Assembly (NCBI RefSeq): GCF_038024065.1
Contig: NZ_CP150667.1
Span: 2,797,501 to 2,861,500 of the forward strand
Length of the DNA stretch: 64,000 nucleotides
Source: Polaribacter sejongensis
GTDB taxonomy: Bacteria; Bacteroidota; Bacteroidia; Flavobacteriales; Flavobacteriaceae
Direction of reading: 5' to 3'
A program made the translations under genes and the position numbers. The notes under the pieces are model-generated. The model did not search any database and was not told the origin of the DNA. It worked only from the letters and a program-made list of their open reading frames with translations. Shown piece by piece: positions 1 through 64,000 of the stretch. Positions within the stretch are counted from its first letter, which is position 1; every line of letters starts with the position of its first letter.

Positions 1-670
1 CTCTGGTGATGTTTCACGTGGATACAAAGAAGATGGTTATTTTTCTGATGCTTTTATAAACATGTTGGCTTTCTTAGGATGGAATCCTGGAACAGAACAA
101 GAATTATTTAATTTAGAAGGATTAATTGAAGCTTTCGAATTAAAACGTGTAAGTAAATCTGGAGCAAAATTTAGTCCGGATAAAGCAAAATGGTTCAATC
201 AACAATATATGCAGACAAAGTCTGATGATGAATTGACTGATCTATACTTGCCTCTTTTAGCTGAAAAAGGAATTACAAAAGACAAAGAGTTTGTTTTAAA
301 AGTAGTTTCATCAATTAAAGAAAGAGCAACTTTTGTAAATGATTTTTGGGATTTATCTAGTTTCTTTTTTGAAACACCAACAGAATACGATGCAAAAGCT
401 TCTAAAAAGAATTGGAAAGAAGGAACAGCTGAATTAATGCAAGAATTAATTACTGTAATTTCATCAAACAAAGATTTATCATCAGAAAATACAGAAAAAG
501 AAATTAAAGAATGGATTACTGCTAAAGAAATTGGTTTTGGTAAAGTAATGCAACCTTTACGTTTATCTTTAGTTGGTAAATTAGCGGGTCCACATTTATT
601 TGATATTATTGCAATGATTGGTAAAAATGAAACTATTAAAAGATTAGAAAACGCAATAGAAAAACTTTAA
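1..670 (+). CDS. gltX: Glutamate--tRNA ligase, C-terminal part (5' end outside window)
   Basis: Only the last 222 or so residues are visible; the frame is open from base 2 with no start. The enzyme charges tRNA(Glu) with glutamate in the cytoplasm. The visible part begins with SGDVSRGYKEDGYF, which in GltX follows directly after the class I KLSKR signature, and continues with FINMLAFLGWNPG, typical of the connection to the helical anticodon-binding domain. The remainder is the alpha-helical C-terminal domain ending IKRLENAIEKL. The catalytic HIGH region lies upstream of the window. The next gene starts 2 bases after the stop, so the two are probably co-transcribed. Confidence 0.93.
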   Translation, partial: SGDVSRGYKEDGYFSDAFINMLAFLGWNPGTEQELFNLEGLIEAFELKRVSKSGAKFSPDKAKWFNQQYMQTKSDDELTDLYLPLLAEKGITKDKEFVLKVVSSIKERATFVNDFWDLSSFFFETPTEYDAKASKKNWKEGTAELMQELITVISSNKDLSSENTEKEIKEWITAKEIGFGKVMQPLRLSLVGKLAGPHLFDIIAMIGKNETIKRLENAIEKL

Positions 671-672
671 TT

Positions 673-1209
673 ATGAAAAATTTTATCCTTCTTATTATTC
701 TATTTTGTGCTCTTACAGCTCAAGCACAATATGGAAATGGTAGTAGTAGACAACGACAAAATCAAATGCCACAAACGGAACAAAAGGCTCCAGATCCAGA
801 TTTTAATGTAGAAAGATATATTGGTATTGTTAATTATGACATAGAAAAAGCAGCTAAAAAATCAAGTGTTAAGCTTTCTTCAACTGAAGGACAAGAATTC
901 TCTAGGGTATTGACTAAGTACAATAAAGATATTAAAGACATCACTAGAATTAATACGTTTGTATTAAGAAGTACGAAAGATATGGTTGAAAATTATCAGA
1001 AAACAGTAATGAAAACTGGTGATAATTCTTCACAAAAAAAAGTGATGACAACAATGAGTGAAAACCTCAAGCCTATTTCTGAAATATTAAAGAAAGAAGA
1101 TAGAGAACTTGATAAAACAATAAAAGCGTTACTTTCTGAAAAGCAATATAAAAAGTGGATTAAGTACAACAAAAAAATATATAAAGTTTTTCCAAAAGAA
1201 GAAGAATAA
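673..1209 (+). CDS. Secreted protein of unknown function
   Basis: 178 residues. An N-terminal signal peptide (about residues 1-18, cleavage after TAQA) predicts export to the periplasm or outer surface. There is no lipobox cysteine. The mature part is very polar, rich in Lys, Glu and Ser, and looks largely helical with no membrane segment; residues about 19-45 are a Gln/Pro/Asn-rich linker. I do not recognise the family. It starts 2 bases after gltX and is followed by a clear terminator, so it is the last gene of the gltX transcript. Confidence 0.75.
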   Translation: MKNFILLIILFCALTAQAQYGNGSSRQRQNQMPQTEQKAPDPDFNVERYIGIVNYDIEKAAKKSSVKLSSTEGQEFSRVLTKYNKDIKDITRINTFVLRSTKDMVENYQKTVMKTGDNSSQKKVMTTMSENLKPISEILKKEDRELDKTIKALLSEKQYKKWIKYNKKIYKVFPKEEE

Positions 1210-1231
1210 TTTATAAACTTCACAATATAAA

Positions 1232-1268
1232 AATCCTGTAAAAATACTTTTTACAGGATTTTTTTTTA
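1232..1268 (+). terminator. Rho-independent terminator after the gltX operon
   Basis: AAATCCTGTAAAAA pairs with TTTTTACAGGATTT across a 3-base loop, followed by a run of T. Confidence 0.85.
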
Positions 1269-1369
1269 ATAAAACTGTAACAATATAATAAAAATACGTC
1301 CTATAAATAATTACTTAAATACCCTATCTTTACATATAAACAAATTATTAACTAAATAAAAAATAAACT

Positions 1370-2299
1370 ATGATATCAACTACTATTATTATACCTATTG
1401 TTATAATTGCACTTGTCTTATTTTCATCATTTTTTATGGTGAAGCAACAAACTGCTGCCATTATAGAGCGTTTTGGAAAATACCATAGCATTAAACAATC
1501 TGGACTTAAATTAAAGATTCCTTTTGTTGATAAAATTGCTGGAAAATTGAGTTTAAAAATTCAACAATTGGATGTTATTATTGAAACTAAAACTTTAGAT
1601 GATGTTTTTGTAAAATTGAAAGTTTCTGTACAATATAAAGTAATCACAGAAAAAGTATATGACGCTTTTTATAAATTAGATTATCCGCATGATCAAATAA
1701 CAAGTTATGTTTTTGATGTGGTAAGAGCAGAAGTACCTAAAATGAAATTAGATGATGTTTTTGTGAAAAAAAATGACATTGCCATTGCTGTAAAAACAGA
1801 ATTAAATGATGCCATGTTAGATTATGGTTTCGATATTATTAGAACCCTTGTAACAGACATTGATCCAGATGCACAAGTAAAAATAGCAATGAACAGAATT
1901 AATGCTGCAGATAGAGAAAAAACAGCTGCTCAATATGAAGGAGATGCACAACGTATCTTAATTGTAGAAAAAGCAAAGGCAGAAGCAGAAAGTAAACGTT
2001 TACAAGGACAAGGTATTGCAGACCAAAGACGTGAAATTGCACGTGGTTTAGAAGAGTCTGTAGACGTTTTAAACAGAGTTGGTATAAATAGCCAAGAAGC
2101 ATCTGCATTAATCGTTGTAACGCAACATTATGATACTTTACAGTCTATTGGTAGTGAAACTAACAGTAATTTAATATTATTACCAAATTCTCCACAAGCG
2201 GGTAGTCAAATGTTGAATGATATGGTAGCAAGTTTTACTGCAAGTAACCAAATTGGTGAAGCAATGAAAAATGCAAAACCTAAAAAATTAGATAAATAA
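1370..2299 (+). CDS. SPFH/stomatin-like membrane protein
   Basis: 309 residues. Residues about 4-23 form one hydrophobic membrane anchor. An SPFH (band 7) domain follows at about 25-200, with the usual opening VKQQTAAIIERFGKYH and IKQSGLKLKIPFVDKI. Residues about 185-235 are an Ala/Glu/Lys/Arg-rich coiled coil (EKAKAEAESKRLQGQG). Stomatin and QmcA relatives form large ring or cage oligomers at the inner membrane and often work with membrane proteases; no NfeD or FtsH partner is present here. The closest neighbour is a YbjQ-type protein 72 bases downstream in the same direction. Family assignment is firm, function is inferred. Confidence 0.9.
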   Translation: MISTTIIIPIVIIALVLFSSFFMVKQQTAAIIERFGKYHSIKQSGLKLKIPFVDKIAGKLSLKIQQLDVIIETKTLDDVFVKLKVSVQYKVITEKVYDAFYKLDYPHDQITSYVFDVVRAEVPKMKLDDVFVKKNDIAIAVKTELNDAMLDYGFDIIRTLVTDIDPDAQVKIAMNRINAADREKTAAQYEGDAQRILIVEKAKAEAESKRLQGQGIADQRREIARGLEESVDVLNRVGINSQEASALIVVTQHYDTLQSIGSETNSNLILLPNSPQAGSQMLNDMVASFTASNQIGEAMKNAKPKKLDK

Positions 2300-2371
2300 G
2301 TAAATACATTTATACTTCATCTTTTGTTACTTTAATAAAAGATGAAGTAACCTTATAAAAAATTACAAGAA

Positions 2372-2689
2372 ATGATAGTTACAACAACTCCCACCATAGA
2401 AAACAGACCTGCAACTCAATATTTAGGTATTGTAACAGGAGAAACCATTATTGGCGCTAATTTTATTAAAGATTTCTTTGCAGGAATTAGAGACATAGTT
2501 GGTGGACGTTCTGGTTCTTATGAAAAAGTTTTAAGAGAAGCTAAAGATTCTGCTTTAAAAGAAATGCAAGAAATGGCAAATTCTTTAGGTGCAGAAGCTA
2601 TTGTTGGGGTAGATTTAGATTATGAAACTGTTGGTAAAAATGGAGGAATGCTAATGGTTACAGCCTCTGGAACAGCAGTAAAGTTATAG
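2372..2689 (+). CDS. YbjQ-family (UPF0145) protein
   Basis: 105 residues, the full length of the YbjQ/UPF0145 family. Recognisable parts are [13 protein letters not shown] near residue 20, a central helix [20 protein letters not shown], then [13 protein letters not shown] and a small beta strand ending in MVTASGTAV. Members form pentameric rings and are often labelled putative heavy-metal-binding, but the biochemical role is not established. No signal peptide or membrane segment. It follows the SPFH gene and is closed by its own terminator, so the two may form a transcript. Confidence 0.85.
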
Positions 2690-2715
2690 TAAAATAGCTA
2701 CTTTTTAATGATCAT

Positions 2716-2760
2716 AAGCTTAATAAAATATTCTACTAAAAATTTTATTAAGCTTTTTTT
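2716..2760 (+). terminator. Terminator after the YbjQ-family gene
   Basis: AAGCTTAATAAAAT (2716-2729) pairs perfectly with ATTTTATTAAGCTT (2742-2755), followed by T residues. Confidence 0.8.
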
Positions 2761-2964
2761 CCTAAATTTTAATGCACATTGTATTCGTAAAAAATATTAA
2801 AGATCATCTAAGGATAAATTATCACTTTTAATATAAAAAAATAGTTTAACTTACTTCGTAATTTAATTATCTTAACTTTCATTTAGTTTGAAAACTAGAT
2901 AGATTCTTGTTGAAATACTGATAAATAACTATTATTTTTAAAATTTTTATAAAATATAATTTTT

Positions 2965-3840
2965 ATGAAAAATATTCTTAAATGGCTTTCAACGCCCTAT
3001 TATTTTAATCCATCCATAAAAATTAAACTAAAAATTAGTTTTTCTCTTGGGTTATTCATCTTTATATTTTTATATATTTTTAGACCGTTTTATTTGAATC
3101 AATTTGAAGTTATTCTTTTAGAATATACTTTATCAATAGGTATTACTGCCTTTATATCTGCTTTTATTATTCAATATGTACCACCACTTATTTTTAAAGA
3201 TTATTTTAATGAAGATAAATGGACTATTGGTAGAAATCTATTTTTAATAGTGGTAAGTATTATAATAATGGGAACTATTGTTTGGTATTTTAGTGATCTA
3301 TATACAAGACCCTATCACCTTAGAAGGTTTAGCCTTTTAGAATTTCTTTTCTATACATTTTTAATGAGCTTAATTCCATTAACCTTTTTTCTTTTTATTA
3401 ATGAAAAAAATATAAGAGAAAGAAGAGAAAAAAAGGTATTAGAAATTAAAGAAATAAAAAAAGATAAAGAAATTGATATTTCTAAAAAACTAGCCAGTAA
3501 GATTTCTATTACTTCAGATAATGGAAAAGAAAATATTACTTTCAAAATAGATAATTTAGTTTATGTTACTTCTCAAGGAAACTATGCAAGTTTCTTTTTG
3601 TTACATGATAATAATCTGAAAGAAAAAATATTAAGAGTTACATTAACCAAAATAACTAAAGAATTAGAAGAGTATCCTAATATTATAAGATGTCATAAAA
3701 GTTATATTGTAAATGTGAATTATATTACTGATATTTCTGGAAATGCACGAGGTTATTTATTAGGTTCAAAATTAATACCAATAGTTATTCCAGTATCTAG
3801 AAGTTTTTCTAAACAATCTTTACAAAGTTTGATACAATAA
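2965..3840 (+). CDS. Membrane-anchored LytTR-type DNA-binding protein
   Basis: 291 residues. The N-terminal half holds about four hydrophobic segments (roughly residues 25-43, 48-72, 88-108, 125-146). A basic linker rich in Lys and Glu follows (about 147-175), then a C-terminal LytTR DNA-binding domain (about 190-290) with the characteristic LVYVTSQGNYASFF and IIRCHKSYIVNVNYI. There is no receiver domain, so it is not a classical response regulator; signals are presumably sensed in the membrane. No partner kinase is adjacent. The regulon is unknown. Confidence 0.85.
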   Translation: MKNILKWLSTPYYFNPSIKIKLKISFSLGLFIFIFLYIFRPFYLNQFEVILLEYTLSIGITAFISAFIIQYVPPLIFKDYFNEDKWTIGRNLFLIVVSIIIMGTIVWYFSDLYTRPYHLRRFSLLEFLFYTFLMSLIPLTFFLFINEKNIRERREKKVLEIKEIKKDKEIDISKKLASKISITSDNGKENITFKIDNLVYVTSQGNYASFFLLHDNNLKEKILRVTLTKITKELEEYPNIIRCHKSYIVNVNYITDISGNARGYLLGSKLIPIVIPVSRSFSKQSLQSLIQ

Positions 3841-3916
3841 ACCTTCCCATTTATCCCAAATACCGTAAAAATCTTCCTGTTTATAACAAATTTTTAATAA
3901 TTTCGATTAAGATATA

Positions 3917-3924
3917 TATATTTG
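3917..3924 (+). promoter_or_regulatory. Candidate -7 box in front of a gene-free short transcript
   Basis: TATATTTG matches the Bacteroidota -7 consensus TAnnTTTG. No protein gene starts downstream before the terminator at 3977-4016. No convincing -33 TTG is visible. Confidence 0.3.
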
Positions 3925-3976
3925 TGTCAATGAAAAAGGATTAAAAATATTGGGGGATTTTTTTAATTCGTATACT

Positions 3977-4016
3977 AAAAAGCTCAACTTGTATTATACA
4001 AATTGAGCTTTTTTTA
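3977..4016 (+). terminator. Terminator between the LytTR gene and tatA
   Basis: AAAAAGCTCAA (3977-3987) pairs with TTGAGCTTTTT (4003-4013), with extra pairing inside the loop and T residues after it. It could end the LytTR transcript or a short RNA beginning near 3931. Confidence 0.8.
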
Positions 4017-4039
4017 TGTTTAAAAAGAATAACTTATTA

Positions 4040-4228
4040 TTATTTTTTCTCTTCTAATTTTTCTTCTGGTTCTTCTTTAGCAGCGTTTTTAAACTCTTTA
4101 ATTCCGCTTCCTAAACCTTTCATTAGTTCTGGAATTTTCTTACCACCAAATAATAGTAAAACTACTACCACAATAATGATTAGTTGTGGACCACCAATGA
4201 ACATAAAATTTGTTGCTAAACTATACAT
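4040..4228 (-). CDS. tatA: Sec-independent translocase subunit TatA/E
   Basis: 62 residues. A single N-terminal membrane helix carries the TatA pattern [38 protein letters not shown], given here only in part ([14 protein letters not shown] is the diagnostic hinge). It is followed by an amphipathic helix and a highly charged Glu/Lys tail. TatA forms the protein-conducting part of the twin-arginine pathway at the inner membrane. No tatC lies in the window. A -7 box sits 21 bases upstream of the start. Confidence 0.92.
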
Positions 4229-4248
4229 GTTTTCTTTAATTTAATATA

Positions 4249-4256
4249 CAAATATA
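4249..4256 (-). promoter_or_regulatory. Promoter -7 box of tatA
   Basis: On the minus strand TATATTTG fits TAnnTTTG and lies 21 bases before the tatA ATG. It is adjacent to the terminator of the upstream gene. Confidence 0.5.
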
Positions 4257-4257
4257 C

Positions 4258-4297
4258 AAAAAAGGGAATAACAGTAACCTTTGTTAATTCCTTTTTT
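4258..4297 (-). terminator. Terminator of the DUF2807 gene
   Basis: AAAAAAGGGAATAACA (4258-4273) is near-complementary to TGTTAATTCCTTTTTT (4282-4297). In minus orientation the stem ends in a T run. The stop codon of the DUF2807 gene lies inside the stem. Confidence 0.65.
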
Positions 4298-4973
4298 GAA
4301 TAATTCCACCAATTACTTTTTTATCTTGAACAACCTCTGGATCTCCTTTGTAAAAAATAGATCCTCCAAAGCTTACTTTAGCACTTAAGGTTTTACCTAC
4401 TGAAACTTCTGCTTTAGCTCCTGTACCTGCAAAAACATTAGAATTACTAGTTACTTGCATGTCAAAACCATTGTAAATACCATATAAGTCTACATCTACT
4501 TCTTGGTTATCTGCAGTACCAGTTAATTTTATAATTCCGCCAGATGATGTTTTAACAGTTAAATATTTAACGTCTGTTGTTAAATTAATAAAAGCTCTTT
4601 CTTGCGAGTTTACTTCTAATTTATCTTGATTTATATCTTTACCGGTTACCGTTGCACCTTCATTAGCATCTATAATAGCTATATTTTTGTTATAATATAG
4701 TTTTACTAATACTTGACCATCTGCAGCATTGTTTTCTGGCTTTAATGAAAAGGGTAATGATATTTTTAAGATGTTATTCACATTCTTAATTTTTACCATT
4801 TCAGATTTTTCTCCAGTAATTTCTAATTTTTGCTCTGCAGATTTTATCAACTCTAACTCTATTCCATTATAAACTTTTAACTCAGAATAATCTCCTAAAT
4901 TTTTAGTTACAGTTGTTTGTGCAATTGTTACAGAACTTAACAGTATAGTACAGATATATATTATATTTTTCAT
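4284..4973 (-). CDS. Secreted DUF2807 (head GIN domain) protein
   Basis: 229 residues with a signal peptide (about 1-18, ending VTIAQ). The mature protein has the repeating short beta-strand pattern of the DUF2807 auto-transporter-like adhesin domain: an N-terminal YSELKVYNGIELELIKS block followed by rungs such as KLEVNSQERAFINLT and GIIKLTGTADNQEVDVDL. Family members are right-handed beta-helix-like exported proteins of unknown role, common in Bacteroidota. No membrane segment beyond the signal. It stands alone, with tatA downstream on the same strand but behind a terminator. Confidence 0.85.
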   Translation of the reverse strand: MKNIIYICTILLSSVTIAQTTVTKNLGDYSELKVYNGIELELIKSAEQKLEITGEKSEMVKIKNVNNILKISLPFSLKPENNAADGQVLVKLYYNKNIAIIDANEGATVTGKDINQDKLEVNSQERAFINLTTDVKYLTVKTSSGGIIKLTGTADNQEVDVDLYGIYNGFDMQVTSNSNVFAGTGAKAEVSVGKTLSAKVSFGGSIFYKGDPEVVQDKKVIGGIIQKRN

Positions 4974-5130
4974 TATTTAAAATTTTTGATTATTATATTT
5001 AATTCAACAATTATACCACTATAAAGACTTTTTATCTTTTTTATTGTCACAAAAATAAAAAAGATAATAATCTTAAAATATTAAAATTTAGTTAATGAAT
5101 TTTAAATCAAATATTTACCATTTAAAAAAA

Positions 5131-7356
5131 TTAGGCTTCTATTAAAGCAAAATCTAAATGTTTTCTTTCTAAATCTGTATGTTTTACTCTTACTTTAACA
5201 TCATCTCCTAATTGATACATTTTTTTAGAAGCTTGACCTACAATAGCATATTGCTTTTCATCAAAAAGATAATAATCACTTTTTATATCTCTAATTCTCA
5301 CCATTCCTTCACATTTATTAGAAGAAATTTCTACATAAATACCCCATTCTGTAACACCGGTAATTACACCTTCAAAAATTTCATCTTTATGATCTTGCAT
5401 GTATTTTACTTGCATGTATTTAATAGATGATCTTTCTGCTTTAGAAGCTAATTCTTCTCTATTCGAAGAATGTTTACACTTTTCTTCATACTTATCTGCT
5501 TTTGGGCTTTCTCCGCCATCTAAATAGTGTTGCAGCAATCTATGTGTCATTACATCTGGATAACGTCTAATAGGCGACGTAAAATGACTGTAATAATCGA
5601 AAGCCAATCCGTAATGCCCAATATTTTGAGTTGTATACACTGCTTTAGACATGGTTCTAATAGTTAAAGTCTCAATCATGTTAGATTCTGCTTTACCATG
5701 TACATCACTTAACAACTGATTTAAAGAATCTGAAGTAGATTTTTTGGTATCTGTATTAATTTTGTATCCAAATTTACGGACCATATTTTCTAAAGAAGCT
5801 AATTTTTCTACATCTGGCTCATCATGAACCCTGTAAATAAATGTATTGTTGGTAGCTTTTCCTTTAGAAAAACCAATAAATTCAGCTACTTTTCTATTTG
5901 CTAACAACATAAATTCTTCAATTAATTTGTTAGCATCTTTAGATTCTTTAAAGAATACACCCACTGGGTTTGCTTCTTCATCTAAATTGAACTTCACTTC
6001 TACTCTATCAAAAGAAATTGCACCTTGTTTCATTCTTTTTTTACGAAGAATTTTAGCCAATTCATCTAACTTTAAAGTAGCTTCTACAACTTCTGGAGCT
6101 ACTACATAAGATTCATCTGTAATAGAAATATCTTCTGGCATAGTATACGCCTGAACATCATCTGATAATTTTACATTTTCTATAATAGATTGTGCTTCTT
6201 CATATGCAAAACGTTGGTCTGAGTACGTTACTGTTCTACCAAACCACTCTCCTACTACTTGTGCTTTTTTATTCAATTCAAAAACAGCAGAAAACGTTAA
6301 TTTTTCTTCATGTGGTCTTAAAGAACACACTCCGTTAGATAACATTTCTGGCAACATTGGTACTACTCTATCTACTAAATAAACAGATGTTGCTCTTTTA
6401 TAAGCTTCATCATCTAAAATAGTTTTTGGTTGTAAATAATGGGAAACATCGGCAATATGAATTCCTATTTCATAATTCCCATTTTCTAATTTTGTGAATG
6501 ATAAGGCATCATCAAAATCTTTCGCATCTTTAGGATCTATCGTGAAAGTTAAGTCTTTACGCATATCTCTACGCTTAGAAATTTCTTTTTCTGTAATTTC
6601 AATTGATAAAGATTCTGCGTCTTTTTCTACCTCTGGTTCAAACTCAAACGGCAAACCATATTCTAATAAAATAGAATGCATTTCTGTATTATGATCTCCT
6701 GGTTTACCAAGAACAGTTGTAATTTTTCCGAAAGGATTTTTAGAGTTTTTAGGCCAATCTAACAAAGTAGCTTGTACTTTATCGCCATCTACTGCCCCAT
6801 TCAACTTGCTTTCAGATACAAAAATATCTGCATACATTTTGTTATTATCTGGCACTACAAATCCAAAATTTTTGGTTTTACTTTTTTGTAAAACACCAAC
6901 AAATTCTGTTTTTGCTCTTTCTATAATTTCTACAACGTCAGCTTCATATTTCTTACCACTTCGTCTTTTATAAACATATGCTTTTACAGTATCGTTATGT
7001 AAACCTTTACCCAAATTAATATTCGGAATAAAAATATCGTCTTCATAATCATCGGTAACAAAATATCCGTTTCCTGTAGAAGTTACATCTAAAGTACCAA
7101 TAGAATATTTTCTATCAACATTTACTTGAAACTTACCGCGTTCTACTTCTTTTATTTCTTTAGTTGCAGCTAATTCTGCTAATTTCTTAATTATTTGGGT
7201 TTTCCCATCCGTATCAGAAATTTTTAATTTTGCAGCAATTTGCTTATGATTATAGGATTTTTCGCTGTCTTGTTTTAATACTTTAAATATATTTTTAGTT
7301 AAGTCTTTTACAACGTTCCCTTTCTTTTTATATATTTTATTCTTCTTTTTTGTCAT
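5131..7356 (-). CDS. rnr: Ribonuclease R
   Basis: 741 residues, the usual length of RNase R. This 3'-5' exoribonuclease degrades structured RNA in the cytoplasm. Domains in order: Lys-rich N-terminus with a winged-helix region (about 17-75), two cold-shock OB folds (about 85-220), the RNB catalytic domain (about 265-590) with TIDPKDAKDFDDAL at 272-285 holding the metal-binding aspartates, HFTSPIRRYPD near 575, and a C-terminal S1 domain (about 655-735). The N-terminal Lys tract is typical of RNase R rather than RNase II. The gene is monocistronic as far as can be seen. Confidence 0.96.
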   Translation of the reverse strand: MTKKKNKIYKKKGNVVKDLTKNIFKVLKQDSEKSYNHKQIAAKLKISDTDGKTQIIKKLAELAATKEIKEVERGKFQVNVDRKYSIGTLDVTSTGNGYFVTDDYEDDIFIPNINLGKGLHNDTVKAYVYKRRSGKKYEADVVEIIERAKTEFVGVLQKSKTKNFGFVVPDNNKMYADIFVSESKLNGAVDGDKVQATLLDWPKNSKNPFGKITTVLGKPGDHNTEMHSILLEYGLPFEFEPEVEKDAESLSIEITEKEISKRRDMRKDLTFTIDPKDAKDFDDALSFTKLENGNYEIGIHIADVSHYLQPKTILDDEAYKRATSVYLVDRVVPMLPEMLSNGVCSLRPHEEKLTFSAVFELNKKAQVVGEWFGRTVTYSDQRFAYEEAQSIIENVKLSDDVQAYTMPEDISITDESYVVAPEVVEATLKLDELAKILRKKRMKQGAISFDRVEVKFNLDEEANPVGVFFKESKDANKLIEEFMLLANRKVAEFIGFSKGKATNNTFIYRVHDEPDVEKLASLENMVRKFGYKINTDTKKSTSDSLNQLLSDVHGKAESNMIETLTIRTMSKAVYTTQNIGHYGLAFDYYSHFTSPIRRYPDVMTHRLLQHYLDGGESPKADKYEEKCKHSSNREELASKAERSSIKYMQVKYMQDHKDEIFEGVITGVTEWGIYVEISSNKCEGMVRIRDIKSDYYLFDEKQYAIVGQASKKMYQLGDDVKVRVKHTDLERKHLDFALIEA

Positions 7357-7471
7357 TAATTCTTACTTCTTATTATATGATACTAAATTACAAATATTTA
7401 CTGTGATTGGCTATTAAAAAATGGTTATCAATCTAAAATTGTAATTTGGCATTACTTTAATTATTATTTTT

Positions 7472-8380
7472 ATGTCTACATCTTGGTTTATAATTGCAAA
7501 TCCTATTTCTGGAAATCGGAATTTTTCTAAACAATGGAAGGAAATTCAACAATTACTAAACAATAAGAAAATAGACTTTTCTTTTGCTTTTACAAAATTT
7601 TCTAAACACGAAATTGAATTGGTTGATACCGCAATTCAACAAGGTTTTAGAAATATTATTTCGATTGGTGGAGATGGAACACTACATAACGTAGTTAACG
7701 GAATAATGATGCAAAGGTACGCAAAAACTTCTGATATAACTATTGCTGTAATTCCACAGGGAACTGGTAACGATTGGATAAAGACTTATAATATACCTAA
7801 TAACGTTAAAAAAGCGATTGAAATTATTCATAAAAAGAACATTATTTTACAAGATATTGGTGTTTTAGAAACTGATAATAGCACTGTTTTTTTTAATAAT
7901 GTAGCAGGTTTAGGGTATGATGGTTACATTGTTAATAAACTAAAAACTTTAAAGAGTTTTGGTTCTCTAGCGTATATATTAAGCGGAATAGCTGGTTTAT
8001 TATTTTATAAAAAAACGGTGTTTAAAATTATTTTTGATGATAAAATACTAGAAACTAATTGTTTAATGACTGTTTTTGGGATTTGTAAATTTTCTGGTGG
8101 CGGAATGCAGTTTACAAAAAATGTAAATAGCACAGATGGTTTATTAGATGTTACCATAGCTAAAAACCTGAATATCTTAGATTTAATTTTAAATCTACCT
8201 AAATTATATTCTGGTAAAATTGTAGATCATAAAAAACTAGAAACTTATAAAACTAAAGCAATTAGGGTGGTTCCAAAAACAGCAAAACCTTTTATTCAGG
8301 CTGATGGTGAGGTAATTGGAACTGGAGAAGTACAAGTAAAAATTATTGAAAAAGCTATTAATTTTGTAGTTACTAATTAA
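7472..8380 (+). CDS. Diacylglycerol/lipid kinase family protein (YegS-like)
   Basis: 302 residues. The catalytic domain begins with FIIANPISGN (6-15) and has the nucleotide-binding GGDGTLHNVVNGI (66-78) and PQGTGNDW near residue 97, the hallmarks of the DAGK/YegS/sphingosine kinase superfamily. The C-terminal half is the beta-rich domain with FSGGGMQFTKNVNSTDGLLDV and ADGE near residue 275. It would phosphorylate a lipid hydroxyl group, the precise substrate being unclear (diacylglycerol or another lipid). It faces the same way as rpiB but the two are separated by a long gene-free region. Confidence 0.9.
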   Translation: MSTSWFIIANPISGNRNFSKQWKEIQQLLNNKKIDFSFAFTKFSKHEIELVDTAIQQGFRNIISIGGDGTLHNVVNGIMMQRYAKTSDITIAVIPQGTGNDWIKTYNIPNNVKKAIEIIHKKNIILQDIGVLETDNSTVFFNNVAGLGYDGYIVNKLKTLKSFGSLAYILSGIAGLLFYKKTVFKIIFDDKILETNCLMTVFGICKFSGGGMQFTKNVNSTDGLLDVTIAKNLNILDLILNLPKLYSGKIVDHKKLETYKTKAIRVVPKTAKPFIQADGEVIGTGEVQVKIIEKAINFVVTN

Positions 8381-9120
8381 AAATCAACTTTATAATTTCA
8401 ATATAGCTTATATTTTTAAAGAAAAAGACATTGAAGACAATATGCTTTTTTGTTTTTATAAAAGGTAACGCAACTTTAAATTATTAAAATACTTTTATTC
8501 TCTATAAACAGAAAAATAAAGAGTCTAATAAAATTTAAGTCAATTTCTTCTCTATTTTCTTTTCGCTTTCCTCCTATTTCATTTTTTCGTTTTCAACAGT
8601 TATAAACATTCTTTATAATAATTATATTTTCTTTTTAAATTTAAAAAAAACAATAATGGTTATAATAGTGTGTGAATAGCTACTATAAAAAAATGTCTTT
8701 TTATTTTTTAATTTCAGTTATTAAAAATCATTGACAAGTTATGAGTTACTTAAAAGCTTAAAAATCAATTTAAAATTAGAGTTATTAACAATAGTTATAA
8801 ACAGTAGTTAACCTAAAACTCTTAATAGTTAACAACCCAATTGATGTAAACAAATGGTTAATTTTATGTTGATAAACTTTTATCAAAAACTCATAAATAA
8901 AGTTGTGTATGTCATAGTACTCGCTGTATTGTAATTTTAATTCAATATACCAAATTTACTTATAAAAGTTTGCTGATACTTCTTAACAATTACCTAACAT
9001 AGCTAAAGAGTTAAAAATTAAAAGGTTATTAAAAAAGCTATTTTTTTGATTGTTTATAACTGTTGATAACCGTTAGTTTCTGTATTTTTGTGGCTACAAC
9101 ACAATTAAAATCAATTTATT
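8381..9120. other. Gene-free AT-rich region with clustered DnaA-box-like sites (candidate oriC)
   Basis: 740 bases without a plausible gene. It contains six 9-mers of the form TTATNAACA or its complement: 8600-8608, 8782-8790 and 8795-8803 on the plus strand, and 8867-8875, 9051-9059 and 9061-9069 on the minus strand. These differ from the classical TTATCCACA box at one or two positions. Also present are a pyrimidine-rich tract at about 8541-8596, an inverted repeat TTGATAAA/TTTATCAA near 8869-8886 and long A/T stretches. The layout resembles a bacterial replication origin, but dnaA is not adjacent. The last two boxes overlap the rpiB promoter. Confidence 0.45.
9063..9090 (+). promoter_or_regulatory. 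Promoter of rpiB
   Basis: TTG (9063-9065), 17-base spacer, TATTTTTG (9083-9090): a good match to the Bacteroidota -33/-7 pattern. The -33 lies inside the DnaA-box-like TGTTGATAA at 9061-9069. Confidence 0.65.
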
Positions 9121-9555
9121 ATGACAATTGCCATTGGAAACGACCACGCTGGTACAGAATACAAATTCGAAATTATAAAACATTTAGAAGAAAAAGGATA
9201 TAAAGTTCTAAATTTTGGAACCGATACAAATGATTCTATGGATTATCCGGATGCAATACATCCAACAGCAGATGCTGTAGAAAGTGGTAAAGCAGAAATG
9301 GGTATTATTTTATGTGGTTCTGGTAACGGAGCTCAAATGACCGCTAATAAACACCAAGGCATTAGAGCTGCTTTGTGTTGGAATAATGAATTGGTTGCAT
9401 TAACAAGACAACATAACAATGCAAATGTTCTTACAATTCCTGCACGTTTTGTTTCTTTACAACAAGCTATTGGTTTTGTAGATGTTTTTCTTTCTACAGA
9501 GTTTGAAGGTGGTAGACATGGAGATAGAGTAAATAAAATTTCTTGTGCAGGATAA
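9121..9555 (+). CDS. rpiB: Ribose 5-phosphate isomerase B
   Basis: 144 residues, typical for RpiB/LacAB isomerases. It interconverts ribose 5-phosphate and ribulose 5-phosphate in the non-oxidative pentose phosphate pathway. Visible features are the N-terminal IAIGNDHAGTEYK with Asp8 and His9, the GIILCGSGNGAQMTANK loop with the catalytic Cys65, and HNNANVLTIPARF with a phosphate-binding region after it. Start chosen at the ATG 30 bases after the -7 box. A strong terminator follows. Confidence 0.95.
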   Translation: MTIAIGNDHAGTEYKFEIIKHLEEKGYKVLNFGTDTNDSMDYPDAIHPTADAVESGKAEMGIILCGSGNGAQMTANKHQGIRAALCWNNELVALTRQHNNANVLTIPARFVSLQQAIGFVDVFLSTEFEGGRHGDRVNKISCAG

Positions 9556-9595
9556 TTATTAAATATTCTTGATACAAAATTTATAAAAAATAAAT

Positions 9596-9636
9596 AAAAA
9601 TCACTCGACCTTACTATTAGTTCGAGTGATTTTTTC
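9596..9636 (+). terminator. Terminator after rpiB
   Basis: ATCACTCGA (9600-9608) pairs with TCGAGTGAT (9622-9630), flanked by A and T runs. The TCACTCGA stem sequence is also found in the nirB-nirD hairpin at 59742-59865. Confidence 0.8.
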
Positions 9637-9653
9637 TTTCAAATTGATATAAT

Positions 9654-10094
9654 ATGGACTTTATAATAAAATCTTTTTCAGAATTAAATACTACAGAGTT
9701 GTATAATATACTTCAATTACGATCTGAAGTTTTTGTGGTAGAACAAGACTGTGTATACCAAGATGTAGATTTTAAAGATCAAAAAGCATTACATGTTTTT
9801 GGATTAAAAGAGGATAAAATAATTGCATATACACGTATTTTTAAACCAGGAGTTTATTTTAAAAATGCCAGTATTGGTAGGGTAGTAGTTGCTGCTAACG
9901 AACGTAAATACGGTTTTGGACATGATTTAATAAAAGCTTCTATTAAAGCCATTAAAACTCATTTTAAGGTAGATGAAATTACAATTTCTGCTCAAAAATA
10001 TTTAAAGAAATTCTATGAAACGCATCAATTTATTCAAGTAGGCGAGGAGTACTTAGAAGATGGTATTCCGCATATTAGAATGGATAGAGAATAA
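9654..10094 (+). CDS. GNAT family N-acetyltransferase, ElaA-like
   Basis: 146 residues, close to E. coli ElaA in length. It opens with FSELNTTELYNILQLRSEVFVVEQ, of which LRSEVFVVEQ is the ElaA signature, followed by the acetyl-CoA binding strand-loop ASIGRVVVAANERKYGFG (about residues 79-96), where GRVVV and the basic loop contact the CoA pyrophosphate. The substrate of ElaA proteins is unknown. It lies 18 bases after the rpiB terminator, and a repeat-rich region follows its stop. Confidence 0.88.
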   Translation: MDFIIKSFSELNTTELYNILQLRSEVFVVEQDCVYQDVDFKDQKALHVFGLKEDKIIAYTRIFKPGVYFKNASIGRVVVAANERKYGFGHDLIKASIKAIKTHFKVDEITISAQKYLKKFYETHQFIQVGEEYLEDGIPHIRMDRE

Positions 10095-10130
10095 TTAGTT
10101 TTTGTAGACACTCAGTTTAATATTTTTACT

Positions 10131-10335
10131 GTTATAGTATTTCTCCTTTCGTCGAAAAGACAATTTGAATGGTTCGTTATCCGTTCTGTATTAACCTGTT
10201 GTTTGTCATTTCGAAATGAGCTTTTTTGCCTTTCGACTTCGCTCAAGATAAACTAATGAGAAATTTCATAAAGTAGCTCAGTTTTTCGCTGGCTTTTTTA
10301 TGAAATTTTACCTTTGTAAAAGTGACAATTATTGT
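10131..10335. repeat. Dispersed repeat family 1, locus 1
   Basis: Between the convergent acetyltransferase and TonB receptor genes. It holds one arm in minus orientation (TTCTCCTTTCGTCGAAAAGACAA, in part, about 10141-10163) and one plus-orientation arm starting TTTGTCATTTCGAAATGAGC at 10202, with TGAGAAATTTCAT inside and a complementary end AAAGTGACAA near 10319-10328. The same blocks recur at 33872-34620, 53682-54150 and 62770-63007. Confidence 0.8.
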
Positions 10336-10347
10336 GTCTTTTATTGA

Positions 10348-12876
10348 TTAAAAATTGACTCTAAAGCTTAAATTAGGAGTAAAAGGCAAAGAATAATTGT
10401 TTATTCTATTTACATTATTTTTACTAGTTTCATCTACAATATAATAAGAATCTATAATGTTTTCCTTATCCGTTAAATTAGTAAAACCTAGACGAATAGT
10501 GGATTTTATAACATCAGAAAAATCAAAATTATAGCTTCCAGAAAGATCTAATCTAAAGAAATTATCTAACTTTTCTTGGTTAGGATTGTTATAATTTACA
10601 ATAGTTCTGTTACCACTTTTTATGGTTTCGTTTCCATCAATAGGTGTTGTATAAGGTTTACCAGAACGTAAAACTCCACCAAAAGAAATTTTAAAAAATT
10701 CAGTAAAATTATAGTTAAATGCTGCACTTAAAGAATGTGTAATATCTAAGCTATTAGAAAATGTTGTAGGATTAAAAATATCGAATGTATAATCGTTTTT
10801 AGCGTAGGTATAGCTTAGCCAAGTACTAATTTTTTCAGTTTGTTTGTTCACTAAAAACTCAACCCCTTTTACTTTATAATTTCCTATAGAATTTATGGCT
10901 TGCGTATTGTTATAAAAGCCTTGGTTTACAGCTGTAATTCCATTTGCTTTTTTATAAAAACCAGTAATATCTACATATAATTTGTTTTTAGAATATGCTG
11001 CTCCAAAAGAAGCCTGTTTACTTTTTATAATAGGTGTATTTTCATCATCAGAAAGAATCCATCTTCGTTTTTCTATTCCTAAAAAATTATCTTCAAAATC
11101 TATTTTTTGTGCTGTTGTTTGGTTTTTTAATTCGCCTTCTAATTTTACAGATAATTCTGTATTTAATTGCTGTCGGATGTTAATTCTAGGTTCTACAACA
11201 AATTTAGAAAACTGATCAAAGTAGTTTGCCCGAACTCCAAATCTTGCATAAGTATTTTTTTTATGATACTCAATTTCAGTATAAAAGGCACTTTTTAACA
11301 ACACATTTTTGTCTGTTTTAGAATATGTAGGTGCATTTACAGTTGTGGTATTTTTTATACCTATTTCATTTAATACCAATCCATTAGTAAAATGTAAAAC
11401 ATCAGAAATCTCATATTTAGAATTTAACTTTACTTCCGTTTCTAACACATTATTAAACTGCGTTTGATATTGATCTGAATCTTTATTATAATCTGTAGAA
11501 TTTATTCTATAATCAGAAAAAAAGAAAGATAAGTTGGTAGAAAATTTAGCATCCCAGTTTGCATGCCAGTTGATGTTTGCTCCTAAATTTTCTTGTTTTA
11601 AAGTACTATTTTCTTCAATTGTTGTCGTATTAGTAGTGTATTTTTCTTGATAGTCTAAATTGTTTTTTATATGAATAAAATTGGCTCTAATAGTATGATT
11701 GTAGCTAACATCATATAAAACTTTAAAAGAATAATCGTAGAAATAAAATTTAGAATCGGCGTTATTTATAGTACTTGATGAAATAGAATTATCTTGAAAA
11801 CTACGAGAGAAATAATTTTTATAAGTTGGAGTGTTAATAACATCTGTAAACGACCTTCTTGCAGAAATATGAGCTTCTAAATTCTTCTTTATAGGCACTT
11901 GTACAAAAGCATCTGCACTTAATAAATTAAAACCACCACCACCAGAAAGTTTATTTGTAATTTCATTAGATGTTTCCATTTTTATAGTTGAAGAAACCCC
12001 GTCTGAAAAAGCACTACTTGTTCCGTTTTTAGTAACAGATATTTTTTTTGTTAAATACGGATTATAAGCAGAAATAAGTCCAAAAAAATGACCTGAATGA
12101 TACATTTTTATACCATCCCAAAGCATTAAATTTTGATCATTTGTACCACCTCTTACGTTAATATTAGAAATACTTTCGTTTATACTTTCTATACCTGGTA
12201 GAATTTTAATTGTTTTTAAAATATCGGGTTCTATTAAACCTGGTAAAATTCCGAATTTTTCTGTGTCTAAAACTGTACTACCATCAGTATTTTTATGCAA
12301 ACCAGCGGTTAAAAACTTAGGCATTATAATTTCTGATAATTCCTCTGTTTCTTCTTCTAAAAATACTTCTTTGCAGTTAGAAGAAAACAACTCTTTAGCA
12401 GTAATAATCTTTGTTTTAAAACTGATAAAAGAAATTGTTAAAGTAGCATTAGCAGGTACATTTTTTAACTTAAAATTACCGTTATTATTAGTGGTTGTTC
12501 CTAATTTATAACCATTTACTTTTACAGAAGTTAAAAATAAAGGTTCTAAAGAGTTAGCATCTAAAACGGTTCCGCAGACAGAAATGTATTTATTTAAAAA
12601 TGAAACGGTTACATATCTATTGTCTAAAGTTTTAAATTGTAAAAAGGTTTCTTTATTTAAAAAAGAGAGTAGATTTTCTATTGAAATATCTTTTTTTGGT
12701 TGCTGTATAAAAATATTTTTTACATCATTATCAGAATAAGAAAATTTTATATCATAACTTTTTTCAAGCCCTAATAAAATTGATGTAAGTGGCTTTTTCT
12801 CTGAAGAATTTTGAGAAAATACAAGATTATTAGTCAGTATAAAACTGATAAAAAAAAGAAGATACTTATTTCTCAT
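10348..12876 (-). CDS. TonB-dependent outer membrane receptor with STN domain
   Basis: 842 residues from the ATG at 12876; this start gives a clean signal peptide (RNKYLLFFISFILTNNLVFSQ), while an in-frame ATG at 12906 would add ten residues ahead of it. Order: STN/secretin-like domain (about residues 25-90), carboxypeptidase-like Ig domain (about 95-180, VCGTVLDANSLEPL), plug (about 200-300, NINVRGGTNDQNLMLWDG), then a 22-stranded-type barrel ending in an aromatic residue (SFRVNF). It imports an unknown ligand using TonB energy. The STN domain is the part that usually signals to FecR, whose gene lies directly upstream and overlaps by 11 bases. No SusD partner is present, which argues against a glycan utilisation system. 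Confidence 0.9.
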   Translation of the reverse strand: MRNKYLLFFISFILTNNLVFSQNSSEKKPLTSILLGLEKSYDIKFSYSDNDVKNIFIQQPKKDISIENLLSFLNKETFLQFKTLDNRYVTVSFLNKYISVCGTVLDANSLEPLFLTSVKVNGYKLGTTTNNNGNFKLKNVPANATLTISFISFKTKIITAKELFSSNCKEVFLEEETEELSEIIMPKFLTAGLHKNTDGSTVLDTEKFGILPGLIEPDILKTIKILPGIESINESISNINVRGGTNDQNLMLWDGIKMYHSGHFFGLISAYNPYLTKKISVTKNGTSSAFSDGVSSTIKMETSNEITNKLSGGGGFNLLSADAFVQVPIKKNLEAHISARRSFTDVINTPTYKNYFSRSFQDNSISSSTINNADSKFYFYDYSFKVLYDVSYNHTIRANFIHIKNNLDYQEKYTTNTTTIEENSTLKQENLGANINWHANWDAKFSTNLSFFFSDYRINSTDYNKDSDQYQTQFNNVLETEVKLNSKYEISDVLHFTNGLVLNEIGIKNTTTVNAPTYSKTDKNVLLKSAFYTEIEYHKKNTYARFGVRANYFDQFSKFVVEPRINIRQQLNTELSVKLEGELKNQTTAQKIDFEDNFLGIEKRRWILSDDENTPIIKSKQASFGAAYSKNKLYVDITGFYKKANGITAVNQGFYNNTQAINSIGNYKVKGVEFLVNKQTEKISTWLSYTYAKNDYTFDIFNPTTFSNSLDITHSLSAAFNYNFTEFFKISFGGVLRSGKPYTTPIDGNETIKSGNRTIVNYNNPNQEKLDNFFRLDLSGSYNFDFSDVIKSTIRLGFTNLTDKENIIDSYYIVDETSKNNVNRINNYSLPFTPNLSFRVNF

Positions 12877-13786
12877 AATTAAAGATAGTAATTTTTTTAC
12901 CATCAATTTTATAAGATAACTGTAACGGAATTGTAACAGATTTTAAAGCGATATCTATATCTGTATGTGTAAAACCACCAGAATATAAAATATCTAAATC
13001 TACATTTGTAGTTTCAATAGTATACCCAAACTGATTTTCTATTTCTTCTAAAATAAAACGTAATGCTGTACTTTTAAAATTAGATTCTTTTTGCAACCAA
13101 GATTTCTCTTTAATATCAAAAGTATTGTTAATATCTACTACGCCATTTACTACTTTAAAAATAGATCCTCTAGGTAATTTAATCAAGCTATCTTTATAAA
13201 CAACGCTTACCAAACCTTCAAAGGTTTTTACTTCAAAATAATTTTCTCTTTCTTTTACATTAAATTGTGTTCCAAGTACTGTAACCCTACCAACTTCTGT
13301 ATTAACAGTAAACTTTTCTCCTTTTTGTACTTTAAAAAATGCTTCTCCGTCTAAGGTTAAATTTCTATTTTCTTGCCAACTATCTTTAGCATAAGAAATT
13401 TCTGAATTTGCATTTAATACCACCTCAGAATTATCTGGTAAATTAAAGTTTTTTGTTTCTGCAAAGGCTGTTTTATAAATAGCATTATCAGTATTATTAG
13501 AGATAAAAAAATATGAAGTTGTTAGTAAGACAACCACTGCTGCTGCATATTTATAGAGTTTCTTATAATTAAAAGGAATAACTTTTCCTTTTTTAGAGGT
13601 ATTTTCAGTTTTTAATTTAAAATCTGCCAAGGCTTTTTCTACATCAACTTTAGGAGCTTCTATTTGAGATGAATAATGTGCAATTTTTTCTAAAGTATTA
13701 AAATCTTTTGTTTCTTTTAAATGCGTTAGTTCTTCATCAGAAATTTCTCTGTTTAGCCATTTTAATATGTCTTTTTCTTTTTTCAT
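12866..13786 (-). CDS. FecR-family anti-sigma factor / sigma regulator
   Basis: 306 residues. The cytoplasmic N-terminal part (about 1-85) should bind the sigma factor; one membrane helix lies at about 91-108 (AAAVVVLLTTSYFFI); the periplasmic FecR domain follows at about 115-210 (LPDNSEVVLNANSEISY, VLGTQFNVKERENYFEVKTFEG) and a DUF4974-type C-terminal domain at about 235-302. It relays receptor occupancy from the outer membrane to the ECF sigma factor. It sits 60 bases downstream of the sigma gene and overlaps the receptor gene, the standard fecI-fecR-fecA order. Confidence 0.93.
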   Translation of the reverse strand: MKKEKDILKWLNREISDEELTHLKETKDFNTLEKIAHYSSQIEAPKVDVEKALADFKLKTENTSKKGKVIPFNYKKLYKYAAAVVVLLTTSYFFISNNTDNAIYKTAFAETKNFNLPDNSEVVLNANSEISYAKDSWQENRNLTLDGEAFFKVQKGEKFTVNTEVGRVTVLGTQFNVKERENYFEVKTFEGLVSVVYKDSLIKLPRGSIFKVVNGVVDINNTFDIKEKSWLQKESNFKSTALRFILEEIENQFGYTIETTNVDLDILYSGGFTHTDIDIALKSVTIPLQLSYKIDGKKITIFNYEK

Positions 13787-13846
13787 TGTATTGTACTTCT
13801 ATATATAAAACAACTAATCAGTAGTTTACCCTACCTTAAATTGATA

Positions 13847-14356
13847 TTAAATTCCGTCTATTTTAGTTCTTAACTTTTTTAATGCTGATGACATTCGTTT
13901 TTCTACTGCTTTTTGAGATATTTCTAACGTTTCAGCAATTTCTCTGTATTTTTTTCCATCAATCCTATTCATCAAAAAAACTTCACGTTCTCCTTCTGTT
14001 AGACCTGCAATAGCATTTTTTAGTTTGTCTTTAAACTCTTCTTCTTCTAATAAATAATCTGGACTTTGGTTATTAACATCTAAATAAGGACTGCTTTTTG
14101 CATACTCAAAAACTACTTTTTGATGTTTTACTTTATTTAGAAAAAGATTGTTAATAACTGTAAATAAGTACGACTTGGCTTTTGTAAAATCTACTTTAGA
14201 ACAATGTTCCCATATTTTTATAAAGGCTTCTTGTACTAAATCTAAAGAAGCATTTTTATCACCAGATTTATAATAAGCAAAATTACTTGCAGACTGAATA
14301 TGAGAAGTATAAAACTCATTAAAATTGATTTCATCACAAAGAGATTTATCAGTCAT
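13847..14356 (-). CDS. ECF RNA polymerase sigma factor (FecI-like)
   Basis: 169 residues. Region 2 spans about 20-88 (FAYYKSGDKNASLDLVQEAFIKIWEH, in which DLVQEAFIKIWEH is the -10 binding helix) and region 4 about 112-165 with the helix-turn-helix YREIAETLEISQKAVEKRMS. It directs RNA polymerase to the receptor operon and perhaps to the divergent lipoprotein genes. First gene of the operon; a TAnnTTTG box lies 41 bases upstream. Confidence 0.94.
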   Translation of the reverse strand: MTDKSLCDEINFNEFYTSHIQSASNFAYYKSGDKNASLDLVQEAFIKIWEHCSKVDFTKAKSYLFTVINNLFLNKVKHQKVVFEYAKSSPYLDVNNQSPDYLLEEEEFKDKLKNAIAGLTEGEREVFLMNRIDGKKYREIAETLEISQKAVEKRMSSALKKLRTKIDGI

Positions 14357-14396
14357 ATTAAGGGGATTAAATAAAAAATATAATTTTTTTTGAGGA

Positions 14397-14404
14397 CAAA
14401 GGTA
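14397..14404 (-). promoter_or_regulatory. -7 box of the ECF sigma operon
   Basis: TACCTTTG on the minus strand fits TAnnTTTG and lies 41 bases upstream of the sigma factor ATG. Confidence 0.5.
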
Positions 14405-14421
14405 GGGTAAATAAATGTTTA

Positions 14422-14499
14422 GTTGTTTTACTTACAGGACAGCAATAATATAGCTATTCAAAAAATAAGTAAGATAAATAGTTACTGTTGTTTTACTTA
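14422..14499 (+). promoter_or_regulatory. Direct repeat GTTGTTTTACTTA in the divergent promoter region
   Basis: GTTGTTTTACTTA occurs at 14422-14434 and again at 14487-14499, 65 bases apart and in the same orientation, in the 179 bases between the sigma operon and the divergent lipoprotein gene. The second copy ends 37 bases before the lipoprotein start. It could be a regulator or ECF-type -35 site. Confidence 0.4.
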
Positions 14500-14535
14500 T
14501 AAATACAAAAAAAAAAAATATCAAAATTTATTATT

Positions 14536-15588
14536 ATGAAATCATTAAAATTATTTACTGCAATTGCGTTGACTGCAATATTAGGTTTTACATCTTGTCA
14601 GTCTAACGAAAGTGAAGAAGTAGGTACAAACCCAAATACAAATTCCTCTACATCTCCAACAGCTTCAAATTATGAAAGAGCAGCTAAAAATAATGGTTCT
14701 GAAGATGACTTTTTAGACGGAAACGCATGTACTGAGTTGTTATTTCCATTAACAGCAACTGTAAACGGAAAACAAATTACGCTTATTAGTAAATTAGATT
14801 TCTCTACAGTTTTAAACATAATGGGAGAGTTTAATGACGATAGTGATGCTGTAACTTTTAATTTTCCTATTCGTGTAAAAACGAGTAATTATACAGAGGT
14901 AATTGTAAATAACCAAGCAGAATTAGATGCTTTAAAGGAAGAATGTGAGCAAGCAGAAGAAGTTGGAAAAGATGCTATTTCTTGTATTGATATTAATTTT
15001 CCGGTAACGATGTTAACTTATAGTATAAGTTTAGAACAAACAGGAACCGTAGTTCTAGAATCACAAGAACAATTGTATACGTTTATGACAGATTTACAAT
15101 CTGATGAGTTATTTGCTGTAAATTATCCAATAAATGTAACCTTAAGTAACGGTACTTCAACAGAAATTAATAGTGATACAGAGTTTCAAAATGCGGTTTC
15201 TGAATGTGTACAATATGAAGAAGAAAAAGATGAAGCAAAAGAAACGGCAGTAGAAGTAGAGGCTATTTTAACAGGAACTAAATTTAAAGTAGAATCATTT
15301 GTTACAGCAGGTGTAGATACTGCAAATGAGTATGCAGATTGGTCTATAGAATTTACAAACGACTTAAAAGTTGTAGCCAAAGATGTAGTAAATGCAACGT
15401 TAAATGAAGTTGAAGGAACCTATACTGTAAGTTCTGAAATAGAAGCCTTTGTAACTATTGATTTTGCAAGTAATACAACAGTAAGTGCATTAGGTAATGA
15501 TTGGGTTGTCACTAATTATAGCAGTGCATTAATTACTTTAAAAAGTAAAACTGATGCTTCTGTAACTTTAGCTTTTAAGAAAATTTAA
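14536..15588 (+). CDS. Lipoprotein with two tandem repeats, function unknown
   Basis: 350 residues. Signal peptide with lipobox LGFTSC (lipidated Cys21), then a Ser/Thr/Asn-rich linker to about residue 60. Two related domains follow: about 65-137 and 150-224. Each starts at a Cys, has an FP (FPLT, FPVT) strand, later an (FP/YP)I strand (FNFPIRV, VNYPINV), a Ser/Thr-rich TE pair, and ends in an EC (KEEC, SEC), so each domain could hold a disulfide. A C-terminal region (about 243-350, TGTKFKVESFVTAG, WSIEFTNDLKVVA) resembles small lipocalin-like beta domains. Probably surface or periplasmic. First of a three-gene group divergent from the ECF sigma operon. Confidence 0.85.
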   Translation: MKSLKLFTAIALTAILGFTSCQSNESEEVGTNPNTNSSTSPTASNYERAAKNNGSEDDFLDGNACTELLFPLTATVNGKQITLISKLDFSTVLNIMGEFNDDSDAVTFNFPIRVKTSNYTEVIVNNQAELDALKEECEQAEEVGKDAISCIDINFPVTMLTYSISLEQTGTVVLESQEQLYTFMTDLQSDELFAVNYPINVTLSNGTSTEINSDTEFQNAVSECVQYEEEKDEAKETAVEVEAILTGTKFKVESFVTAGVDTANEYADWSIEFTNDLKVVAKDVVNATLNEVEGTYTVSSEIEAFVTIDFASNTTVSALGNDWVVTNYSSALITLKSKTDASVTLAFKKI

Positions 15589-15624
15589 AAGATTATTAAG
15601 TAATAAATATAGTTAGTTGATGAT

Positions 15625-15674
15625 AACTTTGCAGCTATTGACCCTATACCCCTAAAGTAATAGCTGTAAAGTTT
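15625..15674 (+). other. Intergenic hairpin between the lipoprotein and metalloprotease genes
   Basis: AACTTTGCAGCTATT (15625-15639) is complementary to AATAGCTGTAAAGTT (15659-15673), 15 base pairs with one G-U, around a 19-base loop that is rich in C on this strand. T residues follow (TTTTAAT), so it may act as a weak terminator or processing site. Confidence 0.5.
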
Positions 15675-15687
15675 TAATAAAACCAGA

Positions 15688-16470
15688 ATGAAAAATATTC
15701 TTTTAAAAGTAATTTTAGTTTGCAGTATTTTATTTTCTTGTTCTTCTAAAGAAGATGAAATAATAGATAATGAAACTGGTAACTTAATAAATGTAAGTAC
15801 AAACAGACAAGTAACAGGTTCTTCTGCAAACGATTTACTTTCTGGAGGTATTTTAAAAAAAATGATTGTAGAAATTGCATATATAGAAGGTTTTAAACCC
15901 TCTGAAACAGCTATAAATAATTTTAAAAATTTTATTACAAGTAGAACTAATAAACCAGAAGGAGTAACCTTTATAACTCAAGAAATTTCTTTTACGGATA
16001 AAGAAGCATATACTTTAGAAGAAGTAGTAGCTCTAGAAAAAGAGCATAGAACTAAATACAGTTCAGATACAACCATTGCTCTTTGGGTATTATTTGTAAA
16101 CGGAAAATCTTCTAAAGATACCAGTTCTAGTGCTATTTTAGGCGCTGCATATTGGAACACTTCTTTTGTTATTTATGAAGAAACGCTTCATGGTTTAAGC
16201 AATGGTGCTTTTGAACCTGAAAGGAGTTTATTAGAGTCCTCAGTAATTAATCATGAATTTGGTCATCTCTTAGGATTAACAAATTTAGGAAGTGAATTAC
16301 AAAGTAATCATGAAGATACAGAACATCCAAAACACTGTATCGAAGAAGATTGTTTAATGTATTGGGCAGCAGAAACAAGCCAAGGAATAGGCAATATGCT
16401 TTCTGGAGGACAAGTACCAACATTAGACGCACAATGTTTAGAAGATTTAAAAGCCAATGGTGGCAAATAA
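15688..16470 (+). CDS. Surface lipoprotein zinc metalloprotease (HEFGH type)
   Basis: 260 residues. Lipobox LFSC at Cys18. The catalytic motif HEFGHLLGLTN spans 189-199, with His189, Glu190 and His193. In metzincins the third zinc ligand is a His or Asp at the position that is Asn199 here. Later candidates are His208, His213 and His216, followed by Cys217, Cys222 and a Met-turn-like CLMYW with Met224. The C-terminal Cys pair and CLMYW suggest a Bacteroidota-specific branch of gluzincin/metzincin-like lipoproteins. The substrate is unknown. It follows the repeat lipoprotein and is closely followed by a beta-barrel gene. Confidence 0.85.
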   Translation: MKNILLKVILVCSILFSCSSKEDEIIDNETGNLINVSTNRQVTGSSANDLLSGGILKKMIVEIAYIEGFKPSETAINNFKNFITSRTNKPEGVTFITQEISFTDKEAYTLEEVVALEKEHRTKYSSDTTIALWVLFVNGKSSKDTSSSAILGAAYWNTSFVIYEETLHGLSNGAFEPERSLLESSVINHEFGHLLGLTNLGSELQSNHEDTEHPKHCIEEDCLMYWAAETSQGIGNMLSGGQVPTLDAQCLEDLKANGGK

Positions 16471-16486
16471 TTTTAAAAATAGAAAA

Positions 16487-17074
16487 ATGAAAACAATATA
16501 TATTACAATGGCATTAATGATTACAAGTGTATTATCATTAAATGCGCAAGACAGTAAAAACAAAGCAACAGCAGGTATTAAAGGAGGATATAATATGTCT
16601 TCTGTAAGTTTTGATGGTAGCTCGGAAACAGATAGATTACACGGGTATCATATAGGTATTTATGGAGAATCTTTTATAGGTAAATTTCTCTCTATTCAAC
16701 CAGAAATTTTGTACTCTAAACAGGGTTATAAAATTATAGATGGATCTAGTACGTATACCCAAAAACTAGACTATATAAATGTGCCATTGATGTTAAAATT
16801 ATACCCTGTAAAAAGTTTCTTTTTAGAAGCAGGACCACAAATAGGCTTTTCAATTTCACATAAAGAAACCTTTGAAAGTGGTTTTATTTTATATGATACC
16901 GAAAAAGAATTTGATCCTAATAATTTTGATTGGGGTGTGAATGTAGGTGCTGGTTTTAAAAGTGATTCAGGCGTTAGTTTAGGTGTTAGATACCATTTAG
17001 GTCAAAATGATATTTATGATGAAGACAAGCCTAAAAATAGAGTTTGGCAACTTTATGTAGGATTCGATTTTTAA
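16487..17074 (+). CDS. Outer membrane beta-barrel protein (PorT-like)
   Basis: 195 residues from the ATG at 16487. An upstream ATG at 16457 lies inside the previous gene and would put ten polar residues before the signal peptide (KTIYITMALMITSVLSLNAQ), so the later start is preferred. The mature part is made of alternating amphipathic strands (AGIKGGYNMSSVSF, FLSIQPEILYSKQGYKI, YINVPLMLKLYPV, FFLEAGPQIGFSI) and ends in an aromatic residue (GFDF), as expected of the PorT / OMP_b-brl_2 fold. It is 16 bases after the metalloprotease, most likely in the same transcript. Confidence 0.88.
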   Translation: MKTIYITMALMITSVLSLNAQDSKNKATAGIKGGYNMSSVSFDGSSETDRLHGYHIGIYGESFIGKFLSIQPEILYSKQGYKIIDGSSTYTQKLDYINVPLMLKLYPVKSFFLEAGPQIGFSISHKETFESGFILYDTEKEFDPNNFDWGVNVGAGFKSDSGVSLGVRYHLGQNDIYDEDKPKNRVWQLYVGFDF

Positions 17075-17078
17075 ACAT

Positions 17079-17116
17079 AAAAAAGGGAGATAAATTAATT
17101 TTTATCTCCCTTTTTT
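17079..17116. terminator. Bidirectional terminator between the beta-barrel gene and a small ORF
   Basis: AAAAAAGGGAGATAAA (17079-17094) pairs with TTTATCTCCCTTTTTT (17101-17116), loop of 6 bases. On the minus strand it overlaps the last codons of the small ORF at 17095-17208. Confidence 0.85.
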
Positions 17117-17208
17117 GTCATTTTGTAAATTAAGTAACCAAAACCCACTACAAAGTGTAGAATAATTACGGCAGCTACTATATATAAAGTGGTGTTAGAA
17201 TTGTTCAT
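17095..17208 (-). CDS. Small single-span membrane protein (37 residues)
   Basis: ATG at 17208, TAA at 17097-17095. The product starts MNNSNTTLYIVAAVIILHF and continues with VVGFGYLIYKMTKKGDKN: one hydrophobic helix at about residues 8-28 followed by a positive tail, as expected of an inner membrane protein with its N-terminus outside. Being only 37 codons long it is easy to miss. It lies between convergent neighbours in a stretch otherwise without function, and the codon use is ordinary for this DNA. Function unknown. Confidence 0.6.
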   Translation of the reverse strand: MNNSNTTLYIVAAVIILHFVVGFGYLIYKMTKKGDKN

Positions 17209-17252
17209 AACACAAAATTAGAAATATAAATATTGTTTTTTTCTGATAATTA

Positions 17253-17822
17253 TCACATAAAACCTTCAACTTCCTTTACGCCACTAATTTCTAAATCTCC
17301 CAATTCTATTTCACCAATTCGTACTCGAATTAAACGTAAAGTAGGCAAACCAACTGCAGCCGTCATTTTACGCACTTGCCTAAATTTTCCTTCTCTTATA
17401 ATTATAGAAACCCAACTTGTTGGTCCGTGTCTTTCATCTCTAATCTTCATGCTTCTCAGCGGAAATTTTGGATCATCAATAATAGAAGCTTTCCCTGGTT
17501 TTGTCATGTATTTTTTACCATTAAAACCAATTTCTACACCATTTTTTAATAGTTCTATTTCTTTCTCGGTGATTACACCATCAACTTGTACGTAATATTC
17601 TTTTTCGTATTTATTACTTCTAATTTCTGCGGATACTTTTCCGTCAGTTGTTAATAAAAGTAATCCTTCCGAGGGAACATCTAAACGACCAATTGCCATC
17701 GTTCCTGCTGGGAAATCATGTAAATCTCCTAATAATTTTTTCTTCCGCTTTGCGGGATTTACAAACTGAGAAATCATTCCCCAAGGTTTGTGAATTATAA
17801 AATGACGGTGTTTTTCTATCAA
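17253..17822 (-). CDS. rluE: 23S rRNA pseudouridine synthase E family (RluE/RsuA-like)
   Basis: 189 residues, without an S4 domain, as in RluE. It isomerises a uridine in rRNA (U2457 in E. coli for RluE). The motif AIGRLDVPSEGLLLLTTDG (43-61) carries the catalytic Asp48; HFIIHKPWGMISQF opens the protein and KFRQVRKMTAAVGLPTLRLIR (in part) is the conserved C-terminal motif. It begins 4 bases downstream of the hydrolase gene at 17827, so the two are likely co-transcribed. Confidence 0.9.
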   Translation of the reverse strand: MIEKHRHFIIHKPWGMISQFVNPAKRKKKLLGDLHDFPAGTMAIGRLDVPSEGLLLLTTDGKVSAEIRSNKYEKEYYVQVDGVITEKEIELLKNGVEIGFNGKKYMTKPGKASIIDDPKFPLRSMKIRDERHGPTSWVSIIIREGKFRQVRKMTAAVGLPTLRLIRVRIGEIELGDLEISGVKEVEGFM

Positions 17823-17826
17823 TTTA

Positions 17827-18615
17827 TTAGTTTTTTAAAGAAGATAAAAACTCCTTAAAAGAAGCCCAATACGTTTCATTACCTTCTGTAGTTTTCCAAA
17901 GCGCTCTAGAACCATGAATCCCTTTTGCTTCTGGTATAAAATGCGTTAAATAACTAGCATCTACTTTATTTACTAATGTTTTAACGGCAACACTTTCGCT
18001 TAAAGAAGAAGTAACAAAAACAGGTTTTTTATACATACTTATACTTTTATTAATGTCTATTCCTTTAAAATATTCACCAGGACTAAATGCAGCAACAGCT
18101 TTTATTTTAGAATTATTTACACCCATTAAAAGTGCTAAAGAAGAAGAGTAAGAACTACCAACTAATATAATTTTTTGTCCGCCGTTTTGATTGTATATAT
18201 AATCTACAGCAGCTTCAATGTCTTGTTTTGCATCTAAATAAGTATCGCCTAAACCTTTTGTACGAGCAGCCATTGCGGTTTCATTATCTATATTATTAAC
18301 CGTTTTACCAGAACGTTGATCTATTGCCATTACAGCATATCCTAGTTTAGTTAATTCTATAGCAGAATCCTTATATTCTCCTCTACTATAACCTGCCTGA
18401 TGACATAATAAAATAGTAATAGGTGTTTCTTTGTTTTTATAAATATCTGCCGTAATTGGTAAACTATCTTTAGAAGGAAAAGTGATTGTAGTTTTTAGAA
18501 AACTTTTGTCTATTTCTTTTACAATGCTTTTATTTTCTTTTTCTACGGTAGTTTTATTAGTAGGTTGTTTACAAGAAAAGACAAGTATAAGGCTAAGTAT
18601 TAAAGTAAATTTCAT
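17827..18615 (-). CDS. Alpha/beta hydrolase lipoprotein
   Basis: 262 residues. Signal peptide with lipobox LVFSC (Cys15). The alpha/beta hydrolase core has ITILLCHQAGYSRGEY (oxyanion region), the nucleophile elbow GSSYSSS (153-159, Ser155), and a terminal His near residue 234 (GIHGSRALW). The topology resembles dienelactone hydrolase-like or BAAT-type esterases; the substrate is unknown. Predicted location is a membrane face in the envelope. The next gene, rluE, starts almost immediately. Confidence 0.85.
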   Translation of the reverse strand: MKFTLILSLILVFSCKQPTNKTTVEKENKSIVKEIDKSFLKTTITFPSKDSLPITADIYKNKETPITILLCHQAGYSRGEYKDSAIELTKLGYAVMAIDQRSGKTVNNIDNETAMAARTKGLGDTYLDAKQDIEAAVDYIYNQNGGQKIILVGSSYSSSLALLMGVNNSKIKAVAAFSPGEYFKGIDINKSISMYKKPVFVTSSLSESVAVKTLVNKVDASYLTHFIPEAKGIHGSRALWKTTEGNETYWASFKEFLSSLKN

Positions 18616-18644
18616 GTTATTATGTATAGATTTTAATATTGTCG

Positions 18645-19436
18645 TTAAATTACTTTTATAGTTACAGAAAAACTATTTTCACTTTTAGAAATACTCATAT
18701 TTTCTTCGGAAAATTTTTGGTCTGTGTACGACGTATATTGAGTAATTGGTTCTATGCAAAGCATGTTATCAACTTCTGTCCACAACATAAAATTATTGAA
18801 TCCCTTTGTAGTAATTTCTAAATCGTTTCTATCAATATTTTTTAAAATGATTTTATCAGTATTTAAAACCGGAAAAGCATTTGCACCTGCTTTATAAACA
18901 TCTGCTAAAGTAATTTCTGTACCATTAGAAATTAAAGTTTCATTACCAGTGTTAGATAGCATAAATGCCGGATGATATCCTAACATAAATGGCATTCCTT
19001 CATCAGAATTAATAATGAATTCTATTTTTAGAGTATTATTATCTAAAGTAAAATTCTTTTGAAAAGTAAAATCGAAAGGCCAAGAAAGTTTTTCTTCTGT
19101 AGATTTTTTAGGAAATTTACTATTGTTAATAAGTGTATTCTTTTTGTATTTTTTGATGAATTTAGCCGAGTTTTCATCTGAAGAGATTAAAGAATACTCT
19201 AATTCACGCAACAAACCATGTTGGTCTAGAATGGCATCACCATTTTTGGTATGAACTCTAAAATTATTTTTAGTAGTTGGACCAATTACTGGAAACATTT
19301 CATCATCAGAATTACGCCAACCGTTGTTTCCTTTTTGATGAATATATTCTTTATCATCTTTTTGAAAACTGATAATTTCTCCTTTTTCAATGTTAACTGT
19401 GCACTCTTTATTTTTTAAAAATACTTTAAAATTCAT
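18645..19436 (-). CDS. Aldose 1-epimerase family protein (LacX-like)
   Basis: 263 residues, shorter than GalM and matching the LacX/YeaD branch. Landmarks: GWRNSDDEMFPVIGPTTKNNF near the N-terminus (in which MFPVIGP is typical), DQHGLLRELEY with the catalytic-type His, FMLGYHPAFML with the second His, and WTEVDNMLCIEPITQYT with the conserved Glu. It would catalyse mutarotation of a sugar or sugar phosphate in the cytoplasm; no signal peptide. Upstream of the lipoprotein hydrolase on the same strand, 29 bases apart. Confidence 0.85.
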   Translation of the reverse strand: MNFKVFLKNKECTVNIEKGEIISFQKDDKEYIHQKGNNGWRNSDDEMFPVIGPTTKNNFRVHTKNGDAILDQHGLLRELEYSLISSDENSAKFIKKYKKNTLINNSKFPKKSTEEKLSWPFDFTFQKNFTLDNNTLKIEFIINSDEGMPFMLGYHPAFMLSNTGNETLISNGTEITLADVYKAGANAFPVLNTDKIILKNIDRNDLEITTKGFNNFMLWTEVDNMLCIEPITQYTSYTDQKFSEENMSISKSENSFSVTIKVI

Positions 19437-19549
19437 TGTTAGTAAGCTTTGTGTAAAAATAGAATAAATTTGACTGTTATTTTTTAGGAAACTAATTTAA
19501 GTTTTTTGTAACTTGTCGGACTTATTTAAAAATAAAACAAGCAAGATTA

Positions 19550-20557
19550 ATGGCGACAGATAAAGAAAAAACAGCAAAGCTAAAAGCACTTCAACTTACT
19601 CTAGATAAGCTAGATAAGACTTATGGTAAAGGAGCTGTAATGAAATTAGGTGATGTAGTAACTGAAGATATAGATGCAATTTCATCTGGTTCTTTAGGGT
19701 TAGATTTGGCTTTAGGCGTTGGTGGTTATCCAAGAGGAAGAGTTATTGAAATCTACGGACCAGAATCTTCTGGTAAAACTACCTTAACATTACATGCAAT
19801 TGCAGAGGCTCAAAAAGCAGGTGGAATTGCAGCGTTTATTGATGCAGAACACGCATTCGATAAATTTTACGCAGAAAATTTAGGAGTAGATATTGATAAT
19901 TTAATTATTTCTCAACCAGATCATGGTGAGCAAGCTTTAGAAATTGCAGAAAACTTAATACGTTCTGGTGCAATTGATATTGTGGTTATTGATTCTGTTG
20001 CAGCATTAACTCCAAAATCTGAGATTGAAGGAGAAATGGGAGATTCTAAAATGGGTTTACATGCTCGTTTAATGTCTCAAGCATTACGTAAGTTAACAGG
20101 TACTATTTCTAAAACAAAATGTACTGTTATATTTATTAACCAATTACGTGAAAAAATTGGTGTAATGTTCGGTAATCCAGAAACTACAACGGGTGGTAAC
20201 GCATTAAAATTTTATGCTTCTGTTCGTTTAGATATTAGAAGAAGAACACAAATTAAAGACGGAGACAAAGTTATTGGAAACAGTACTAAGGTTAAAGTTG
20301 TTAAAAATAAAGTAGCACCTCCTTTCCAAATTGCAGAATTTGATATTATGTATGGACAAGGAATTTCTAAAGTTGGTGAAATTTTAGATATTGGTGTAGA
20401 GTTAGGTATTGTTAAGAAAAGTGGTTCTTGGTTTAGTTACGGAGAAACAAAATTAGGGCAAGGTAGAGATGCTGTTAAAGGCTTAATTAAAGACAATCCT
20501 GAGTTGGCAGAAGAACTTGAAGGTAAAATAAAGATTGCTATTGAAAATCAAGAATAA
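19550..20557 (+). CDS. recA: Recombinase RecA
   Basis: 335 residues. The ATP-dependent strand-exchange protein also triggers the SOS response. Walker A is GPESSGKTT (about 69-77), Walker [11 protein letters not shown] near 145, and the DNA-binding loop 1 is SEIEGEMGD; the Q-loop [20 protein letters not shown] is intact. The C-terminus is short with few acidic residues. Start ATG at 19550 gives [14 protein letters not shown], the usual N-terminal helix. A terminator follows. No SOS box was identified upstream by eye. Confidence 0.97.
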
Positions 20558-20584
20558 ATATTAAAAGTTCTAACTATTATTATT

Positions 20585-20624
20585 AAACTGCTATAGAAGT
20601 AATCAATCTATAGCAGTTTTCTTA
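20585..20624 (+). terminator. Terminator of recA
   Basis: AAACTGCTATAG (20585-20596) pairs with CTATAGCAGTTT (20608-20619), followed by TTTCTTATTTTT. Confidence 0.85.
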
Positions 20625-20687
20625 TTTTTAAAATGTTTTCTTTCTAATTTTATCTATTGTATTTAATAGAATAAGACTCTAAATGGT

Positions 20688-20870
20688 TTACTTAGAAAGC
20701 AACTTTACAATCCATAAGATTAGGTATAAACCCAATCCAACACCTGCGAATAAAAAGGCAACAACAAAGCCTATTCTAATATACTTTGCTTCTACATTTA
20801 TTTTTGGACTTAACCAATCTGAAACACCTAAAATCATATTTTTATTTTTTGTTATGTTAATAAAGGCCAT
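20688..20870 (-). CDS. PspC-domain membrane protein (60 residues)
   Basis: 60 residues. The pattern NMILGVSDWLSPKINVEAKYIRIGFVV with the GVGLGLYLILWI helix at the end is the PspC fold (GVxxGLaxxfgvdxxxvR followed by GxGxxxYlilWl). PspC-type proteins are small inner-membrane stress or regulatory proteins; in Bacteroidota they are often stand-alone like this one. The plus-strand frame that overlaps it almost exactly has no family features. It is convergent with recA. Confidence 0.75.
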   Translation of the reverse strand: MAFINITKNKNMILGVSDWLSPKINVEAKYIRIGFVVAFLFAGVGLGLYLILWIVKLLSK

Positions 20871-21060
20871 TAAACTTCTAATATTACTAAAAGAAGATTC
20901 CTATTTCATATAGAAAACCTAATCATAAAGATATAATAAAAAAGCATTATTTAATAACAACACTTCAAATTATGTTTTAAAATTGAAAAGGTATCTTAAT
21001 CTTTATCCTATAAAAATATTTGTTTATCCTTATTAATTATTATTTAATACTTTTTATTTG

Positions 21061-21068
21061 TAAATTTG
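21061..21068 (+). promoter_or_regulatory. -7 box of the LytTR response regulator
   Basis: TAAATTTG fits TAnnTTTG, 45 bases before the start codon at 21113. Confidence 0.4.
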
Positions 21069-21112
21069 CATGAAGTCTATTTTTTAGAAATTTTATCTTT
21101 TAAAAAGAGAAT

Positions 21113-21829
21113 ATGAAATACAAATACGTAATTATACAAGACAATCAAGAAGCGCTTGATGATTTAAAATCCACTTTAGACAAACATTCTAATTATAAGC
21201 TTATAGATGTTGCATCGAATCTAGAAGATGGATTTGCTTTAATTTTAAAAACTAAACCCGATCTAATTTTTTTAGATGTAGAAATAAATGATAAAAATTC
21301 TTTTACGCTTATTCCTAGGTTAAAAGAATTTTTTATGGAGTTGCCAACCATTATTATGACAACCTCACATAATTATTATGCAAAAGAGGCGGTAAACAAT
21401 CAAATATCTTATTTTTTAAGTAAACCAATTGAACCGGTAGAATTACAAAAGTCATTATTATTATTTGAGAAAGGATTTACAGAAGGACAATCGCATCTTG
21501 CTGTAAAAACAAGTTCTGATATTCATCTTTTATCTTACAAAGACATTTGTTTTTTACAAGCAGAAAGAAACTATACCAATGTTTTTAATATCACAGGAGA
21601 GAAGTTATCAACTTCAAAATCCTTAAAGCATTTTGAAGAAACTTTACCTAAAAAATTCATTAGAATTCATAAAAGTTTTATCATCAACAAAGATTGTATT
21701 GAAAAGTTAAATACTAGAAAAGGGCAACTTTTTTTACAACCACTTGATGCTCTTATAGATTTAGAAGAAAACTTTGTGCCCATAGGAAAAGAGTATGTTC
21801 AGAAGCTTAAAAACTCATTTACATTTTAA
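21113..21829 (+). CDS. LytTR-family response regulator
   Basis: 238 residues. N-terminal receiver domain (about 5-118): the acidic pocket lies at Asp10 (IIQDN), the phosphoacceptor is Asp55 (LIFLDVEIND), then MTTS and the Lys of YFLSKPIEP. C-terminal LytTR DNA-binding domain (about 140-236) with ICFLQAERNYTNVF and FIRIHKSFIINKDCI. Such regulators are usually phosphorylated by a sensor of the His_kinase/LytS type; none lies in the window, so the partner is elsewhere or absent. Monocistronic. Confidence 0.92.
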   Translation: MKYKYVIIQDNQEALDDLKSTLDKHSNYKLIDVASNLEDGFALILKTKPDLIFLDVEINDKNSFTLIPRLKEFFMELPTIIMTTSHNYYAKEAVNNQISYFLSKPIEPVELQKSLLLFEKGFTEGQSHLAVKTSSDIHLLSYKDICFLQAERNYTNVFNITGEKLSTSKSLKHFEETLPKKFIRIHKSFIINKDCIEKLNTRKGQLFLQPLDALIDLEENFVPIGKEYVQKLKNSFTF

Positions 21830-21980
21830 AGTAAAACAAAAAGTATAATTGATTTTTTGATGTTTGTCCTTGTTAAAAGGATATTCATGTTATTAATTTA
21901 TAATTTTATCCTAAAATTTATTTATAAGAATATAAATTATAAAATAATATAAACTGTCTTTTTAAAAGTTAATTAGTTTA

Positions 21981-22012
21981 AGAAAAAACAAAATTCCCGC
22001 AACAGCGGGAAT
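21981..22012 (-). terminator. Terminator of dut
   Basis: ATTCCCGC (21993-22000) pairs with GCGGGAAT (22005-22012). On the minus strand TTTTGTTTTTTC follows, so it ends the dut transcript. Confidence 0.8.
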
Positions 22013-22041
22013 AAGTATTATTAAAAATATGTGTTTGGTAT

Positions 22042-22473
22042 TTAAACACCTGTACTTCCAAAACCATCAGCACCACGTTCTGTTTCACTTAAAACAGTTA
22101 CTTCTTGCCAATTTACACGTTCGTGTTTTGCAATGATTAATTGTGCGATTCTTTCACCATCATTAATTACAAAATCATCATTAGATAAGTTGACTAAAAT
22201 TACGCCAATTTCTCCTCTATAATCTGCATCTACAGTTCCTGGAGAATTTAAAACGGTTATTCCGTTTTTTGCTGCCAAACCACTTCTTGGTCTTACTTGG
22301 GCTTCAAAACCAACTGGTAAAGCTATAAACAAGCCTGTTTTAACAATAGCTCTTTCTAATGGCTTTAATGTGATTACTTCTTCAATATTTGCTCTTAAAT
22401 CCATTCCTGCAGCGCCTTCGGTTTCGTAATTAGGCGTTGCGTGTTTCGATTTGTTAATTATTTGTACGTTCAT
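22042..22473 (-). CDS. dut: dUTP diphosphatase
   Basis: 143 residues, the normal length of a trimeric dUTPase. It hydrolyses dUTP to dUMP and pyrophosphate, keeping uracil out of DNA. All five motifs are visible: AAGMDLRA (I), [13 protein letters not shown] (II), [20 protein letters not shown] (III, with the catalytic Asp), [11 protein letters not shown] (IV) and [11 protein letters not shown] (V, the mobile C-terminal arm). The first 20 bases overlap the end of the esterase gene, so the two genes are translationally coupled. Confidence 0.97.
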
Positions 22474-23350
22474 TGTTTTCTAAATTAAATAAAAATGTAA
22501 TTACTTCTAAAAATTCTGCTTTCCAAAAAGACTCTGTATGTTCTCCGTTTGCTGCAATTTTCGTTTTTAAATTTTGTGTTGTAAAACCAAGCGATATTAA
22601 TAATTCTGACATATTCTTGGTATCAGGCACCATAGAATCTCCTTCTTTATCACCAACTAATAGAAATAGTTTTGTTTTTTGCTGATTTCCATTTTCCTCG
22701 GCAAATGTAATTACTTTATTAGAGAACCAAAAGGAGGTAGAGAGAGCACCAATTTTACCAAAGGTTTCAGTATGTTTTAATCCGCCATAAAAAGATATTA
22801 AACCACCTAAAGAACTACCAATAATAGCGGTGTTTTCTGCTGCAGGTTTAGTTCTGTATTTTTTATCGATAAAAGGTTTTAGTTTATTTATCAGAAAATC
22901 TACATAAATGTCACCTTTTCCACCACCATATTTTTCGTTTTTCCAAGGTGTGTATTCTTCAATTCTTTTCTCACCACCATTTTCTATGCCAACAACAATA
23001 AAGCTTTTTCCTGTGTTTTTGTATAGAGTATTTAATGTTTCATCAATTCCCCATTCTCCAACAAAAGATGTGGCATTATCAAATAAATTCTGACCATCGT
23101 GCATATAAATTACATCATATTTTTCTGTTGATGTAGTATAATTTGGAGGTAAATACAACCAAATTTTATGCGCAATATCATTTAAACCATTAATAACAAA
23201 TGTGGTTTCTAAAATGGAAACATTGGCTGCTTTTGTAGAAGTTCTTTCTGAATTTACTTTAGATTTATTTTCTTTTACATCTTCTTTTTTCACTTTACAA
23301 GAAATAGAAACAAGTATAAAAGCAAAAAAAAGGATAGATATTCTATTCAT
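22454..23350 (-). CDS. Esterase-family alpha/beta hydrolase lipoprotein
   Basis: 298 residues. Lipobox VSISC at Cys18 after a hydrophobic signal. The body matches the esterase D / enterochelin-esterase-like (putative esterase) family: [41 protein letters not shown] with nucleophile in GSSLGG, and a late HTESFW with the catalytic-type His. The substrate is unknown; ferric siderophore hydrolysis is one role of the family. Overlaps dut by 20 bases and lies 3 bases after the flippase stop: probably flippase-esterase-dut is one operon. Confidence 0.88.
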
Positions 23351-23353
23351 AAT

Positions 23354-24808
23354 TTATCGTTTTAAAATTTGCTTTATTTCATCTTTTTCATTGTAATAAA
23401 TCAAGCCAAAGAAAAGTAAAATAGTTACTATAGAAAACCAATACTGCCCTCTAAATAAAGTAAAAGAAATCCACTCGAAAATGATTGAGAACACTAAATA
23501 ATAAGCTATTTTTTTCAACTTATAATTTACAGGATAATGCTTTTTACCAAAAAAATAAGAGATTATCATCATTGTACCAAAGGCTATTAAAGTTGCCCAA
23601 GCAGAAGCCATAAAACCAATTTTAGGAATCATTACTAAGTTAAAAATAATGGTTATGATAGCGCCAATAATAGAAAAATACATTCCGTATTTTGTCTTGT
23701 CCGTAAGTTTGTACCAAATAGACAAATTGTTATAAATACCTAAAAATAAGTTTGCTAAAAGTATGATAGGCACTATAGAAAGGGCTTCAAAGTATTCCGG
23801 TTTTCCTAATAATATTTGAGCAAACAAATCGATAAAAACAACAACAATCAGCATAAAGAATGCCCCAAAGATTGTAAACCAAGTCAATACTTTAGAATAG
23901 GTTTCTTTGGCATTTTTTTTATCAGCATTATTAAAGAAAAATGGTTCTGCACCTAAACGGAATGCCATAATATACAAGGTCATAAAAACGCCTAATTTGT
24001 AACAAGCAGCGTAAATTCCCATTTGTTTTTCACCTAAAATATCTCCCAGAAGAAGTTTGTCTAAATTTTCATTGGTTACAAAAGCTAAACTTCCAACCAT
24101 TATTGGAAAACTATATTTTAACATCCTTTTGAAAAGAGAAATATCAAACTCGAATTTGAATTTAAAAACAGCAGGAAAAAGTAATAGAAAAGTAGATAAA
24201 CTTGCCACAGTTCCTGCAACAAAAATGTGTATTACTTTTGGATAATTATTGTAATAATTTACAATGGATTCTGGTAAATAAATTTCGTTTTTTAAGGCAT
24301 AAGGAACAAACCACAAAAAGAAAACATTTAAAATAGTGAACACACCAATATTTATCAATTTTATAGTAGTAAATTTTAAAGGTTTGTTGGTAACACGCAA
24401 ATAGGCAAAAGGCACAACAACTAAGGTATCTAGTGTAATTGTATATACTAATAATTTAAAAAATAAAGGGTTTTTAAATCCGAAGAAAACAGCTATTTCA
24501 TTATTAAAAAATAGGGCTATACAGAAGAAAATTAATGTGGAGATTAGCAAACTAATAAAGGATGTAGAGACCACTTTTCCTTTCTCTTTTTCCTTAGAAA
24601 AAAAACGGAAAAAAGCAGTTTCCATACCAAAGGTTAGTAGTGCATTTAAATAGGCAGCGTACACATAATAATCTGTATTTACGGCATATTTCTCTGCATC
24701 TAAAGTAGAGGTATGTAGTTTTACCAAAAAGATGTTAATTGCCCGTGGTAAAACAGCGGCAATTCCGTATATTATAGTGTCTTTAAAAAAGCGTTTTAAG
24801 GAACTCAA
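23354..24808 (-). CDS. Lipopolysaccharide/polysaccharide flippase (oligosaccharide transporter family)
   Basis: 484 residues from a TTG at 24808. It has about 13-14 hydrophobic segments and the RfbX/PST (MOP superfamily) look: KDTIIYGIAAVLPRAINIFLV at the start, RMLKYSFPIMVGSLAFVTNENLDKLLLG in the middle. It would flip lipid-linked glycan across the inner membrane. An in-frame ATG at 24853 gives 15 more residues, but it falls between the -33 and -7 elements of a promoter, so it would be upstream of the transcript start. The TTG puts the first residues at LSSLKRFFKDT, in line with relatives. It starts an operon with the esterase and dut. Confidence 0.85.
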   Translation of the reverse strand: MSSLKRFFKDTIIYGIAAVLPRAINIFLVKLHTSTLDAEKYAVNTDYYVYAAYLNALLTFGMETAFFRFFSKEKEKGKVVSTSFISLLISTLIFFCIALFFNNEIAVFFGFKNPLFFKLLVYTITLDTLVVVPFAYLRVTNKPLKFTTIKLINIGVFTILNVFFLWFVPYALKNEIYLPESIVNYYNNYPKVIHIFVAGTVASLSTFLLLFPAVFKFKFEFDISLFKRMLKYSFPIMVGSLAFVTNENLDKLLLGDILGEKQMGIYAACYKLGVFMTLYIMAFRLGAEPFFFNNADKKNAKETYSKVLTWFTIFGAFFMLIVVVFIDLFAQILLGKPEYFEALSIVPIILLANLFLGIYNNLSIWYKLTDKTKYGMYFSIIGAIITIIFNLVMIPKIGFMASAWATLIAFGTMMIISYFFGKKHYPVNYKLKKIAYYLVFSIIFEWISFTLFRGQYWFSIVTILLFFGLIYYNEKDEIKQILKR

Positions 24809-24828
24809 TAAGTTTGAATTAGAGTATA

Positions 24829-24862
24829 CAAATATAATAATTCGTAAATGCAATCCTCAAAA
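24829..24862 (-). promoter_or_regulatory. Promoter of the flippase operon
   Basis: Minus strand TTTTG near 24862-24858, 21-base spacer, TATATTTG at 24836-24829. The transcript should start near 24822, 14 bases before the TTG start codon. Confidence 0.6.
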
Positions 24863-24876
24863 GATAATAGTTTTAT

Positions 24877-24884
24877 TACTTTTG
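24877..24884 (+). promoter_or_regulatory. -7 box of gpsA
   Basis: TACTTTTG fits TAnnTTTG and lies 18 bases before the gpsA ATG; it is divergent from the flippase promoter. Confidence 0.5.
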
Positions 24885-24902
24885 ATGTAAAAAACACGAT
24901 TC

Positions 24903-25898
24903 ATGAACACACAGAAAAAAATAGCGGTCTTTGGAGGAGGAAGTTGGGCGACTGCAATTGTAAAAATGTTGTCTGAAAATATTAGTACAATTGGTTGGTA
25001 CATGCGTAATGAACAGGCAATTGAGCACATAAAAGAAAATGAACACAATCCTAATTATTTGCAATCTGCAGAATTAAATGCAGAACAATTAGATCTGTCT
25101 AGTGATATAAATTACACTGTAGAAAATTATGATGTTCTTATTTTTGCAATTCCATCTGCATTTTTAACAAGTGAATTAAAAAAATTAACGTCTTCATTAG
25201 ATGGTAAAATCATTTTTTCTGCCATTAAAGGTATTGTGCCAGAAACAGGATTAATTATAGGCGAGCATTTTAATAGAGAATACAATGTTCCTATAGAAAA
25301 TATTGGTGTAATTACGGGGCCTTGTCATGCAGAAGAAGTGGCTATGGAGCGTTTATCTTATTTAACAATTGCTTCTAAAAATGAAGATAATGCAAAATTT
25401 ATAGAGAAATCGATACAAAGTTGGTACATTAAAACGAAGATTTCAGACGATATTATTGGTACAGAATATGCTGCTATGTTAAAGAACATTTATGCGGTTG
25501 CAGCAGGTATTGCACATGGTTTAGGGTATGGAGACAACTTTCAGGCGGTGTTAATGAGTAATGCAATTAGAGAAATGAAAAGCTTTATAAAAAAGGTGCA
25601 TAAAATGAAACGTAACATTAACAACTCTGCTTATTTGGGCGATTTGTTAGTTACCGGATATTCTCTTTTTAGTAGAAATAGACAGTTTGGAAACATGGTT
25701 GGTAAAGGCTACACTGTAAAATCTGCGCAAATGGAAATGAGCATGATTGCAGAAGGATATTATGCTACCAAAAGTGCTTTTAAAATGAAAGAAGAAAATG
25801 GAGCAAATACACCTATTATAGATACCGTTTATAATATTCTATATGCAAATAAAAACCCTAAAAAAGAATTTCAAAAATTGACAGATAAATTAGATTAA
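24903..25898 (+). CDS. gpsA: Glycerol-3-phosphate dehydrogenase [NAD(P)+]
   Basis: 331 residues. It reduces dihydroxyacetone phosphate to sn-glycerol 3-phosphate for phospholipid synthesis. The N-terminal Rossmann fold opens with IAVFGGGSWATAIVKML; the catalytic part includes GIVPETG, GVITGPCHAEEVAMERLSY (the GPxxAxEv motif) and IIGTEYAAMLKNIYAVAAGIAHG (KN with the active-site Lys). The last part, RNRQFGNMVGKGYTVKSA, is also standard. The gene is divergent from the flippase operon and precedes the ACT-like gene. Confidence 0.95.
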   Translation: MNTQKKIAVFGGGSWATAIVKMLSENISTIGWYMRNEQAIEHIKENEHNPNYLQSAELNAEQLDLSSDINYTVENYDVLIFAIPSAFLTSELKKLTSSLDGKIIFSAIKGIVPETGLIIGEHFNREYNVPIENIGVITGPCHAEEVAMERLSYLTIASKNEDNAKFIEKSIQSWYIKTKISDDIIGTEYAAMLKNIYAVAAGIAHGLGYGDNFQAVLMSNAIREMKSFIKKVHKMKRNINNSAYLGDLLVTGYSLFSRNRQFGNMVGKGYTVKSAQMEMSMIAEGYYATKSAFKMKEENGANTPIIDTVYNILYANKNPKKEFQKLTDKLD

Positions 25899-25941
25899 AT
25901 GTTTAATTTTGAACATTGAAGTTAATTATTAAACAATTACA

Positions 25942-26601
25942 ATGAAAACAATACAAGAAGTTGTAGAAAGCACCATTAGAAAAACACCTTTTATAGAAGA
26001 GGCTTTAAATGAAAAGTTGATAAATGTTTCTTCTTTAGCAAGAATTATTTTACCCGAAGTTTCTACTGCTTTAAAGAAAGAAGTAAAGGTTGGTGCAGTT
26101 ATGATGGCTATTAATAGACTTTCTCCTGCAAGTGAATTACGTATCAGAAAAAATATTAAGAAGTTAGCTTTAGATTTAGGTGATGTAATTGTACGATCTG
26201 ATTTGTGTGATTTCACTTTTAAAAACACCACTTCATTATTAAAAGAAATTGCAAAAATTTTAATGAAATCATCAGAAAGTTCTGATTATTTCTTGACGGT
26301 TTCTCAAGGTATTTTTGAAACGAATATTGTTACTAGTAAAAATTTAGAACCTTTTGTAAATGAGATTTTTGAAAAAGAAGGACTTATTTCTAGCGTATTA
26401 GATTTGGCTTCTATTACTATCAAACTTCCAAAAGAAAACCAAGAACAATCTGGTATTTATTATTTTATTTTAAAACAATTGGCTTGGGCAGACATTCCGT
26501 TACAAGAAATTATTTCTACTACAAACGAAATGACTATAGTTGTAAAAGAAGAAGATATTAACCAAACTTTTGCAATTTTAATGGATATGAAATTGAGTTA
26601 A
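25942..26601 (+). CDS. ACT-like domain protein, function unknown
   Basis: 219 residues, soluble. The N-terminal half (about 1-85) is helical and holds LARIILPEVSTALKKEVKVGAVMMAINRLS; it resembles a helical regulatory region. The second half has two beta-alpha-beta units: about 85-150 (DVIVRSDLCDFTFKN) and 150-219, the latter, GIYYFILKQLAWADIPLQEI, being similar to the ACT domains of aspartate kinases. ACT domains bind amino acids; which ligand and which target are involved is not known. It starts 43 bases after gpsA. Confidence 0.7.
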   Translation: MKTIQEVVESTIRKTPFIEEALNEKLINVSSLARIILPEVSTALKKEVKVGAVMMAINRLSPASELRIRKNIKKLALDLGDVIVRSDLCDFTFKNTTSLLKEIAKILMKSSESSDYFLTVSQGIFETNIVTSKNLEPFVNEIFEKEGLISSVLDLASITIKLPKENQEQSGIYYFILKQLAWADIPLQEIISTTNEMTIVVKEEDINQTFAILMDMKLS

Positions 26602-26636
26602 ATAGAACTTAGTTACTTATTATAAATTAACAGATC

Positions 26637-26667
26637 ATCCTACAAGGTTTCTAAAACCTTGTAGGAT
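26637..26667. repeat. REP-like perfect palindrome
   Basis: ATCCTACAAGGTTT (26637-26650) and AAACCTTGTAGGAT (26654-26667) form a 14-bp hairpin with a 3-base loop and no T run. It lies between the ACT-like gene and the MFS gene, and is more GC-rich than its surroundings. It may be a transcript-stabilising palindrome or a terminator-like REP. Confidence 0.55.
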
Positions 26668-26699
26668 ATTATAAAACAACCAACTATCTATTTTTTATA

Positions 26700-27968
26700 A
26701 TGGCAAAACAAGATCCTTATGCAGCATTAAGAATTAAGGAATTCAATATCTTTTTATTTGTTAGATTCTTACTGGTTTTTGGTTGGTCTATGCAGTTTAT
26801 TGTTATAGAATGGCAAGTATATTCCATTACAAAAGATCCTTTATCTTTGGGTATTATTGGTTTAATGGAAATTATTCCGGCATTTACAATGGCTTTATTT
26901 GCAGGTCATATTGTAGATCAAAATGAAAAAAGAAACTTATTTGCTATCTGTATAGCGGCTTTTTCGCTGATTAGTTTAGGCTTATTCTTATTAACATCAG
27001 ATACTGTTGTTGGGCATTGGTCTACAAATAAAATTCTATACTCAATTTACGCTTTGGTTTTCTTTGGTGGATTTTTACGTTCGTTTTTTGGACCTACAAT
27101 TTTCTCTTTAGTGGCATTATTAGTTCCTAAAAAGATATATCATAATGCGGCAACATGGAGTACAAGTACCTGGAAAACGGCTTCGGTTTCTGGAGCCTTA
27201 TTTGGTGGTTTTTTTATAAGCTGGATTGGTGTTGATAAAACACTTTGTTTGGTTTTTATCTTGGTCATTCTATCCTTAATTTTTACTTTTTTAATAGAAA
27301 AGAAACCCATTTTAAACAAAAAAATTGGAGAACCAATGAAAGAAAGTTTAAAAGCTGGTGTAAGGTTCGTATTTCATAATAAAGCTATTTTAGGTGTTTT
27401 AACCTTAGACATGATTGCAGTTTTATTTGGTGGAACCGTAGCTATTTTATCTGTTTTTGCGCAAGATGTTTTAAAAGTTGGGCCAGAAGGTTTCGGTATT
27501 TTAAATGCTTCTATTTCTATGGGAAGTATTGTTACCATGTTTTTAACAACATACATTCCTATCAACAGAAAAACAGGTAAAAAAATGTTGGTTTCTGTCT
27601 TTATTTTCGGATTAAGTATTATCGCTTTTGGGTTATCTTCTATTTTCTGGGTAAGTATTTTAGCTTTGTTTCTAAGTGGTGCCGCAGACGGAATTTCGAT
27701 GGTAATTCGTCAGACAATTTTACAATTAAAAACACCCGATGATATGCGAGGTAGAGTTTCTTCTGTAAACTCTATGTTTGTTGGTTCTTCTAACGAGTTA
27801 GGTGCTTTTGAAAGTGGTTTAGCTGCAAAGTTTTTAGGAGCTTCTATGGCGGTTGTTTTTGGAGGTACGATGACGTTGCTTAGTGTTGTAGGTATTGGTG
27901 CTTTAAACCCTACTTTAAGAGAGTTAGATTTAACAAAAGAGATAGAAGCAAACCAAAAAGAAGATTAA
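26700..27968 (+). CDS. MFS transporter (EntS/MFS_3-like exporter)
   Basis: 422 residues, 12 predicted membrane helices. The arrangement KDPLSLGIIGLMEIIPAFTMALFAGHIVD (helix 2 and the conserved loop GHIVDQ), the central loop and the sequence DDMRGRVSSVNSMFVGSSNELGAFESGLAAKFLG near 345-380 are typical of the MFS_3 group that includes the enterobactin exporter EntS and macrolide exporters. It would be an efflux protein driven by the proton gradient; the cargo is unknown. It is preceded by the palindrome at 26637-26667. Confidence 0.88.
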   Translation: MAKQDPYAALRIKEFNIFLFVRFLLVFGWSMQFIVIEWQVYSITKDPLSLGIIGLMEIIPAFTMALFAGHIVDQNEKRNLFAICIAAFSLISLGLFLLTSDTVVGHWSTNKILYSIYALVFFGGFLRSFFGPTIFSLVALLVPKKIYHNAATWSTSTWKTASVSGALFGGFFISWIGVDKTLCLVFILVILSLIFTFLIEKKPILNKKIGEPMKESLKAGVRFVFHNKAILGVLTLDMIAVLFGGTVAILSVFAQDVLKVGPEGFGILNASISMGSIVTMFLTTYIPINRKTGKKMLVSVFIFGLSIIAFGLSSIFWVSILALFLSGAADGISMVIRQTILQLKTPDDMRGRVSSVNSMFVGSSNELGAFESGLAAKFLGASMAVVFGGTMTLLSVVGIGALNPTLRELDLTKEIEANQKED

Positions 27969-27993
27969 TTTTTACTGAGTTTTAAAGTAAAAA

Positions 27994-28022
27994 AAACCGC
28001 TTATTATTTTAATAAGCGGTTT
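27994..28022. terminator. Bidirectional terminator between the MFS gene and a secreted protein gene
   Basis: AAACCGCTTATT (27994-28005) pairs with AATAAGCGGTTT (28011-28022). On the minus strand a longer T run follows, on the plus strand a shorter one. Confidence 0.8.
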
Positions 28023-28028
28023 GTAAAT

Positions 28029-28367
28029 TTATTTAACTTCTGTGATGGTTAGTATGGTTTTTACAGTTGTTAGTTCTCCTGTTGCTTCACCATTTTCATC
28101 AAATTCATCAATTTGTTTTGTAGAATACGTAATCATAAATTTCTTACCAATCATTTCCTCTTCATATAAAGAAAGCTCTATGTTTTCATCTAAGTCGTAG
28201 AATAAAATAGTAGCATCTTTATCGTCTACAAATTTAAAATATTCAGTTTCTGTGACTCCTTTAAAAGTAGCAACAATTTTGTTTTCTTTTTCTTGTGCAG
28301 AAATTGTGTTTACAGCAAAAGTAAGGGTAAATAACAGCACGAATGCTGATGCATATAATGTTTTCAT
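28029..28367 (-). CDS. Small secreted protein, function unknown
   Basis: 112 residues with a signal peptide (cleavage after NTISAQ, about residue 25). The mature part is about 87 residues, rich in Glu, Lys and Thr, with beta-strand-like stretches (KIVATFKGVTETEYFKFVDD, ATILFYDLDENIEL, KFMITYSTKQI) and ends TVKTILTITEVK. Likely a periplasmic or secreted small beta protein. I do not recognise the family. Upstream lies a 317-base gene-free stretch; downstream the bidirectional terminator. Confidence 0.7.
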   Translation of the reverse strand: MKTLYASAFVLLFTLTFAVNTISAQEKENKIVATFKGVTETEYFKFVDDKDATILFYDLDENIELSLYEEEMIGKKFMITYSTKQIDEFDENGEATGELTTVKTILTITEVK

Positions 28368-28684
28368 GATTTTTAATTTTAAAGTTATTTTTTAATAAAT
28401 ATAGTAGCAATTCTTTTTTTAAAAAAGAATTGGCTATTGTTTTGAAGTACTCGAAACTATATTTTCATAAGCCTTAAAATTACTGATGATGTATATCAAA
28501 TATACATTTTTTTTGAATTGAAAAATAAAATAAATATTATTTTAAATATTTTATAAAAAGTTATGTTGATAATAAATTTATCATAAATTGTATTGATAAT
28601 TAATAAGTTATATAGTATTTTATTTATTAAAAAATCCTTCAAATTTTAAAACTTGAAGGATTTTTTAATGAGTACCTACATTTT
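28368..28684. other. Gene-free stretch between glpD and a secreted protein gene
   Basis: 317 bases, very AT-rich. It holds an odd palindrome CAATTCTTTTTTTAAAAAAG... (28408-28432), an AT hairpin ATGTATAT/ATATACAT with a T run (28489-28515), and the glpD terminator (28629-28666). No ORF with protein-like composition was seen. Confidence 0.6.
28629..28666 (-). terminator. Terminator of glpD
   Basis: AAAAAATCCTTCAA (28629-28642) pairs with TTGAAGGATTTTTT (28653-28666), symmetrical, 18 bases after the glpD stop. Confidence 0.8.
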
Positions 28685-30331
28685 TTATTCAAAAGTAGTC
28701 GCCAATTGTATTTTTTCTTCTAATTCTAATTGATGTTTTTTAGTTGTTTTTTCATCCCAAGAAAAATGAGTTTTAAACAAATCTAAAACATAGTCTTTGT
28801 ATAAATTTACACTGTGTGCGTCAAAAAACAAACGACCCGTTCTGCGCATAAAAAAGTCAGTTGGTGTGCAGGTCATTTCGTAGTTTATAGTAAACCAAAC
28901 TTCTGCAATGATCATTTTCTCTTGCATATTATCATGCATTAAATCATCAAATTTTTGCAAAATAATATCTGTTTGCTTTCCGTAATTATGTACTAAATAT
29001 TCTGCATCTTTTCTATCGAAGTCTACTTCTGCTATTCTATTCTGAATAGCATCTGTATAACTTTGTACTTCTTGATAATTACTAAAAGTACCACCAGAAA
29101 GTGCTATTTCTTTGGTTTTTATTTCTTCAAATTTTGTATCAAATCTGCGTTCATATTTTTTGGCAACCAAATCGACTATTCGTTCTGCCATTTTACGATA
29201 GCCTGTTAATTTTCCACCAGCAATAGAAATCAGTTCGGTATCAGAAACAAAAATTTCATCTTTTCTAGACAATTCTGAAGCAGATTTCCCTTCTTCGTGA
29301 ATTAAAGGCCTTAATCCTGCCCAAGAAGATTGAATGTCATCCAACGTAAGTTGAATATTTGGAAACATATTATTCACAGCAGAAATAAGGTAAGTAGCAT
29401 CTACCAAATTGGTTTCTACATTATTTTTATCTAGTTGATAATTGGTGTCTGTAGTTCCAAAATACGTAACTTTTCCACGCGGAATGGCAAACATCATGCG
29501 TCCGTCTGGGATATCAAAATAAACAGATTGTTTTACAGGTAATTTATCATGAGCAACCACTAAATGAACTCCTTTTGTAAGGTGCAATCTTTTACCAGTT
29601 TTAGAGTGGTTAATTTGTCTTAATTCATCTACCCAAGGTCCGCAAGCATTTACTACATATTTAGCTTTAATTTCATAATCTTCACCAGAAAAAGTGTCTT
29701 TTACTTTTGCTCCAACAACCCTATTATCTTCGTAAATAAACTCTTTAGCTGTGGTATAATTTATAATTTTTGCATTGTAATTTAAAGCTGTTTTTAAAAC
29801 TTCAATAGTTAAACGAGCATCATCTGTTCTGTATTCTGCATAATAACCAGCACCATTTAAAATGTCTTCTGGCAACATCGGTTCTTTTTCTAGAGCTTCT
29901 TCTTTGTCTAACATTTTTCGTTTATCTTCTCCTTCTACAGAAGCCAAAATATCGTAAACTTTTAGTCCGATAGATGTTAGCCAAGAACCATACGTTCCAC
30001 CATCAATTAAAGGTAAAATCATTTTTTCTGGAACCACTAAATGTGGCGCTAAATCATGCACAATAGCACGCTCTGTACCCACTTCTTTAACCAACCAAAA
30101 ATCGAATTGTTTTAGATAGCGTAAACCTCCGTGAATTAGTTTTGTAGATTTACTAGAAGTACCAGAAGCAAAGTCATTTTTTTCTATCAAAGCAACTTTC
30201 ATTCCTCTAGATGCTGCATCTAAAGCGATTCCTGCGCCTGTAATTCCACCACCAATAATTAGTACATCAAATTCGGTAGATTGTAAATTTTTGGTAATAG
30301 TTTCTCTATTTAAATAAGAAAAGTGATTCAT
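28685..30331 (-). CDS. glpD: Aerobic glycerol-3-phosphate dehydrogenase (FAD)
   Basis: 548 residues. It oxidises sn-glycerol 3-phosphate to dihydroxyacetone phosphate and passes electrons to quinone at the inner membrane face. The FAD-binding motif DVLIIGGGITGAGIALDAAS lies at about 22-41; further marks are SSKSTKLIHGGLRYLKQFD, VNACGPWVDELR, TKGVHLVVAHDKLP and SIAGGKLTGYRKMAE. The C-terminal cap domain (about 395-540) is complete. No glpK or glpF is nearby; together with gpsA it covers synthesis and oxidation of the same compound. Confidence 0.95.
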   Translation of the reverse strand: MNHFSYLNRETITKNLQSTEFDVLIIGGGITGAGIALDAASRGMKVALIEKNDFASGTSSKSTKLIHGGLRYLKQFDFWLVKEVGTERAIVHDLAPHLVVPEKMILPLIDGGTYGSWLTSIGLKVYDILASVEGEDKRKMLDKEEALEKEPMLPEDILNGAGYYAEYRTDDARLTIEVLKTALNYNAKIINYTTAKEFIYEDNRVVGAKVKDTFSGEDYEIKAKYVVNACGPWVDELRQINHSKTGKRLHLTKGVHLVVAHDKLPVKQSVYFDIPDGRMMFAIPRGKVTYFGTTDTNYQLDKNNVETNLVDATYLISAVNNMFPNIQLTLDDIQSSWAGLRPLIHEEGKSASELSRKDEIFVSDTELISIAGGKLTGYRKMAERIVDLVAKKYERRFDTKFEEIKTKEIALSGGTFSNYQEVQSYTDAIQNRIAEVDFDRKDAEYLVHNYGKQTDIILQKFDDLMHDNMQEKMIIAEVWFTINYEMTCTPTDFFMRRTGRLFFDAHSVNLYKDYVLDLFKTHFSWDEKTTKKHQLELEEKIQLATTFE

Positions 30332-30495
30332 ATTTTAAGTTGAATTAATAAAAGAATAGTTCTGTGAAAACTAATCTTTAGCAAAATACAAAAATGCAAT
30401 CTATTCGATTTGTCTTTTTATGAATATTTAAGGAAACCTCTTTTTAACTTTTTTTTTAGACCATTTTTACTATTTTTATAGAAAATAAATAAAAA

Positions 30496-30930
30496 ATGGC
30501 AATATCAGATTTATATACTAGCGGAAAACACAAACAAGAAATTGGTCATTTTGCAAATATTGTAAAAATTGCAAAAGCAGACGGAGAAATTTCTGAAGGT
30601 GAAAAAGAATTATTAATTAGAGCAGGCAAAAACTTAAATATAACATTAGAAGAATCTATTCTTATATTAACAAACCCAGAAAAGTATCCAACAAATGCAC
30701 CTGCAAGTTATGAAGATAGAATAGAACGTTTATATCGTTTGGCTAAAATGATTTTGGTTGATGGAGAAGCAAAGTTAATTGAAGTTCAATTGATGAGAAA
30801 AATAGCTATTCGCTTACATTTTTCACATGATAATGTAGAAAAAGTATGTGATGAAGCAATTCAACTAGTTTTAAATGAGAATGATTTATCCGATTTTACT
30901 AAGGCAATAAAGTTAGTGAACAAGGCTTAA
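30496..30930 (+). CDS. TerB-like (DjlA-type) helical protein
   Basis: 144 residues, all-helical. It has two similar halves: HFANIVKIAKADGEISEGEKELLIRAG (about 16-42) and RLYRLAKMILVDGEAKLIEVQLMRKIA (about 75-101), each with an acidic D-x-E loop that in TerB folds binds metal. TerB-like proteins occur in tellurite resistance and in phage defence-linked clusters; here no other ter genes are present. The following gene, an Fe(II) oxygenase, starts 7 bases after the stop. Confidence 0.8.
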   Translation: MAISDLYTSGKHKQEIGHFANIVKIAKADGEISEGEKELLIRAGKNLNITLEESILILTNPEKYPTNAPASYEDRIERLYRLAKMILVDGEAKLIEVQLMRKIAIRLHFSHDNVEKVCDEAIQLVLNENDLSDFTKAIKLVNKA

Positions 30931-30937
30931 TTTTTAA

Positions 30938-31567
30938 TTGCAAACAATTCACAACCTAGAACTGTGGTTGTCCTGGATGGACGATCTTGCAGAGCAAGAT
31001 TATGTAATTATTGATGATTTTATAGACAACAACCTTTATAAAGAAATTAAAAACTTCCTTTTTGAAAAAATAGATGTTTTTGATAAAGCAGGTATTGGTT
31101 CTCTTAACCAACACACAATAAAAAAAAACATTCGTGGTGATAAAACCTATTGGTTAAATAAAGACAGAGATGCGGATCTTAGTGGTTTTTGGAATTTATT
31201 AGAAGAAACTAAAAGTACGTTAAATAGGTATTGTTATCTAAGTTTATCTGGCCAAGAATTTCATTTAGCTCATTATCCTTCTGGAGGTTATTATAAAAGA
31301 CATTTAGATCAATTTGAAGGTAGAAATAATAGAATGATTTCTATGATTATTTACCTTAATGATAATTGGGAAGCAGAAAATGGTGGACAATTAGAAATTT
31401 TAGATAAAAACAAAAAATTACAATTAGTAGCACCTATTGCAAAAAGATGTGTTTTATTTAAAAGTGATAAAGTACCACATGCTGTTTTAAAATCTTTTAA
31501 AGACAGGTATAGTTTAACGGGTTGGTTGCTTTACCAGCCAACAAGTTTAGGCCCCTTATTAGGGTAA
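30938..31567 (+). CDS. 2-oxoglutarate/Fe(II)-dependent oxygenase (prolyl 4-hydroxylase-like)
   Basis: 209 residues from a TTG start (an ATG at 30977 would give 196 residues and drop HNLELWLSW). The double-stranded beta helix spans about 100-205. Iron ligands are His122, Asp124 (HLD) and His181, and Arg190 is placed to bind 2-oxoglutarate. The motif GYYKRHLDQF and DRYSLTGWL agree with P4Hc/PiuC-type enzymes. The substrate is not known; hydroxylation of a protein prolyl residue or free amino acid is possible. It follows the TerB-like gene closely and is likely in the same operon. Confidence 0.85.
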   Translation: MQTIHNLELWLSWMDDLAEQDYVIIDDFIDNNLYKEIKNFLFEKIDVFDKAGIGSLNQHTIKKNIRGDKTYWLNKDRDADLSGFWNLLEETKSTLNRYCYLSLSGQEFHLAHYPSGGYYKRHLDQFEGRNNRMISMIIYLNDNWEAENGGQLEILDKNKKLQLVAPIAKRCVLFKSDKVPHAVLKSFKDRYSLTGWLLYQPTSLGPLLG

Positions 31568-31601
31568 TTATATTTTTCTTTTTTATAAATTACTCAAAAC
31601 A

Positions 31602-32144
31602 TTATTTCAATATTTGGGAAGGTAAACCATCAATACTTGTTTGGTTTTTATCTTCCCAATACTTTTTAATACCCTCTTTCCCTTGTTCGGTTGCCCAATC
31701 ATTTAATTCATTTCTTTCGCCTTTATAATCGTAAAACGGAATGGACATTCCGCAAGAAGTTTGTGCAGAATCTAAGGTAATATCAAAGATTTGACGCGTT
31801 CCTGGAGTTTCTGGAAACAGTGTAATTAAATCATTCCAAGAAGCATCTCCTTCTTTTATTTCTTTTCCTTTTCCGTACAAACGTAAAATATTCGGAGCAC
31901 CATCAAAAGCACAAAACATAATGGTAATTCTGTCGTTTTCTAATAAATGAGCCGCAGTTTCGTTTCCGCTTCCGGTAACGTTTAACCATAAAACACGGTT
32001 TTCATTCATCACTCTAAAAGAATCCATTCCTTTAGGCGATAAATTAATTCTACCATCATTTGGAGCCGTAGCCACAAAGAATATTTTTTGTGCTTCTATA
32101 AATTTTTGAAGCCTAGAAGTGATTTTTGTATAAAATTTTGACAT
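31602..32144 (-). CDS. Pyridoxamine 5'-phosphate oxidase family protein
   Basis: 180 residues, one split-barrel FMN-binding domain. Typical strands are IFFVATAPNDGRINLSPKGMD, RVLWLNVTGSGNETAAHL and RITIMFCAFDGAPNILRLYG, a pattern (GSGNETAxHL, FCAFDGxPxILRLYG) found in one PNPOx-like subgroup. The true PdxH family differs, so the enzyme should bind FMN but its substrate is unknown. It is convergent with the oxygenase and divergent from the antiporter gene. Confidence 0.85.
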   Translation of the reverse strand: MSKFYTKITSRLQKFIEAQKIFFVATAPNDGRINLSPKGMDSFRVMNENRVLWLNVTGSGNETAAHLLENDRITIMFCAFDGAPNILRLYGKGKEIKEGDASWNDLITLFPETPGTRQIFDITLDSAQTSCGMSIPFYDYKGERNELNDWATEQGKEGIKKYWEDKNQTSIDGLPSQILK

Positions 32145-32233
32145 AATCGTAATTATTAGCTGACCAAATTACAAAATAACGATTGATAATGTGGTTTAAT
32201 AATTACTACCTTTAGCATTCTAAACACTTTTTT

Positions 32234-33709
32234 ATGGAATATGGATTTTTATCAGTAATACCACCTATTGTGGCAATCATTTTAGCCTTAAAAACCAAAC
32301 AAGTGTACATTGCCTTGTTATTGGGTATTTGGTTTTCTTGGTTAATCATAGAAGGTTTTAATCCGTTATCCGGAACTTTGGCAATGATAGAAGGCATGGT
32401 AAATGTTTTTCAATCTCAAGGAAATACAAGAACCATTATGTTTAGTGCTTTGGTGGGAGCATTATTAATATTTATTCAATATTCTAGAGGAGTAGAGGGG
32501 TTTATCAATATCATCAACAGAAAATTAGTAAAACTAGAAAATAAAAAAACAGGTTATAGTAGAGTAATGGTTCAGATTTTAGCAACCTTTACTGGTTTAT
32601 TACTATTTGTAGAAACCAGTATTAGTTCTTTAACAGTAGGTACTTTATACAGACCCATTTTCGATAAATTAGGAATTCCGAGAGAAAAACTAGCCTATAT
32701 AGCAGATTCTAGTTCGGCACCATCATCCATATTAATTCCGTTTAATGCTTGGGGAGCTTTTATTATGGGACTTTTGCTAACACAAGGAATAGACAAACCT
32801 TTTGCAATGATGATTGCATCCATTAAATACAATTTTTATCCAATTTTAGCCATCGGAATTTTGTTTTTTATCATCTTATCTAAAAAAGATTTTGGCCCAA
32901 TGAAAAAAGCCGAAAAAAGAACCAAAGAAACAGGCGCGTTAATGAATGAAGGTTCTACACCAATGATTTCTGATGAAATTACGTCATTTAAACCCAAAGA
33001 AGGAATTGAAGCAAAAGCGTATAATATGATTGTACCGCTTTTGGTGATGGTTTTTATGATGCCTATCAATTTAATCTATACAGGTTGGGCTGCTGTAAAA
33101 GAGTCTACATCTACTTTAGACCATATTACACAAGCAATCGGAGAGGGATCTGGTTCTTCATCAGTTTTGTACGCCGTAATTACCGCTTTACTAGTTGCCA
33201 TGGCAATGTATTTTATACAAGGAATTATGAAGCCAAAAGAAGCCGTTAACTTAACTTTAAAAGGGATAAGTGAACTTATGCCATTAGCATTGTTAATGTT
33301 GTTGGCATTTGCTATTGGAGACGCTTGTAAGGAACTAGAAACCGGAATTTACGTAGCCAATGTTACCAAAGATTGGTTGTCGCCAGAATTGTTACCGGCT
33401 GTGGTTTTTATCATTAGTTCTTTTATTGCTTTTTCTACCGGAACCTCTTGGGGAACTTTTGCTATTATGTTGGCAATTTCTATACCTATGGCAAACATTC
33501 ATGGAGCAGATCCAACTATTGTGGTTGCTGCAACTTTAGGAGGTGGTGTTTTTGGAGATCACTGTTCGCCAATTTCAGATACTTCTATTATATCTTCTAT
33601 GGCGTCTGCCAGTGATCATATAGACCATGTAAAAACGCAATTACCATATGCCTTAGTGGGTGGTGTAATTACAGTTTTAATGTATTTGATTATCGGTTTT
33701 TTAGGATAA
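32234..33709 (+). CDS. Na+/H+ antiporter, NhaC family
   Basis: 491 residues with about 12 membrane segments. NhaC features are FVETSISSLTVGTLYRPIFDKL, DSSSAPSSILIPFNAWGAF, FSTGTSWGTFAIMLAISIPM near residue 405 and GGGVFGDHCSPISDTSIISSM in which HCSPISDTS is diagnostic. It would exchange Na+ for H+ at the inner membrane, in keeping with a marine habitat. Substrate could also be an organic acid coupled to ions. Its stop is followed by the repeat-rich region. Confidence 0.88.
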   Translation: MEYGFLSVIPPIVAIILALKTKQVYIALLLGIWFSWLIIEGFNPLSGTLAMIEGMVNVFQSQGNTRTIMFSALVGALLIFIQYSRGVEGFINIINRKLVKLENKKTGYSRVMVQILATFTGLLLFVETSISSLTVGTLYRPIFDKLGIPREKLAYIADSSSAPSSILIPFNAWGAFIMGLLLTQGIDKPFAMMIASIKYNFYPILAIGILFFIILSKKDFGPMKKAEKRTKETGALMNEGSTPMISDEITSFKPKEGIEAKAYNMIVPLLVMVFMMPINLIYTGWAAVKESTSTLDHITQAIGEGSGSSSVLYAVITALLVAMAMYFIQGIMKPKEAVNLTLKGISELMPLALLMLLAFAIGDACKELETGIYVANVTKDWLSPELLPAVVFIISSFIAFSTGTSWGTFAIMLAISIPMANIHGADPTIVVAATLGGGVFGDHCSPISDTSIISSMASASDHIDHVKTQLPYALVGGVITVLMYLIIGFLG

Positions 33710-33739
33710 ATTCGTTTTTTAACGATCCTTTTTAAGAAT

Positions 33740-33825
33740 TTGGGCGTTACCACAAGGGTCGCGCTTTCCACTATATCTTTTTGCGAAAAACAAAAAGGAT
33801 GCCGTTGCAATCGCTAACGCGGGCG
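33740..33825 (+). repeat. Dispersed repeat family 2, copy A
   Basis: TTTGGGCGTTACC at the left end, GGTCGCGCTTTCCACTA in the middle, a hairpin TCTTTTT ... AAAAAGGAT, then TGCAATCGCTAACGCGGGC. The same order of blocks recurs at 56270-56380. It directly follows the NhaC stop. Confidence 0.75.
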
Positions 33826-33871
33826 TAATTGCGAACAAACTGTAATTTTGATTAGATTGTTATTTCGCACT

Positions 33872-34620
33872 CAATTTGTCGTTTCGACCTTTTGGGAGAA
33901 ATCTCATAATATTTATAGAACTATTTATATCACGAATAACCACACAATCTGTCATTTCGAAATGAGCTTTTTTAAGTATTTCGACTACGCTCAATATAAA
34001 CTTATGAAAAATCTCACATTTAGCTTGTCATTTTGTTTGTTTTACCAAGTTTCATAAAGGAAAATCTTGTACGGTACTCGTTAAAAACGAGCACTAGCGT
34101 AAGAGAAAAGTGTGAGTCTTGTTAAGATTTTTAAGGTATCACTGTTATGCGACTTCTCCTAACGTCGAAGTGACAATTTTGAAGTTTTATTAACTTTTAT
34201 AGTTTCATTTATATCACGAATAACCACACAATTTGTCATTTCGAAATGAGCTTTTCAGCGATTGAGAAATCTCACTTTAGCTTGTAATTTTATTTAATTT
34301 TAAGAGCGTTATCAAAAGAAAATCCTTCACGTACTCGTTAAAAAAGAGCACTAGCGAAAGAGAAATGTGTAAGTCTTGCTAAGAGTTTTATAGTATCACT
34401 TGTTATGCGACTTCTCCTGACGTCGAAGTGACAATTTTGAGTTTTTCTGGTTTAATTGAATCTAATTACACTCAATAACCACACAGTTTGTCATTTCGAA
34501 AAGAGCTTTTTTAAGTATTTCGACTACGCTCAATATAAACTTATGAGAAACCTGATAATGATTGTTCCCTTTTTTGTTATCAATACTATAATATTATTTT
34601 TAACGTCGAAGTAATAAGTT
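33872..34620. repeat. Dispersed repeat family 1, locus 2: tandem array
   Basis: Three similar units follow each other: from about 33926, from about 34210 (offset 284 bases) and from about 34471 (offset 255, incomplete), after an extra arm at 33872-33912. Each begins with AATAACCACACA then TTGTCATTTCGAAA and GAGC; the first two end in CGACTTCTCCT...ACGTCGAAGTGACAAT. The first two share an inner block that includes GTACTCGTTAAAAA and GAGCACTAGCG (near 34076-34100 and 34330-34355), absent from the third and from other loci. No protein-like ORF. Confidence 0.8.
34056..34138 (+). other. Possible structured element inside the tandem array (copy 1)
   Basis: AAAATCTT (about 34062-34069) can pair with AAGATTTT (about 34123-34130), enclosing a CTCGTTAAAAACGAG hairpin. 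In copy 2 (about 34318-34392) AAAATCCTT can pair with AAGAGTTTT, keeping the stem in part while the bases differ. It could be a fold-conserved RNA or part of the mobile repeat. Confidence 0.35.
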
Positions 34621-34651
34621 TAAAAGTTTTTCGAATTCTTCATTAAAATAA

Positions 34652-34685
34652 AAAACCTCTTTAAATTTTAAAACTTAAAGAGGTT
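34652..34685 (-). terminator. Terminator of the RND efflux operon
   Basis: AACCTCTTTAA (34654-34664) pairs with TTAAAGAGGTT (34675-34685). On the minus strand a TTTTTTATTTT tail follows. Confidence 0.8.
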
Positions 34686-34709
34686 GATAAATATATATGA
34701 AATATCTTT

Positions 34710-35105
34710 TTACTCAGCTAAAATACCACGTTTTTTAATGGAATCAATCATACGTAAAGCACCTTCTTTAATGGTGTTTTCTTTAAAGAGAAAGGTCTTT
34801 TCATACAACGTATTTCCTTCAAAAAAAGTAACCTGAAAACGATTGTTTAATTTGAACAACTCTGGTTGAATAAATTCAATTTTAGCAAAAGAATTTGCAG
34901 GAAGTTTGTCTAATTTTTTACGGAATAATGACGTTATTTTAGTTTCAGAAAAACCTTGTGTAACAACAACCATCATTTCTAAATCAACATTTTTATTATT
35001 GATGATGTACACATTCCAATCGTTGGTTTTATAAATATCATTGTATTCATAAGCGATTGCCATTTCTACATCGGTAACTTCTGGTATTTGAATGTCTTTT
35101 TTCAT
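34710..35105 (-). CDS. Hypothetical protein, last gene of the RND operon
   Basis: 131 residues, cytoplasmic by sequence (no signal peptide or membrane segment). Mixed alpha/beta with TNDWNVYIINNKNVDLEMMVVV near the start and a repeated pattern of short strands and charged turns. I do not recognise the family; similar small proteins are common in Flavobacteriaceae. It starts 9 bases after the TetR gene stop, and is followed by the only terminator of the operon, so it is transcribed with the efflux genes. Confidence 0.75.
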   Translation of the reverse strand: MKKDIQIPEVTDVEMAIAYEYNDIYKTNDWNVYIINNKNVDLEMMVVVTQGFSETKITSLFRKKLDKLPANSFAKIEFIQPELFKLNNRFQVTFFEGNTLYEKTFLFKENTIKEGALRMIDSIKKRGILAE

Positions 35106-35114
35106 AAAAAATAA

Positions 35115-35711
35115 TCAAGAAAATAATTTGTTTTTGTCTTTGTAATTTGGTGTAATTACACCTTTTAAATTATTTACAATAAGGTGTTTAAAAACACTTT
35201 CTATACCGTATTTATCAAAAAGATTTATAGGGTCAAAAACTAAGATTTTTAGTTTTGTAAAATACAAATCGCAAAACAAATTGATATTTAAATTTTTGCA
35301 AATATACTCTTTTTCTATAGCCTCTTCTAGTAAAGGTTTTAAGTTGGTTTTTATAAAATTGACTTTAAAATCAATAAAAACAGCATCTGCTTTGTGATGA
35401 TATTTTTTAATTCCATATAAAAAAGTCGGTTGAAAATAGTCTAAATACTGAAAATTTACTTTTTGAATTAAAATTATTTTTTCAATTGGATCTTCTGTCT
35501 TTTTTAGAATTTTATCTATTTCGTGTAGGTATTTTTCAATAATAAAACGAACCCCTTTAGAAATGAGTTCGTCTTTAGTTTTAAAGTGTTTGTAAATGGT
35601 TTTTTTAGAAATACCAAGTTCGGAAGCGAGCTCGTTCATAGAAAAACGCTTGCTTCCAAACTTGATGAAATTTGTAATAGAACATTCTATAAGTTCTTGT
35701 TTACTAACCAT
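35115..35711 (-). CDS. TetR/AcrR family transcriptional regulator
   Basis: 198 residues. N-terminal helix-turn-helix at about 10-55 (FSMNELASELGISKKTIYKHFKTKDEL), the typical TetR sequence in which SKKTIYKHF is the recognition helix. The C-terminal ligand-binding half is helical, low in similarity. It starts 9 bases after the TolC-like gene. TetR-type repressors often control the efflux genes they travel with; here the gene lies near the end of the operon and a second regulator (GbsR-like) is at its start. Confidence 0.9.
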   Translation of the reverse strand: MVSKQELIECSITNFIKFGSKRFSMNELASELGISKKTIYKHFKTKDELISKGVRFIIEKYLHEIDKILKKTEDPIEKIILIQKVNFQYLDYFQPTFLYGIKKYHHKADAVFIDFKVNFIKTNLKPLLEEAIEKEYICKNLNINLFCDLYFTKLKILVFDPINLFDKYGIESVFKHLIVNNLKGVITPNYKDKNKLFS

Positions 35712-35720
35712 TTTAAGTTA

Positions 35721-37139
35721 TTATTTTAAACCACCACCCAAAGCTTCGTATAAGTTTACAACAGATTGCAACTGTTGTAATCTACTACCAATTACTTTAA
35801 TTTCTGAGTTTAAGGCACTTTGTCTAGCTGTTAATAAGTCTAAATAAGTAGCATAACCATTCTTTAATAATTCATCAGAATTTTTCTCTGCTTTACGCAA
35901 AGCTTCCACTTCATTTTTTAAGAATTCGTACTTTTTATTTTCAGAATTAAAAGAGTATAAAGCATTTGAAACTTCGTTACCTGCAACTAATAAAGTCTTT
36001 TTAAAATTTAAAAGTGCTTGTTCTTGTTGTGCAATAGCAACTTCTTTTTGCGTTTTTAGCTTACGCTTATTAAAAATTGGTTGTGTTAAACCACCAACTA
36101 TATTTGCAAATAAAGAGTTTGCATTAAATAATTTATCTAATTCTAAACTTTGCAATCCGCCAGCAGCGGTTAACGTTAAAGAAGGATATAAACTACTTCT
36201 AGCAACATTTGTCAATTCGAAAGCACTTATTAAGTTATATTCAGCAGCAATTACATCTGGTCTGTTACTTAGTAATTCTGAAGCAAAACCTAATTTCATT
36301 TCAGTGGTTATAGTTTGGTCTTCTAAACTACTTCTTTCCACTTCCTGAGGTGTTTTTCCCAATAAAATACTTAATGTATTTTCTGCTCTAAATAGCGCAA
36401 CTTCTAAATCTACTTCTAATGCTTTCGCATTGTTGTATTGTGCAATATTTTGATCTACTGCAACCTGATTTGTTAATCCTGCTTCTTTTAAAGCCTTAAT
36501 AGTTTCTACCCCTTTTTCTCTTGTTTTAATAGATGTTTTGGTAATTTCTAACTGCGCATCTAAAGCTAAAATACTGTAATAAGTAGCTGCAATACTAGAA
36601 ATCAATTGTGTTTTTACAGCTTGATGACCGGCAACACTTTGTAAATAGGCTGCTTGCGTTGCACGTTTATTGCTTCGTATTTTTCCCCAAATATCTGCTT
36701 CCCAAGAAAGTGATGCAGTAATATCCCATTGATCTGTAGAAGTATCTGTTAAAAACGCCCCAAATTGGGTGTTTTTAGATAATTCTTGATGTGTAAGGTT
36801 AGGACCAACACTTAAAGAAGGTAAATAACCAGATTTTCCTTGTTTAGCATATGCTTCTGCTGCAACTATTTGTTGAATAGCAATACGAATGTCCATATTG
36901 TTTTGCAAGCCTTCTTCTATATATTGTTGCAAATAGGTATCTGTAAACAATGTTTTCCAAGATACATCTGCCATAGATATACTATCTGATGGCAAATTAT
37001 CTGTTCTGTACAAGTTTTCTGTTTCTGTAACTTCTGGTCTTGTGTACTCTTTAGCAACAAAACAACTTTGTAACGTTAAAGCCATAACAGCTATAACGAC
37101 TCCTTTTTGAAGGTTTCTTTTTTTTATAATTGATATCAT
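35721..37139 (-). CDS. RND efflux outer membrane lipoprotein (TolC/OprM family)
   Basis: 472 residues from the ATG at 37139. The ATG five codons upstream (37154) lies inside the pump gene; the 37139 start begins 1 base after the pump stop and keeps a normal signal peptide with lipobox LTLQSC (Cys26). Two OEP repeats form the barrel and the periplasmic helical tunnel (about 80-260 and 275-465). It includes TASLSWEADIWGKIRSNKRA, the NodT-type signature, and SNRPDVIAAEYNLISAFE. It forms the exit duct of the tripartite pump encoded upstream. Confidence 0.92.
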   Translation of the reverse strand: MISIIKKRNLQKGVVIAVMALTLQSCFVAKEYTRPEVTETENLYRTDNLPSDSISMADVSWKTLFTDTYLQQYIEEGLQNNMDIRIAIQQIVAAEAYAKQGKSGYLPSLSVGPNLTHQELSKNTQFGAFLTDTSTDQWDITASLSWEADIWGKIRSNKRATQAAYLQSVAGHQAVKTQLISSIAATYYSILALDAQLEITKTSIKTREKGVETIKALKEAGLTNQVAVDQNIAQYNNAKALEVDLEVALFRAENTLSILLGKTPQEVERSSLEDQTITTEMKLGFASELLSNRPDVIAAEYNLISAFELTNVARSSLYPSLTLTAAGGLQSLELDKLFNANSLFANIVGGLTQPIFNKRKLKTQKEVAIAQQEQALLNFKKTLLVAGNEVSNALYSFNSENKKYEFLKNEVEALRKAEKNSDELLKNGYATYLDLLTARQSALNSEIKVIGSRLQQLQSVVNLYEALGGGLK

Positions 37140-37140
37140 C

Positions 37141-40100
37141 TTATGCTTCTTCATTTTGTTCAGAAATAACTGCTGGTTTACTAGAAACTTTTTCTTGTAA
37201 CCATTGAAATAATATAAATAGTATCGGAATTACAAAGACTCCTAAAATGGTTCCTATCAACATCCCTCCAACGGCACCTGTACCGATAGAATTGTTTCCT
37301 TCAGACCCAACTCCTTTTGCTAATACTAATGGCATTAAACCAAGTATAAAGGCAAATGAGGTCATTAAAATAGGACGTAAACGAGATTTTGCTCCATGTA
37401 TAGCTGCATCAGAAATACTTTCTCCATTTTTACGTCTTTGTAGCGCAAACTCCACAATTAATATGGCGTTCTTGGCGAGTAGACCAATTAGCATGATTAA
37501 AGCAATTTGGAAATAAATGTTGTTTTCTAATCCAAAAAACCAGGTACTTATATAGGCTCCGAATACACCAAAAGGAAGTGATAATACTACTGCAAATGGT
37601 AATAAATAACTTTCATATTGTGCACTTAATAAGAAATACACGAATAAAATACTTAATGCAAAAATAAATATAGTTTGGCTCCCCGCACTTACTTCTTCTC
37701 TTGTTAAACCAGAATATGCAATGGTGTAGTTACTTGGTAACTTTGCAACTTCTTCTTCAATAACTCTAATGGCATCACCAGTACTATAACCTTCGTTTGT
37801 TGCACCTGTTAGGGTAGTAGAATTAAATAAGTTGAAACGCGTTACCGATTGTGGCCCATATACACGTTCTAATTTTACAAACTGTGTAATTGGTGTCATT
37901 TCACCAGAGTTTGTTCTAACATACATACTATTTAAATCATCTACGGTTGCTCTATCATCTGGTAAAGCTTGAATATATACTCTAAATTGTTTTCCGAATT
38001 TTGAGAAATCTGAAGCATATATACCTCCAATATAACCTTGCAATGTTGAGAAAATACTATTAATAGGCACTCCTTTTTCTTTTGCTAAAGGCACATTAAT
38101 TTCCATTTCATATTGTGGATAATTTGTACTAAAAGAAGATTGTGCATATTTAATTTCTGGATGACTCATTAAAGCCATTGCAAATTCTTTATTTGCTTTG
38201 TCTAAGTCTTTAAATTCACCTCCAAATTTATCTAGTAAATTTACTTCAAAACCTGCAGAGTTACCAAAACCTCTAATACTTGGTGGCGAGAAGAAAATAA
38301 TATTTGCTTCTGGTATGGTAGCTGCAATTCCAAATAATTTACCTGTAATTGCTTGTACAGAAGTAGAAGGATCTTCACGTTCTCCCCAATCTGCTAATTT
38401 TATAATACCAAAACCGTAATTACTACCAGCTCCACTAATTAAACTTCTACCTTTAATAAAGTTTACAGCAACAATACCTTCAATACCATTTATTTTACTG
38501 TACAAATCTTTAGCTACTGCATTTGTTCTATCTAAAGAAGCACCTGCAGGTAACTCAATATTTGCAAAAAGAATTCCTCTATCTTCATTAGGTACAAAAC
38601 CTGTTGGTGTTTGTTCTGATGCCCAAAAAATTCCAACAATAGCTAGTACTAATAATAAACCAGATACCCATTTTCTTTTGTATAAGAAATGTAGTGATTT
38701 ACCATATCTATCAATAGTTGCGTTAAATCCTCTATTAAACAGCGTGTAAAAACGCTTTAAAGGACTTTTACCTTTAATTTCTTCATCTTCTTTATGTGGT
38801 TTTAATAATAAAGCACATAATGCCGGACTTAAAGTTAATGCGTTTACTGCAGAAATAAGGATTGCAATAATTAAAGTAACACCAAATTGTTCATAAAAAA
38901 CACCTGTTGGTCCAGAGATAAAAGTTACCGGAATAAATACAGCTGCCATTACTAAAGTAATAGATATAATTGCCCCAGAAATTTCATTCATGGCAGTTAA
39001 AGTTGCTTTTTTAGCACTCTTTTCTCCTTCATCTAATTTGGCATGTACGGCTTCTACAACCACAATGGCATCATCCACTACAATACCAATGGCAAGTACC
39101 AATGCAAATAGTGTTAATAAGTTAATTGAGTATCCAAAAACATTCAAGAAAAAGAAGGTACCAATAATAGAAACTGGTACAGCTATCGCTGGAATTAAGG
39201 TGGATCTAAAATCTTGCAAGAAGATAAATACCACTAAGAACACTAATAAAAAGGCTTCTAACAACGTGCTAATTACTTTTTCTATAGATGCATTTAAAAA
39301 CAAACTTGTATCATAAGGAACAAAAACATCTAATCCTTCTGGTAAGTCTTTTTTTGCCTCTTCTAAGGTTTCTTTAATGTTTTCAATAATTACTTTTGCA
39401 TTAGAACCTTTTGTTTGAAAAATCCCCATAAAAACTGCAGGATTTCCTTTACTCATTGCGTTAGACGCATAAGATTGTGCGTCTAATTCAATTTCTGCAA
39501 CATCGTTTAAACGAAGAAATTGTCCGTTTCCTAATGCTTTTATAATAACATCTCCATATTGTTTTTCTTCTTTAAAACGACCACTATAGGTTAATGTATA
39601 TGAAAATGATTCTCCACTATTTTCACCTAAAGAACCTGCAGCTGCTTCTAAATTTTGTTCTGCTAAGGCTGCTGTAATATCTGAAGGGATTAAATTATAA
39701 GCTGCTAATTTTTCTGGTTTTAACCAGATTCTCATAGCATAATCTTGTTGAGAGAATACACTAACATCTCCAACACCACTAATACGCTGAATAGCAGGAA
39801 TTACGTTTATTTTTAAATAATTCTGAATAAAAGTAGCGTCGTAATTGTCGCTTTCAGAATACATAGAAATAAACATTAAAGCACTTGTTTCTTGCTTTTG
39901 AGTAGTTACACCTGTTTGTACAACCTCTGCAGGTAACAATGGTGTTGCTCTAGCTACACGGTTTTGAACGTTTACTGCAGCAATATCTGCATCTATTTCT
40001 TGATTAAAATAAACAGTTATTTCTGCTGTACCTGTGTTAGATGCAGTAGAGGTAATGTAGGTCATACCTTCTACACCATTAATTTGCTCTTCAATAGGTA

Positions 40101-40287
40101 TAATTACACTTTCTAAAACTGTTTCTGCGTTGGCTCCGGCATAAGAGGCAATTACCTTTATGGTTGGTGGAGCAATATCTGGGTATTCTTCTATTGGTAG
40201 GCTTGTAACGCTTATAATTCCAAGCAAAACAATGATAATAGAAATTACGGTTGAAAGAACGGGTCTTTCAATAAATGTTTTTAACAT
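37141..40287 (-). CDS. RND multidrug efflux pump, inner membrane transporter (AcrB/HAE1 family)
   Basis: 1048 residues, the normal length, 12 membrane segments with two large periplasmic loops. Opens FIERPVLSTVISIIIVLLG, with PIEEYPDIAPPTI. The proton-relay aspartates lie in VLAIGIVVDDAIVVVEAV (near residue 400), and GFVPNEDRGILF and EFALQRRKNGESISDAAIHG occur in the second half. HAE1-type pumps expel hydrophobic compounds, detergents and drugs using the proton gradient. It is 22 bases after the adaptor gene and 1 base before the TolC-like gene. Confidence 0.96.
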   Translation of the reverse strand: MLKTFIERPVLSTVISIIIVLLGIISVTSLPIEEYPDIAPPTIKVIASYAGANAETVLESVIIPIEEQINGVEGMTYITSTASNTGTAEITVYFNQEIDADIAAVNVQNRVARATPLLPAEVVQTGVTTQKQETSALMFISMYSESDNYDATFIQNYLKINVIPAIQRISGVGDVSVFSQQDYAMRIWLKPEKLAAYNLIPSDITAALAEQNLEAAAGSLGENSGESFSYTLTYSGRFKEEKQYGDVIIKALGNGQFLRLNDVAEIELDAQSYASNAMSKGNPAVFMGIFQTKGSNAKVIIENIKETLEEAKKDLPEGLDVFVPYDTSLFLNASIEKVISTLLEAFLLVFLVVFIFLQDFRSTLIPAIAVPVSIIGTFFFLNVFGYSINLLTLFALVLAIGIVVDDAIVVVEAVHAKLDEGEKSAKKATLTAMNEISGAIISITLVMAAVFIPVTFISGPTGVFYEQFGVTLIIAILISAVNALTLSPALCALLLKPHKEDEEIKGKSPLKRFYTLFNRGFNATIDRYGKSLHFLYKRKWVSGLLLVLAIVGIFWASEQTPTGFVPNEDRGILFANIELPAGASLDRTNAVAKDLYSKINGIEGIVAVNFIKGRSLISGAGSNYGFGIIKLADWGEREDPSTSVQAITGKLFGIAATIPEANIIFFSPPSIRGFGNSAGFEVNLLDKFGGEFKDLDKANKEFAMALMSHPEIKYAQSSFSTNYPQYEMEINVPLAKEKGVPINSIFSTLQGYIGGIYASDFSKFGKQFRVYIQALPDDRATVDDLNSMYVRTNSGEMTPITQFVKLERVYGPQSVTRFNLFNSTTLTGATNEGYSTGDAIRVIEEEVAKLPSNYTIAYSGLTREEVSAGSQTIFIFALSILFVYFLLSAQYESYLLPFAVVLSLPFGVFGAYISTWFFGLENNIYFQIALIMLIGLLAKNAILIVEFALQRRKNGESISDAAIHGAKSRLRPILMTSFAFILGLMPLVLAKGVGSEGNNSIGTGAVGGMLIGTILGVFVIPILFILFQWLQEKVSSKPAVISEQNEEA

Positions 40288-40309
40288 AACTAAATAAGTT
40301 TATGGTTTG

Positions 40310-41443
40310 CTAGTTTTTAAATAAAGTTTCTACAGGTTTAATTGCATCATTAAAAGGAGTGTCTTGTGGTGTAATAACGGTACCACTTCTTAATTTACCA
40401 ACCCCAGATACTACAATCTTATCTTTTAAATTGATTCCAGATTCAACTACATATAAATTTCCTACTGCTGCTTTTACTTTAATAATTGAAGTTTCTGCTT
40501 TGTTATCTTCTCCTACTTTAAACAACATAATATTTCCTTGTTGTTCATAAGTTGCTTGTTGTGGAACAACAATTGCATTTTCGAAAACAGTTGGAATTTG
40601 AATTTTACCACTATTTCCATTGGTTAATAGTTGATTAGGATTGTTAAAAACAGCTCTTAAACTAACAGTACCTGTATTTTTATTTACTTGTCCTGTACTT
40701 GTTTCTATTTTACCTTTTTCTGCATACGTGCTTCCGTTTGCCAATACCAAATTGATTTCAGCATAATTTGCCAATTTTTCTTCTAAGTTTTTACCTTCTG
40801 CATTTTGTAAAAAGTCTAAATATTCACTTTCGTTTAAACTAAAAAAGGCATATACTTTACTAATATCACTCACGGTTGTTAATGGAGTTGGATCTGCTGG
40901 ACTTACCAATGCGCCTTCTCTATAATTAATAGCACCTACATAACCATCTACTTGACTTCTAATAGTTCCGTAAGCGATACTTGCAGAAACACTACTATAG
41001 TTTGCTTTGGCTTGTGCTAAATTTGCTTTCGCAGTTTCTAATTGAACCGAACTAATAATATTTTTTTCTACTAACGGTACTAATTTGTTCACTTCTACTT
41101 GTGCAACATTAATACGCGCTTTTGCTGCACCAGCATCTTGACTTAAAGACTGTGTTTCTAGTCTAAATAATACTTGGCCTTTACGTACTTTCTGACCTTC
41201 GTCTACCATTACTTTTTGAATGTATCCAGATACTTTTGCTCTAACAGCACTGTTTACAACTCCTTCTAAACTTGTTGGGTATTCATTAAAACTTGTAACA
41301 GTTTTAGGTTGCATGGTAACTACAGGAAAAGAAGGTGCAGGACCTTGTGCTGCTGCGGCTGCTGGTTGCTCTTTGTTGGTGCAACTTGCAACTACTAAAA
41401 ATACTCCTAGTGATAGTAATGATAATAATTTATAATGTTTCAT
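40310..41443 (-). CDS. RND efflux periplasmic adaptor (AcrA/MexA family) lipoprotein
   Basis: 377 residues. Lipobox VVASC at Cys21. The order is the usual one: barrel-sandwich half (about 70-105, RAKVSGYIQKVMVDEGQKVRKGQVLF), helical hairpin (about 105-175), second half of the lipoyl-like domain with GTIRSQVDGYVGAINYREGALV (about 165-190), beta-barrel (about 210-290) and membrane-proximal domain. It links the pump to the outer membrane channel. Ala/Pro-rich linker after the lipidated Cys. It lies 13 bases after the regulator gene. Confidence 0.94.
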   Translation of the reverse strand: MKHYKLLSLLSLGVFLVVASCTNKEQPAAAAAQGPAPSFPVVTMQPKTVTSFNEYPTSLEGVVNSAVRAKVSGYIQKVMVDEGQKVRKGQVLFRLETQSLSQDAGAAKARINVAQVEVNKLVPLVEKNIISSVQLETAKANLAQAKANYSSVSASIAYGTIRSQVDGYVGAINYREGALVSPADPTPLTTVSDISKVYAFFSLNESEYLDFLQNAEGKNLEEKLANYAEINLVLANGSTYAEKGKIETSTGQVNKNTGTVSLRAVFNNPNQLLTNGNSGKIQIPTVFENAIVVPQQATYEQQGNIMLFKVGEDNKAETSIIKVKAAVGNLYVVESGINLKDKIVVSGVGKLRSGTVITPQDTPFNDAIKPVETLFKN

Positions 41444-41456
41444 TTTTTGTCTTGGT

Positions 41457-41960
41457 TTAAATATCGAATTTATGGTTGGCTATTTTAGTTTTTAATTCTT
41501 CTACAGAGGTTGTTGCTCCGTCTATAAATTTTATATAATCATCGTGAAAATTTAGATCGAACTTTTCTTCCTTATTTTCAATTTTATTCTTGTTTATAGT
41601 TTCTTTGTAATTTTTTATTTCTAGATGCATTTCACGCTCTTCTTTCCATTTATCTATCATACTATCTATATGCTGAAGAACCATTCCTTTATTAATGATA
41701 AAATATTTTTTACGATCACCTGTTTTTGTGAAATACACTATTTTATGTAAATCTTGTAAATGATTAAGGTGTGTAGAAATGGTGCTTTTACTTGCACAAA
41801 GTATGGTGACCATATCTTCAAAAGTGACTCCTTTTTTACCTGTTAAGATGATGTAAGCTAAAATACGAGCTGCAACTGGAGCTAATTGTTCTCTGTCTTC
41901 TAAATGCACACCTAGTTTTTCAACCAAGTCCATTTTTATTTTACAGATTTCTTCTTTCAT
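41457..41960 (-). CDS. GbsR/MarR-family transcriptional regulator of the efflux operon
   Basis: 167 residues from the ATG at 41960; the upstream ATG at 41993 would add 11 residues without a matching helix and is less likely. Winged-helix core at about 25-95: EDREQLAPVAARILAYIIL, GVTFEDMVTILCASKSTISTHLNHLQ (recognition helix) and a wing KTGDRKKYF. The C-terminal part is a long charged helix. It resembles GbsR-type regulators, a MarR relative. First gene of the efflux operon; a palindrome brackets its own -33 element, so autoregulation is likely. Confidence 0.88.
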   Translation of the reverse strand: MKEEICKIKMDLVEKLGVHLEDREQLAPVAARILAYIILTGKKGVTFEDMVTILCASKSTISTHLNHLQDLHKIVYFTKTGDRKKYFIINKGMVLQHIDSMIDKWKEEREMHLEIKNYKETINKNKIENKEEKFDLNFHDDYIKFIDGATTSVEELKTKIANHKFDI

Positions 41961-42019
41961 TTTATTTGCTTTAAGACTGTTTTTGAAGTTCAATTATTCA
42001 TTTTCAGTCAAATTCTTTG

Positions 42020-42054
42020 CAAAGATATATTTTTAGTTCGGAACAAACCGAACT
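42020..42054 (-). promoter_or_regulatory. Promoter and palindromic operator of the RND efflux operon
   Basis: -7 TATCTTTG at 42027-42020 and -33 TTTG at 42047-42044 on the minus strand, 16 bases between TTG and TA. AGTTCGG (42035-42041) and CCGAACT (42048-42054) are an inverted repeat around a 6-base spacer that contains the -33 TTTG. A protein bound here would block RNA polymerase; the GbsR/MarR protein is the natural candidate. Confidence 0.6.
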
Positions 42055-42078
42055 TAACGAAGTTAATTTTTTGTTAAA

Positions 42079-42106
42079 GGAAAAAGCCGATAGTTATATC
42101 GGCTTT
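42079..42106 (-). terminator. Terminator of the 85-residue gene
   Basis: AAAGCCGATA (42083-42092) pairs with TATCGGCTTT (42097-42106); on the minus strand TTTTCCTTT follows. Confidence 0.7.
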
Positions 42107-42140
42107 AAATTTTGTAATATGTAAGTTTGGAATGTGTTTA

Positions 42141-42161
42141 TTATCCGCTAAAAGCGGATAA
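42141..42161. other. Perfect palindrome with 3-base loop
   Basis: TTATCCGCT (42141-42149), AAA, AGCGGATAA (42153-42161). It lies in the 3' region of the 85-residue gene, beyond its stop, and could be a second terminator-like hairpin or a transcript-end stabiliser. Confidence 0.4.
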
Positions 42162-42211
42162 AGGTCTAGATAATAAGCTTTTTTAAAAATTTTTCTTTTG
42201 TAACTATAGAA

Positions 42212-42469
42212 TTACCAAAGTTTATAAAACTCTTCTTTAGAGATTGCATCTCCATCACATTCATCTATGGTTAATGTGCCTTCGCACAAACCACCAAACT
42301 CATCTTCTAGATGATCTTCATTATATTTAGTAACTTTTTCGTTTTTGTAAACCGTAATTTGTTTTAAAACTTCGTCTGCATCATTGGTTTCAAAATACCA
42401 AGTTGAGGTTCCCCAATCTGCATATTCATCATCTCTTTCTTCGTCCCAAAATTGTGTAAAGTATTTCAT
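42212..42469 (-). CDS. Hypothetical acidic protein (85 residues)
   Basis: 85 residues, very acidic, no signal peptide or membrane segment. Sequence features are FWDEERDDEYADWGTSTWYFE, a helix ADEVLKQITVYKNEK and a late ECDGDAISKEEFYKLW, which looks like a single Asp-rich loop. Compact mixed fold is likely. I do not recognise the family. It lies upstream of the operon regulator, separated by hairpins, and downstream of pheS on the same strand. Confidence 0.7.
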   Translation of the reverse strand: MKYFTQFWDEERDDEYADWGTSTWYFETNDADEVLKQITVYKNEKVTKYNEDHLEDEFGGLCEGTLTIDECDGDAISKEEFYKLW

Positions 42470-42544
42470 TATCTAAATTATTTTTTACTATTAAAATTCA
42501 CAATACCGATTATACAAACTTGTTAACTCTTTCCTTGTTAGGTT

Positions 42545-43564
42545 TTATAAAACAGATTTAAACTGTTCTAAGAAACGTTTATCGTTTTCATAAAACATTC
42601 TAATATCAGGAATTTGGTATAACAACATGGCAATACGTTCTATTCCCATTCCAAAAGCATAACCAGAATATTTTGTTGGATCTATGTTTGCATTTTTCAA
42701 TACATTAGGGTCTACCATTCCGCATCCCATAATTTCTAACCAACCGGTACCTTTTGTAATTTTATAATCTGTTTCTGTTTCTAATCCCCAATAAATATCT
42801 ACCTCTGCACTTGGCTCTGTAAAAGGGAAATAAGAAGGACGCAAACGTATTTTAGATTTACCAAACATCTCTTTTGTAAAGTACAAAAGGGTTTGTTTTA
42901 AATCGGCAAAAGAAACATCTGTATCAATATACAAACCTTCTACTTGATGAAAAATACAATGTGCTCTTGCAGAAATATCTTCATTTCTAAAAACTCTACC
43001 TGGAGAAATTGTTCTTATCGGTGGTTTATTTTCTTCCATATATCGTACCTGTACAGAAGATGTATGTGTACGTAGTAAAATATCTGGATCTTGTTCTATA
43101 AAAAACGTGTCTTGCATGTCTCTTGCCGGGTGATATTCTGGCAAGTTTAAAGCTGTAAAGTTGTGCCAGTCATCTTCTATTTCTGGACCTTCAGAAACGG
43201 TAAAACCAATTCTATTAAAAACATCAATAATTTGGTTTCTTACCAATGAAATTGGATGACGAGAACCCAAATTAATAGGCTCTGAAGGGCGTGATAAGTC
43301 TCCATAAAAAGATTTATTACTCTTAGCACTGTCTAAAGACTCGCTTAACTCGGCAACTTTTCCTTCTGCAGATTTTTTTAAATTATTTAATGCTTGTCCA
43401 AAATCTTTACGCAATTCTGCGTCTACATTTTTAAATTCAGCAAATAAATCCTTAAGTAAGCCTTTGCTACCTAGGTATTTAATTCTAAAAGTTTCAACTT
43501 CTTCTTTTGTGGTTGCGTTAAATGACTTTACATCACCAATCAGTTCTTTTACTTTATCTAACAT
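42545..43564 (-). CDS. pheS: Phenylalanine--tRNA ligase, alpha subunit
   Basis: 339 residues. It forms the (alpha-beta)2 enzyme with PheT, which is not in the window. Class II motifs are present: FTALNLPEYHPARDMQDTFF (motif 2 region), RTHTSSVQVRYME, GRVFRNEDISARAHCIFHQVEG and, at the end, GYAFGMGIERIAMLLYQIPDIR (motif 3). The N-terminal coiled coil (1-85) binds tRNA. The start ATG at 43564 follows a 134-base spacer shared with the divergent gene at 43699. Confidence 0.96.
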   Translation of the reverse strand: MLDKVKELIGDVKSFNATTKEEVETFRIKYLGSKGLLKDLFAEFKNVDAELRKDFGQALNNLKKSAEGKVAELSESLDSAKSNKSFYGDLSRPSEPINLGSRHPISLVRNQIIDVFNRIGFTVSEGPEIEDDWHNFTALNLPEYHPARDMQDTFFIEQDPDILLRTHTSSVQVRYMEENKPPIRTISPGRVFRNEDISARAHCIFHQVEGLYIDTDVSFADLKQTLLYFTKEMFGKSKIRLRPSYFPFTEPSAEVDIYWGLETETDYKITKGTGWLEIMGCGMVDPNVLKNANIDPTKYSGYAFGMGIERIAMLLYQIPDIRMFYENDKRFLEQFKSVL

Positions 43565-43698
43565 TACATACTAAATTAGGTCGCGAATTTACACATTTTT
43601 ATTTTTGTTGAATCTAATTTTTGGCTGAATACTTGTAATATATTAATGTTCTAAACTAGAAAATTAATATATTGTAAATTATATAAAACAGCATAATA

Positions 43699-46600
43699 AT
43701 GAAAGAAAATATCTTATCTAATTTAAAAACATATGCATTTAAAGAGGTAACTTTTGATAAATTAATGCAAAATAGGATTAATAAGGTATTAATAGTTTGT
43801 TCTAACTACGATTTTTATATGCTTGAGGAAGATGGTAGAATTGAAGAACGAATTTTTAATGAATACACTTCTTTAAACCTAAGGCATCCACCAAATTTTA
43901 TTCATGCAAATTCTGCAAAGAGAGCAATTAAAATGATGGAGACTCATCAAATAGACATTGTTATTACTTGGTTAGATATTGGTAATTATAATGCTTTTGA
44001 AACATCAAAAAAAATTAAAGAAGCTTTTCCTGATGTTCCTATTGCAGCTTTAAGTCATCATTCTTCTCAATTGAGAAGTAAGCTACAAAAAGAAAATACA
44101 GATAGTATAGATTTTGTTTTTCATTGGAATGGTAATGCAGACATATTTTTGGCAATTATTAAGTTAACCGAAGATAGAATGAATGCAGAAACGGATATTA
44201 ATACGATTGGTGTTAAAGCTATTTTATTGGTAGAAGATTCACTGAAGTTTTATTCTAGATATATTCCGCTTATTTATAAAATTCTCCTTAAACAAACGCA
44301 AGGGTTAATGTCTGAAGGATTAAACGAGCATAGAAAAATGCTGTTAATGCGAGGGAGACCAAAAATTTTATTAGCCACTACTTTTGAGGAAGGTATTGAT
44401 TTGTTTGATACCTACAAAGAAAATTTACTAGGTGTAATATCTGATGTTAATTACTTTAAAGACGGAGTTAGAAACAAAGAAGCAGGTTTTTTATTATTAG
44501 ATTATGTAAGAAAATACAAACGTTATTTTCCTTTTTTAATGCAATCATCTAATGAAAATAATGAGAGGCGAACGTTAGAATTGAAAGGTAAATTTTTATA
44601 TAAACATTCAGAAACTTTAGGTGTTGATATTAAAAATTATATTATAAAATACTTTGCTTTTGGAGATTTCGAGTTTTGGGATCCTACTCAAATGAAAGTT
44701 TTAGCAACAGCCAAAGATTTAGGTGAATTTCAAAAAGCTATAAAGAATGTTTCTGAAGATTGTTTGATGTATCACGCAAAAAGAAGTGAGTTTTCTAAAT
44801 GGTTAAAATCTAGAGCACTGTTTCCTTTAGCAGATTTATTGAGCGTTATAGAATATGATGAATTTGAAAACAATGGTCAAATAAGAGATTTCTTACTTAA
44901 TTCTATTAAGGCATATTTAGTTTACAGATCTAGAGGTGTAATTGTAAAGTTTAATAAAGATAAATACGATGAGTTTGTTGGTTATGCAAGAATAGGAGAA
45001 GGTGCTTTAGGAGGTAAAGCAAGAGGTTTGGCTTTTATAGATTCCTTTTTAAAACGGAATAATTTATATAACAAATATAAAAACGTAAGCATTACCATAC
45101 CAAGAACTGTTGTAATAAGTACAGAGGTTTTTGATCAGTTTATAGAAACCCATAAACTAATAAAATTTGCAGCAAAATGTACAGATGATGATAAAATATT
45201 ACACGAATTTATTTCTAAAGATTTACCAGAATGGGCTTTAGAAGATATTAGAGCATTTTTAAAAACCACTACTTGTCCTATTGCAGTGCGTTCCTCTAGT
45301 ATGTTAGAGGACTCAAATTATCAGCCTTTTGCAGGTGTTTTTGCAACCTACATGATTCCGAATTCTGAAATAAACAAAAAAGTTGAAATGGTTGCTAATG
45401 CAATTAAATCTGTTATAGCATCTGCTTTTTTTGAAAACAGTAAATTGTATTTAAAAGCAATATCACATACTATAGAAGAAGATAAAATGGCTGTAATTTT
45501 ACAAGAAGTTATTGGTAAGCCATATCAAGATGTATATTATCCAAATATTTCTGGAGTAGCACGTTCTATTAATTTTTATCCCATTGGAGATGAAAAGGCA
45601 AGTGAAGGAATTGCAAATATTGCTCTAGGTTTAGGGGAAATAATTGTGGGTGGCGGACAAACATTACGTTTTTCACCATCTTATCCCAAAAAAATATTAC
45701 AACTATCTTCTCCCGGCTCCACACAAAGAGAAACGCAACAGTATTTTTATGGTTTAGATTTGAATCCGGATAGTTATAAAGTTTCCACTTGTGAAGCCAT
45801 CAATAAAAAGAAGGTAACGATTAGAAAAGCAGAAAATCACGGGTCTTTAAAGTTTGTCGCATCTACCTATGATTTACAAAATAATATGATTAGACCAGGT
45901 GTAATGCAAGATGGTATTCGAGTAATTACGTTCGATAATATTTTAAAATACAATACGTTTCCATTGCCAGAAATTTTACAAGAACTCTTACGTGTTGGGC
46001 AACGAGAAATGAGAAGCCCTATAGAAATAGAATTTGCTGTAAAGTTAGATGTTCCTGCAGGTAAACCAAAAGAATTTAGCTTTTTGCAGATAAGGCCCAT
46101 TATAGAAAGTATGGAAACCGTAAGTAAATTACCTGAAAATTTAGATATTTCTGAAACTATCATTTATTCTGAATCTGCTTTAGGAAATGGTAAATATGAA
46201 AACATTTGTGATGTAGTTTATGTAAAGCCAGAAACGTTTAATTCGGCAAATACAAGAGATATTGCAAGTGCCGTTGAAGAAATTAATAAAAAATTTGTAG
46301 CACTAGACAAACCCTATATTTTAGTGGGACCTGGGCGTTGGGGATCTAGCGATTCTTGGTTAGGTATTCCAGTACTTTGGTCTCAAATTTCTGCAGCAAA
46401 AATAATAGTTGAGTCCGGTTTAAATGATTTTAGAATAGACCCGAGTCAAGGAACTCATTTTTTTCAAAATTTAACATCTTTTAAAGTAGGGTATTTAACC
46501 ATCAATCCGTTTATAAAAGATGGCTTTTTTGATGTTGATTACTTAAACGAACAAGAAGCAGATTTTGAAGATTCTTTTTTAAGGCATATTTCTTTTAAAA

Positions 46601-46731
46601 ATGACCTTACTGTTATTATTGATGGAGAAAATAATAAAGCAGCTATTTTTAAAGAAGGTATCTCTTTGGAAAACAGTACTTCAAATATAGAAGAATCATT
46701 TGAAGAATTGCCTCCAGAAGGATTTATGTAA
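43699..46731 (+). CDS. Receiver-like domain / PPDK-type ATP-grasp fusion protein
   Basis: 1010 residues. Residues about 30-150 look like a degenerate receiver (IVCSNYDFYMLEEDG, IVITWLDIGNYNAFE), and 172-320 like an intact one: ILLVEDS (Glu179, Asp180), ISDV with Asp249 as acceptor, LYKHS as possible Lys. From about 430 to 800 follows the pyruvate phosphate dikinase N-terminal (PEP/pyruvate-binding) ATP-grasp domain: GEGALGGKARGLAF, CPIAVRSSSMLEDS with AGVFAT, and RPIIES. A C-terminal region (875-985, VGPGRWGSSDSW) is also conserved. The central phospho-His domain (GGxxSHxA) and the PEP-barrel of PPDK/PEP synthase are absent, so ordinary PPDK activity is excluded. It would transfer phosphate from ATP under control of a phosphorelay; the acceptor is unknown. 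Confidence 0.8.
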   Translation: MKENILSNLKTYAFKEVTFDKLMQNRINKVLIVCSNYDFYMLEEDGRIEERIFNEYTSLNLRHPPNFIHANSAKRAIKMMETHQIDIVITWLDIGNYNAFETSKKIKEAFPDVPIAALSHHSSQLRSKLQKENTDSIDFVFHWNGNADIFLAIIKLTEDRMNAETDINTIGVKAILLVEDSLKFYSRYIPLIYKILLKQTQGLMSEGLNEHRKMLLMRGRPKILLATTFEEGIDLFDTYKENLLGVISDVNYFKDGVRNKEAGFLLLDYVRKYKRYFPFLMQSSNENNERRTLELKGKFLYKHSETLGVDIKNYIIKYFAFGDFEFWDPTQMKVLATAKDLGEFQKAIKNVSEDCLMYHAKRSEFSKWLKSRALFPLADLLSVIEYDEFENNGQIRDFLLNSIKAYLVYRSRGVIVKFNKDKYDEFVGYARIGEGALGGKARGLAFIDSFLKRNNLYNKYKNVSITIPRTVVISTEVFDQFIETHKLIKFAAKCTDDDKILHEFISKDLPEWALEDIRAFLKTTTCPIAVRSSSMLEDSNYQPFAGVFATYMIPNSEINKKVEMVANAIKSVIASAFFENSKLYLKAISHTIEEDKMAVILQEVIGKPYQDVYYPNISGVARSINFYPIGDEKASEGIANIALGLGEIIVGGGQTLRFSPSYPKKILQLSSPGSTQRETQQYFYGLDLNPDSYKVSTCEAINKKKVTIRKAENHGSLKFVASTYDLQNNMIRPGVMQDGIRVITFDNILKYNTFPLPEILQELLRVGQREMRSPIEIEFAVKLDVPAGKPKEFSFLQIRPIIESMETVSKLPENLDISETIIYSESALGNGKYENICDVVYVKPETFNSANTRDIASAVEEINKKFVALDKPYILVGPGRWGSSDSWLGIPVLWSQISAAKIIVESGLNDFRIDPSQGTHFFQNLTSFKVGYLTINPFIKDGFFDVDYLNEQEADFEDSFLRHISFKNDLTVIIDGENNKAAIFKEGISLENSTSNIEESFEELPPEGFM

Positions 46732-46859
46732 AATGTATATTTTATAAAAAAACACTTCAAATAAATGAATTAATATTCAAATTCTTAGAAAAGAGATAAA
46801 ATATTGTTAATTATCAAAAAACATGCTGAAAATTTTATTTTAAAATCAATTTTAAAATG

Positions 46860-46867
46860 TATTTTTG
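46860..46867 (+). promoter_or_regulatory. -7 box of the first glutamate dehydrogenase gene
   Basis: TATTTTTG, 40 bases before the ATG at 46908. Confidence 0.45.
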
Positions 46868-46907
46868 AAGTATAAGTTATTCAATAAAAATTACTAATTA
46901 TACCATT

Positions 46908-48245
46908 ATGAATGTAAAAGAAATTTTAACAAATTTGGAAACAAAACACCCTGGTGAAAAAGAATATTTACAGGCTGTTAAAGAGGTTTTAGAGTCTATT
47001 GAGACAATTTATAATGAAAATCCACAATACGAAGCCGCTAAAATTATTGAACGTTTAGTAGAACCAGATAGAATTTTAACCTTTAGAATTTCTTGGATTG
47101 ATGATGCAGGACAGGTTCAGGTAAATATTGGGCATAGAGTGCAATTTAACAATGCCATAGGTCCATACAAAGGAGGTATTCGCTTACACCCAAGTGTAAA
47201 TTTAAGTATTTTAAAGTTTTTAGGATTCGAGCAAATATTTAAAAATGCCTTAACAACACTACCAATGGGAGGTGGAAAAGGTGGTTCTGACTTTAATCCA
47301 AAAGGAAAATCGGATACCGAAATTATGCGTTTTTGCCAAGCATTTATGCTAGAGTTATGGAGAATGATTGGACCAAGTACAGATGTACCAGCTGGAGATA
47401 TTGGGACAGGTGGTAGAGAAATTGGGTTTATGTATGGTATGTATAAAAAATTACAACAAGAACATACAGGTGTTTTTACAGGAAAAGGTTTAAACTGGGG
47501 AGGAAGCTTAATAAGACCTGAAGCAACAGGTTTTGGTGGAGTTTACTTTACAAAAGAAATATTAGAAACTAAAAATGATAATTTTAAAGGTAAAACAGTA
47601 GCGCTTTCTGGTTTTGGAAACGTAACGTGGGGTGTGGCTTTAAAAATTACAGAATTAGGCGGAAAAGTAGTTACAATTTCTGGTCCTGATGGATATATTT
47701 ACGATGAAAAAGGGTTAGATGATGATAAAATTAGTTACTTATTACAGTTAAGAGCATCTAATAATGATATTGTTTCTCCGTATGCAATTGAGTTTCCAGA
47801 AGCAAAGTTTTATCCTAATGAAAAGCCATGGAGTGTAAAATGTGATATTGCAATGCCTTGTGCTACTCAAAATGAATTAAATGGAGAAGATGCCTTAAAA
47901 TTAGTTGCAAATGGCGTGCAATATGTTGCAGAAGTTTCTAATATGGGTTGTACTCCAGAAGCTGTTCATGCATTTCATGATGCTAAAATTTTATACGCAC
48001 CTGGTAAAGCAGTAAATGCTGGTGGAGTTGGAGTTTCTGGTTTAGAAATGTCTCAAAATGCAATGAAACTAAACTGGACTAAAGATGAAGTAGATGAAAA
48101 ATTACATCAAATAATGCATTCAATTCATACAGCTTGTTTAATATACGGAACAGAAGAAGATGGCTATGTAAATTATGTAAAAGGAGCAAATATTGCTGGT
48201 TTTATTAAAGTAGCAGATTCTATGTTAGATTTAGGAGTTGTATAA
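46908..48245 (+). CDS. Glutamate dehydrogenase, NAD-type
   Basis: 445 residues, hexameric GDH family. It interconverts glutamate and 2-oxoglutarate plus ammonia. Catalytic residues match those of Clostridium symbiosum GDH: Lys88, Lys112, Lys124 and Asp164 (PAGD). The coenzyme site reads SGFGNVTWG (Phe236) and SGPDGYIYDE (Pro260, Asp261); in the well-studied clostridial enzyme Phe238, Pro262 and Asp263 favour NAD+. The neighbouring paralogue has Ser and an SDSGG motif here instead. NAD-type enzymes usually serve glutamate catabolism; direction in vivo is an inference. A terminator separates it from the next gene, so expression can differ. Confidence 0.93.
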   Translation: MNVKEILTNLETKHPGEKEYLQAVKEVLESIETIYNENPQYEAAKIIERLVEPDRILTFRISWIDDAGQVQVNIGHRVQFNNAIGPYKGGIRLHPSVNLSILKFLGFEQIFKNALTTLPMGGGKGGSDFNPKGKSDTEIMRFCQAFMLELWRMIGPSTDVPAGDIGTGGREIGFMYGMYKKLQQEHTGVFTGKGLNWGGSLIRPEATGFGGVYFTKEILETKNDNFKGKTVALSGFGNVTWGVALKITELGGKVVTISGPDGYIYDEKGLDDDKISYLLQLRASNNDIVSPYAIEFPEAKFYPNEKPWSVKCDIAMPCATQNELNGEDALKLVANGVQYVAEVSNMGCTPEAVHAFHDAKILYAPGKAVNAGGVGVSGLEMSQNAMKLNWTKDEVDEKLHQIMHSIHTACLIYGTEEDGYVNYVKGANIAGFIKVADSMLDLGVV

Positions 48246-48265
48246 AAATAAATAAATTAAATACT

Positions 48266-48300
48266 AAAGCGCATCAATTTTATTGATGCGTTTTTTTTTT
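48266..48300 (+). terminator. Terminator between the two gdh genes
   Basis: GCGCATCAAT (48269-48278) pairs with ATTGATGCGT (48282-48291), followed by T residues to 48300. Confidence 0.85.
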
Positions 48301-48606
48301 GCTTTTTGTAGAAATAATATTTTATGTATGCTATTGAATGTAAGAGAATTATAAAACGTAAAAGAGCTGGGTTTTTACAGATTTTAACTCAGTAATGTTT
48401 GTCTTTTAAAATGAATTTATAAAGTAGTAAAAGCAGTAAAATAAAGGGATAATAAGAAGGTTTATAAAGATTAAATAAATTTTATTGAAGGCTAATAGTT
48501 TTAATTTCAATCAAGTTAGATTCATAAGTTTGATTCTCTTAAGTTTTACTAAAACTTAAATATAACTTATATTTGCTATCGTTAAATTTTTATAAAATTC
48601 AAAAAA
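48301..48606 (+). other. Gene-free stretch between the two gdh genes
   Basis: About 300 bases with no gene. It holds the promoter of the second gdh (TATATTTG at 48568-48575) and otherwise AT-rich sequence; nothing else recognised. Confidence 0.55.
48568..48575 (+). promoter_or_regulatory. -7 box of the second glutamate dehydrogenase gene
   Basis: TATATTTG, 31 bases before the ATG at 48607. Confidence 0.5.
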
Positions 48607-49962
48607 ATGCTTACAAAGATAGAGTCCAAAATAGAAGATTTCATGCAGTTGGTTGAAAAAAGAAACAGCCATGAACCTGAATTTTTACAAGCAGTAAAAG
48701 AAGTTGCAGAAACGTTAATTCCTTTTATTCTTGAAAATAAAAAATATTACGGTAAAAATCTTTTATTAAGAATGGTAGAACCTGAAAGATTAATTTCTTT
48801 TAGAGTAACATGGACAGATGATGATGGAGAAATAAGAGTTAATAGAGGGTATAGAGTTCAAATGAATTCTGCTATTGGACCTTATAAAGGTGGTTTAAGA
48901 TTTCACCCTTCTGTAAATGCAAGTATTTTAAAATTTTTGGCTTTTGAACAAGTGTTTAAAAACTCTTTAACAACATTACCAATGGGTGGTGGTAAAGGTG
49001 GTTCTGATTTTGATCCGAAAGGAAAATCTGATCGTGAGATTATGAGTTTTTGTCAGAATTTTATGAGTGAATTACAAAAACATATTGGACCAAATACAGA
49101 TGTGCCAGCAGGAGATATTGGAGTTGGAGCAAGAGAAATAGGGTATTTGTTTGGAATGTATAAAAAATTAAGAACAGAATTTACTGGTATTTTAACAGGA
49201 AAAGGGATTGAATATGGTGGCTCACTAATAAGACCAGAAGCTACAGGTTACGGAACTGTATATTTTGCAGCATCTATGTTAAAACTTAAAAACGACTCTT
49301 TTAAAGGTAAGAATGTAGTGATTTCTGGATCTGGAAATGTTGCACAATATGCTGCTGAAAAATCTATTGAATTTGGAGCAAAAGTATTAACGCTTTCAGA
49401 TTCTGGAGGATATATTTATGATGAAGATGGTATTGATACAGAAAAGTTAAACCATGTGATGTATCTTAAAAATGAAAAGCGTGGTAGAATTAGCGAATAT
49501 TTAGAAAAATATCCAAATGCAAAGTATTTTAAAGGAGAAAGACCTTGGTCTGTTAAATGTGATATTGCATTGCCATGTGCAACTCAAAATGAGTTAAATG
49601 GTGAGGAAGCAAAAACATTAATTAACAACGGTTGTATGTGTGTTACTGAGGGGGCAAATATGCCTTCTACACCAGAGGCTGTTCATGAATATCAAAAAGC
49701 AAAAATCTTATTTGCTCCAGGAAAAGCATCTAATGCTGGTGGTGTTGCAACTTCTGGTTTAGAAATGAGTCAAAATTCATTAAGATTAAACTGGTCTAGA
49801 GAAAAAGTAGAGGAAAGGTTAAAAGAAATCATGCAAAAAATACATGATTCTTGTGTAGAATATGGTAAAAATGAAGATGGATCTGTAGATTATATAAAAG
49901 GAGCAAATATTGCTGGTTTTGTAAAAGTTGCAGATGCAATGTTAGCACAAGGTGTAGTTTAA
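48607..49962 (+). CDS. gdhA: Glutamate dehydrogenase, NADP-type
   Basis: 451 residues. The same hexameric family as its neighbour (GPYKGGLRFHPS, LPMGGGKGGSDF, DVPAGDIG all conserved), but the coenzyme site is SGSGNVAQYA (Ser242) with LSDSGGYIYDE, as in E. coli GdhA, the NADPH enzyme for ammonium assimilation. The amino end is longer than that of the first paralogue, and the EGANMPSTPEAV motif is of the GdhA kind where the neighbour has EVSNMGCTPEAV. The two genes are paralogues of clearly different subfamilies, not a recent duplication. Confidence 0.94.
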   Translation: MLTKIESKIEDFMQLVEKRNSHEPEFLQAVKEVAETLIPFILENKKYYGKNLLLRMVEPERLISFRVTWTDDDGEIRVNRGYRVQMNSAIGPYKGGLRFHPSVNASILKFLAFEQVFKNSLTTLPMGGGKGGSDFDPKGKSDREIMSFCQNFMSELQKHIGPNTDVPAGDIGVGAREIGYLFGMYKKLRTEFTGILTGKGIEYGGSLIRPEATGYGTVYFAASMLKLKNDSFKGKNVVISGSGNVAQYAAEKSIEFGAKVLTLSDSGGYIYDEDGIDTEKLNHVMYLKNEKRGRISEYLEKYPNAKYFKGERPWSVKCDIALPCATQNELNGEEAKTLINNGCMCVTEGANMPSTPEAVHEYQKAKILFAPGKASNAGGVATSGLEMSQNSLRLNWSREKVEERLKEIMQKIHDSCVEYGKNEDGSVDYIKGANIAGFVKVADAMLAQGVV

Positions 49963-49991
49963 TAGAACTCTTATAAGTTATAATATAAATG

Positions 49992-50022
49992 AAACGCGTC
50001 AATTTTTTGACGCGTTTTTTTG
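49992..50022 (+). terminator. Terminator of the second gdh gene
   Basis: AAACGCGTCAA (49992-50002) pairs with TTGACGCGTTT (50007-50017), followed by T residues. Confidence 0.85.
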
Positions 50023-50047
50023 TTTATTTGCCTATATAAAACAATTT

Positions 50048-50671
50048 ATGAGCTTTTTAATTTTTATTTTCTTAGGTTTCGGTGTTGCTATTTTAGGTAG
50101 TATAACACCTAGTTTTTTAAACTTAACAGTCGTTAAATTCAGTCTAAGGAATGGAAAAAAAGCAGCTTTTTATCTTATTGGAGGGTATGCTACCGTTTTA
50201 TTTTTTCAAGCCAATATAGGTGCTTATTTATCGAGTATTTTAATGGAAAACTCAGAATACATAACCTTATTACAAAAAATAGGTACAGGTATTCTCTTGC
50301 TGCTATCTATTAACTTTTTTAGATTGTATTTTACATCAAAAGAAAAGAAGGTAAAAGAAGAAATACCTAAATCTAAAGCCTATTTACATGGTATTGGAAT
50401 GTCTCTTTTAAATACCATTGCAATTCCGTTTTATTTTACAACTATTTCTATTTTAATAGGGGTAGAATACTTTGAATATTCTTATTTAAATGGATTTTAT
50501 TTTTCAATTGGTTCTACAATTGGTTCTTTTACACTATATTCATTGTATGCTATTATTGCTAAAAATATTGAACACAAACTAACTTTTATTGCTTCTAAAA
50601 TGGATTTTATTTTAGGTAGTTTAACAGGTGTAGTTGCGGTAGGAAACTTTGTTTTTCTACTTTACAAATAA
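50048..50671 (+). CDS. LysE-family exporter, paralogue 1
   Basis: 207 residues, about six membrane helices. It opens LIFIFLGFGVAILGSITPSFLN, in which GSITPSFLN matches the first helix and hinge of LysE/RhtB-like exporters (GxxxPGP is replaced by GSITPS). The second half repeats the pattern (HGIGMSLLNTIAIPFYFT). The family exports amino acids or other small molecules. The next gene, 6 bases away, encodes a close relative, so they may form a pair or heteromer. Confidence 0.75.
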   Translation: MSFLIFIFLGFGVAILGSITPSFLNLTVVKFSLRNGKKAAFYLIGGYATVLFFQANIGAYLSSILMENSEYITLLQKIGTGILLLLSINFFRLYFTSKEKKVKEEIPKSKAYLHGIGMSLLNTIAIPFYFTTISILIGVEYFEYSYLNGFYFSIGSTIGSFTLYSLYAIIAKNIEHKLTFIASKMDFILGSLTGVVAVGNFVFLLYK

Positions 50672-50677
50672 TTTATT

Positions 50678-51298
50678 TTGAATATCTTTTTACTCTTTTT
50701 CTTCGGGTTTATTTTTTCTTTCGCTGGTTCTATAACGCCAAGTATGTTAAATATGACTGCGTTAAAAATTAGCTTAGAAAAAGGGAAATTAGCAGCTAAT
50801 AAATATGCATTCGGAGTTTCTTTAATTATCATTCCTCAGGTGATAATAGCGGTTGTTTTAACCAAATACATTGCGCAAAACCCTACCATTTTAGATACTT
50901 TAGAAAAAGCAGGAATCGTTGTTTTTATAGCTTTATCTTATTATTTTTATAATGAATCAAAAAAAGGGAAAATAAAAATTGATGAGGTAAATATCAAAGA
51001 AATAAATCCCCTACTAACTGGTATTTCACTATCTGTTTTAAACATGTTTGGCATTCCTTTTTTTAGTGGAACCATTATTACGTTGGATGTTTTTAAGTTG
51101 TTTAGTTTTGATACTGTTTCTGTACTATTTTTTACGTTAGGATCTGTTTTAGGAACATTTTATATCCTATTTTTATACGGGAAATTTGCAAAAGTAATTC
51201 AACAGAAAACAGGGAAACTCACAAAAGATATCAATCTAATTTTATCCATAATAACAGGTTTAGTAGCTGTTTTTACATTTATAAAACTATTTATTTAA
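50678..51298 (+). CDS. LysE-family exporter, paralogue 2
   Basis: 206 residues from a TTG start, which aligns exactly with the start of paralogue 1 (NIFLLFFFGFIFSFAGSITPSMLN compared with SFLIFIFLGFGVAILGSITPSFLN, given in part). About six membrane helices; the second repeat is LTGISLSVLNMFGIPFFSGT. The substrate is unknown. It lies 6 bases after paralogue 1 and 7 bases before the hydrolase gene, so the three genes are one operon. Confidence 0.75.
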   Translation: MNIFLLFFFGFIFSFAGSITPSMLNMTALKISLEKGKLAANKYAFGVSLIIIPQVIIAVVLTKYIAQNPTILDTLEKAGIVVFIALSYYFYNESKKGKIKIDEVNIKEINPLLTGISLSVLNMFGIPFFSGTIITLDVFKLFSFDTVSVLFFTLGSVLGTFYILFLYGKFAKVIQQKTGKLTKDINLILSIITGLVAVFTFIKLFI

Positions 51299-51305
51299 AG
51301 AGAAT

Positions 51306-52148
51306 ATGAAAATTTTAAAAAACTTAATCGTTCAAGGAAAACACAGTAAAGCTATTGTTGCAGATGTTTTTTACAAAGAGAATCATCAACCAAAAAAAGT
51401 AGTTATTTTCTGTCATGGGTACAAAGGTTTTAAAGATTGGGGAGCTTGGAATTTAATGGCGGAAGCGTTTGCAGAAGCAGGTTTTTTCTTTATAAAATTC
51501 AACTTTTCTCATAACGGAGGTACCGCTGAAAACCCTATAGATTTTCCGGATTTAGAAGCTTTTGGAAATAATAATTATACCAAAGAACTAGACGATTTAG
51601 AAAGTGTTATGGATTGGATTTCATCCGAAGAAAAATATAAAAATGAAGTTGAAATAAATGATATTTCAATAATCGGACATAGTAGAGGTGGCGGAATTGT
51701 ATTGCTAAAAGCAAATGAAGATGCAAGAGTAAAAAAAGTAATTTCCTTAGCTGCAGTGTGCGATTTTGGCTCTAGAAGCTCAACCATTGGCGATTTAGAG
51801 AACTGGAAAAAAACAGGTGTTAAATACGTTTTAAATGGACGAACAAAACAGAATATGCCGCATTTCTATCAGTTTTATTTAGATTTTAAAGAAAACGAAG
51901 AGCGTTTAAATATTCAGAAAGCGGTAGAAAATTTAAAAATTCCACAGTTAATAATTCACGGAGATAAAGATACCTCTGTTTCTATAGATGAAGGTAAAAA
52001 TATACATTCTTGGAATGCTGAAAGTCAATTTGAAGTTATTAAAAATGCAGATCATGTTTTTAATGTTTCTCATCCTTGGAAAAAAGAAAACATGTCTAAA
52101 GAATTAGAAGAGGTAACTGAAAATTGTATCGATTTTTTGAAAAAATAA
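51306..52148 (+). CDS. Alpha/beta hydrolase (dienelactone hydrolase-like)
   Basis: 280 residues, cytoplasmic. The core has VVIFCHGYKGFKDWGAWNLM with the oxyanion region, GHSRGGGIVLLKANED with the nucleophile Ser in GHSRGG, PQLIIHGDKDTSVSIDEG with the catalytic Asp, and NADHVFNVSHPW with the catalytic His. Family members hydrolyse esters or lactones; the natural substrate is unknown. It follows the two LysE-like genes within 7 bases. Confidence 0.88.
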   Translation: MKILKNLIVQGKHSKAIVADVFYKENHQPKKVVIFCHGYKGFKDWGAWNLMAEAFAEAGFFFIKFNFSHNGGTAENPIDFPDLEAFGNNNYTKELDDLESVMDWISSEEKYKNEVEINDISIIGHSRGGGIVLLKANEDARVKKVISLAAVCDFGSRSSTIGDLENWKKTGVKYVLNGRTKQNMPHFYQFYLDFKENEERLNIQKAVENLKIPQLIIHGDKDTSVSIDEGKNIHSWNAESQFEVIKNADHVFNVSHPWKKENMSKELEEVTENCIDFLKK

Positions 52149-52178
52149 ATCTACAAAGTATTTCCTTGTAGATTTATT
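52146..52178. terminator. Bidirectional terminator between the hydrolase and BtuG-like genes
   Basis: TAAATCTACAA (52146-52156) pairs with TTGTAGATTTA (52165-52175), T residues follow in both directions. Confidence 0.75.
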
Positions 52179-52192
52179 TTAGGGTACTTGTT

Positions 52193-53260
52193 TTAGATTT
52201 CAAACTCTTTAGCAGAAAAGTAAATATCTATTGGAGAAGCTCCTACGTTATCTACCGTTTTTGCTACCGTTTTATCGGCGTTATAAATTACTAAACCACT
52301 ATTATCTGGATCTATAAAATCCTTTAAACCGATAACGTAAACTTGTTTCGTATTTGGGTGTTGTTTTACAACTGTGTTAAATGCAATTCCGTCGTTAATT
52401 GGTGCTGCAAACTCTTCAATTACTTTGGTTTCTGTATTAAAAGTGTAAATTTTTCCAGATGCAGATTCAGACCAAAAAGCATTCACACTTTCTGAGTTCA
52501 TTGTTAAAATACTGTTTGTATATAAATTAATAACATCATCTGTAACAGTTACTGTTTCGTTAATAGAATAGTCTGCATTTAGTTTTGTAAAGGTGGCAGC
52601 TGTGGCTCTTTTTTCTTTTGCTACCCAAATAGTTTCGTTTTTATCTTTTAAAAGTCCAGAAATACTATCATCAAAAGTTATTACAGAAGTAAACTCTTTA
52701 GTAGTCATATTCATTACAACTAATTCCTTTCCATCTGCAATTAACACATTTTCTGCATCTACAATTAGTGCAGCATTGTTAAAAAGAATTTCATTAGAAA
52801 CCTCACTTATAGCATCACCAATACCAGTAGTAGTATTTACATGGCAAAGATTGTAATTTCTACTTCTTCCACTTCCAGAGGTATTAATTACCAAACCATC
52901 CGTGTTAGAATACATTTGTAAATAAGATGGAGAAGATACGTTAGAAGAAGTTATAGATTCTTCTACACTTAATGTTTCTAGGTTAACTTTAGAAATATAT
53001 GATGGTCCATTTTGACTTACAATATATAGTTGATTATTATAGTTAGAAAAAGAGGTGCTTTCTGCATTTTCAGATACCGTAACGTTTGGTGTTGCAATTT
53101 GATTTTCGTCTAGAAATGTAAGTGCTGTTTTATCACTTTCTAGAGATAAGATAAAGGCATTATTGTAGGTTATTGGAGCTTCAGGAACTACATCTTTTTT
53201 AGTACAAGATACTGCAAATAATAAGCCAATTAAGGCTAATCTAGTTAGACAACTTTTCAT
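52193..53260 (-). CDS. BtuG-like surface lipoprotein (vitamin B12 binding), beta-propeller
   Basis: 355 residues from the ATG at 53260; an in-frame ATG at 53332 would add 24 residues ahead of the signal peptide (KSCLTRLALIGLLFAVSC, lipidated Cys after VS). The mature part is a series of short beta repeats (ITYNNAFILSLESDKTALTF, NYNNQLYIVSQNGPSYIS, QMYSNTDGLVINT, KETIWVAKEKRA, KQVYVIGLKDF), as in YncE/DUF5074 seven-bladed propellers. BtuG of Bacteroides is a surface lipoprotein of this type that binds cobalamin tightly and works with BtuB. Control by the cobalamin riboswitch upstream supports the call. No btuB is adjacent. Confidence 0.72.
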   Translation of the reverse strand: MKSCLTRLALIGLLFAVSCTKKDVVPEAPITYNNAFILSLESDKTALTFLDENQIATPNVTVSENAESTSFSNYNNQLYIVSQNGPSYISKVNLETLSVEESITSSNVSSPSYLQMYSNTDGLVINTSGSGRSRNYNLCHVNTTTGIGDAISEVSNEILFNNAALIVDAENVLIADGKELVVMNMTTKEFTSVITFDDSISGLLKDKNETIWVAKEKRATAATFTKLNADYSINETVTVTDDVINLYTNSILTMNSESVNAFWSESASGKIYTFNTETKVIEEFAAPINDGIAFNTVVKQHPNTKQVYVIGLKDFIDPDNSGLVIYNADKTVAKTVDNVGASPIDIYFSAKEFEI

Positions 53261-53350
53261 TATGATTGATTTTAAAATTTTAAATAACAAAATAGGCAAG
53301 TTCTTACTCTTATTAAAAAGCGGAAAAACCATGTATATGACACGTATTTC

Positions 53351-53578
53351 TTTTTAACTTTTCTCCCGAAAGTTAAAAAAGACGAATATAATTTTTGGCA
53401 GGTCTCCTGGCTTGCATTTTGTTAAAACCTTCCCGTCTTTTGTAAAGACAGTGGTGTAAGAAATAACGATAATCTAATTAGACAATGCTTACAGTTGCGG
53501 GAACAGCTCAGGCTTAAAAAAACTACCTGATTCCCTTTTAATTTTAATTCAATTTATTGAATATAAAACCAAAAATTT
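53351..53578 (-). ncRNA. Cobalamin riboswitch
   Basis: Read on the minus strand: P1 arm AAATTTTTGG (53578-53569) pairs with CCAAAAATT (53398-53390). Consensus blocks follow in order: AAAAGGGAATCAGG (53539-53526), AGCCTGAGCTG, TTCCCGCAACTGTAAGC, CCACTG (near 53448), GACGGGAAGG and GCCAGGAGACCTGCC (53411-53397). Immediately downstream a hairpin (53379-53369 with 53361-53351) presents the loop CGGGAGA; its CGGGA is complementary to UCCCG in the L5 loop, the kissing interaction known from this riboswitch class. It controls the BtuG-like gene. Confidence 0.93.
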
Positions 53579-53584
53579 ATGATG

Positions 53585-53592
53585 CAAAAGTA
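53585..53592 (-). promoter_or_regulatory. -7 box of the riboswitch transcript
   Basis: TACTTTTG on the minus strand fits TAnnTTTG; the transcript would begin near 53578, exactly where the P1 stem starts. Confidence 0.55.
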
Positions 53593-53681
53593 TCCCCTTT
53601 TTTCATTATAAAAAACTAATTTCAACAAATAATCTAGTGTATTTTTATGTCTTAGGAATTGCAATTTCCTTTTATAAGATA

Positions 53682-54150
53682 GTGAGATTTCTCAATCGCT
53701 AAAGAGCTTATTTTGAAGTCATAAAAATGAATGCAAAAAAAACACACAACTTGTCACTGTGAAGTATTTAGAAGTCTCATAGCAGTGATTTCACAAAATT
53801 AAACACCCAAATTGTCATTTCGACGCAAGGAGAAATCTCATAACAGTGATACTATAACAAAAAGCAATTTTATGAGATTTCTCTCTCCGTTCGAAATCAC
53901 AAAATTGAACGCAAAAAACTTACAACTTGTCACTGCGAAGTATTGAGAAGCCTCATAACCGTGATACCACAAACATGAGCAAATCATGAGATTCCTCAAT
54001 CGCTTGAAAAAAGCTCATTTCGGAATGACAAACTGTATGAAAAAACACCCAAATTGTCATTTCGACGTTAGGAGAAATCTCATAACAGTGATTCCAAAAC
54101 AACAAATAATATTATGTGATTTCTCTCTACATTCTAAAAGACAAACAGTG
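53682..54150. repeat. Dispersed repeat family 1, locus 3
   Basis: About eight arms in both orientations. Plus orientation: TTGTCATTTCGACGCAAGG (53814) with GGAGAAATCTCATAACAGTG, TTGTCACTGCGAAGTATTGA (53933), TTGTCATTTCGACGTTAGGA (54055). Minus orientation: ATGAGATTTCTCTCTCCG (53872), TCAATCGCTTGAAAAAAGCT followed by CATTTCGGAATGACAAA (53998-54032) and GAGATTTCTCAATCGC near 53684. It fills the space between the riboswitch promoter and the S41 peptidase 3' end. Confidence 0.8.
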
Positions 54151-54198
54151 TAAAACATTCAATATTGCTATTGTAAAACGATCAACTAAAACTACAAA

Positions 54199-55770
54199 CT
54201 ACTTCTCACTCTCCAATTCCAAAACCTTCTGAATCATTTTATCATCCTGGTGCATAATTCGGTAAAAGCCAACATCGCCAAAAAGCGTGTTTGCAATAGA
54301 AGCTTTTAGGTATTTTTTTAAGCTTTTTTTGGTTGTTAAAGAAGGTTTATAGGCATCTTTAATATCAGATAAATAAATATTAAAAACAGTATCATCTGTA
54401 TCAAAATCAGTAATAAAACTATCTATTGTCCATTTTTGTAGCTTTTTTCTATTGTTATCAACATAATCAAAAGCAAAATCATTAATAGTATTAAAGTAAT
54501 AACCATTCATGTAAGAAGTAGTGTCTATTGGTACAAAAACATCCGGAATAATTCCGCCACCACCGTAAACAACCTTTCCTTTAGGAGTGGTGTATTTTAA
54601 AGAATCTACTACTTTTATGCTGTCTTTACTTAGTAGTTCACCATTAGAAACTCTCTTTTGATAATCTGTATAATAATTCTTATTTCCTTTGTGGTCATAG
54701 GGTTTTTGAATAGATCTACCGGTTGGCGTATAATAACGAGCCGTTGTTAAACGCACAGCAGAACCATCGCCTAAATCCATTTCTATTTGTACCAAACCTT
54801 TACCAAAAGAACGTCTTCCAATAATAGTTCCTTTATCGTTATCTTGTAAAGCACCAGCTAAAATTTCTGATGCAGAAGCAGAGTTTTCATCAATTAAAAC
54901 ATACAAACCACCTTTTTCAAAATCACCTTTAGACGTTGCAAAAGATTCATCAATTTCGTTTTTATTGTTTTTGGTAAAAACAATCAGTTTATCATCTTCT
55001 AAAAATTCATCAATAATACTATTTGCAATGTCTATAAAACCACCACCATTGCCTCTAATGTCAAGAATTAAATCAGTCATTCCATCATCAATTAAGGTGT
55101 TTAATGCAGATTTAAATTCACTGTAAGTATTTCTTGCAAAACGATCTAATTTAATATAACCAACAGAATCGTTCACCATATATGCTAAATCAACACTTTT
55201 AATATTAACATTACCTCGAGTCACGGAAACGGTAAAAGTAGAATCGTTACTTTTTCTATAAATTTTAAGCGCAACCTTGGTGTTTGGTTTCCCTTTTAAA
55301 TAACCAGGCACTTTATCGGTGTACATTTTTTTACCATACAAAGTATCTTTGTTAGCCATTAAAATTCGGTCTCCTGCCTTAATTCCGGCTTTTATACTTG
55401 GGCCACCTTTTATAGGTTGAATAACGGTAATTGAATCTTCAATCATTCTAAACTGAACGCCGATTCCTACAAAGTTACCTTGCATGTTTTCTGTAACCGC
55501 TTGCAGCTTTTCTTTAGGAATATAAACAGAATGTGGATCTAGTTTACCCAACATTTGCGTAATAGCTCCGTCTAAAAGACTTTCTGTATTTACAGTATCT
55601 ACGTAGTCTTTTTCAATAAAATTAATAAGTTTTCTTATTTTTAGTTCTTGAGACGAATTTTTATTTAAAGACAACATATTGCTACCACTTCCGTTAAGCG
55701 AAAGTCCAATAAGTAAACCAAAAATAACTGCTAAAGACAAGTATATAGGGAGGTTGTTTCTATTCTTCAT
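54199..55770 (-). CDS. S41-family C-terminal processing protease (CtpA-like)
   Basis: 523 residues. A signal anchor (YLSLAVIFGLLIGLSL, about 9-26), a helical N-terminal part, a PDZ domain (about 95-170; GIKAGDRILMANKDTLYGKK), and the S41 catalytic domain. The catalytic Ser lies in LIDENSASASEILAGAL and the Lys in GRRSFGKGLVQIEM; LILDIRGNGGGFIDIAN is the substrate-binding carboxylate loop. It degrades or trims envelope proteins. The gene overlaps the dCMP deaminase by 11 bases, and is the last of that transcript. Confidence 0.92.
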   Translation of the reverse strand: MKNRNNLPIYLSLAVIFGLLIGLSLNGSGSNMLSLNKNSSQELKIRKLINFIEKDYVDTVNTESLLDGAITQMLGKLDPHSVYIPKEKLQAVTENMQGNFVGIGVQFRMIEDSITVIQPIKGGPSIKAGIKAGDRILMANKDTLYGKKMYTDKVPGYLKGKPNTKVALKIYRKSNDSTFTVSVTRGNVNIKSVDLAYMVNDSVGYIKLDRFARNTYSEFKSALNTLIDDGMTDLILDIRGNGGGFIDIANSIIDEFLEDDKLIVFTKNNKNEIDESFATSKGDFEKGGLYVLIDENSASASEILAGALQDNDKGTIIGRRSFGKGLVQIEMDLGDGSAVRLTTARYYTPTGRSIQKPYDHKGNKNYYTDYQKRVSNGELLSKDSIKVVDSLKYTTPKGKVVYGGGGIIPDVFVPIDTTSYMNGYYFNTINDFAFDYVDNNRKKLQKWTIDSFITDFDTDDTVFNIYLSDIKDAYKPSLTTKKSLKKYLKASIANTLFGDVGFYRIMHQDDKMIQKVLELESEK

Positions 55771-56188
55771 AAGGTAAATGCATAATTTCTACGCCTGCTT
55801 TTTCTAGAAAATTGATACCAGAAGTATCTTTGTATGATTCTGCATACACAACACGTTTTATTCCTGCTTGGTGAATTAATTTGCTGCACTGAGTACATGG
55901 AGATAAGGTAATATATAAGGTTGCACCCTCTGCAGATTGTGTAGAAGACGCCACTTTTAAGATGGCATTTGCTTCTGCGTGTAAAACTTCCCACTTTGTA
56001 ACTCCATTACAATCTTCGCAAGAATTATCAAAACCAGTAGGTGTTCCGTTAAAGCCATCAGAAATGATCATTCTGCCTTTTACAATTAACGCGCCTACTT
56101 GTTTACGTTTGCAATGAGAGAGTTTCCCCCATTCGCGAGCCATTTTTAAATAAGCCCTATCGTATTTTAATTGTTTCTTTTCAGTCAT
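55760..56188 (-). CDS. Deoxycytidylate (dCMP) deaminase
   Basis: 142 residues. The zinc-binding motifs HAEANAI (His and the proton-shuttle Glu) and SPCTQCSKLI (two Cys) are complete. GDNS-like residues FNGTPTGFDNSCEDCNG fit the ComEB/dCMP deaminase branch, whose product dUMP feeds dTMP synthesis. It overlaps the S41 protease gene at its end, probably translationally coupled. With dut this gives two sources of dUMP in the window. Confidence 0.9.
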   Translation of the reverse strand: MTEKKQLKYDRAYLKMAREWGKLSHCKRKQVGALIVKGRMIISDGFNGTPTGFDNSCEDCNGVTKWEVLHAEANAILKVASSTQSAEGATLYITLSPCTQCSKLIHQAGIKRVVYAESYKDTSGINFLEKAGVEIMHLPYEE

Positions 56189-56269
56189 ACAGAACGAAAG
56201 TAAAAAGATTTAGATAAATATGACGTTAATAATTAGACAAAATTTATTTTCAGCTGTTATGAATAATTT

Positions 56270-56380
56270 TTTGGGCGTTCCCTTATAGGTCGGGCTTTCC
56301 GCTACAATCTTTTTATTCATCCTTCATAAAAAGGATTTTCACTGCAATCCCTAACGCAGCTAGTCTGCAAACAGCAGTTT
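56270..56380 (+). repeat. Dispersed repeat family 2, copy B
   Basis: TTTGGGCGTTCCC, then GGTCGGGCTTTCCGCTACA and ATCTTTTT with a complementary AAAAAGGAT, then CTGCAATCCCTAACGCAG. It matches copy A (33740-33825) block by block. It lies between the HupE-like gene stop and the dCMP deaminase start. Confidence 0.75.
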
Positions 56381-56400
56381 AATACTTTAAATTTTAAGGC

Positions 56401-56982
56401 TTACCAAAATACTCTATCTAGCATCATTTGTATAGAAAAACCAATTACAATAGACGAGCAAACTAAAATCCAATCTCTTCTGCTAACTCTAAAAAAGTTT
56501 TGAAGTAATGTACCAACAATTAAAATACCTAAGACAATAATAATTTGAGCAGCTTCTATACCTAATGCAAATTCTAATAGCGGAAACAATTTATTTTCTT
56601 CTTTACCAACCATCATTTTAAAATAGTTAGAAAACCCTAAACCGTGAATTAAACCAAAAAACAAGGCAAATATTAAGTTGATGTTTTGGTTACCAGAAGT
56701 AGTATTTTTTGCTGTAAAAACATTAATTGCTCCAGTTATAAAAATGGTTACCGGAATTAAATATTCAATAATATCTATTCTAATTTTTAGAATTCCGTAA
56801 GCAGATAATGCCAAAGTAACAGAATGACCAATTGTAAATAAGGTTACTAACCATAAAACTTTTTTCCATTGTTTAAAGCTAAATACAACAGCTAACACAA
56901 TCAAAAATAAAATATGATCGTAAGCAGATAAATCTAACACATGGTTTAAACCCATTTTAAAATACAGTAAAAAATCGTCCAT
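56401..56982 (-). CDS. HupE/UreJ-like membrane protein
   Basis: 193 residues with about six membrane segments. The opening FLLYFKMGLNHVLDLSAYDHILFLIVLA carries the HupE-type GxxH...DHxLF pattern and a second His in TLFTIGHSVTLALSAYG; GLIHGLGFSNYF is the third signature region. HupE proteins can transport nickel, but many Bacteroidota members stand alone without hydrogenase or urease genes, as here. The substrate remains open. It is divergent from nirB. Confidence 0.85.
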   Translation of the reverse strand: MDDFLLYFKMGLNHVLDLSAYDHILFLIVLAVVFSFKQWKKVLWLVTLFTIGHSVTLALSAYGILKIRIDIIEYLIPVTIFITGAINVFTAKNTTSGNQNINLIFALFFGLIHGLGFSNYFKMMVGKEENKLFPLLEFALGIEAAQIIIVLGILIVGTLLQNFFRVSRRDWILVCSSIVIGFSIQMMLDRVFW

Positions 56983-57157
56983 TAAAAAAAATAATTAAGT
57001 GTGAATGGTAAAGATATTAAAAACAGTAATTGGATAAAAGCTTAAATACACTATTAACAATTCTAATTACTTAATTTTAAATAAAATCAAATTTATAAGT
57101 ATTCATTCCTTTAAATCGATAATAATTTGATAAATACGTAAAGTTTATTACTTTTAA

Positions 57158-57183
57158 TAAGTATTAATACGTAATAATACTTA
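57158..57183 (+). promoter_or_regulatory. Inverted repeat and TACGTA motifs in the nirB promoter
   Basis: TAAGTATTA (57158-57166), 8-base spacer ATACGTAA, TAATACTTA (57175-57183), immediately before the -7 box. ATACGTA occurs here and near 57135 and 57199; the same motif is near the promoter of the NarL-like regulator (63028-63035 and 63060-63067). Confidence 0.45.
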
Positions 57184-57189
57184 GTTTTG
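57182..57189 (+). promoter_or_regulatory. -7 box of nirB
   Basis: TAGTTTTG fits TAnnTTTG, 18 bases before the ATG; the inverted repeat at 57158-57183 overlaps it. Confidence 0.5.
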
Positions 57190-57207
57190 TAATTCAAATA
57201 CGTAATT

Positions 57208-59721
57208 ATGAAAACAGTTATAGTTGTCGGAAACGGAATGGTTGGTTATAAATTTTGTGAAAAATTTGCAGCAACTCCAGAAAGTAAAGATTTTAAAGTT
57301 ATTGTTTTTGGTGAAGAACCAAGACCTGCTTATGATAGAGTTCATTTAAGTGAGTTTTTCGAAAATCAAGATGCAAAAGCCTTAGAAATGGCACCTGCAG
57401 AATGGTATAAAGAAAACAATATCGATTTAATTGTTGATGAAAGAGTTTCGGAAATCAATAGAAAATCTAAAGTAATTACTACGGCAAACGATAGAGAGTT
57501 TTCTTACGATTACTTAGTATTAGCTACGGGGTCTTCTGCTTTTGTTCCGCCAATTAAAGGCGTAGAAAAAGAAGGGGTTTTTGTATACAGAACCATAGAA
57601 GATTTAGAAGGAATGTTGGCATATGCAGCAAAACTGAAAGATAAAAACCCAAATGCAAGAGCTGCCGTTTTAGGAGGAGGATTGTTAGGTTTAGAAGCTG
57701 GTAAAGCCGTTATGGATATGGGATTAGAACCTCATATTGTAGAGTTTGCCTCTAAGTTAATGCCAAGACAATTAGATTCTAGAAGTAGTAACGTATTGCA
57801 ATTAAAATTAGAGTCTATAGGATTAAATATTCATTTAAACAAAGCAACCAATCAAATTTTAGGTGATACATGTATTACCGGAATGGAGTTTGGCGAAGAC
57901 GATGTTTTAGATGTTGAAATGTTAGTAGTTTCTGCCGGAATTAGACCGAGAGATGAGCTAGGTAAAGTGTCTGGTTTAGAAATGGGTGTTCGTGGCGGAA
58001 TTGTAGTAGACAATAAAATGCAAACTTCCGATCCAAGTATTTTTGCAATTGGAGAAGTTGCTTTGTACAACCAAATGATTTTTGGTTTGGTGGCTCCTGG
58101 TTATGATATGGCGGGCGTTGCAGTAAATCAAATTATTGGAAATGTAGAAGAATTAATGCCTGCTGAAATTGACATGTCTACCAAATTAAAATTAATTGGA
58201 GTAGATGTAGCAAGTTTTGGAGAACCTTTTATGCCAGCATCAAAAGGACATTCAGTTATTTTCGAAAATAAAACTCAGCATTTATATAAAAGAATTAACG
58301 TTAGTTTAGATGGTAAATCTTTATTAGGAGGAATCTTAGTTGGTGATGCATCGGACTATAATATGTTGCACCAAGTATATTTAAACGGAATGCCAATTCC
58401 AGAAGATGCAGCACAATTAATATTGCCAGCAACAGAAGGCGGTGCTTTTGGTAGTGCTTTAGATTTACCAGACGAAGCGCAAATTTGTTCTTGTGAGAAT
58501 GTAACAAAAGGTCAGATTTGTGGAGCCATAAAAGATGGTTCTTGTGAAGATTTAGCCGGAGTTATTTCATCAACAAAAGCAAGTACAAGTTGTGGTGGTT
58601 GTAAACCAATGGTTACAGATTTGGTAAACGAAACCTTGAAATCTCTTGGTAAAACGGTTAAAAATGTAATTTGTGAACATTTTGAATATAGCCGTCAAGA
58701 ATTATACGGAATTATAAAAGCTAAAAAACTGACTTCTTTTAATGAAGTTTTAGATGCTTGTGGAACCGGACATGGTTGCGAAACTTGTAAGCCTTTGGTT
58801 TCTTCAATTTTTGCAAGTTTATATAATGACACGCCAAATAAAGAAGATGTTACTCAAGATACAAACGATAAATTTTTAGCAAACATTCAGCGTAACGGAA
58901 CCTATTCTGTAGTGCCAAGAATTGCTGGTGGAGAAGTTACTCCAGAAGATTTAATTGTTCTAGGCCAAATTGGATCGAAATACAATTTATACACAAAAAT
59001 TACCGGTGGAGCTCGTATCGATTTCTTTGGTGCAGAGTTAAACGATTTACCAGCTATTTGGAAAGAGTTAATTGCTGCTGGTTTTGAAAGTGGACATGCT
59101 TATGGAAAATCTTTAAGAACTGTTAAAAGTTGTGTCGGTTCTACATGGTGTCGTTATGGTTTAGATGAAAGTATCACGTTTGCTATTGAGTTAGAAAACA
59201 GGTATAAAGGATTGCGTTCTCCGCATAAGATTAAAGGTGGAGTTTCTGGTTGTATCCGTGAATGTGCAGAAGCGAGAGGTAAAGATTTTGGAATTATTGC
59301 TGTAGAAGGTGGTTGGAATTTGTATGTTGGTGGAAACGGTGGAGCAACACCAAGACATGCTCAGTTATTAGCAGAAAAAATAGACAACGAAACGGTTATA
59401 AAATATTTAGACAGATACTTAATTTATTACATACAAACGGCTGCTCCGTTAATGAGAACTGCTGCTTGGTTAGATAAATTAGAAGGCGGAATAGAACAAT
59501 TGAAAAAAGTGGTTGTTGAAGATAGTTTAAATATTGTTGAAGATTTAGAAAAAGAAATGCAATTCTTAGTAGATGCTTACGAATGTGAGTGGAAACAAGC
59601 TATAGAAAACGAAGAGATTAAAAAACGTTTTCAGCATTTTGTAAATTCAGATGATAGAGATGATAACTTAGTATTTGTTCCGTTACGTGATCAGAAAATG
59701 CCAGAACTTTGGAAGAATTAA
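57208..59721 (+). CDS. nirB: Nitrite reductase [NAD(P)H] large subunit
   Basis: 837 residues. It reduces nitrite to ammonium in the cytoplasm using NAD(P)H. Domains: FAD/NAD(P) oxidoreductase (1-380; VVGNGMVGYKFCEKF, AAVLGGGLLGLEAGKAV), a BFD-type [2Fe-2S] domain at about 425-480 (CSCENVTKGQICGAI, CGGCK), a second, shorter BFD-like segment with CGTGHGCETCKP, then ferredoxin-like and siroheme domains. The [4Fe-4S]/siroheme cysteines are Cys642, Cys648, Cys682 and Cys686 (CVGSTWC, GGVSGCIRECAE). It starts the nitrite assimilation cluster. A long hairpin repeat separates it from nirD. Confidence 0.95.
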   Translation: MKTVIVVGNGMVGYKFCEKFAATPESKDFKVIVFGEEPRPAYDRVHLSEFFENQDAKALEMAPAEWYKENNIDLIVDERVSEINRKSKVITTANDREFSYDYLVLATGSSAFVPPIKGVEKEGVFVYRTIEDLEGMLAYAAKLKDKNPNARAAVLGGGLLGLEAGKAVMDMGLEPHIVEFASKLMPRQLDSRSSNVLQLKLESIGLNIHLNKATNQILGDTCITGMEFGEDDVLDVEMLVVSAGIRPRDELGKVSGLEMGVRGGIVVDNKMQTSDPSIFAIGEVALYNQMIFGLVAPGYDMAGVAVNQIIGNVEELMPAEIDMSTKLKLIGVDVASFGEPFMPASKGHSVIFENKTQHLYKRINVSLDGKSLLGGILVGDASDYNMLHQVYLNGMPIPEDAAQLILPATEGGAFGSALDLPDEAQICSCENVTKGQICGAIKDGSCEDLAGVISSTKASTSCGGCKPMVTDLVNETLKSLGKTVKNVICEHFEYSRQELYGIIKAKKLTSFNEVLDACGTGHGCETCKPLVSSIFASLYNDTPNKEDVTQDTNDKFLANIQRNGTYSVVPRIAGGEVTPEDLIVLGQIGSKYNLYTKITGGARIDFFGAELNDLPAIWKELIAAGFESGHAYGKSLRTVKSCVGSTWCRYGLDESITFAIELENRYKGLRSPHKIKGGVSGCIRECAEARGKDFGIIAVEGGWNLYVGGNGGATPRHAQLLAEKIDNETVIKYLDRYLIYYIQTAAPLMRTAAWLDKLEGGIEQLKKVVVEDSLNIVEDLEKEMQFLVDAYECEWKQAIENEEIKKRFQHFVNSDDRDDNLVFVPLRDQKMPELWKN

Positions 59722-59741
59722 AGATAAATTAAGTAATCACA

Positions 59742-59865
59742 ACATCTCGATACAATTTTGCAAAAAAGCAAAATCACTCGATGTGACAACACAAAATTAG
59801 AACTATTAAAACGTACTGTCAGTTCGAGTGAAATTTCTTTTTCAGAAATTTTGTATCGAGAACAT
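59742..59865 (+). repeat. Long inverted-repeat hairpin between nirB and nirD (repeat family 3)
   Basis: The left arm runs 59742-59788 (ACATCTCGATACAATTTTGC ... CACTCGATGTGACA) and the right arm 59817-59865 (TGTCAGTTCGAGTG ... TTTGTATCGAGAACAT). They are complementary over about 45 bases with few mismatches, around a 28-base loop. The hairpin ends 19 bases before the nirD start. The TCACTCGA element is shared with the rpiB terminator stem. Confidence 0.7.
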
Positions 59866-59884
59866 ATCAACAAAAACAACAATT

Positions 59885-60262
59885 ATGGATACATTACTTT
59901 TAAAATACAAAACAGTAAAAGAAGCAGATGTAAAAGTTTGGTTTAAAGCAGCATCGGTTAGTGCATTTCCAAAAGATGGTGGAGCCTGTGTAAAGTATAA
60001 AGATTTACAAATTGCAGTTTTCAATTTTTCGAGATTAGATAAATGGTATGCTTGCCAAAATTTATCACCAGAAAAACAAGAGAATGTATTGTCTAGAGGT
60101 ATGTTGGGTGATCATAAAGGGATTCCTAAAATTGCATGTCCATTGCATAAAAAAACATTTTCGTTAGAAACTGGCGAAAATTTAAATGCAGATTTAGCAC
60201 CTATTGCTGTTTATCCAATTAAGATTGAAGCAGAAAATGTGTATATTGGCTTTTCAGAATAA
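59885..60262 (+). CDS. nirD: Nitrite reductase small subunit
   Basis: 125 residues from the ATG at 59885. An in-frame ATG at 59828 lies inside the right hairpin arm and would add 19 residues with no resemblance to NirD, so it is rejected. Rieske-like fold: KTVKEADVKVWFKAA at the start, KWYACQNLSPEKQENVLSRGMLG and GIPKIACPLHKKTFSLETGE; only one of the usual two metal-binding clusters is kept (ACPLH), as is common for NirD, which lacks a bound Fe-S cluster. It pairs with NirB. Confidence 0.92.
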   Translation: MDTLLLKYKTVKEADVKVWFKAASVSAFPKDGGACVKYKDLQIAVFNFSRLDKWYACQNLSPEKQENVLSRGMLGDHKGIPKIACPLHKKTFSLETGENLNADLAPIAVYPIKIEAENVYIGFSE

Positions 60263-60271
60263 ACACAAAAG

Positions 60272-60856
60272 ATGAAGCCAACAAGATTTGAAACTGCCAT
60301 TGCATTAATAGATAAAAAAAACGCTGAAGATCCAAACAACTACCAAGTTTCTGGATTAGAGTATCCTAAAGAGTTGTTATACTCACAAAGGATGACAAGA
60401 AAGTTACTTCAGTTTGATCCAAATGCATCTAAAGCACTTCAAATTTCGGCAAGAGCACAGCATATTTGTCGTTGGAAAATTGGTAGAAAAGAATATCCGA
60501 TGGATAGAGTTGGGTATTTAAAATGGCGTGAAGAATTAAAAAAGATGCACGCAAATACTACTGGAGAAATCTTAGAACAAGTTGGTTTTGATGAACAGTT
60601 TGTAGACAGAGTTCAGAAGATTATCTTAAAAAAACTCATCAAGAAAAACGAAGAAGCTCAAACTTTAGAAGATGTTATTTGTTTGGTTTTTCTAGATTAT
60701 TATTTTGATGAATTTGCAGCAAAACATACCGATGAAAAAATTATCGATATTTTAAAGAAAACGTGGATAAAAATGTCTGATAATGGACATGCAGCAGCGT
60801 TAAAAATTCCATTTTCAGAAAAAAGTCTAGACTTGGTAAAACAAGCTATTTCATAA
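60272..60856 (+). CDS. DUF4202-family protein
   Basis: 194 residues, soluble and mostly helical. The family motif ALIDKKNAEDPNNY opens the protein, RARAQHICRWKIGRKEYPMDR and GYLKWREELKKMHA follow, and EDVICLVFLDYYFDEFAAKH is the third conserved block; conserved His and Asp residues suggest an HD-like or metal-binding helical fold. DUF4202 genes commonly sit next to nirBD in Bacteroidota, which points to a role in nitrite assimilation, but the activity is unknown. It starts 9 bases after nirD. Confidence 0.85.
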   Translation: MKPTRFETAIALIDKKNAEDPNNYQVSGLEYPKELLYSQRMTRKLLQFDPNASKALQISARAQHICRWKIGRKEYPMDRVGYLKWREELKKMHANTTGEILEQVGFDEQFVDRVQKIILKKLIKKNEEAQTLEDVICLVFLDYYFDEFAAKHTDEKIIDILKKTWIKMSDNGHAAALKIPFSEKSLDLVKQAIS

Positions 60857-60873
60857 ATAAAATGTAATTTAAC

Positions 60874-62685
60874 ATGACTAAAAACGGCAATTCATTAGAC
60901 CAAAGAACGTTTGATAAATTAAGCCGTTTATACATTATTGCATTAAGCACCATTGCACTTTCTGTAGTAATTAGTCAGGTTTTAGTTCGTAATCATTTAG
61001 AAACTCAAAAAAGTGATTCTACCGTAATTAATGTGGCTGGTAGACAAAGAATGTTGAGTCAGAAATTAACCAAAGAAATAGTTTCTCTTTCTGATTATTC
61101 TGATAAAAAAAATAGACTTCTACTTAAGAATAAAATTTCAGAAACCCTTTATCTGTGGCAGTTATCTCATCATGCGCTTCAAAAGGGTAATGACAGTTTA
61201 GGGCTTCCTGAACATAATAGCGATAAAATTAAAAGTGAATTTAAAGCGATTAATCCTGTTTTTAATACTATTGAAAAAGCAGCAAAATCAATCGTAAAAA
61301 AAATATCACAAAACCCTACTATTCCTATTGATGCGCTAACATCAGAAATTAAAAAAGTAACTCATAATGAAGGTTCTTTTTTATTGATGATGGATGAAAT
61401 TGTAAATCAATACAATGTAGAAGCTGATAAAAAAATAGCTTGGTTAAAAAAATTAGAATTTCTTTTAATGTCTTTCACGTTAATAATTCTTTTAGGTGAA
61501 TTTTTATTTATTTTTTGGCCAACAGCAAAATCGGTAAAAGCAACACTTTCAGAGTTATTATCCGCAGAAAAAAGAGCTAAAAAAATGGCTTTTGATGCTG
61601 ACGAACTTAGTCTTTCGAAAGAAAAATCGATAAAAGAATTACGTGCGTTTAGCCATGCAATAGATGAAACGTTATTGTTTGCAAGGGTTTCGCCAAGCGG
61701 AAACTTAATTCATATTGGAAATAAATTTTCACGCTTGTTTAGATTATCAAACTTAAAGAATGAAGTGTTATTTTGGAATGTTTTATCTAAAAATGAAAAC
61801 GAACAATTAGTAATTGAAAGCTTAATTAATAAATATAAAAAAACAGGTTGGCAAGGAGAAGTAAAAGCAACCATAAAAGGAAATATCGATATTTGGTTAG
61901 AAATGTCTTTGGTGCCTTATAGACCAACAGAAGACAGGTCCGAATTGTTAATTATTGCCTCTGAAATTACAGATAGAAAAGCGGCTCAAATAGAAGTAGA
62001 AAGACTTACAGAAGAAAGTTTTGAAGAGAAAATGAGTCAGCAAAAGATAATCTCTAGTAAGATTATTGAGAATCAAGAAAAGGAGCAAAACAGAATTGCT
62101 AAAGATGTGCATGACGGAATTGGGCAAATGCTAACTGGATTAAAGTACAATTTAGAAAGCATCAATATGAATGATATTGAGAAGACCACTTTAAAAATTG
62201 AACACCTAAAAGAGTTAACCACAAATATTATAAAAGGCGTTAGAACTGCTACTTTTAATTTAACTCCGCCAGAATTATCAGACCACGGAATTGTGCCTGC
62301 AATTACCAAGTTAACACACGAATTAGGTAGATTGACAGGAAAAGAAATCATATTTTTTAATAAAACAGATTTTAATGAACGTTTAGATTCTTTAGTAGAA
62401 ATTAATATTTATAGAATTGTACAAGAAGCAATTAATAACGCTATTAAATACGCAGATTCGTCACATATTTTAGTGTCACTTTCTCATAGTCAAAATATTT
62501 TAAGTATAAATATTGATGATGATGGCCAGGGTTTTGAGCCTTCTAAAGTAAAAAAAGTTAAAAACGGTGATGGTGGCATGGGTATGACTTTTATGAAAGA
62601 GCGTATTAAATATATTAATGGTCGTTTATTCTTAAATTCTGAATTAGGAGAAGGAACTAGAGTTACATTGAATATTCCTATTTAA
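60874..62685 (+). CDS. NarX-like sensor histidine kinase (PilJ/P-box sensor, HisKA_3)
   Basis: 603 residues. Two membrane helices (about 20-38 and 194-213) flank a periplasmic helical sensor with VINVAGRQRMLSQKLTKEI, the P-box of type IV pili methyl-accepting/NarX nitrate sensors. Then a PAS-like domain (about 260-375; FARVSPSGNLIHIGNKFS) and a HisKA_3 dimerisation helix with the phosphorylated His413 (RIAKDVHDGIGQMLTGLKYN), followed by a HATPase domain (EAINNAIKYADSSHI, DDDGQGFEPS, MGMTFMKERI). It should respond to nitrate or nitrite and phosphorylate the NarL-like regulator at 63083. It is co-directional with nirBD and starts 17 bases after the DUF4202 gene. Confidence 0.9.
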   Translation: MTKNGNSLDQRTFDKLSRLYIIALSTIALSVVISQVLVRNHLETQKSDSTVINVAGRQRMLSQKLTKEIVSLSDYSDKKNRLLLKNKISETLYLWQLSHHALQKGNDSLGLPEHNSDKIKSEFKAINPVFNTIEKAAKSIVKKISQNPTIPIDALTSEIKKVTHNEGSFLLMMDEIVNQYNVEADKKIAWLKKLEFLLMSFTLIILLGEFLFIFWPTAKSVKATLSELLSAEKRAKKMAFDADELSLSKEKSIKELRAFSHAIDETLLFARVSPSGNLIHIGNKFSRLFRLSNLKNEVLFWNVLSKNENEQLVIESLINKYKKTGWQGEVKATIKGNIDIWLEMSLVPYRPTEDRSELLIIASEITDRKAAQIEVERLTEESFEEKMSQQKIISSKIIENQEKEQNRIAKDVHDGIGQMLTGLKYNLESINMNDIEKTTLKIEHLKELTTNIIKGVRTATFNLTPPELSDHGIVPAITKLTHELGRLTGKEIIFFNKTDFNERLDSLVEINIYRIVQEAINNAIKYADSSHILVSLSHSQNILSINIDDDGQGFEPSKVKKVKNGDGGMGMTFMKERIKYINGRLFLNSELGEGTRVTLNIPI

Positions 62686-62769
62686 TAATCTATCTTAATC
62701 TTCTTAAAGGGAAGAAAACAACGCCTTGAGTATTTTGTGTTTCAGCAAAAAAAAACAGTATTAACCAAT

Positions 62770-62884
62770 CAGTTTGTCATTTCGACATGAGCTTTTTTTA
62801 AGCGATTGAGAAATCTCACAAGAAAAGAAAACACTGTTTAGCAGCCTTATGAGATTTCTCCCAAAAGGTCGAAAAGACAAACTG
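62770..62884. repeat. Dispersed repeat family 1, locus 4: bounded hairpin element
   Basis: CAGTTTGTCATTTCGAC (62770-62786) and GTCGAAAAGACAAACTG (62868-62884) are 17-base terminal inverted repeats with one mismatch; inside, GAGAAATCTCA and TGAGATTTCTC are inverted too. The 115-base element is a MITE-like unit between the kinase and regulator genes. Confidence 0.75.
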
Positions 62885-62898
62885 TACGTAAAAATAAC

Positions 62899-63007
62899 CA
62901 CTCAACTTGTCACTTCGAAGTATTGAGAAGTCTCATAACAGTGATAACGTAAAGTGCAGCAAACTTTATGAGGTTTCTGAGAAAAAGTCTAAAAGACAAA
63001 CTGAGTG
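62899..63007. repeat. Dispersed repeat family 1, locus 4: second element
   Basis: CACTCAACTTGTCACTTCGA at the left and AGTCTAAAAGACAAACTGAG at the right are diverged inverted repeats; GAAGTCTCATAACAGTGAT inside matches locus 3. It is adjacent to the first element of this locus and ends 46 bases before the -7 box of the regulator. Confidence 0.65.
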
Positions 63008-63052
63008 TAAAAACTCCACCCTATATAAATACGTAGTTTTACTTAAAAACCT

Positions 63053-63060
63053 TATTTTTG
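63053..63060 (+). promoter_or_regulatory. -7 box of the NarL-like regulator
   Basis: TATTTTTG fits TAnnTTTG, 22 bases before the ATG at 63083; TACGTA motifs lie 18 bases upstream and directly downstream. Confidence 0.55.
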
Positions 63061-63082
63061 TACGTATAAAATAGTTGCAATT

Positions 63083-63742
63083 ATGATAAATGTAGTTTTA
63101 GCAGACGACCATGTTTTGGTAAGAGATGGAATAAAAGCACTTTTAGAAGATCAAACAGGAATTACTGTAATTGATGAAGCTTCTAACGGAAAAGAAGCGC
63201 TAGAAGTTATTGCTAAAAACAAACCACACGTTCTTATTGTAGATATCCGTATGCCAGAAATGAACGGAATTGAAGTAGTTGCAGAAATTACTAAAAATAA
63301 GATTGATGTAAGAACGCTTGTTCTTTCTATGCATGATTCTGAAGAATACGTAGTAAAATCTATACAAGCAGGTGCAGATGGTTATTTATTAAAAGGAGCG
63401 AGTAAAGAGGAGTTTTTAAAAGCTGTAAATAATGTTGCAGCAGGAGATAAGTATTTTACGGGTGATGTTTCTACCATTATCATGAACAATTTTGTAAACG
63501 GAAATACTGCGACAAAAGAAGAACAAAAAACAGCAATAAAAGAACTTCCTTTTAAATTAACAAAGAGAGAAAGACAAATACTGACTTTAGTTTTAGAGTT
63601 AAAAAATAATAAAGATATTGCTGATGAACTAGCAATTAGTAAACGTACTGCAGAAGTACATCGTTTTAACTTAATGAAGAAACTAGAAGCTAAAAACCTA
63701 CAAGAATTAACCAATAAAGCGAAAGAATATCAGTTAATATAG
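63083..63742 (+). CDS. NarL-family response regulator
   Basis: 219 residues. Receiver domain (about 3-118): Asp8, Asp9 (LADDH), phosphoacceptor Asp54 (IVDIRMPEMNG), Ser/Thr in LSMHDS and Lys in YLLKGASKEE. LuxR-type helix-turn-helix at about 150-210 (LTKRERQILTLVLELKNNKDIA, NNKDIADELAISKRTAEVHR). The partner is presumably the NarX-like kinase directly upstream. It has its own promoter after the repeats. Confidence 0.93.
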   Translation: MINVVLADDHVLVRDGIKALLEDQTGITVIDEASNGKEALEVIAKNKPHVLIVDIRMPEMNGIEVVAEITKNKIDVRTLVLSMHDSEEYVVKSIQAGADGYLLKGASKEEFLKAVNNVAAGDKYFTGDVSTIIMNNFVNGNTATKEEQKTAIKELPFKLTKRERQILTLVLELKNNKDIADELAISKRTAEVHRFNLMKKLEAKNLQELTNKAKEYQLI

Positions 63743-63751
63743 AATAAACCG

Positions 63752-63812
63752 CAAAGCTCGCAAAAAAAAGAATCTCTGTGCATCTCTGAGTTTCTTAGCG
63801 CATCTCTGTGTA
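63752..63812. repeat. Short direct-repeat stretch CATCTCTG
   Basis: CATCTCTG occurs at 63781-63788 and 63801-63808, with a related AATCTCTG at 63771-63778, in a region between the regulator and the last gene. Sequence CGCAAAGCTCGCAAAAA precedes it. It looks like an accessory intergenic repeat; no gene overlaps. Confidence 0.5.
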
Positions 63813-63823
63813 ACAACTAATAC

Positions 63824-64000
63824 TTACTTTTTCGTTTGATTTTTTTTTAATTTATCAATTACAAATACACTGTATATCATAATTAGTAAGCCAAGAATCA
63901 TAGAGCTATATTGTAAAGTTCTATAATCAGCTAAAAATGTCATTCCGATTGTAGAAAGTGACATTCCTAGTACAAATAGGTTTATTCCTTTATTATTTTT
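63824..64000 (-). CDS. Membrane protein, partial (runs off the window end)
   Basis: Minus-strand frame open to the window edge, stop codon at 63826-63824; at least 58 residues are visible. They include NLFVLGMSLSTIGMTFLADY and SSMILGLLIMIYSVFVID, two hydrophobic helices, and end LKKNQTKK, a charged tail. The N-terminus is beyond the window. No family is recognised. It is convergent with the NarL-like regulator gene. Confidence 0.6.
   Translation of the reverse strand, partial: KNNKGINLFVLGMSLSTIGMTFLADYRTLQYSSMILGLLIMIYSVFVIDKLKKNQTKK

Follow-up and report, generated by a model that had tools for sequence, protein, structure and literature searches.

The window considered here is a 64,000-base stretch of the chromosome of the marine bacterium Polaribacter sejongensis, corresponding to positions 2,797,501-2,861,500 of the single 4,504,946-base contig. 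Towards its left end a non-coding gap of 740 bases (window positions 8381-9120, 21% G+C, located at 2.8059-2.8066 Mb) separates two plus-strand genes. The left neighbour (7472-8380) encodes a YegS-type lipid kinase (TIGR00147, 147.8 bits at a cut-off of 118.65), with the RNase R gene on its far side, and the right neighbour (9121-9555) is rpiB, the ribose 5-phosphate isomerase B gene (TIGR01120, 150.3 bits, cut-off 138.65), whose protein product has its best named relative, among the named rpiB loci (the best 80 of at least 591), in Polaribacter with 97% identity. The gap was described as free of genes in the first-pass annotation, and this was confirmed: only six ORFs of at least 20 aa overlap 8385-9115, their lengths are 20-46 aa, and with the longest ORF at 46 aa a hidden gene was ruled out. 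The Rfam scan of 7000-10500 gave zero matches at E up to 1, by which a known conserved RNA was ruled out as well; the sigma-70-type promoter scan returned six sites against 7.5 in shuffles, and a terminator was also not found.

The gap carries six strong DnaA-box-like sites of the form TTATNAACA, an AT-rich form of the usual DnaA box TTATNCACA, within 470 bp. They start exactly where the first-pass annotation had put them, three on the plus strand (8600, 8782, and 8795) and three on the minus strand (8867, 9051, and 9061), and the three left boxes point right while the three right ones point left. Their conservation was followed in an alignment of 42 Polaribacter/Tenacibaculum-type sequences, own included; more distant loci were left out of it, as were L088 and L103, in which the contig stops within the region. 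Box 1 (8600-8608, plus, TTATAAACA) reads TTATNAACA in 38 of the 42, counting the three commonest forms alone. Box 2 (8782-8790, plus) is TTATTAACA in 37 sequences and is followed at a 13-bp step head to tail by box 3 (8795-8803, plus), which is TTATAAACA in 29 and is the most variable of the plus-strand boxes. Box 4 (8867-8875, minus, TTATCAACA) reads TTATNAACA in all 42, with all eight specified letters invariant. The lowest conservation of the six belongs to box 5 (9051-9059, minus, TTATAAACA), where TTATAAACA is found in 15/42, TTATTAACA in 4/42, and TAATTAACA in 11/42, and at a 10-bp step head to tail with it lies box 6 (9061-9069, minus), which is TTATCAACA in 29/42 and TTATGAACA in 7/42.

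Two degenerate boxes are also conserved. The first one (8671-8679, minus, CTATTCACA) retains the final ACA in 42/42 sequences, position 6 being split between C (23) and A (19), and the second (8980-8988, plus) is TTCTTAACA in 35/42 with the terminal AACA in 42/42. Between box 1 and box 2 the nearest-neighbour stability calculation places the least stable 100 bp of the region (8612-8711), a candidate unwinding element, which is weaker than 99.6% of the 100-bp stretches of the window, 10 separate others being weaker still. Over the entire window the minimum of stability falls at 28529-28628, a 100-bp stretch weaker than the least stable one of the region. Adjoining the degenerate box at 8671 is the plus-strand sequence CTACTA (8680-8685), a weak candidate for a DnaA-trio, present in the window and in many near relatives and variable in others; judged from these sequences, a DnaA-trio here is not convincingly conserved, and literature on the DnaA-trio in connection with Bacteroidetes was not found.

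At the right end a presumed rpiB promoter was read from the sequence as TTG-N17-TATTTTTG (9063-9090, plus), which we take to match the Bacteroidetes-type consensus and whose TTG is overlapped by box 6; of 41 relatives, 26 carry TTG-N17-20-TANNTTTG in the last 80 bp before the gene, and 30 retain a box followed by TANNTTTG. The array is bracketed by a 32-nt inverted repeat (81%) of a double box (8589-8620 and 9039-9070), and the outer left half of the repeat (approximately 8590-8598) is kept only in a few near relatives.

The motif TTATNAACA is in itself common: the window has 28 sites against 11.4 expected, and genome-wide its 695 occurrences are below the 833 of the reversed control. What stands out is its clustering. 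Shuffling 8381-9120 5000 times with the dinucleotides preserved gave 0.24 sites on average and never as many as six, so the earlier estimate of fewer than 0.3 by chance was right. A cluster scan of 949 kb (the window together with 59 of 60 sampled 15-kb stretches, 21% of the own genome) identified the gap as the sole 740-bp interval with at least three sites, the next best having two, so that nothing comparably dense was seen elsewhere in the scanned part. Head-to-tail pairs of the form TTATNAACAN{1,5}TTATNAACA are found only twice in the whole 4.5-Mb genome, both times at the gap, and the reversed control gave 0. Over 14 genomes this pair pattern had 18 matches against three for the reversed control; 13 of the 18 are situated just upstream of rpiB, in the own genome and in seven of the 13 others, and the remaining five are elsewhere in three genomes.

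Of 39 genomes, the own one among them, 37 yielded an rpiB gene, and in Polaribacter and Tenacibaculum the boxes are located upstream of it at about -522, -340, -327, -255, -71, and -61. In some Polaribacter the entire set is displaced by 60-110 bases, an extra box near -465 is present in many Polaribacter/Tenacibaculum loci, and four boxes each are present in two other genomes, G062 and the congener G077 (in the latter at the customary positions, -525, -341, -256, and -61). In the 42-sequence alignment the identity to the window was 0.93 for the boxes, 0.65 for the rest of 8550-9085, and 0.34 for 8381-8549. The relaxed motif TTATNMACA occurs within 700 bases upstream of rpiB 235 times in 41 close relatives (14 for the reversed control) and 160 times in 69 other loci (17 for the reversed control), and within 800 bases upstream 56 times in 23 further loci of the order (seven for the reversed control). 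The sites take the form of the classical DnaA box, TTAT[AC]CACA, in L254 and in Psychroflexus aurantiacus (L142). Boxes were absent from the gap before rpiB, 13-224 bases long, in five of five Algoriphagus, three of three Saprospiraceae, and two of two Myroides loci. For these loci, as for the Polaribacter and Tenacibaculum positions, boxes were counted upstream as far as the nearest ORF found, and in some short loci that ORF is truncated or was overlooked.

The GC skew of the own chromosome was sampled at third positions and in intergenic DNA of 60 15-kb stretches, together 20% of the genome, and fitted with a two-switch model carrying separate terms for genes on each strand. Every one of the 28 stretches lying between 0.76 and 2.78 Mb had negative skew, and every one of the 32 on the remaining arc, which starts at 2.86 Mb and passes the contig ends to reach 0.68 Mb, had positive skew, so that all 60 show the sign expected from the fitted origin and terminus. 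The best fit places the origin, as a negative-to-positive switch, at 2.79-2.85 Mb, an interval that contains the gap at 2.806 Mb and is 21 lnL better than the runner-up; the opposite switch, the terminus, falls at 0.69-0.75 Mb. In a finer scan over 86.5 kb the best change-point was at window position 17,945, 9 kb to the right of the gap, and the gap was 7 lnL below it, where these lnL differences are too large because the scan treats bases as independent. Skew alone cannot fix the start to the base, its resolution being not below about 10 kb. The dnaA gene (contig positions 25-1419), which encodes a DnaA of normal length (515 bits, cut-off 343.9), lies inside the positive-skew arm 1.7 Mb from the gap, and an origin at dnaA was ruled out by the same skew sign on either side of it.

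Six of seven single-contig genomes, own included, have a skew compatible with an origin at rpiB. The gene is inside the best origin interval in the own genome (G000), in G025 from another family of the order, in G062, and in G081, and is off it by 0.1 lnL in G016 and 3.6 lnL in G002; with just 20 stretches sampled in each relative, the intervals span 30-240 kb. In G034, a member of another family, rpiB is 39 lnL worse as origin, and its 79-base upstream gap has no boxes.

Clustering of the boxes, their conservation, and their coincidence with the skew switch are results of computation, and independent support is provided by the near-fixed box positions in relatives and by the skew switches seen at rpiB beyond the genus, including one further family of the order. 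According to these data we consider it very probable that the segment from 8600 to about 9090, which is the conserved part of the gap and extends into the rpiB promoter, is the chromosomal replication origin, oriC, its limits following the identity across the 42 sequences and its position falling in the fitted switch. The oriC reading proposed in the first-pass annotation agrees with the skew switch, the cluster unique in the sampled sequence, and the conserved box positions, and in the sampled parts of the genome it withstood both refuting conditions named with it, a distant skew minimum and boxes of equal density elsewhere. The extent that it gave, 8381-9120, holds for the core only: judging from the alignment, 8381-8599 probably lies outside the origin, because the conserved part starts at 8600. 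The pyrimidine-rich tract that it listed is present (about 8540-8590) but is not conserved in relatives.

Box clusters of E. coli can also act as titration or regulatory sites, and a datA/DARS-like site of this type, near to but distinct from the true origin, is the alternative that the annotation had left beside oriC. The local change-point 9 kb away would fit it, yet neither the 86.5 kb surrounding the switch nor the 949 kb sampled holds another cluster of three boxes that could serve as the origin, and the array coincides with a skew switch, inside the fitted origin interval, in several genera. Since titration does not predict a skew switch, this explanation is much less likely than an origin and is regarded as very improbable.

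A slightly smaller chance still is given to an origin adjoining mnmG with the box array as a mere neighbour. The gene is only 15 kb from the gap (11-52 kb from rpiB in five relatives), and two other Flavobacteriaceae provide a precedent: for Mariniflexile litorale, where dnaA did not fit the skew, Ori-Finder predicted an oriC adjoining mnmG (PMC11278836), and for Algorimicrobium one at mnmG (PMC12843772). With these the Polaribacter locus shares the family, a dnaA that misfits the skew, and mnmG in the neighbourhood, but both papers name mnmG itself, while the Polaribacter boxes are upstream of rpiB. Against such an origin, only two boxes, 719 bp apart, are present between 2.787 and 2.7975 Mb, and a figure legend of PMC11278836 calls mnmG ter, contradicting the paper's own text. 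As change-points the two mnmG ends are 65 and 81 lnL worse, and on these deficits an origin exactly at mnmG was rejected. Beside the intact mnmG of G002 lie apparent degenerate repeats (G002:C1:3580453-3582353), namely four partial matches, interrupted by stops, to the C-terminal portion of the gene. Finally, a conserved rpiB promoter or leader, in which the TTATNAACA repeats serve a transcription factor, is hardly credible despite box 6 lying over the TTG and the retained box and TANNTTTG arrangement, as the boxes extend 520 bp upstream, an Rfam match is absent, rpiB stands without them in the Algoriphagus, Saprospiraceae, and Myroides loci and in G034 (origin elsewhere), in L142 and L254 classical DnaA boxes stand at these sites, and the skew is left unexplained.

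For the preferred reading, that of a chromosomal origin, a conventional way of working can be proposed. DnaA, supplied from its distant gene, would bind the six strong and at least two weaker conserved boxes and would spread from the strong boxes over the weaker ones. The very AT-rich DNA would then be opened, most likely around 8610-8720, which is the least stable part by calculation, and two forks would depart in opposite directions toward the terminus near 0.7 Mb. DnaA may also lower rpiB transcription, the TTG of the presumed promoter lying within box 6.

The oriC of E. coli has boxes on both strands and an AT-rich segment, and its dnaA is not adjacent; these features, together with mnmG in the region, are shared by the Polaribacter locus, which differs in that its boxes are TTATNAACA and not TTATNCACA, in its size of about 490 bp, and in its position between the lipid-kinase and rpiB genes. 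In Bacillus subtilis the oriC/BUS carries a DnaA-trio, and the Polaribacter arrangement of a box followed by CTACTA beside AT-rich DNA resembles it, but the Polaribacter trio is short and varies among relatives. As to gene order, the E. coli oriC is located between gidA/mnmG and mioC, according to a study on Y. pestis and E. coli (PMC10225481). The distance of dnaA from the gap, recorded earlier, stands, but the location is not unusual, because a large distance between oriC and dnaA is common in Bacteroidetes, as stated with reference to DoriC in the Prevotella intermedia OMA14 paper (PMC4755523). The first chromosome of OMA14, like the Polaribacter locus, has its box-rich region at the GC-skew switch with dnaA elsewhere, though P. 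intermedia belongs to a different class of the phylum and its origin was found with the E. coli box and Ori-Finder (PMC4755523). Blattabacterium is described as lacking dnaA and clear boxes (PMC2768785). In open PMC papers no claim of an origin beside rpiB or RNase R was found for this group.

The parB gene is present at 1.768 Mb, and with a parS consensus and two mismatches allowed three parS-like places were found in the genome against two for the reversed control. The sequence TGTTTCACTTAAAACA at window positions 22081-22096, 13 kb from the probable origin, is one of the three; as such near-matches do not exceed what the control yields, a parS site close to the gap was not found.

Expressed as a fraction of the circumference, the distance between dnaA and rpiB ranges from 0.29 to 0.40 among nine congeneric single-contig genomes, the own one counted, and in 31 single-contig genomes of the family it has a mean of 0.35 with an sd of 0.06 and a range of 0.19-0.48, genome lengths being rounded to 0.1 Mb for 29 of the 31 and rpiB being skew-checked as origin in only a few of them. 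On this scale 0.5 is the terminus, and measured against the only yardstick applied, a uniform spread (0.25, sd 0.14), dnaA is both further from rpiB and more tightly placed. Shared ancestry may account for the steady distance. The broader proposition, that the family keeps its origin upstream of rpiB with dnaA held late in the replication cycle, perhaps by selection, and with DnaA at box 6 touching rpiB, is considered unlikely as a whole; if the distance is selected, replicating dnaA late could make each new initiation depend on the near-completion of the preceding round.

In summary, the present data provide a base-level map of the likely oriC in Polaribacter/Tenacibaculum-type bacteria, with six strong and two weaker boxes at near-fixed spacing, which allows these genomes, several of which start at dnaA, to be numbered correctly and coverage-based growth-rate estimates to be improved. 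The map also suggests that the mnmG label given to the origin in this family is possibly some 10-50 kb off. With the origin so placed, the regular distance between it and dnaA becomes a testable question.
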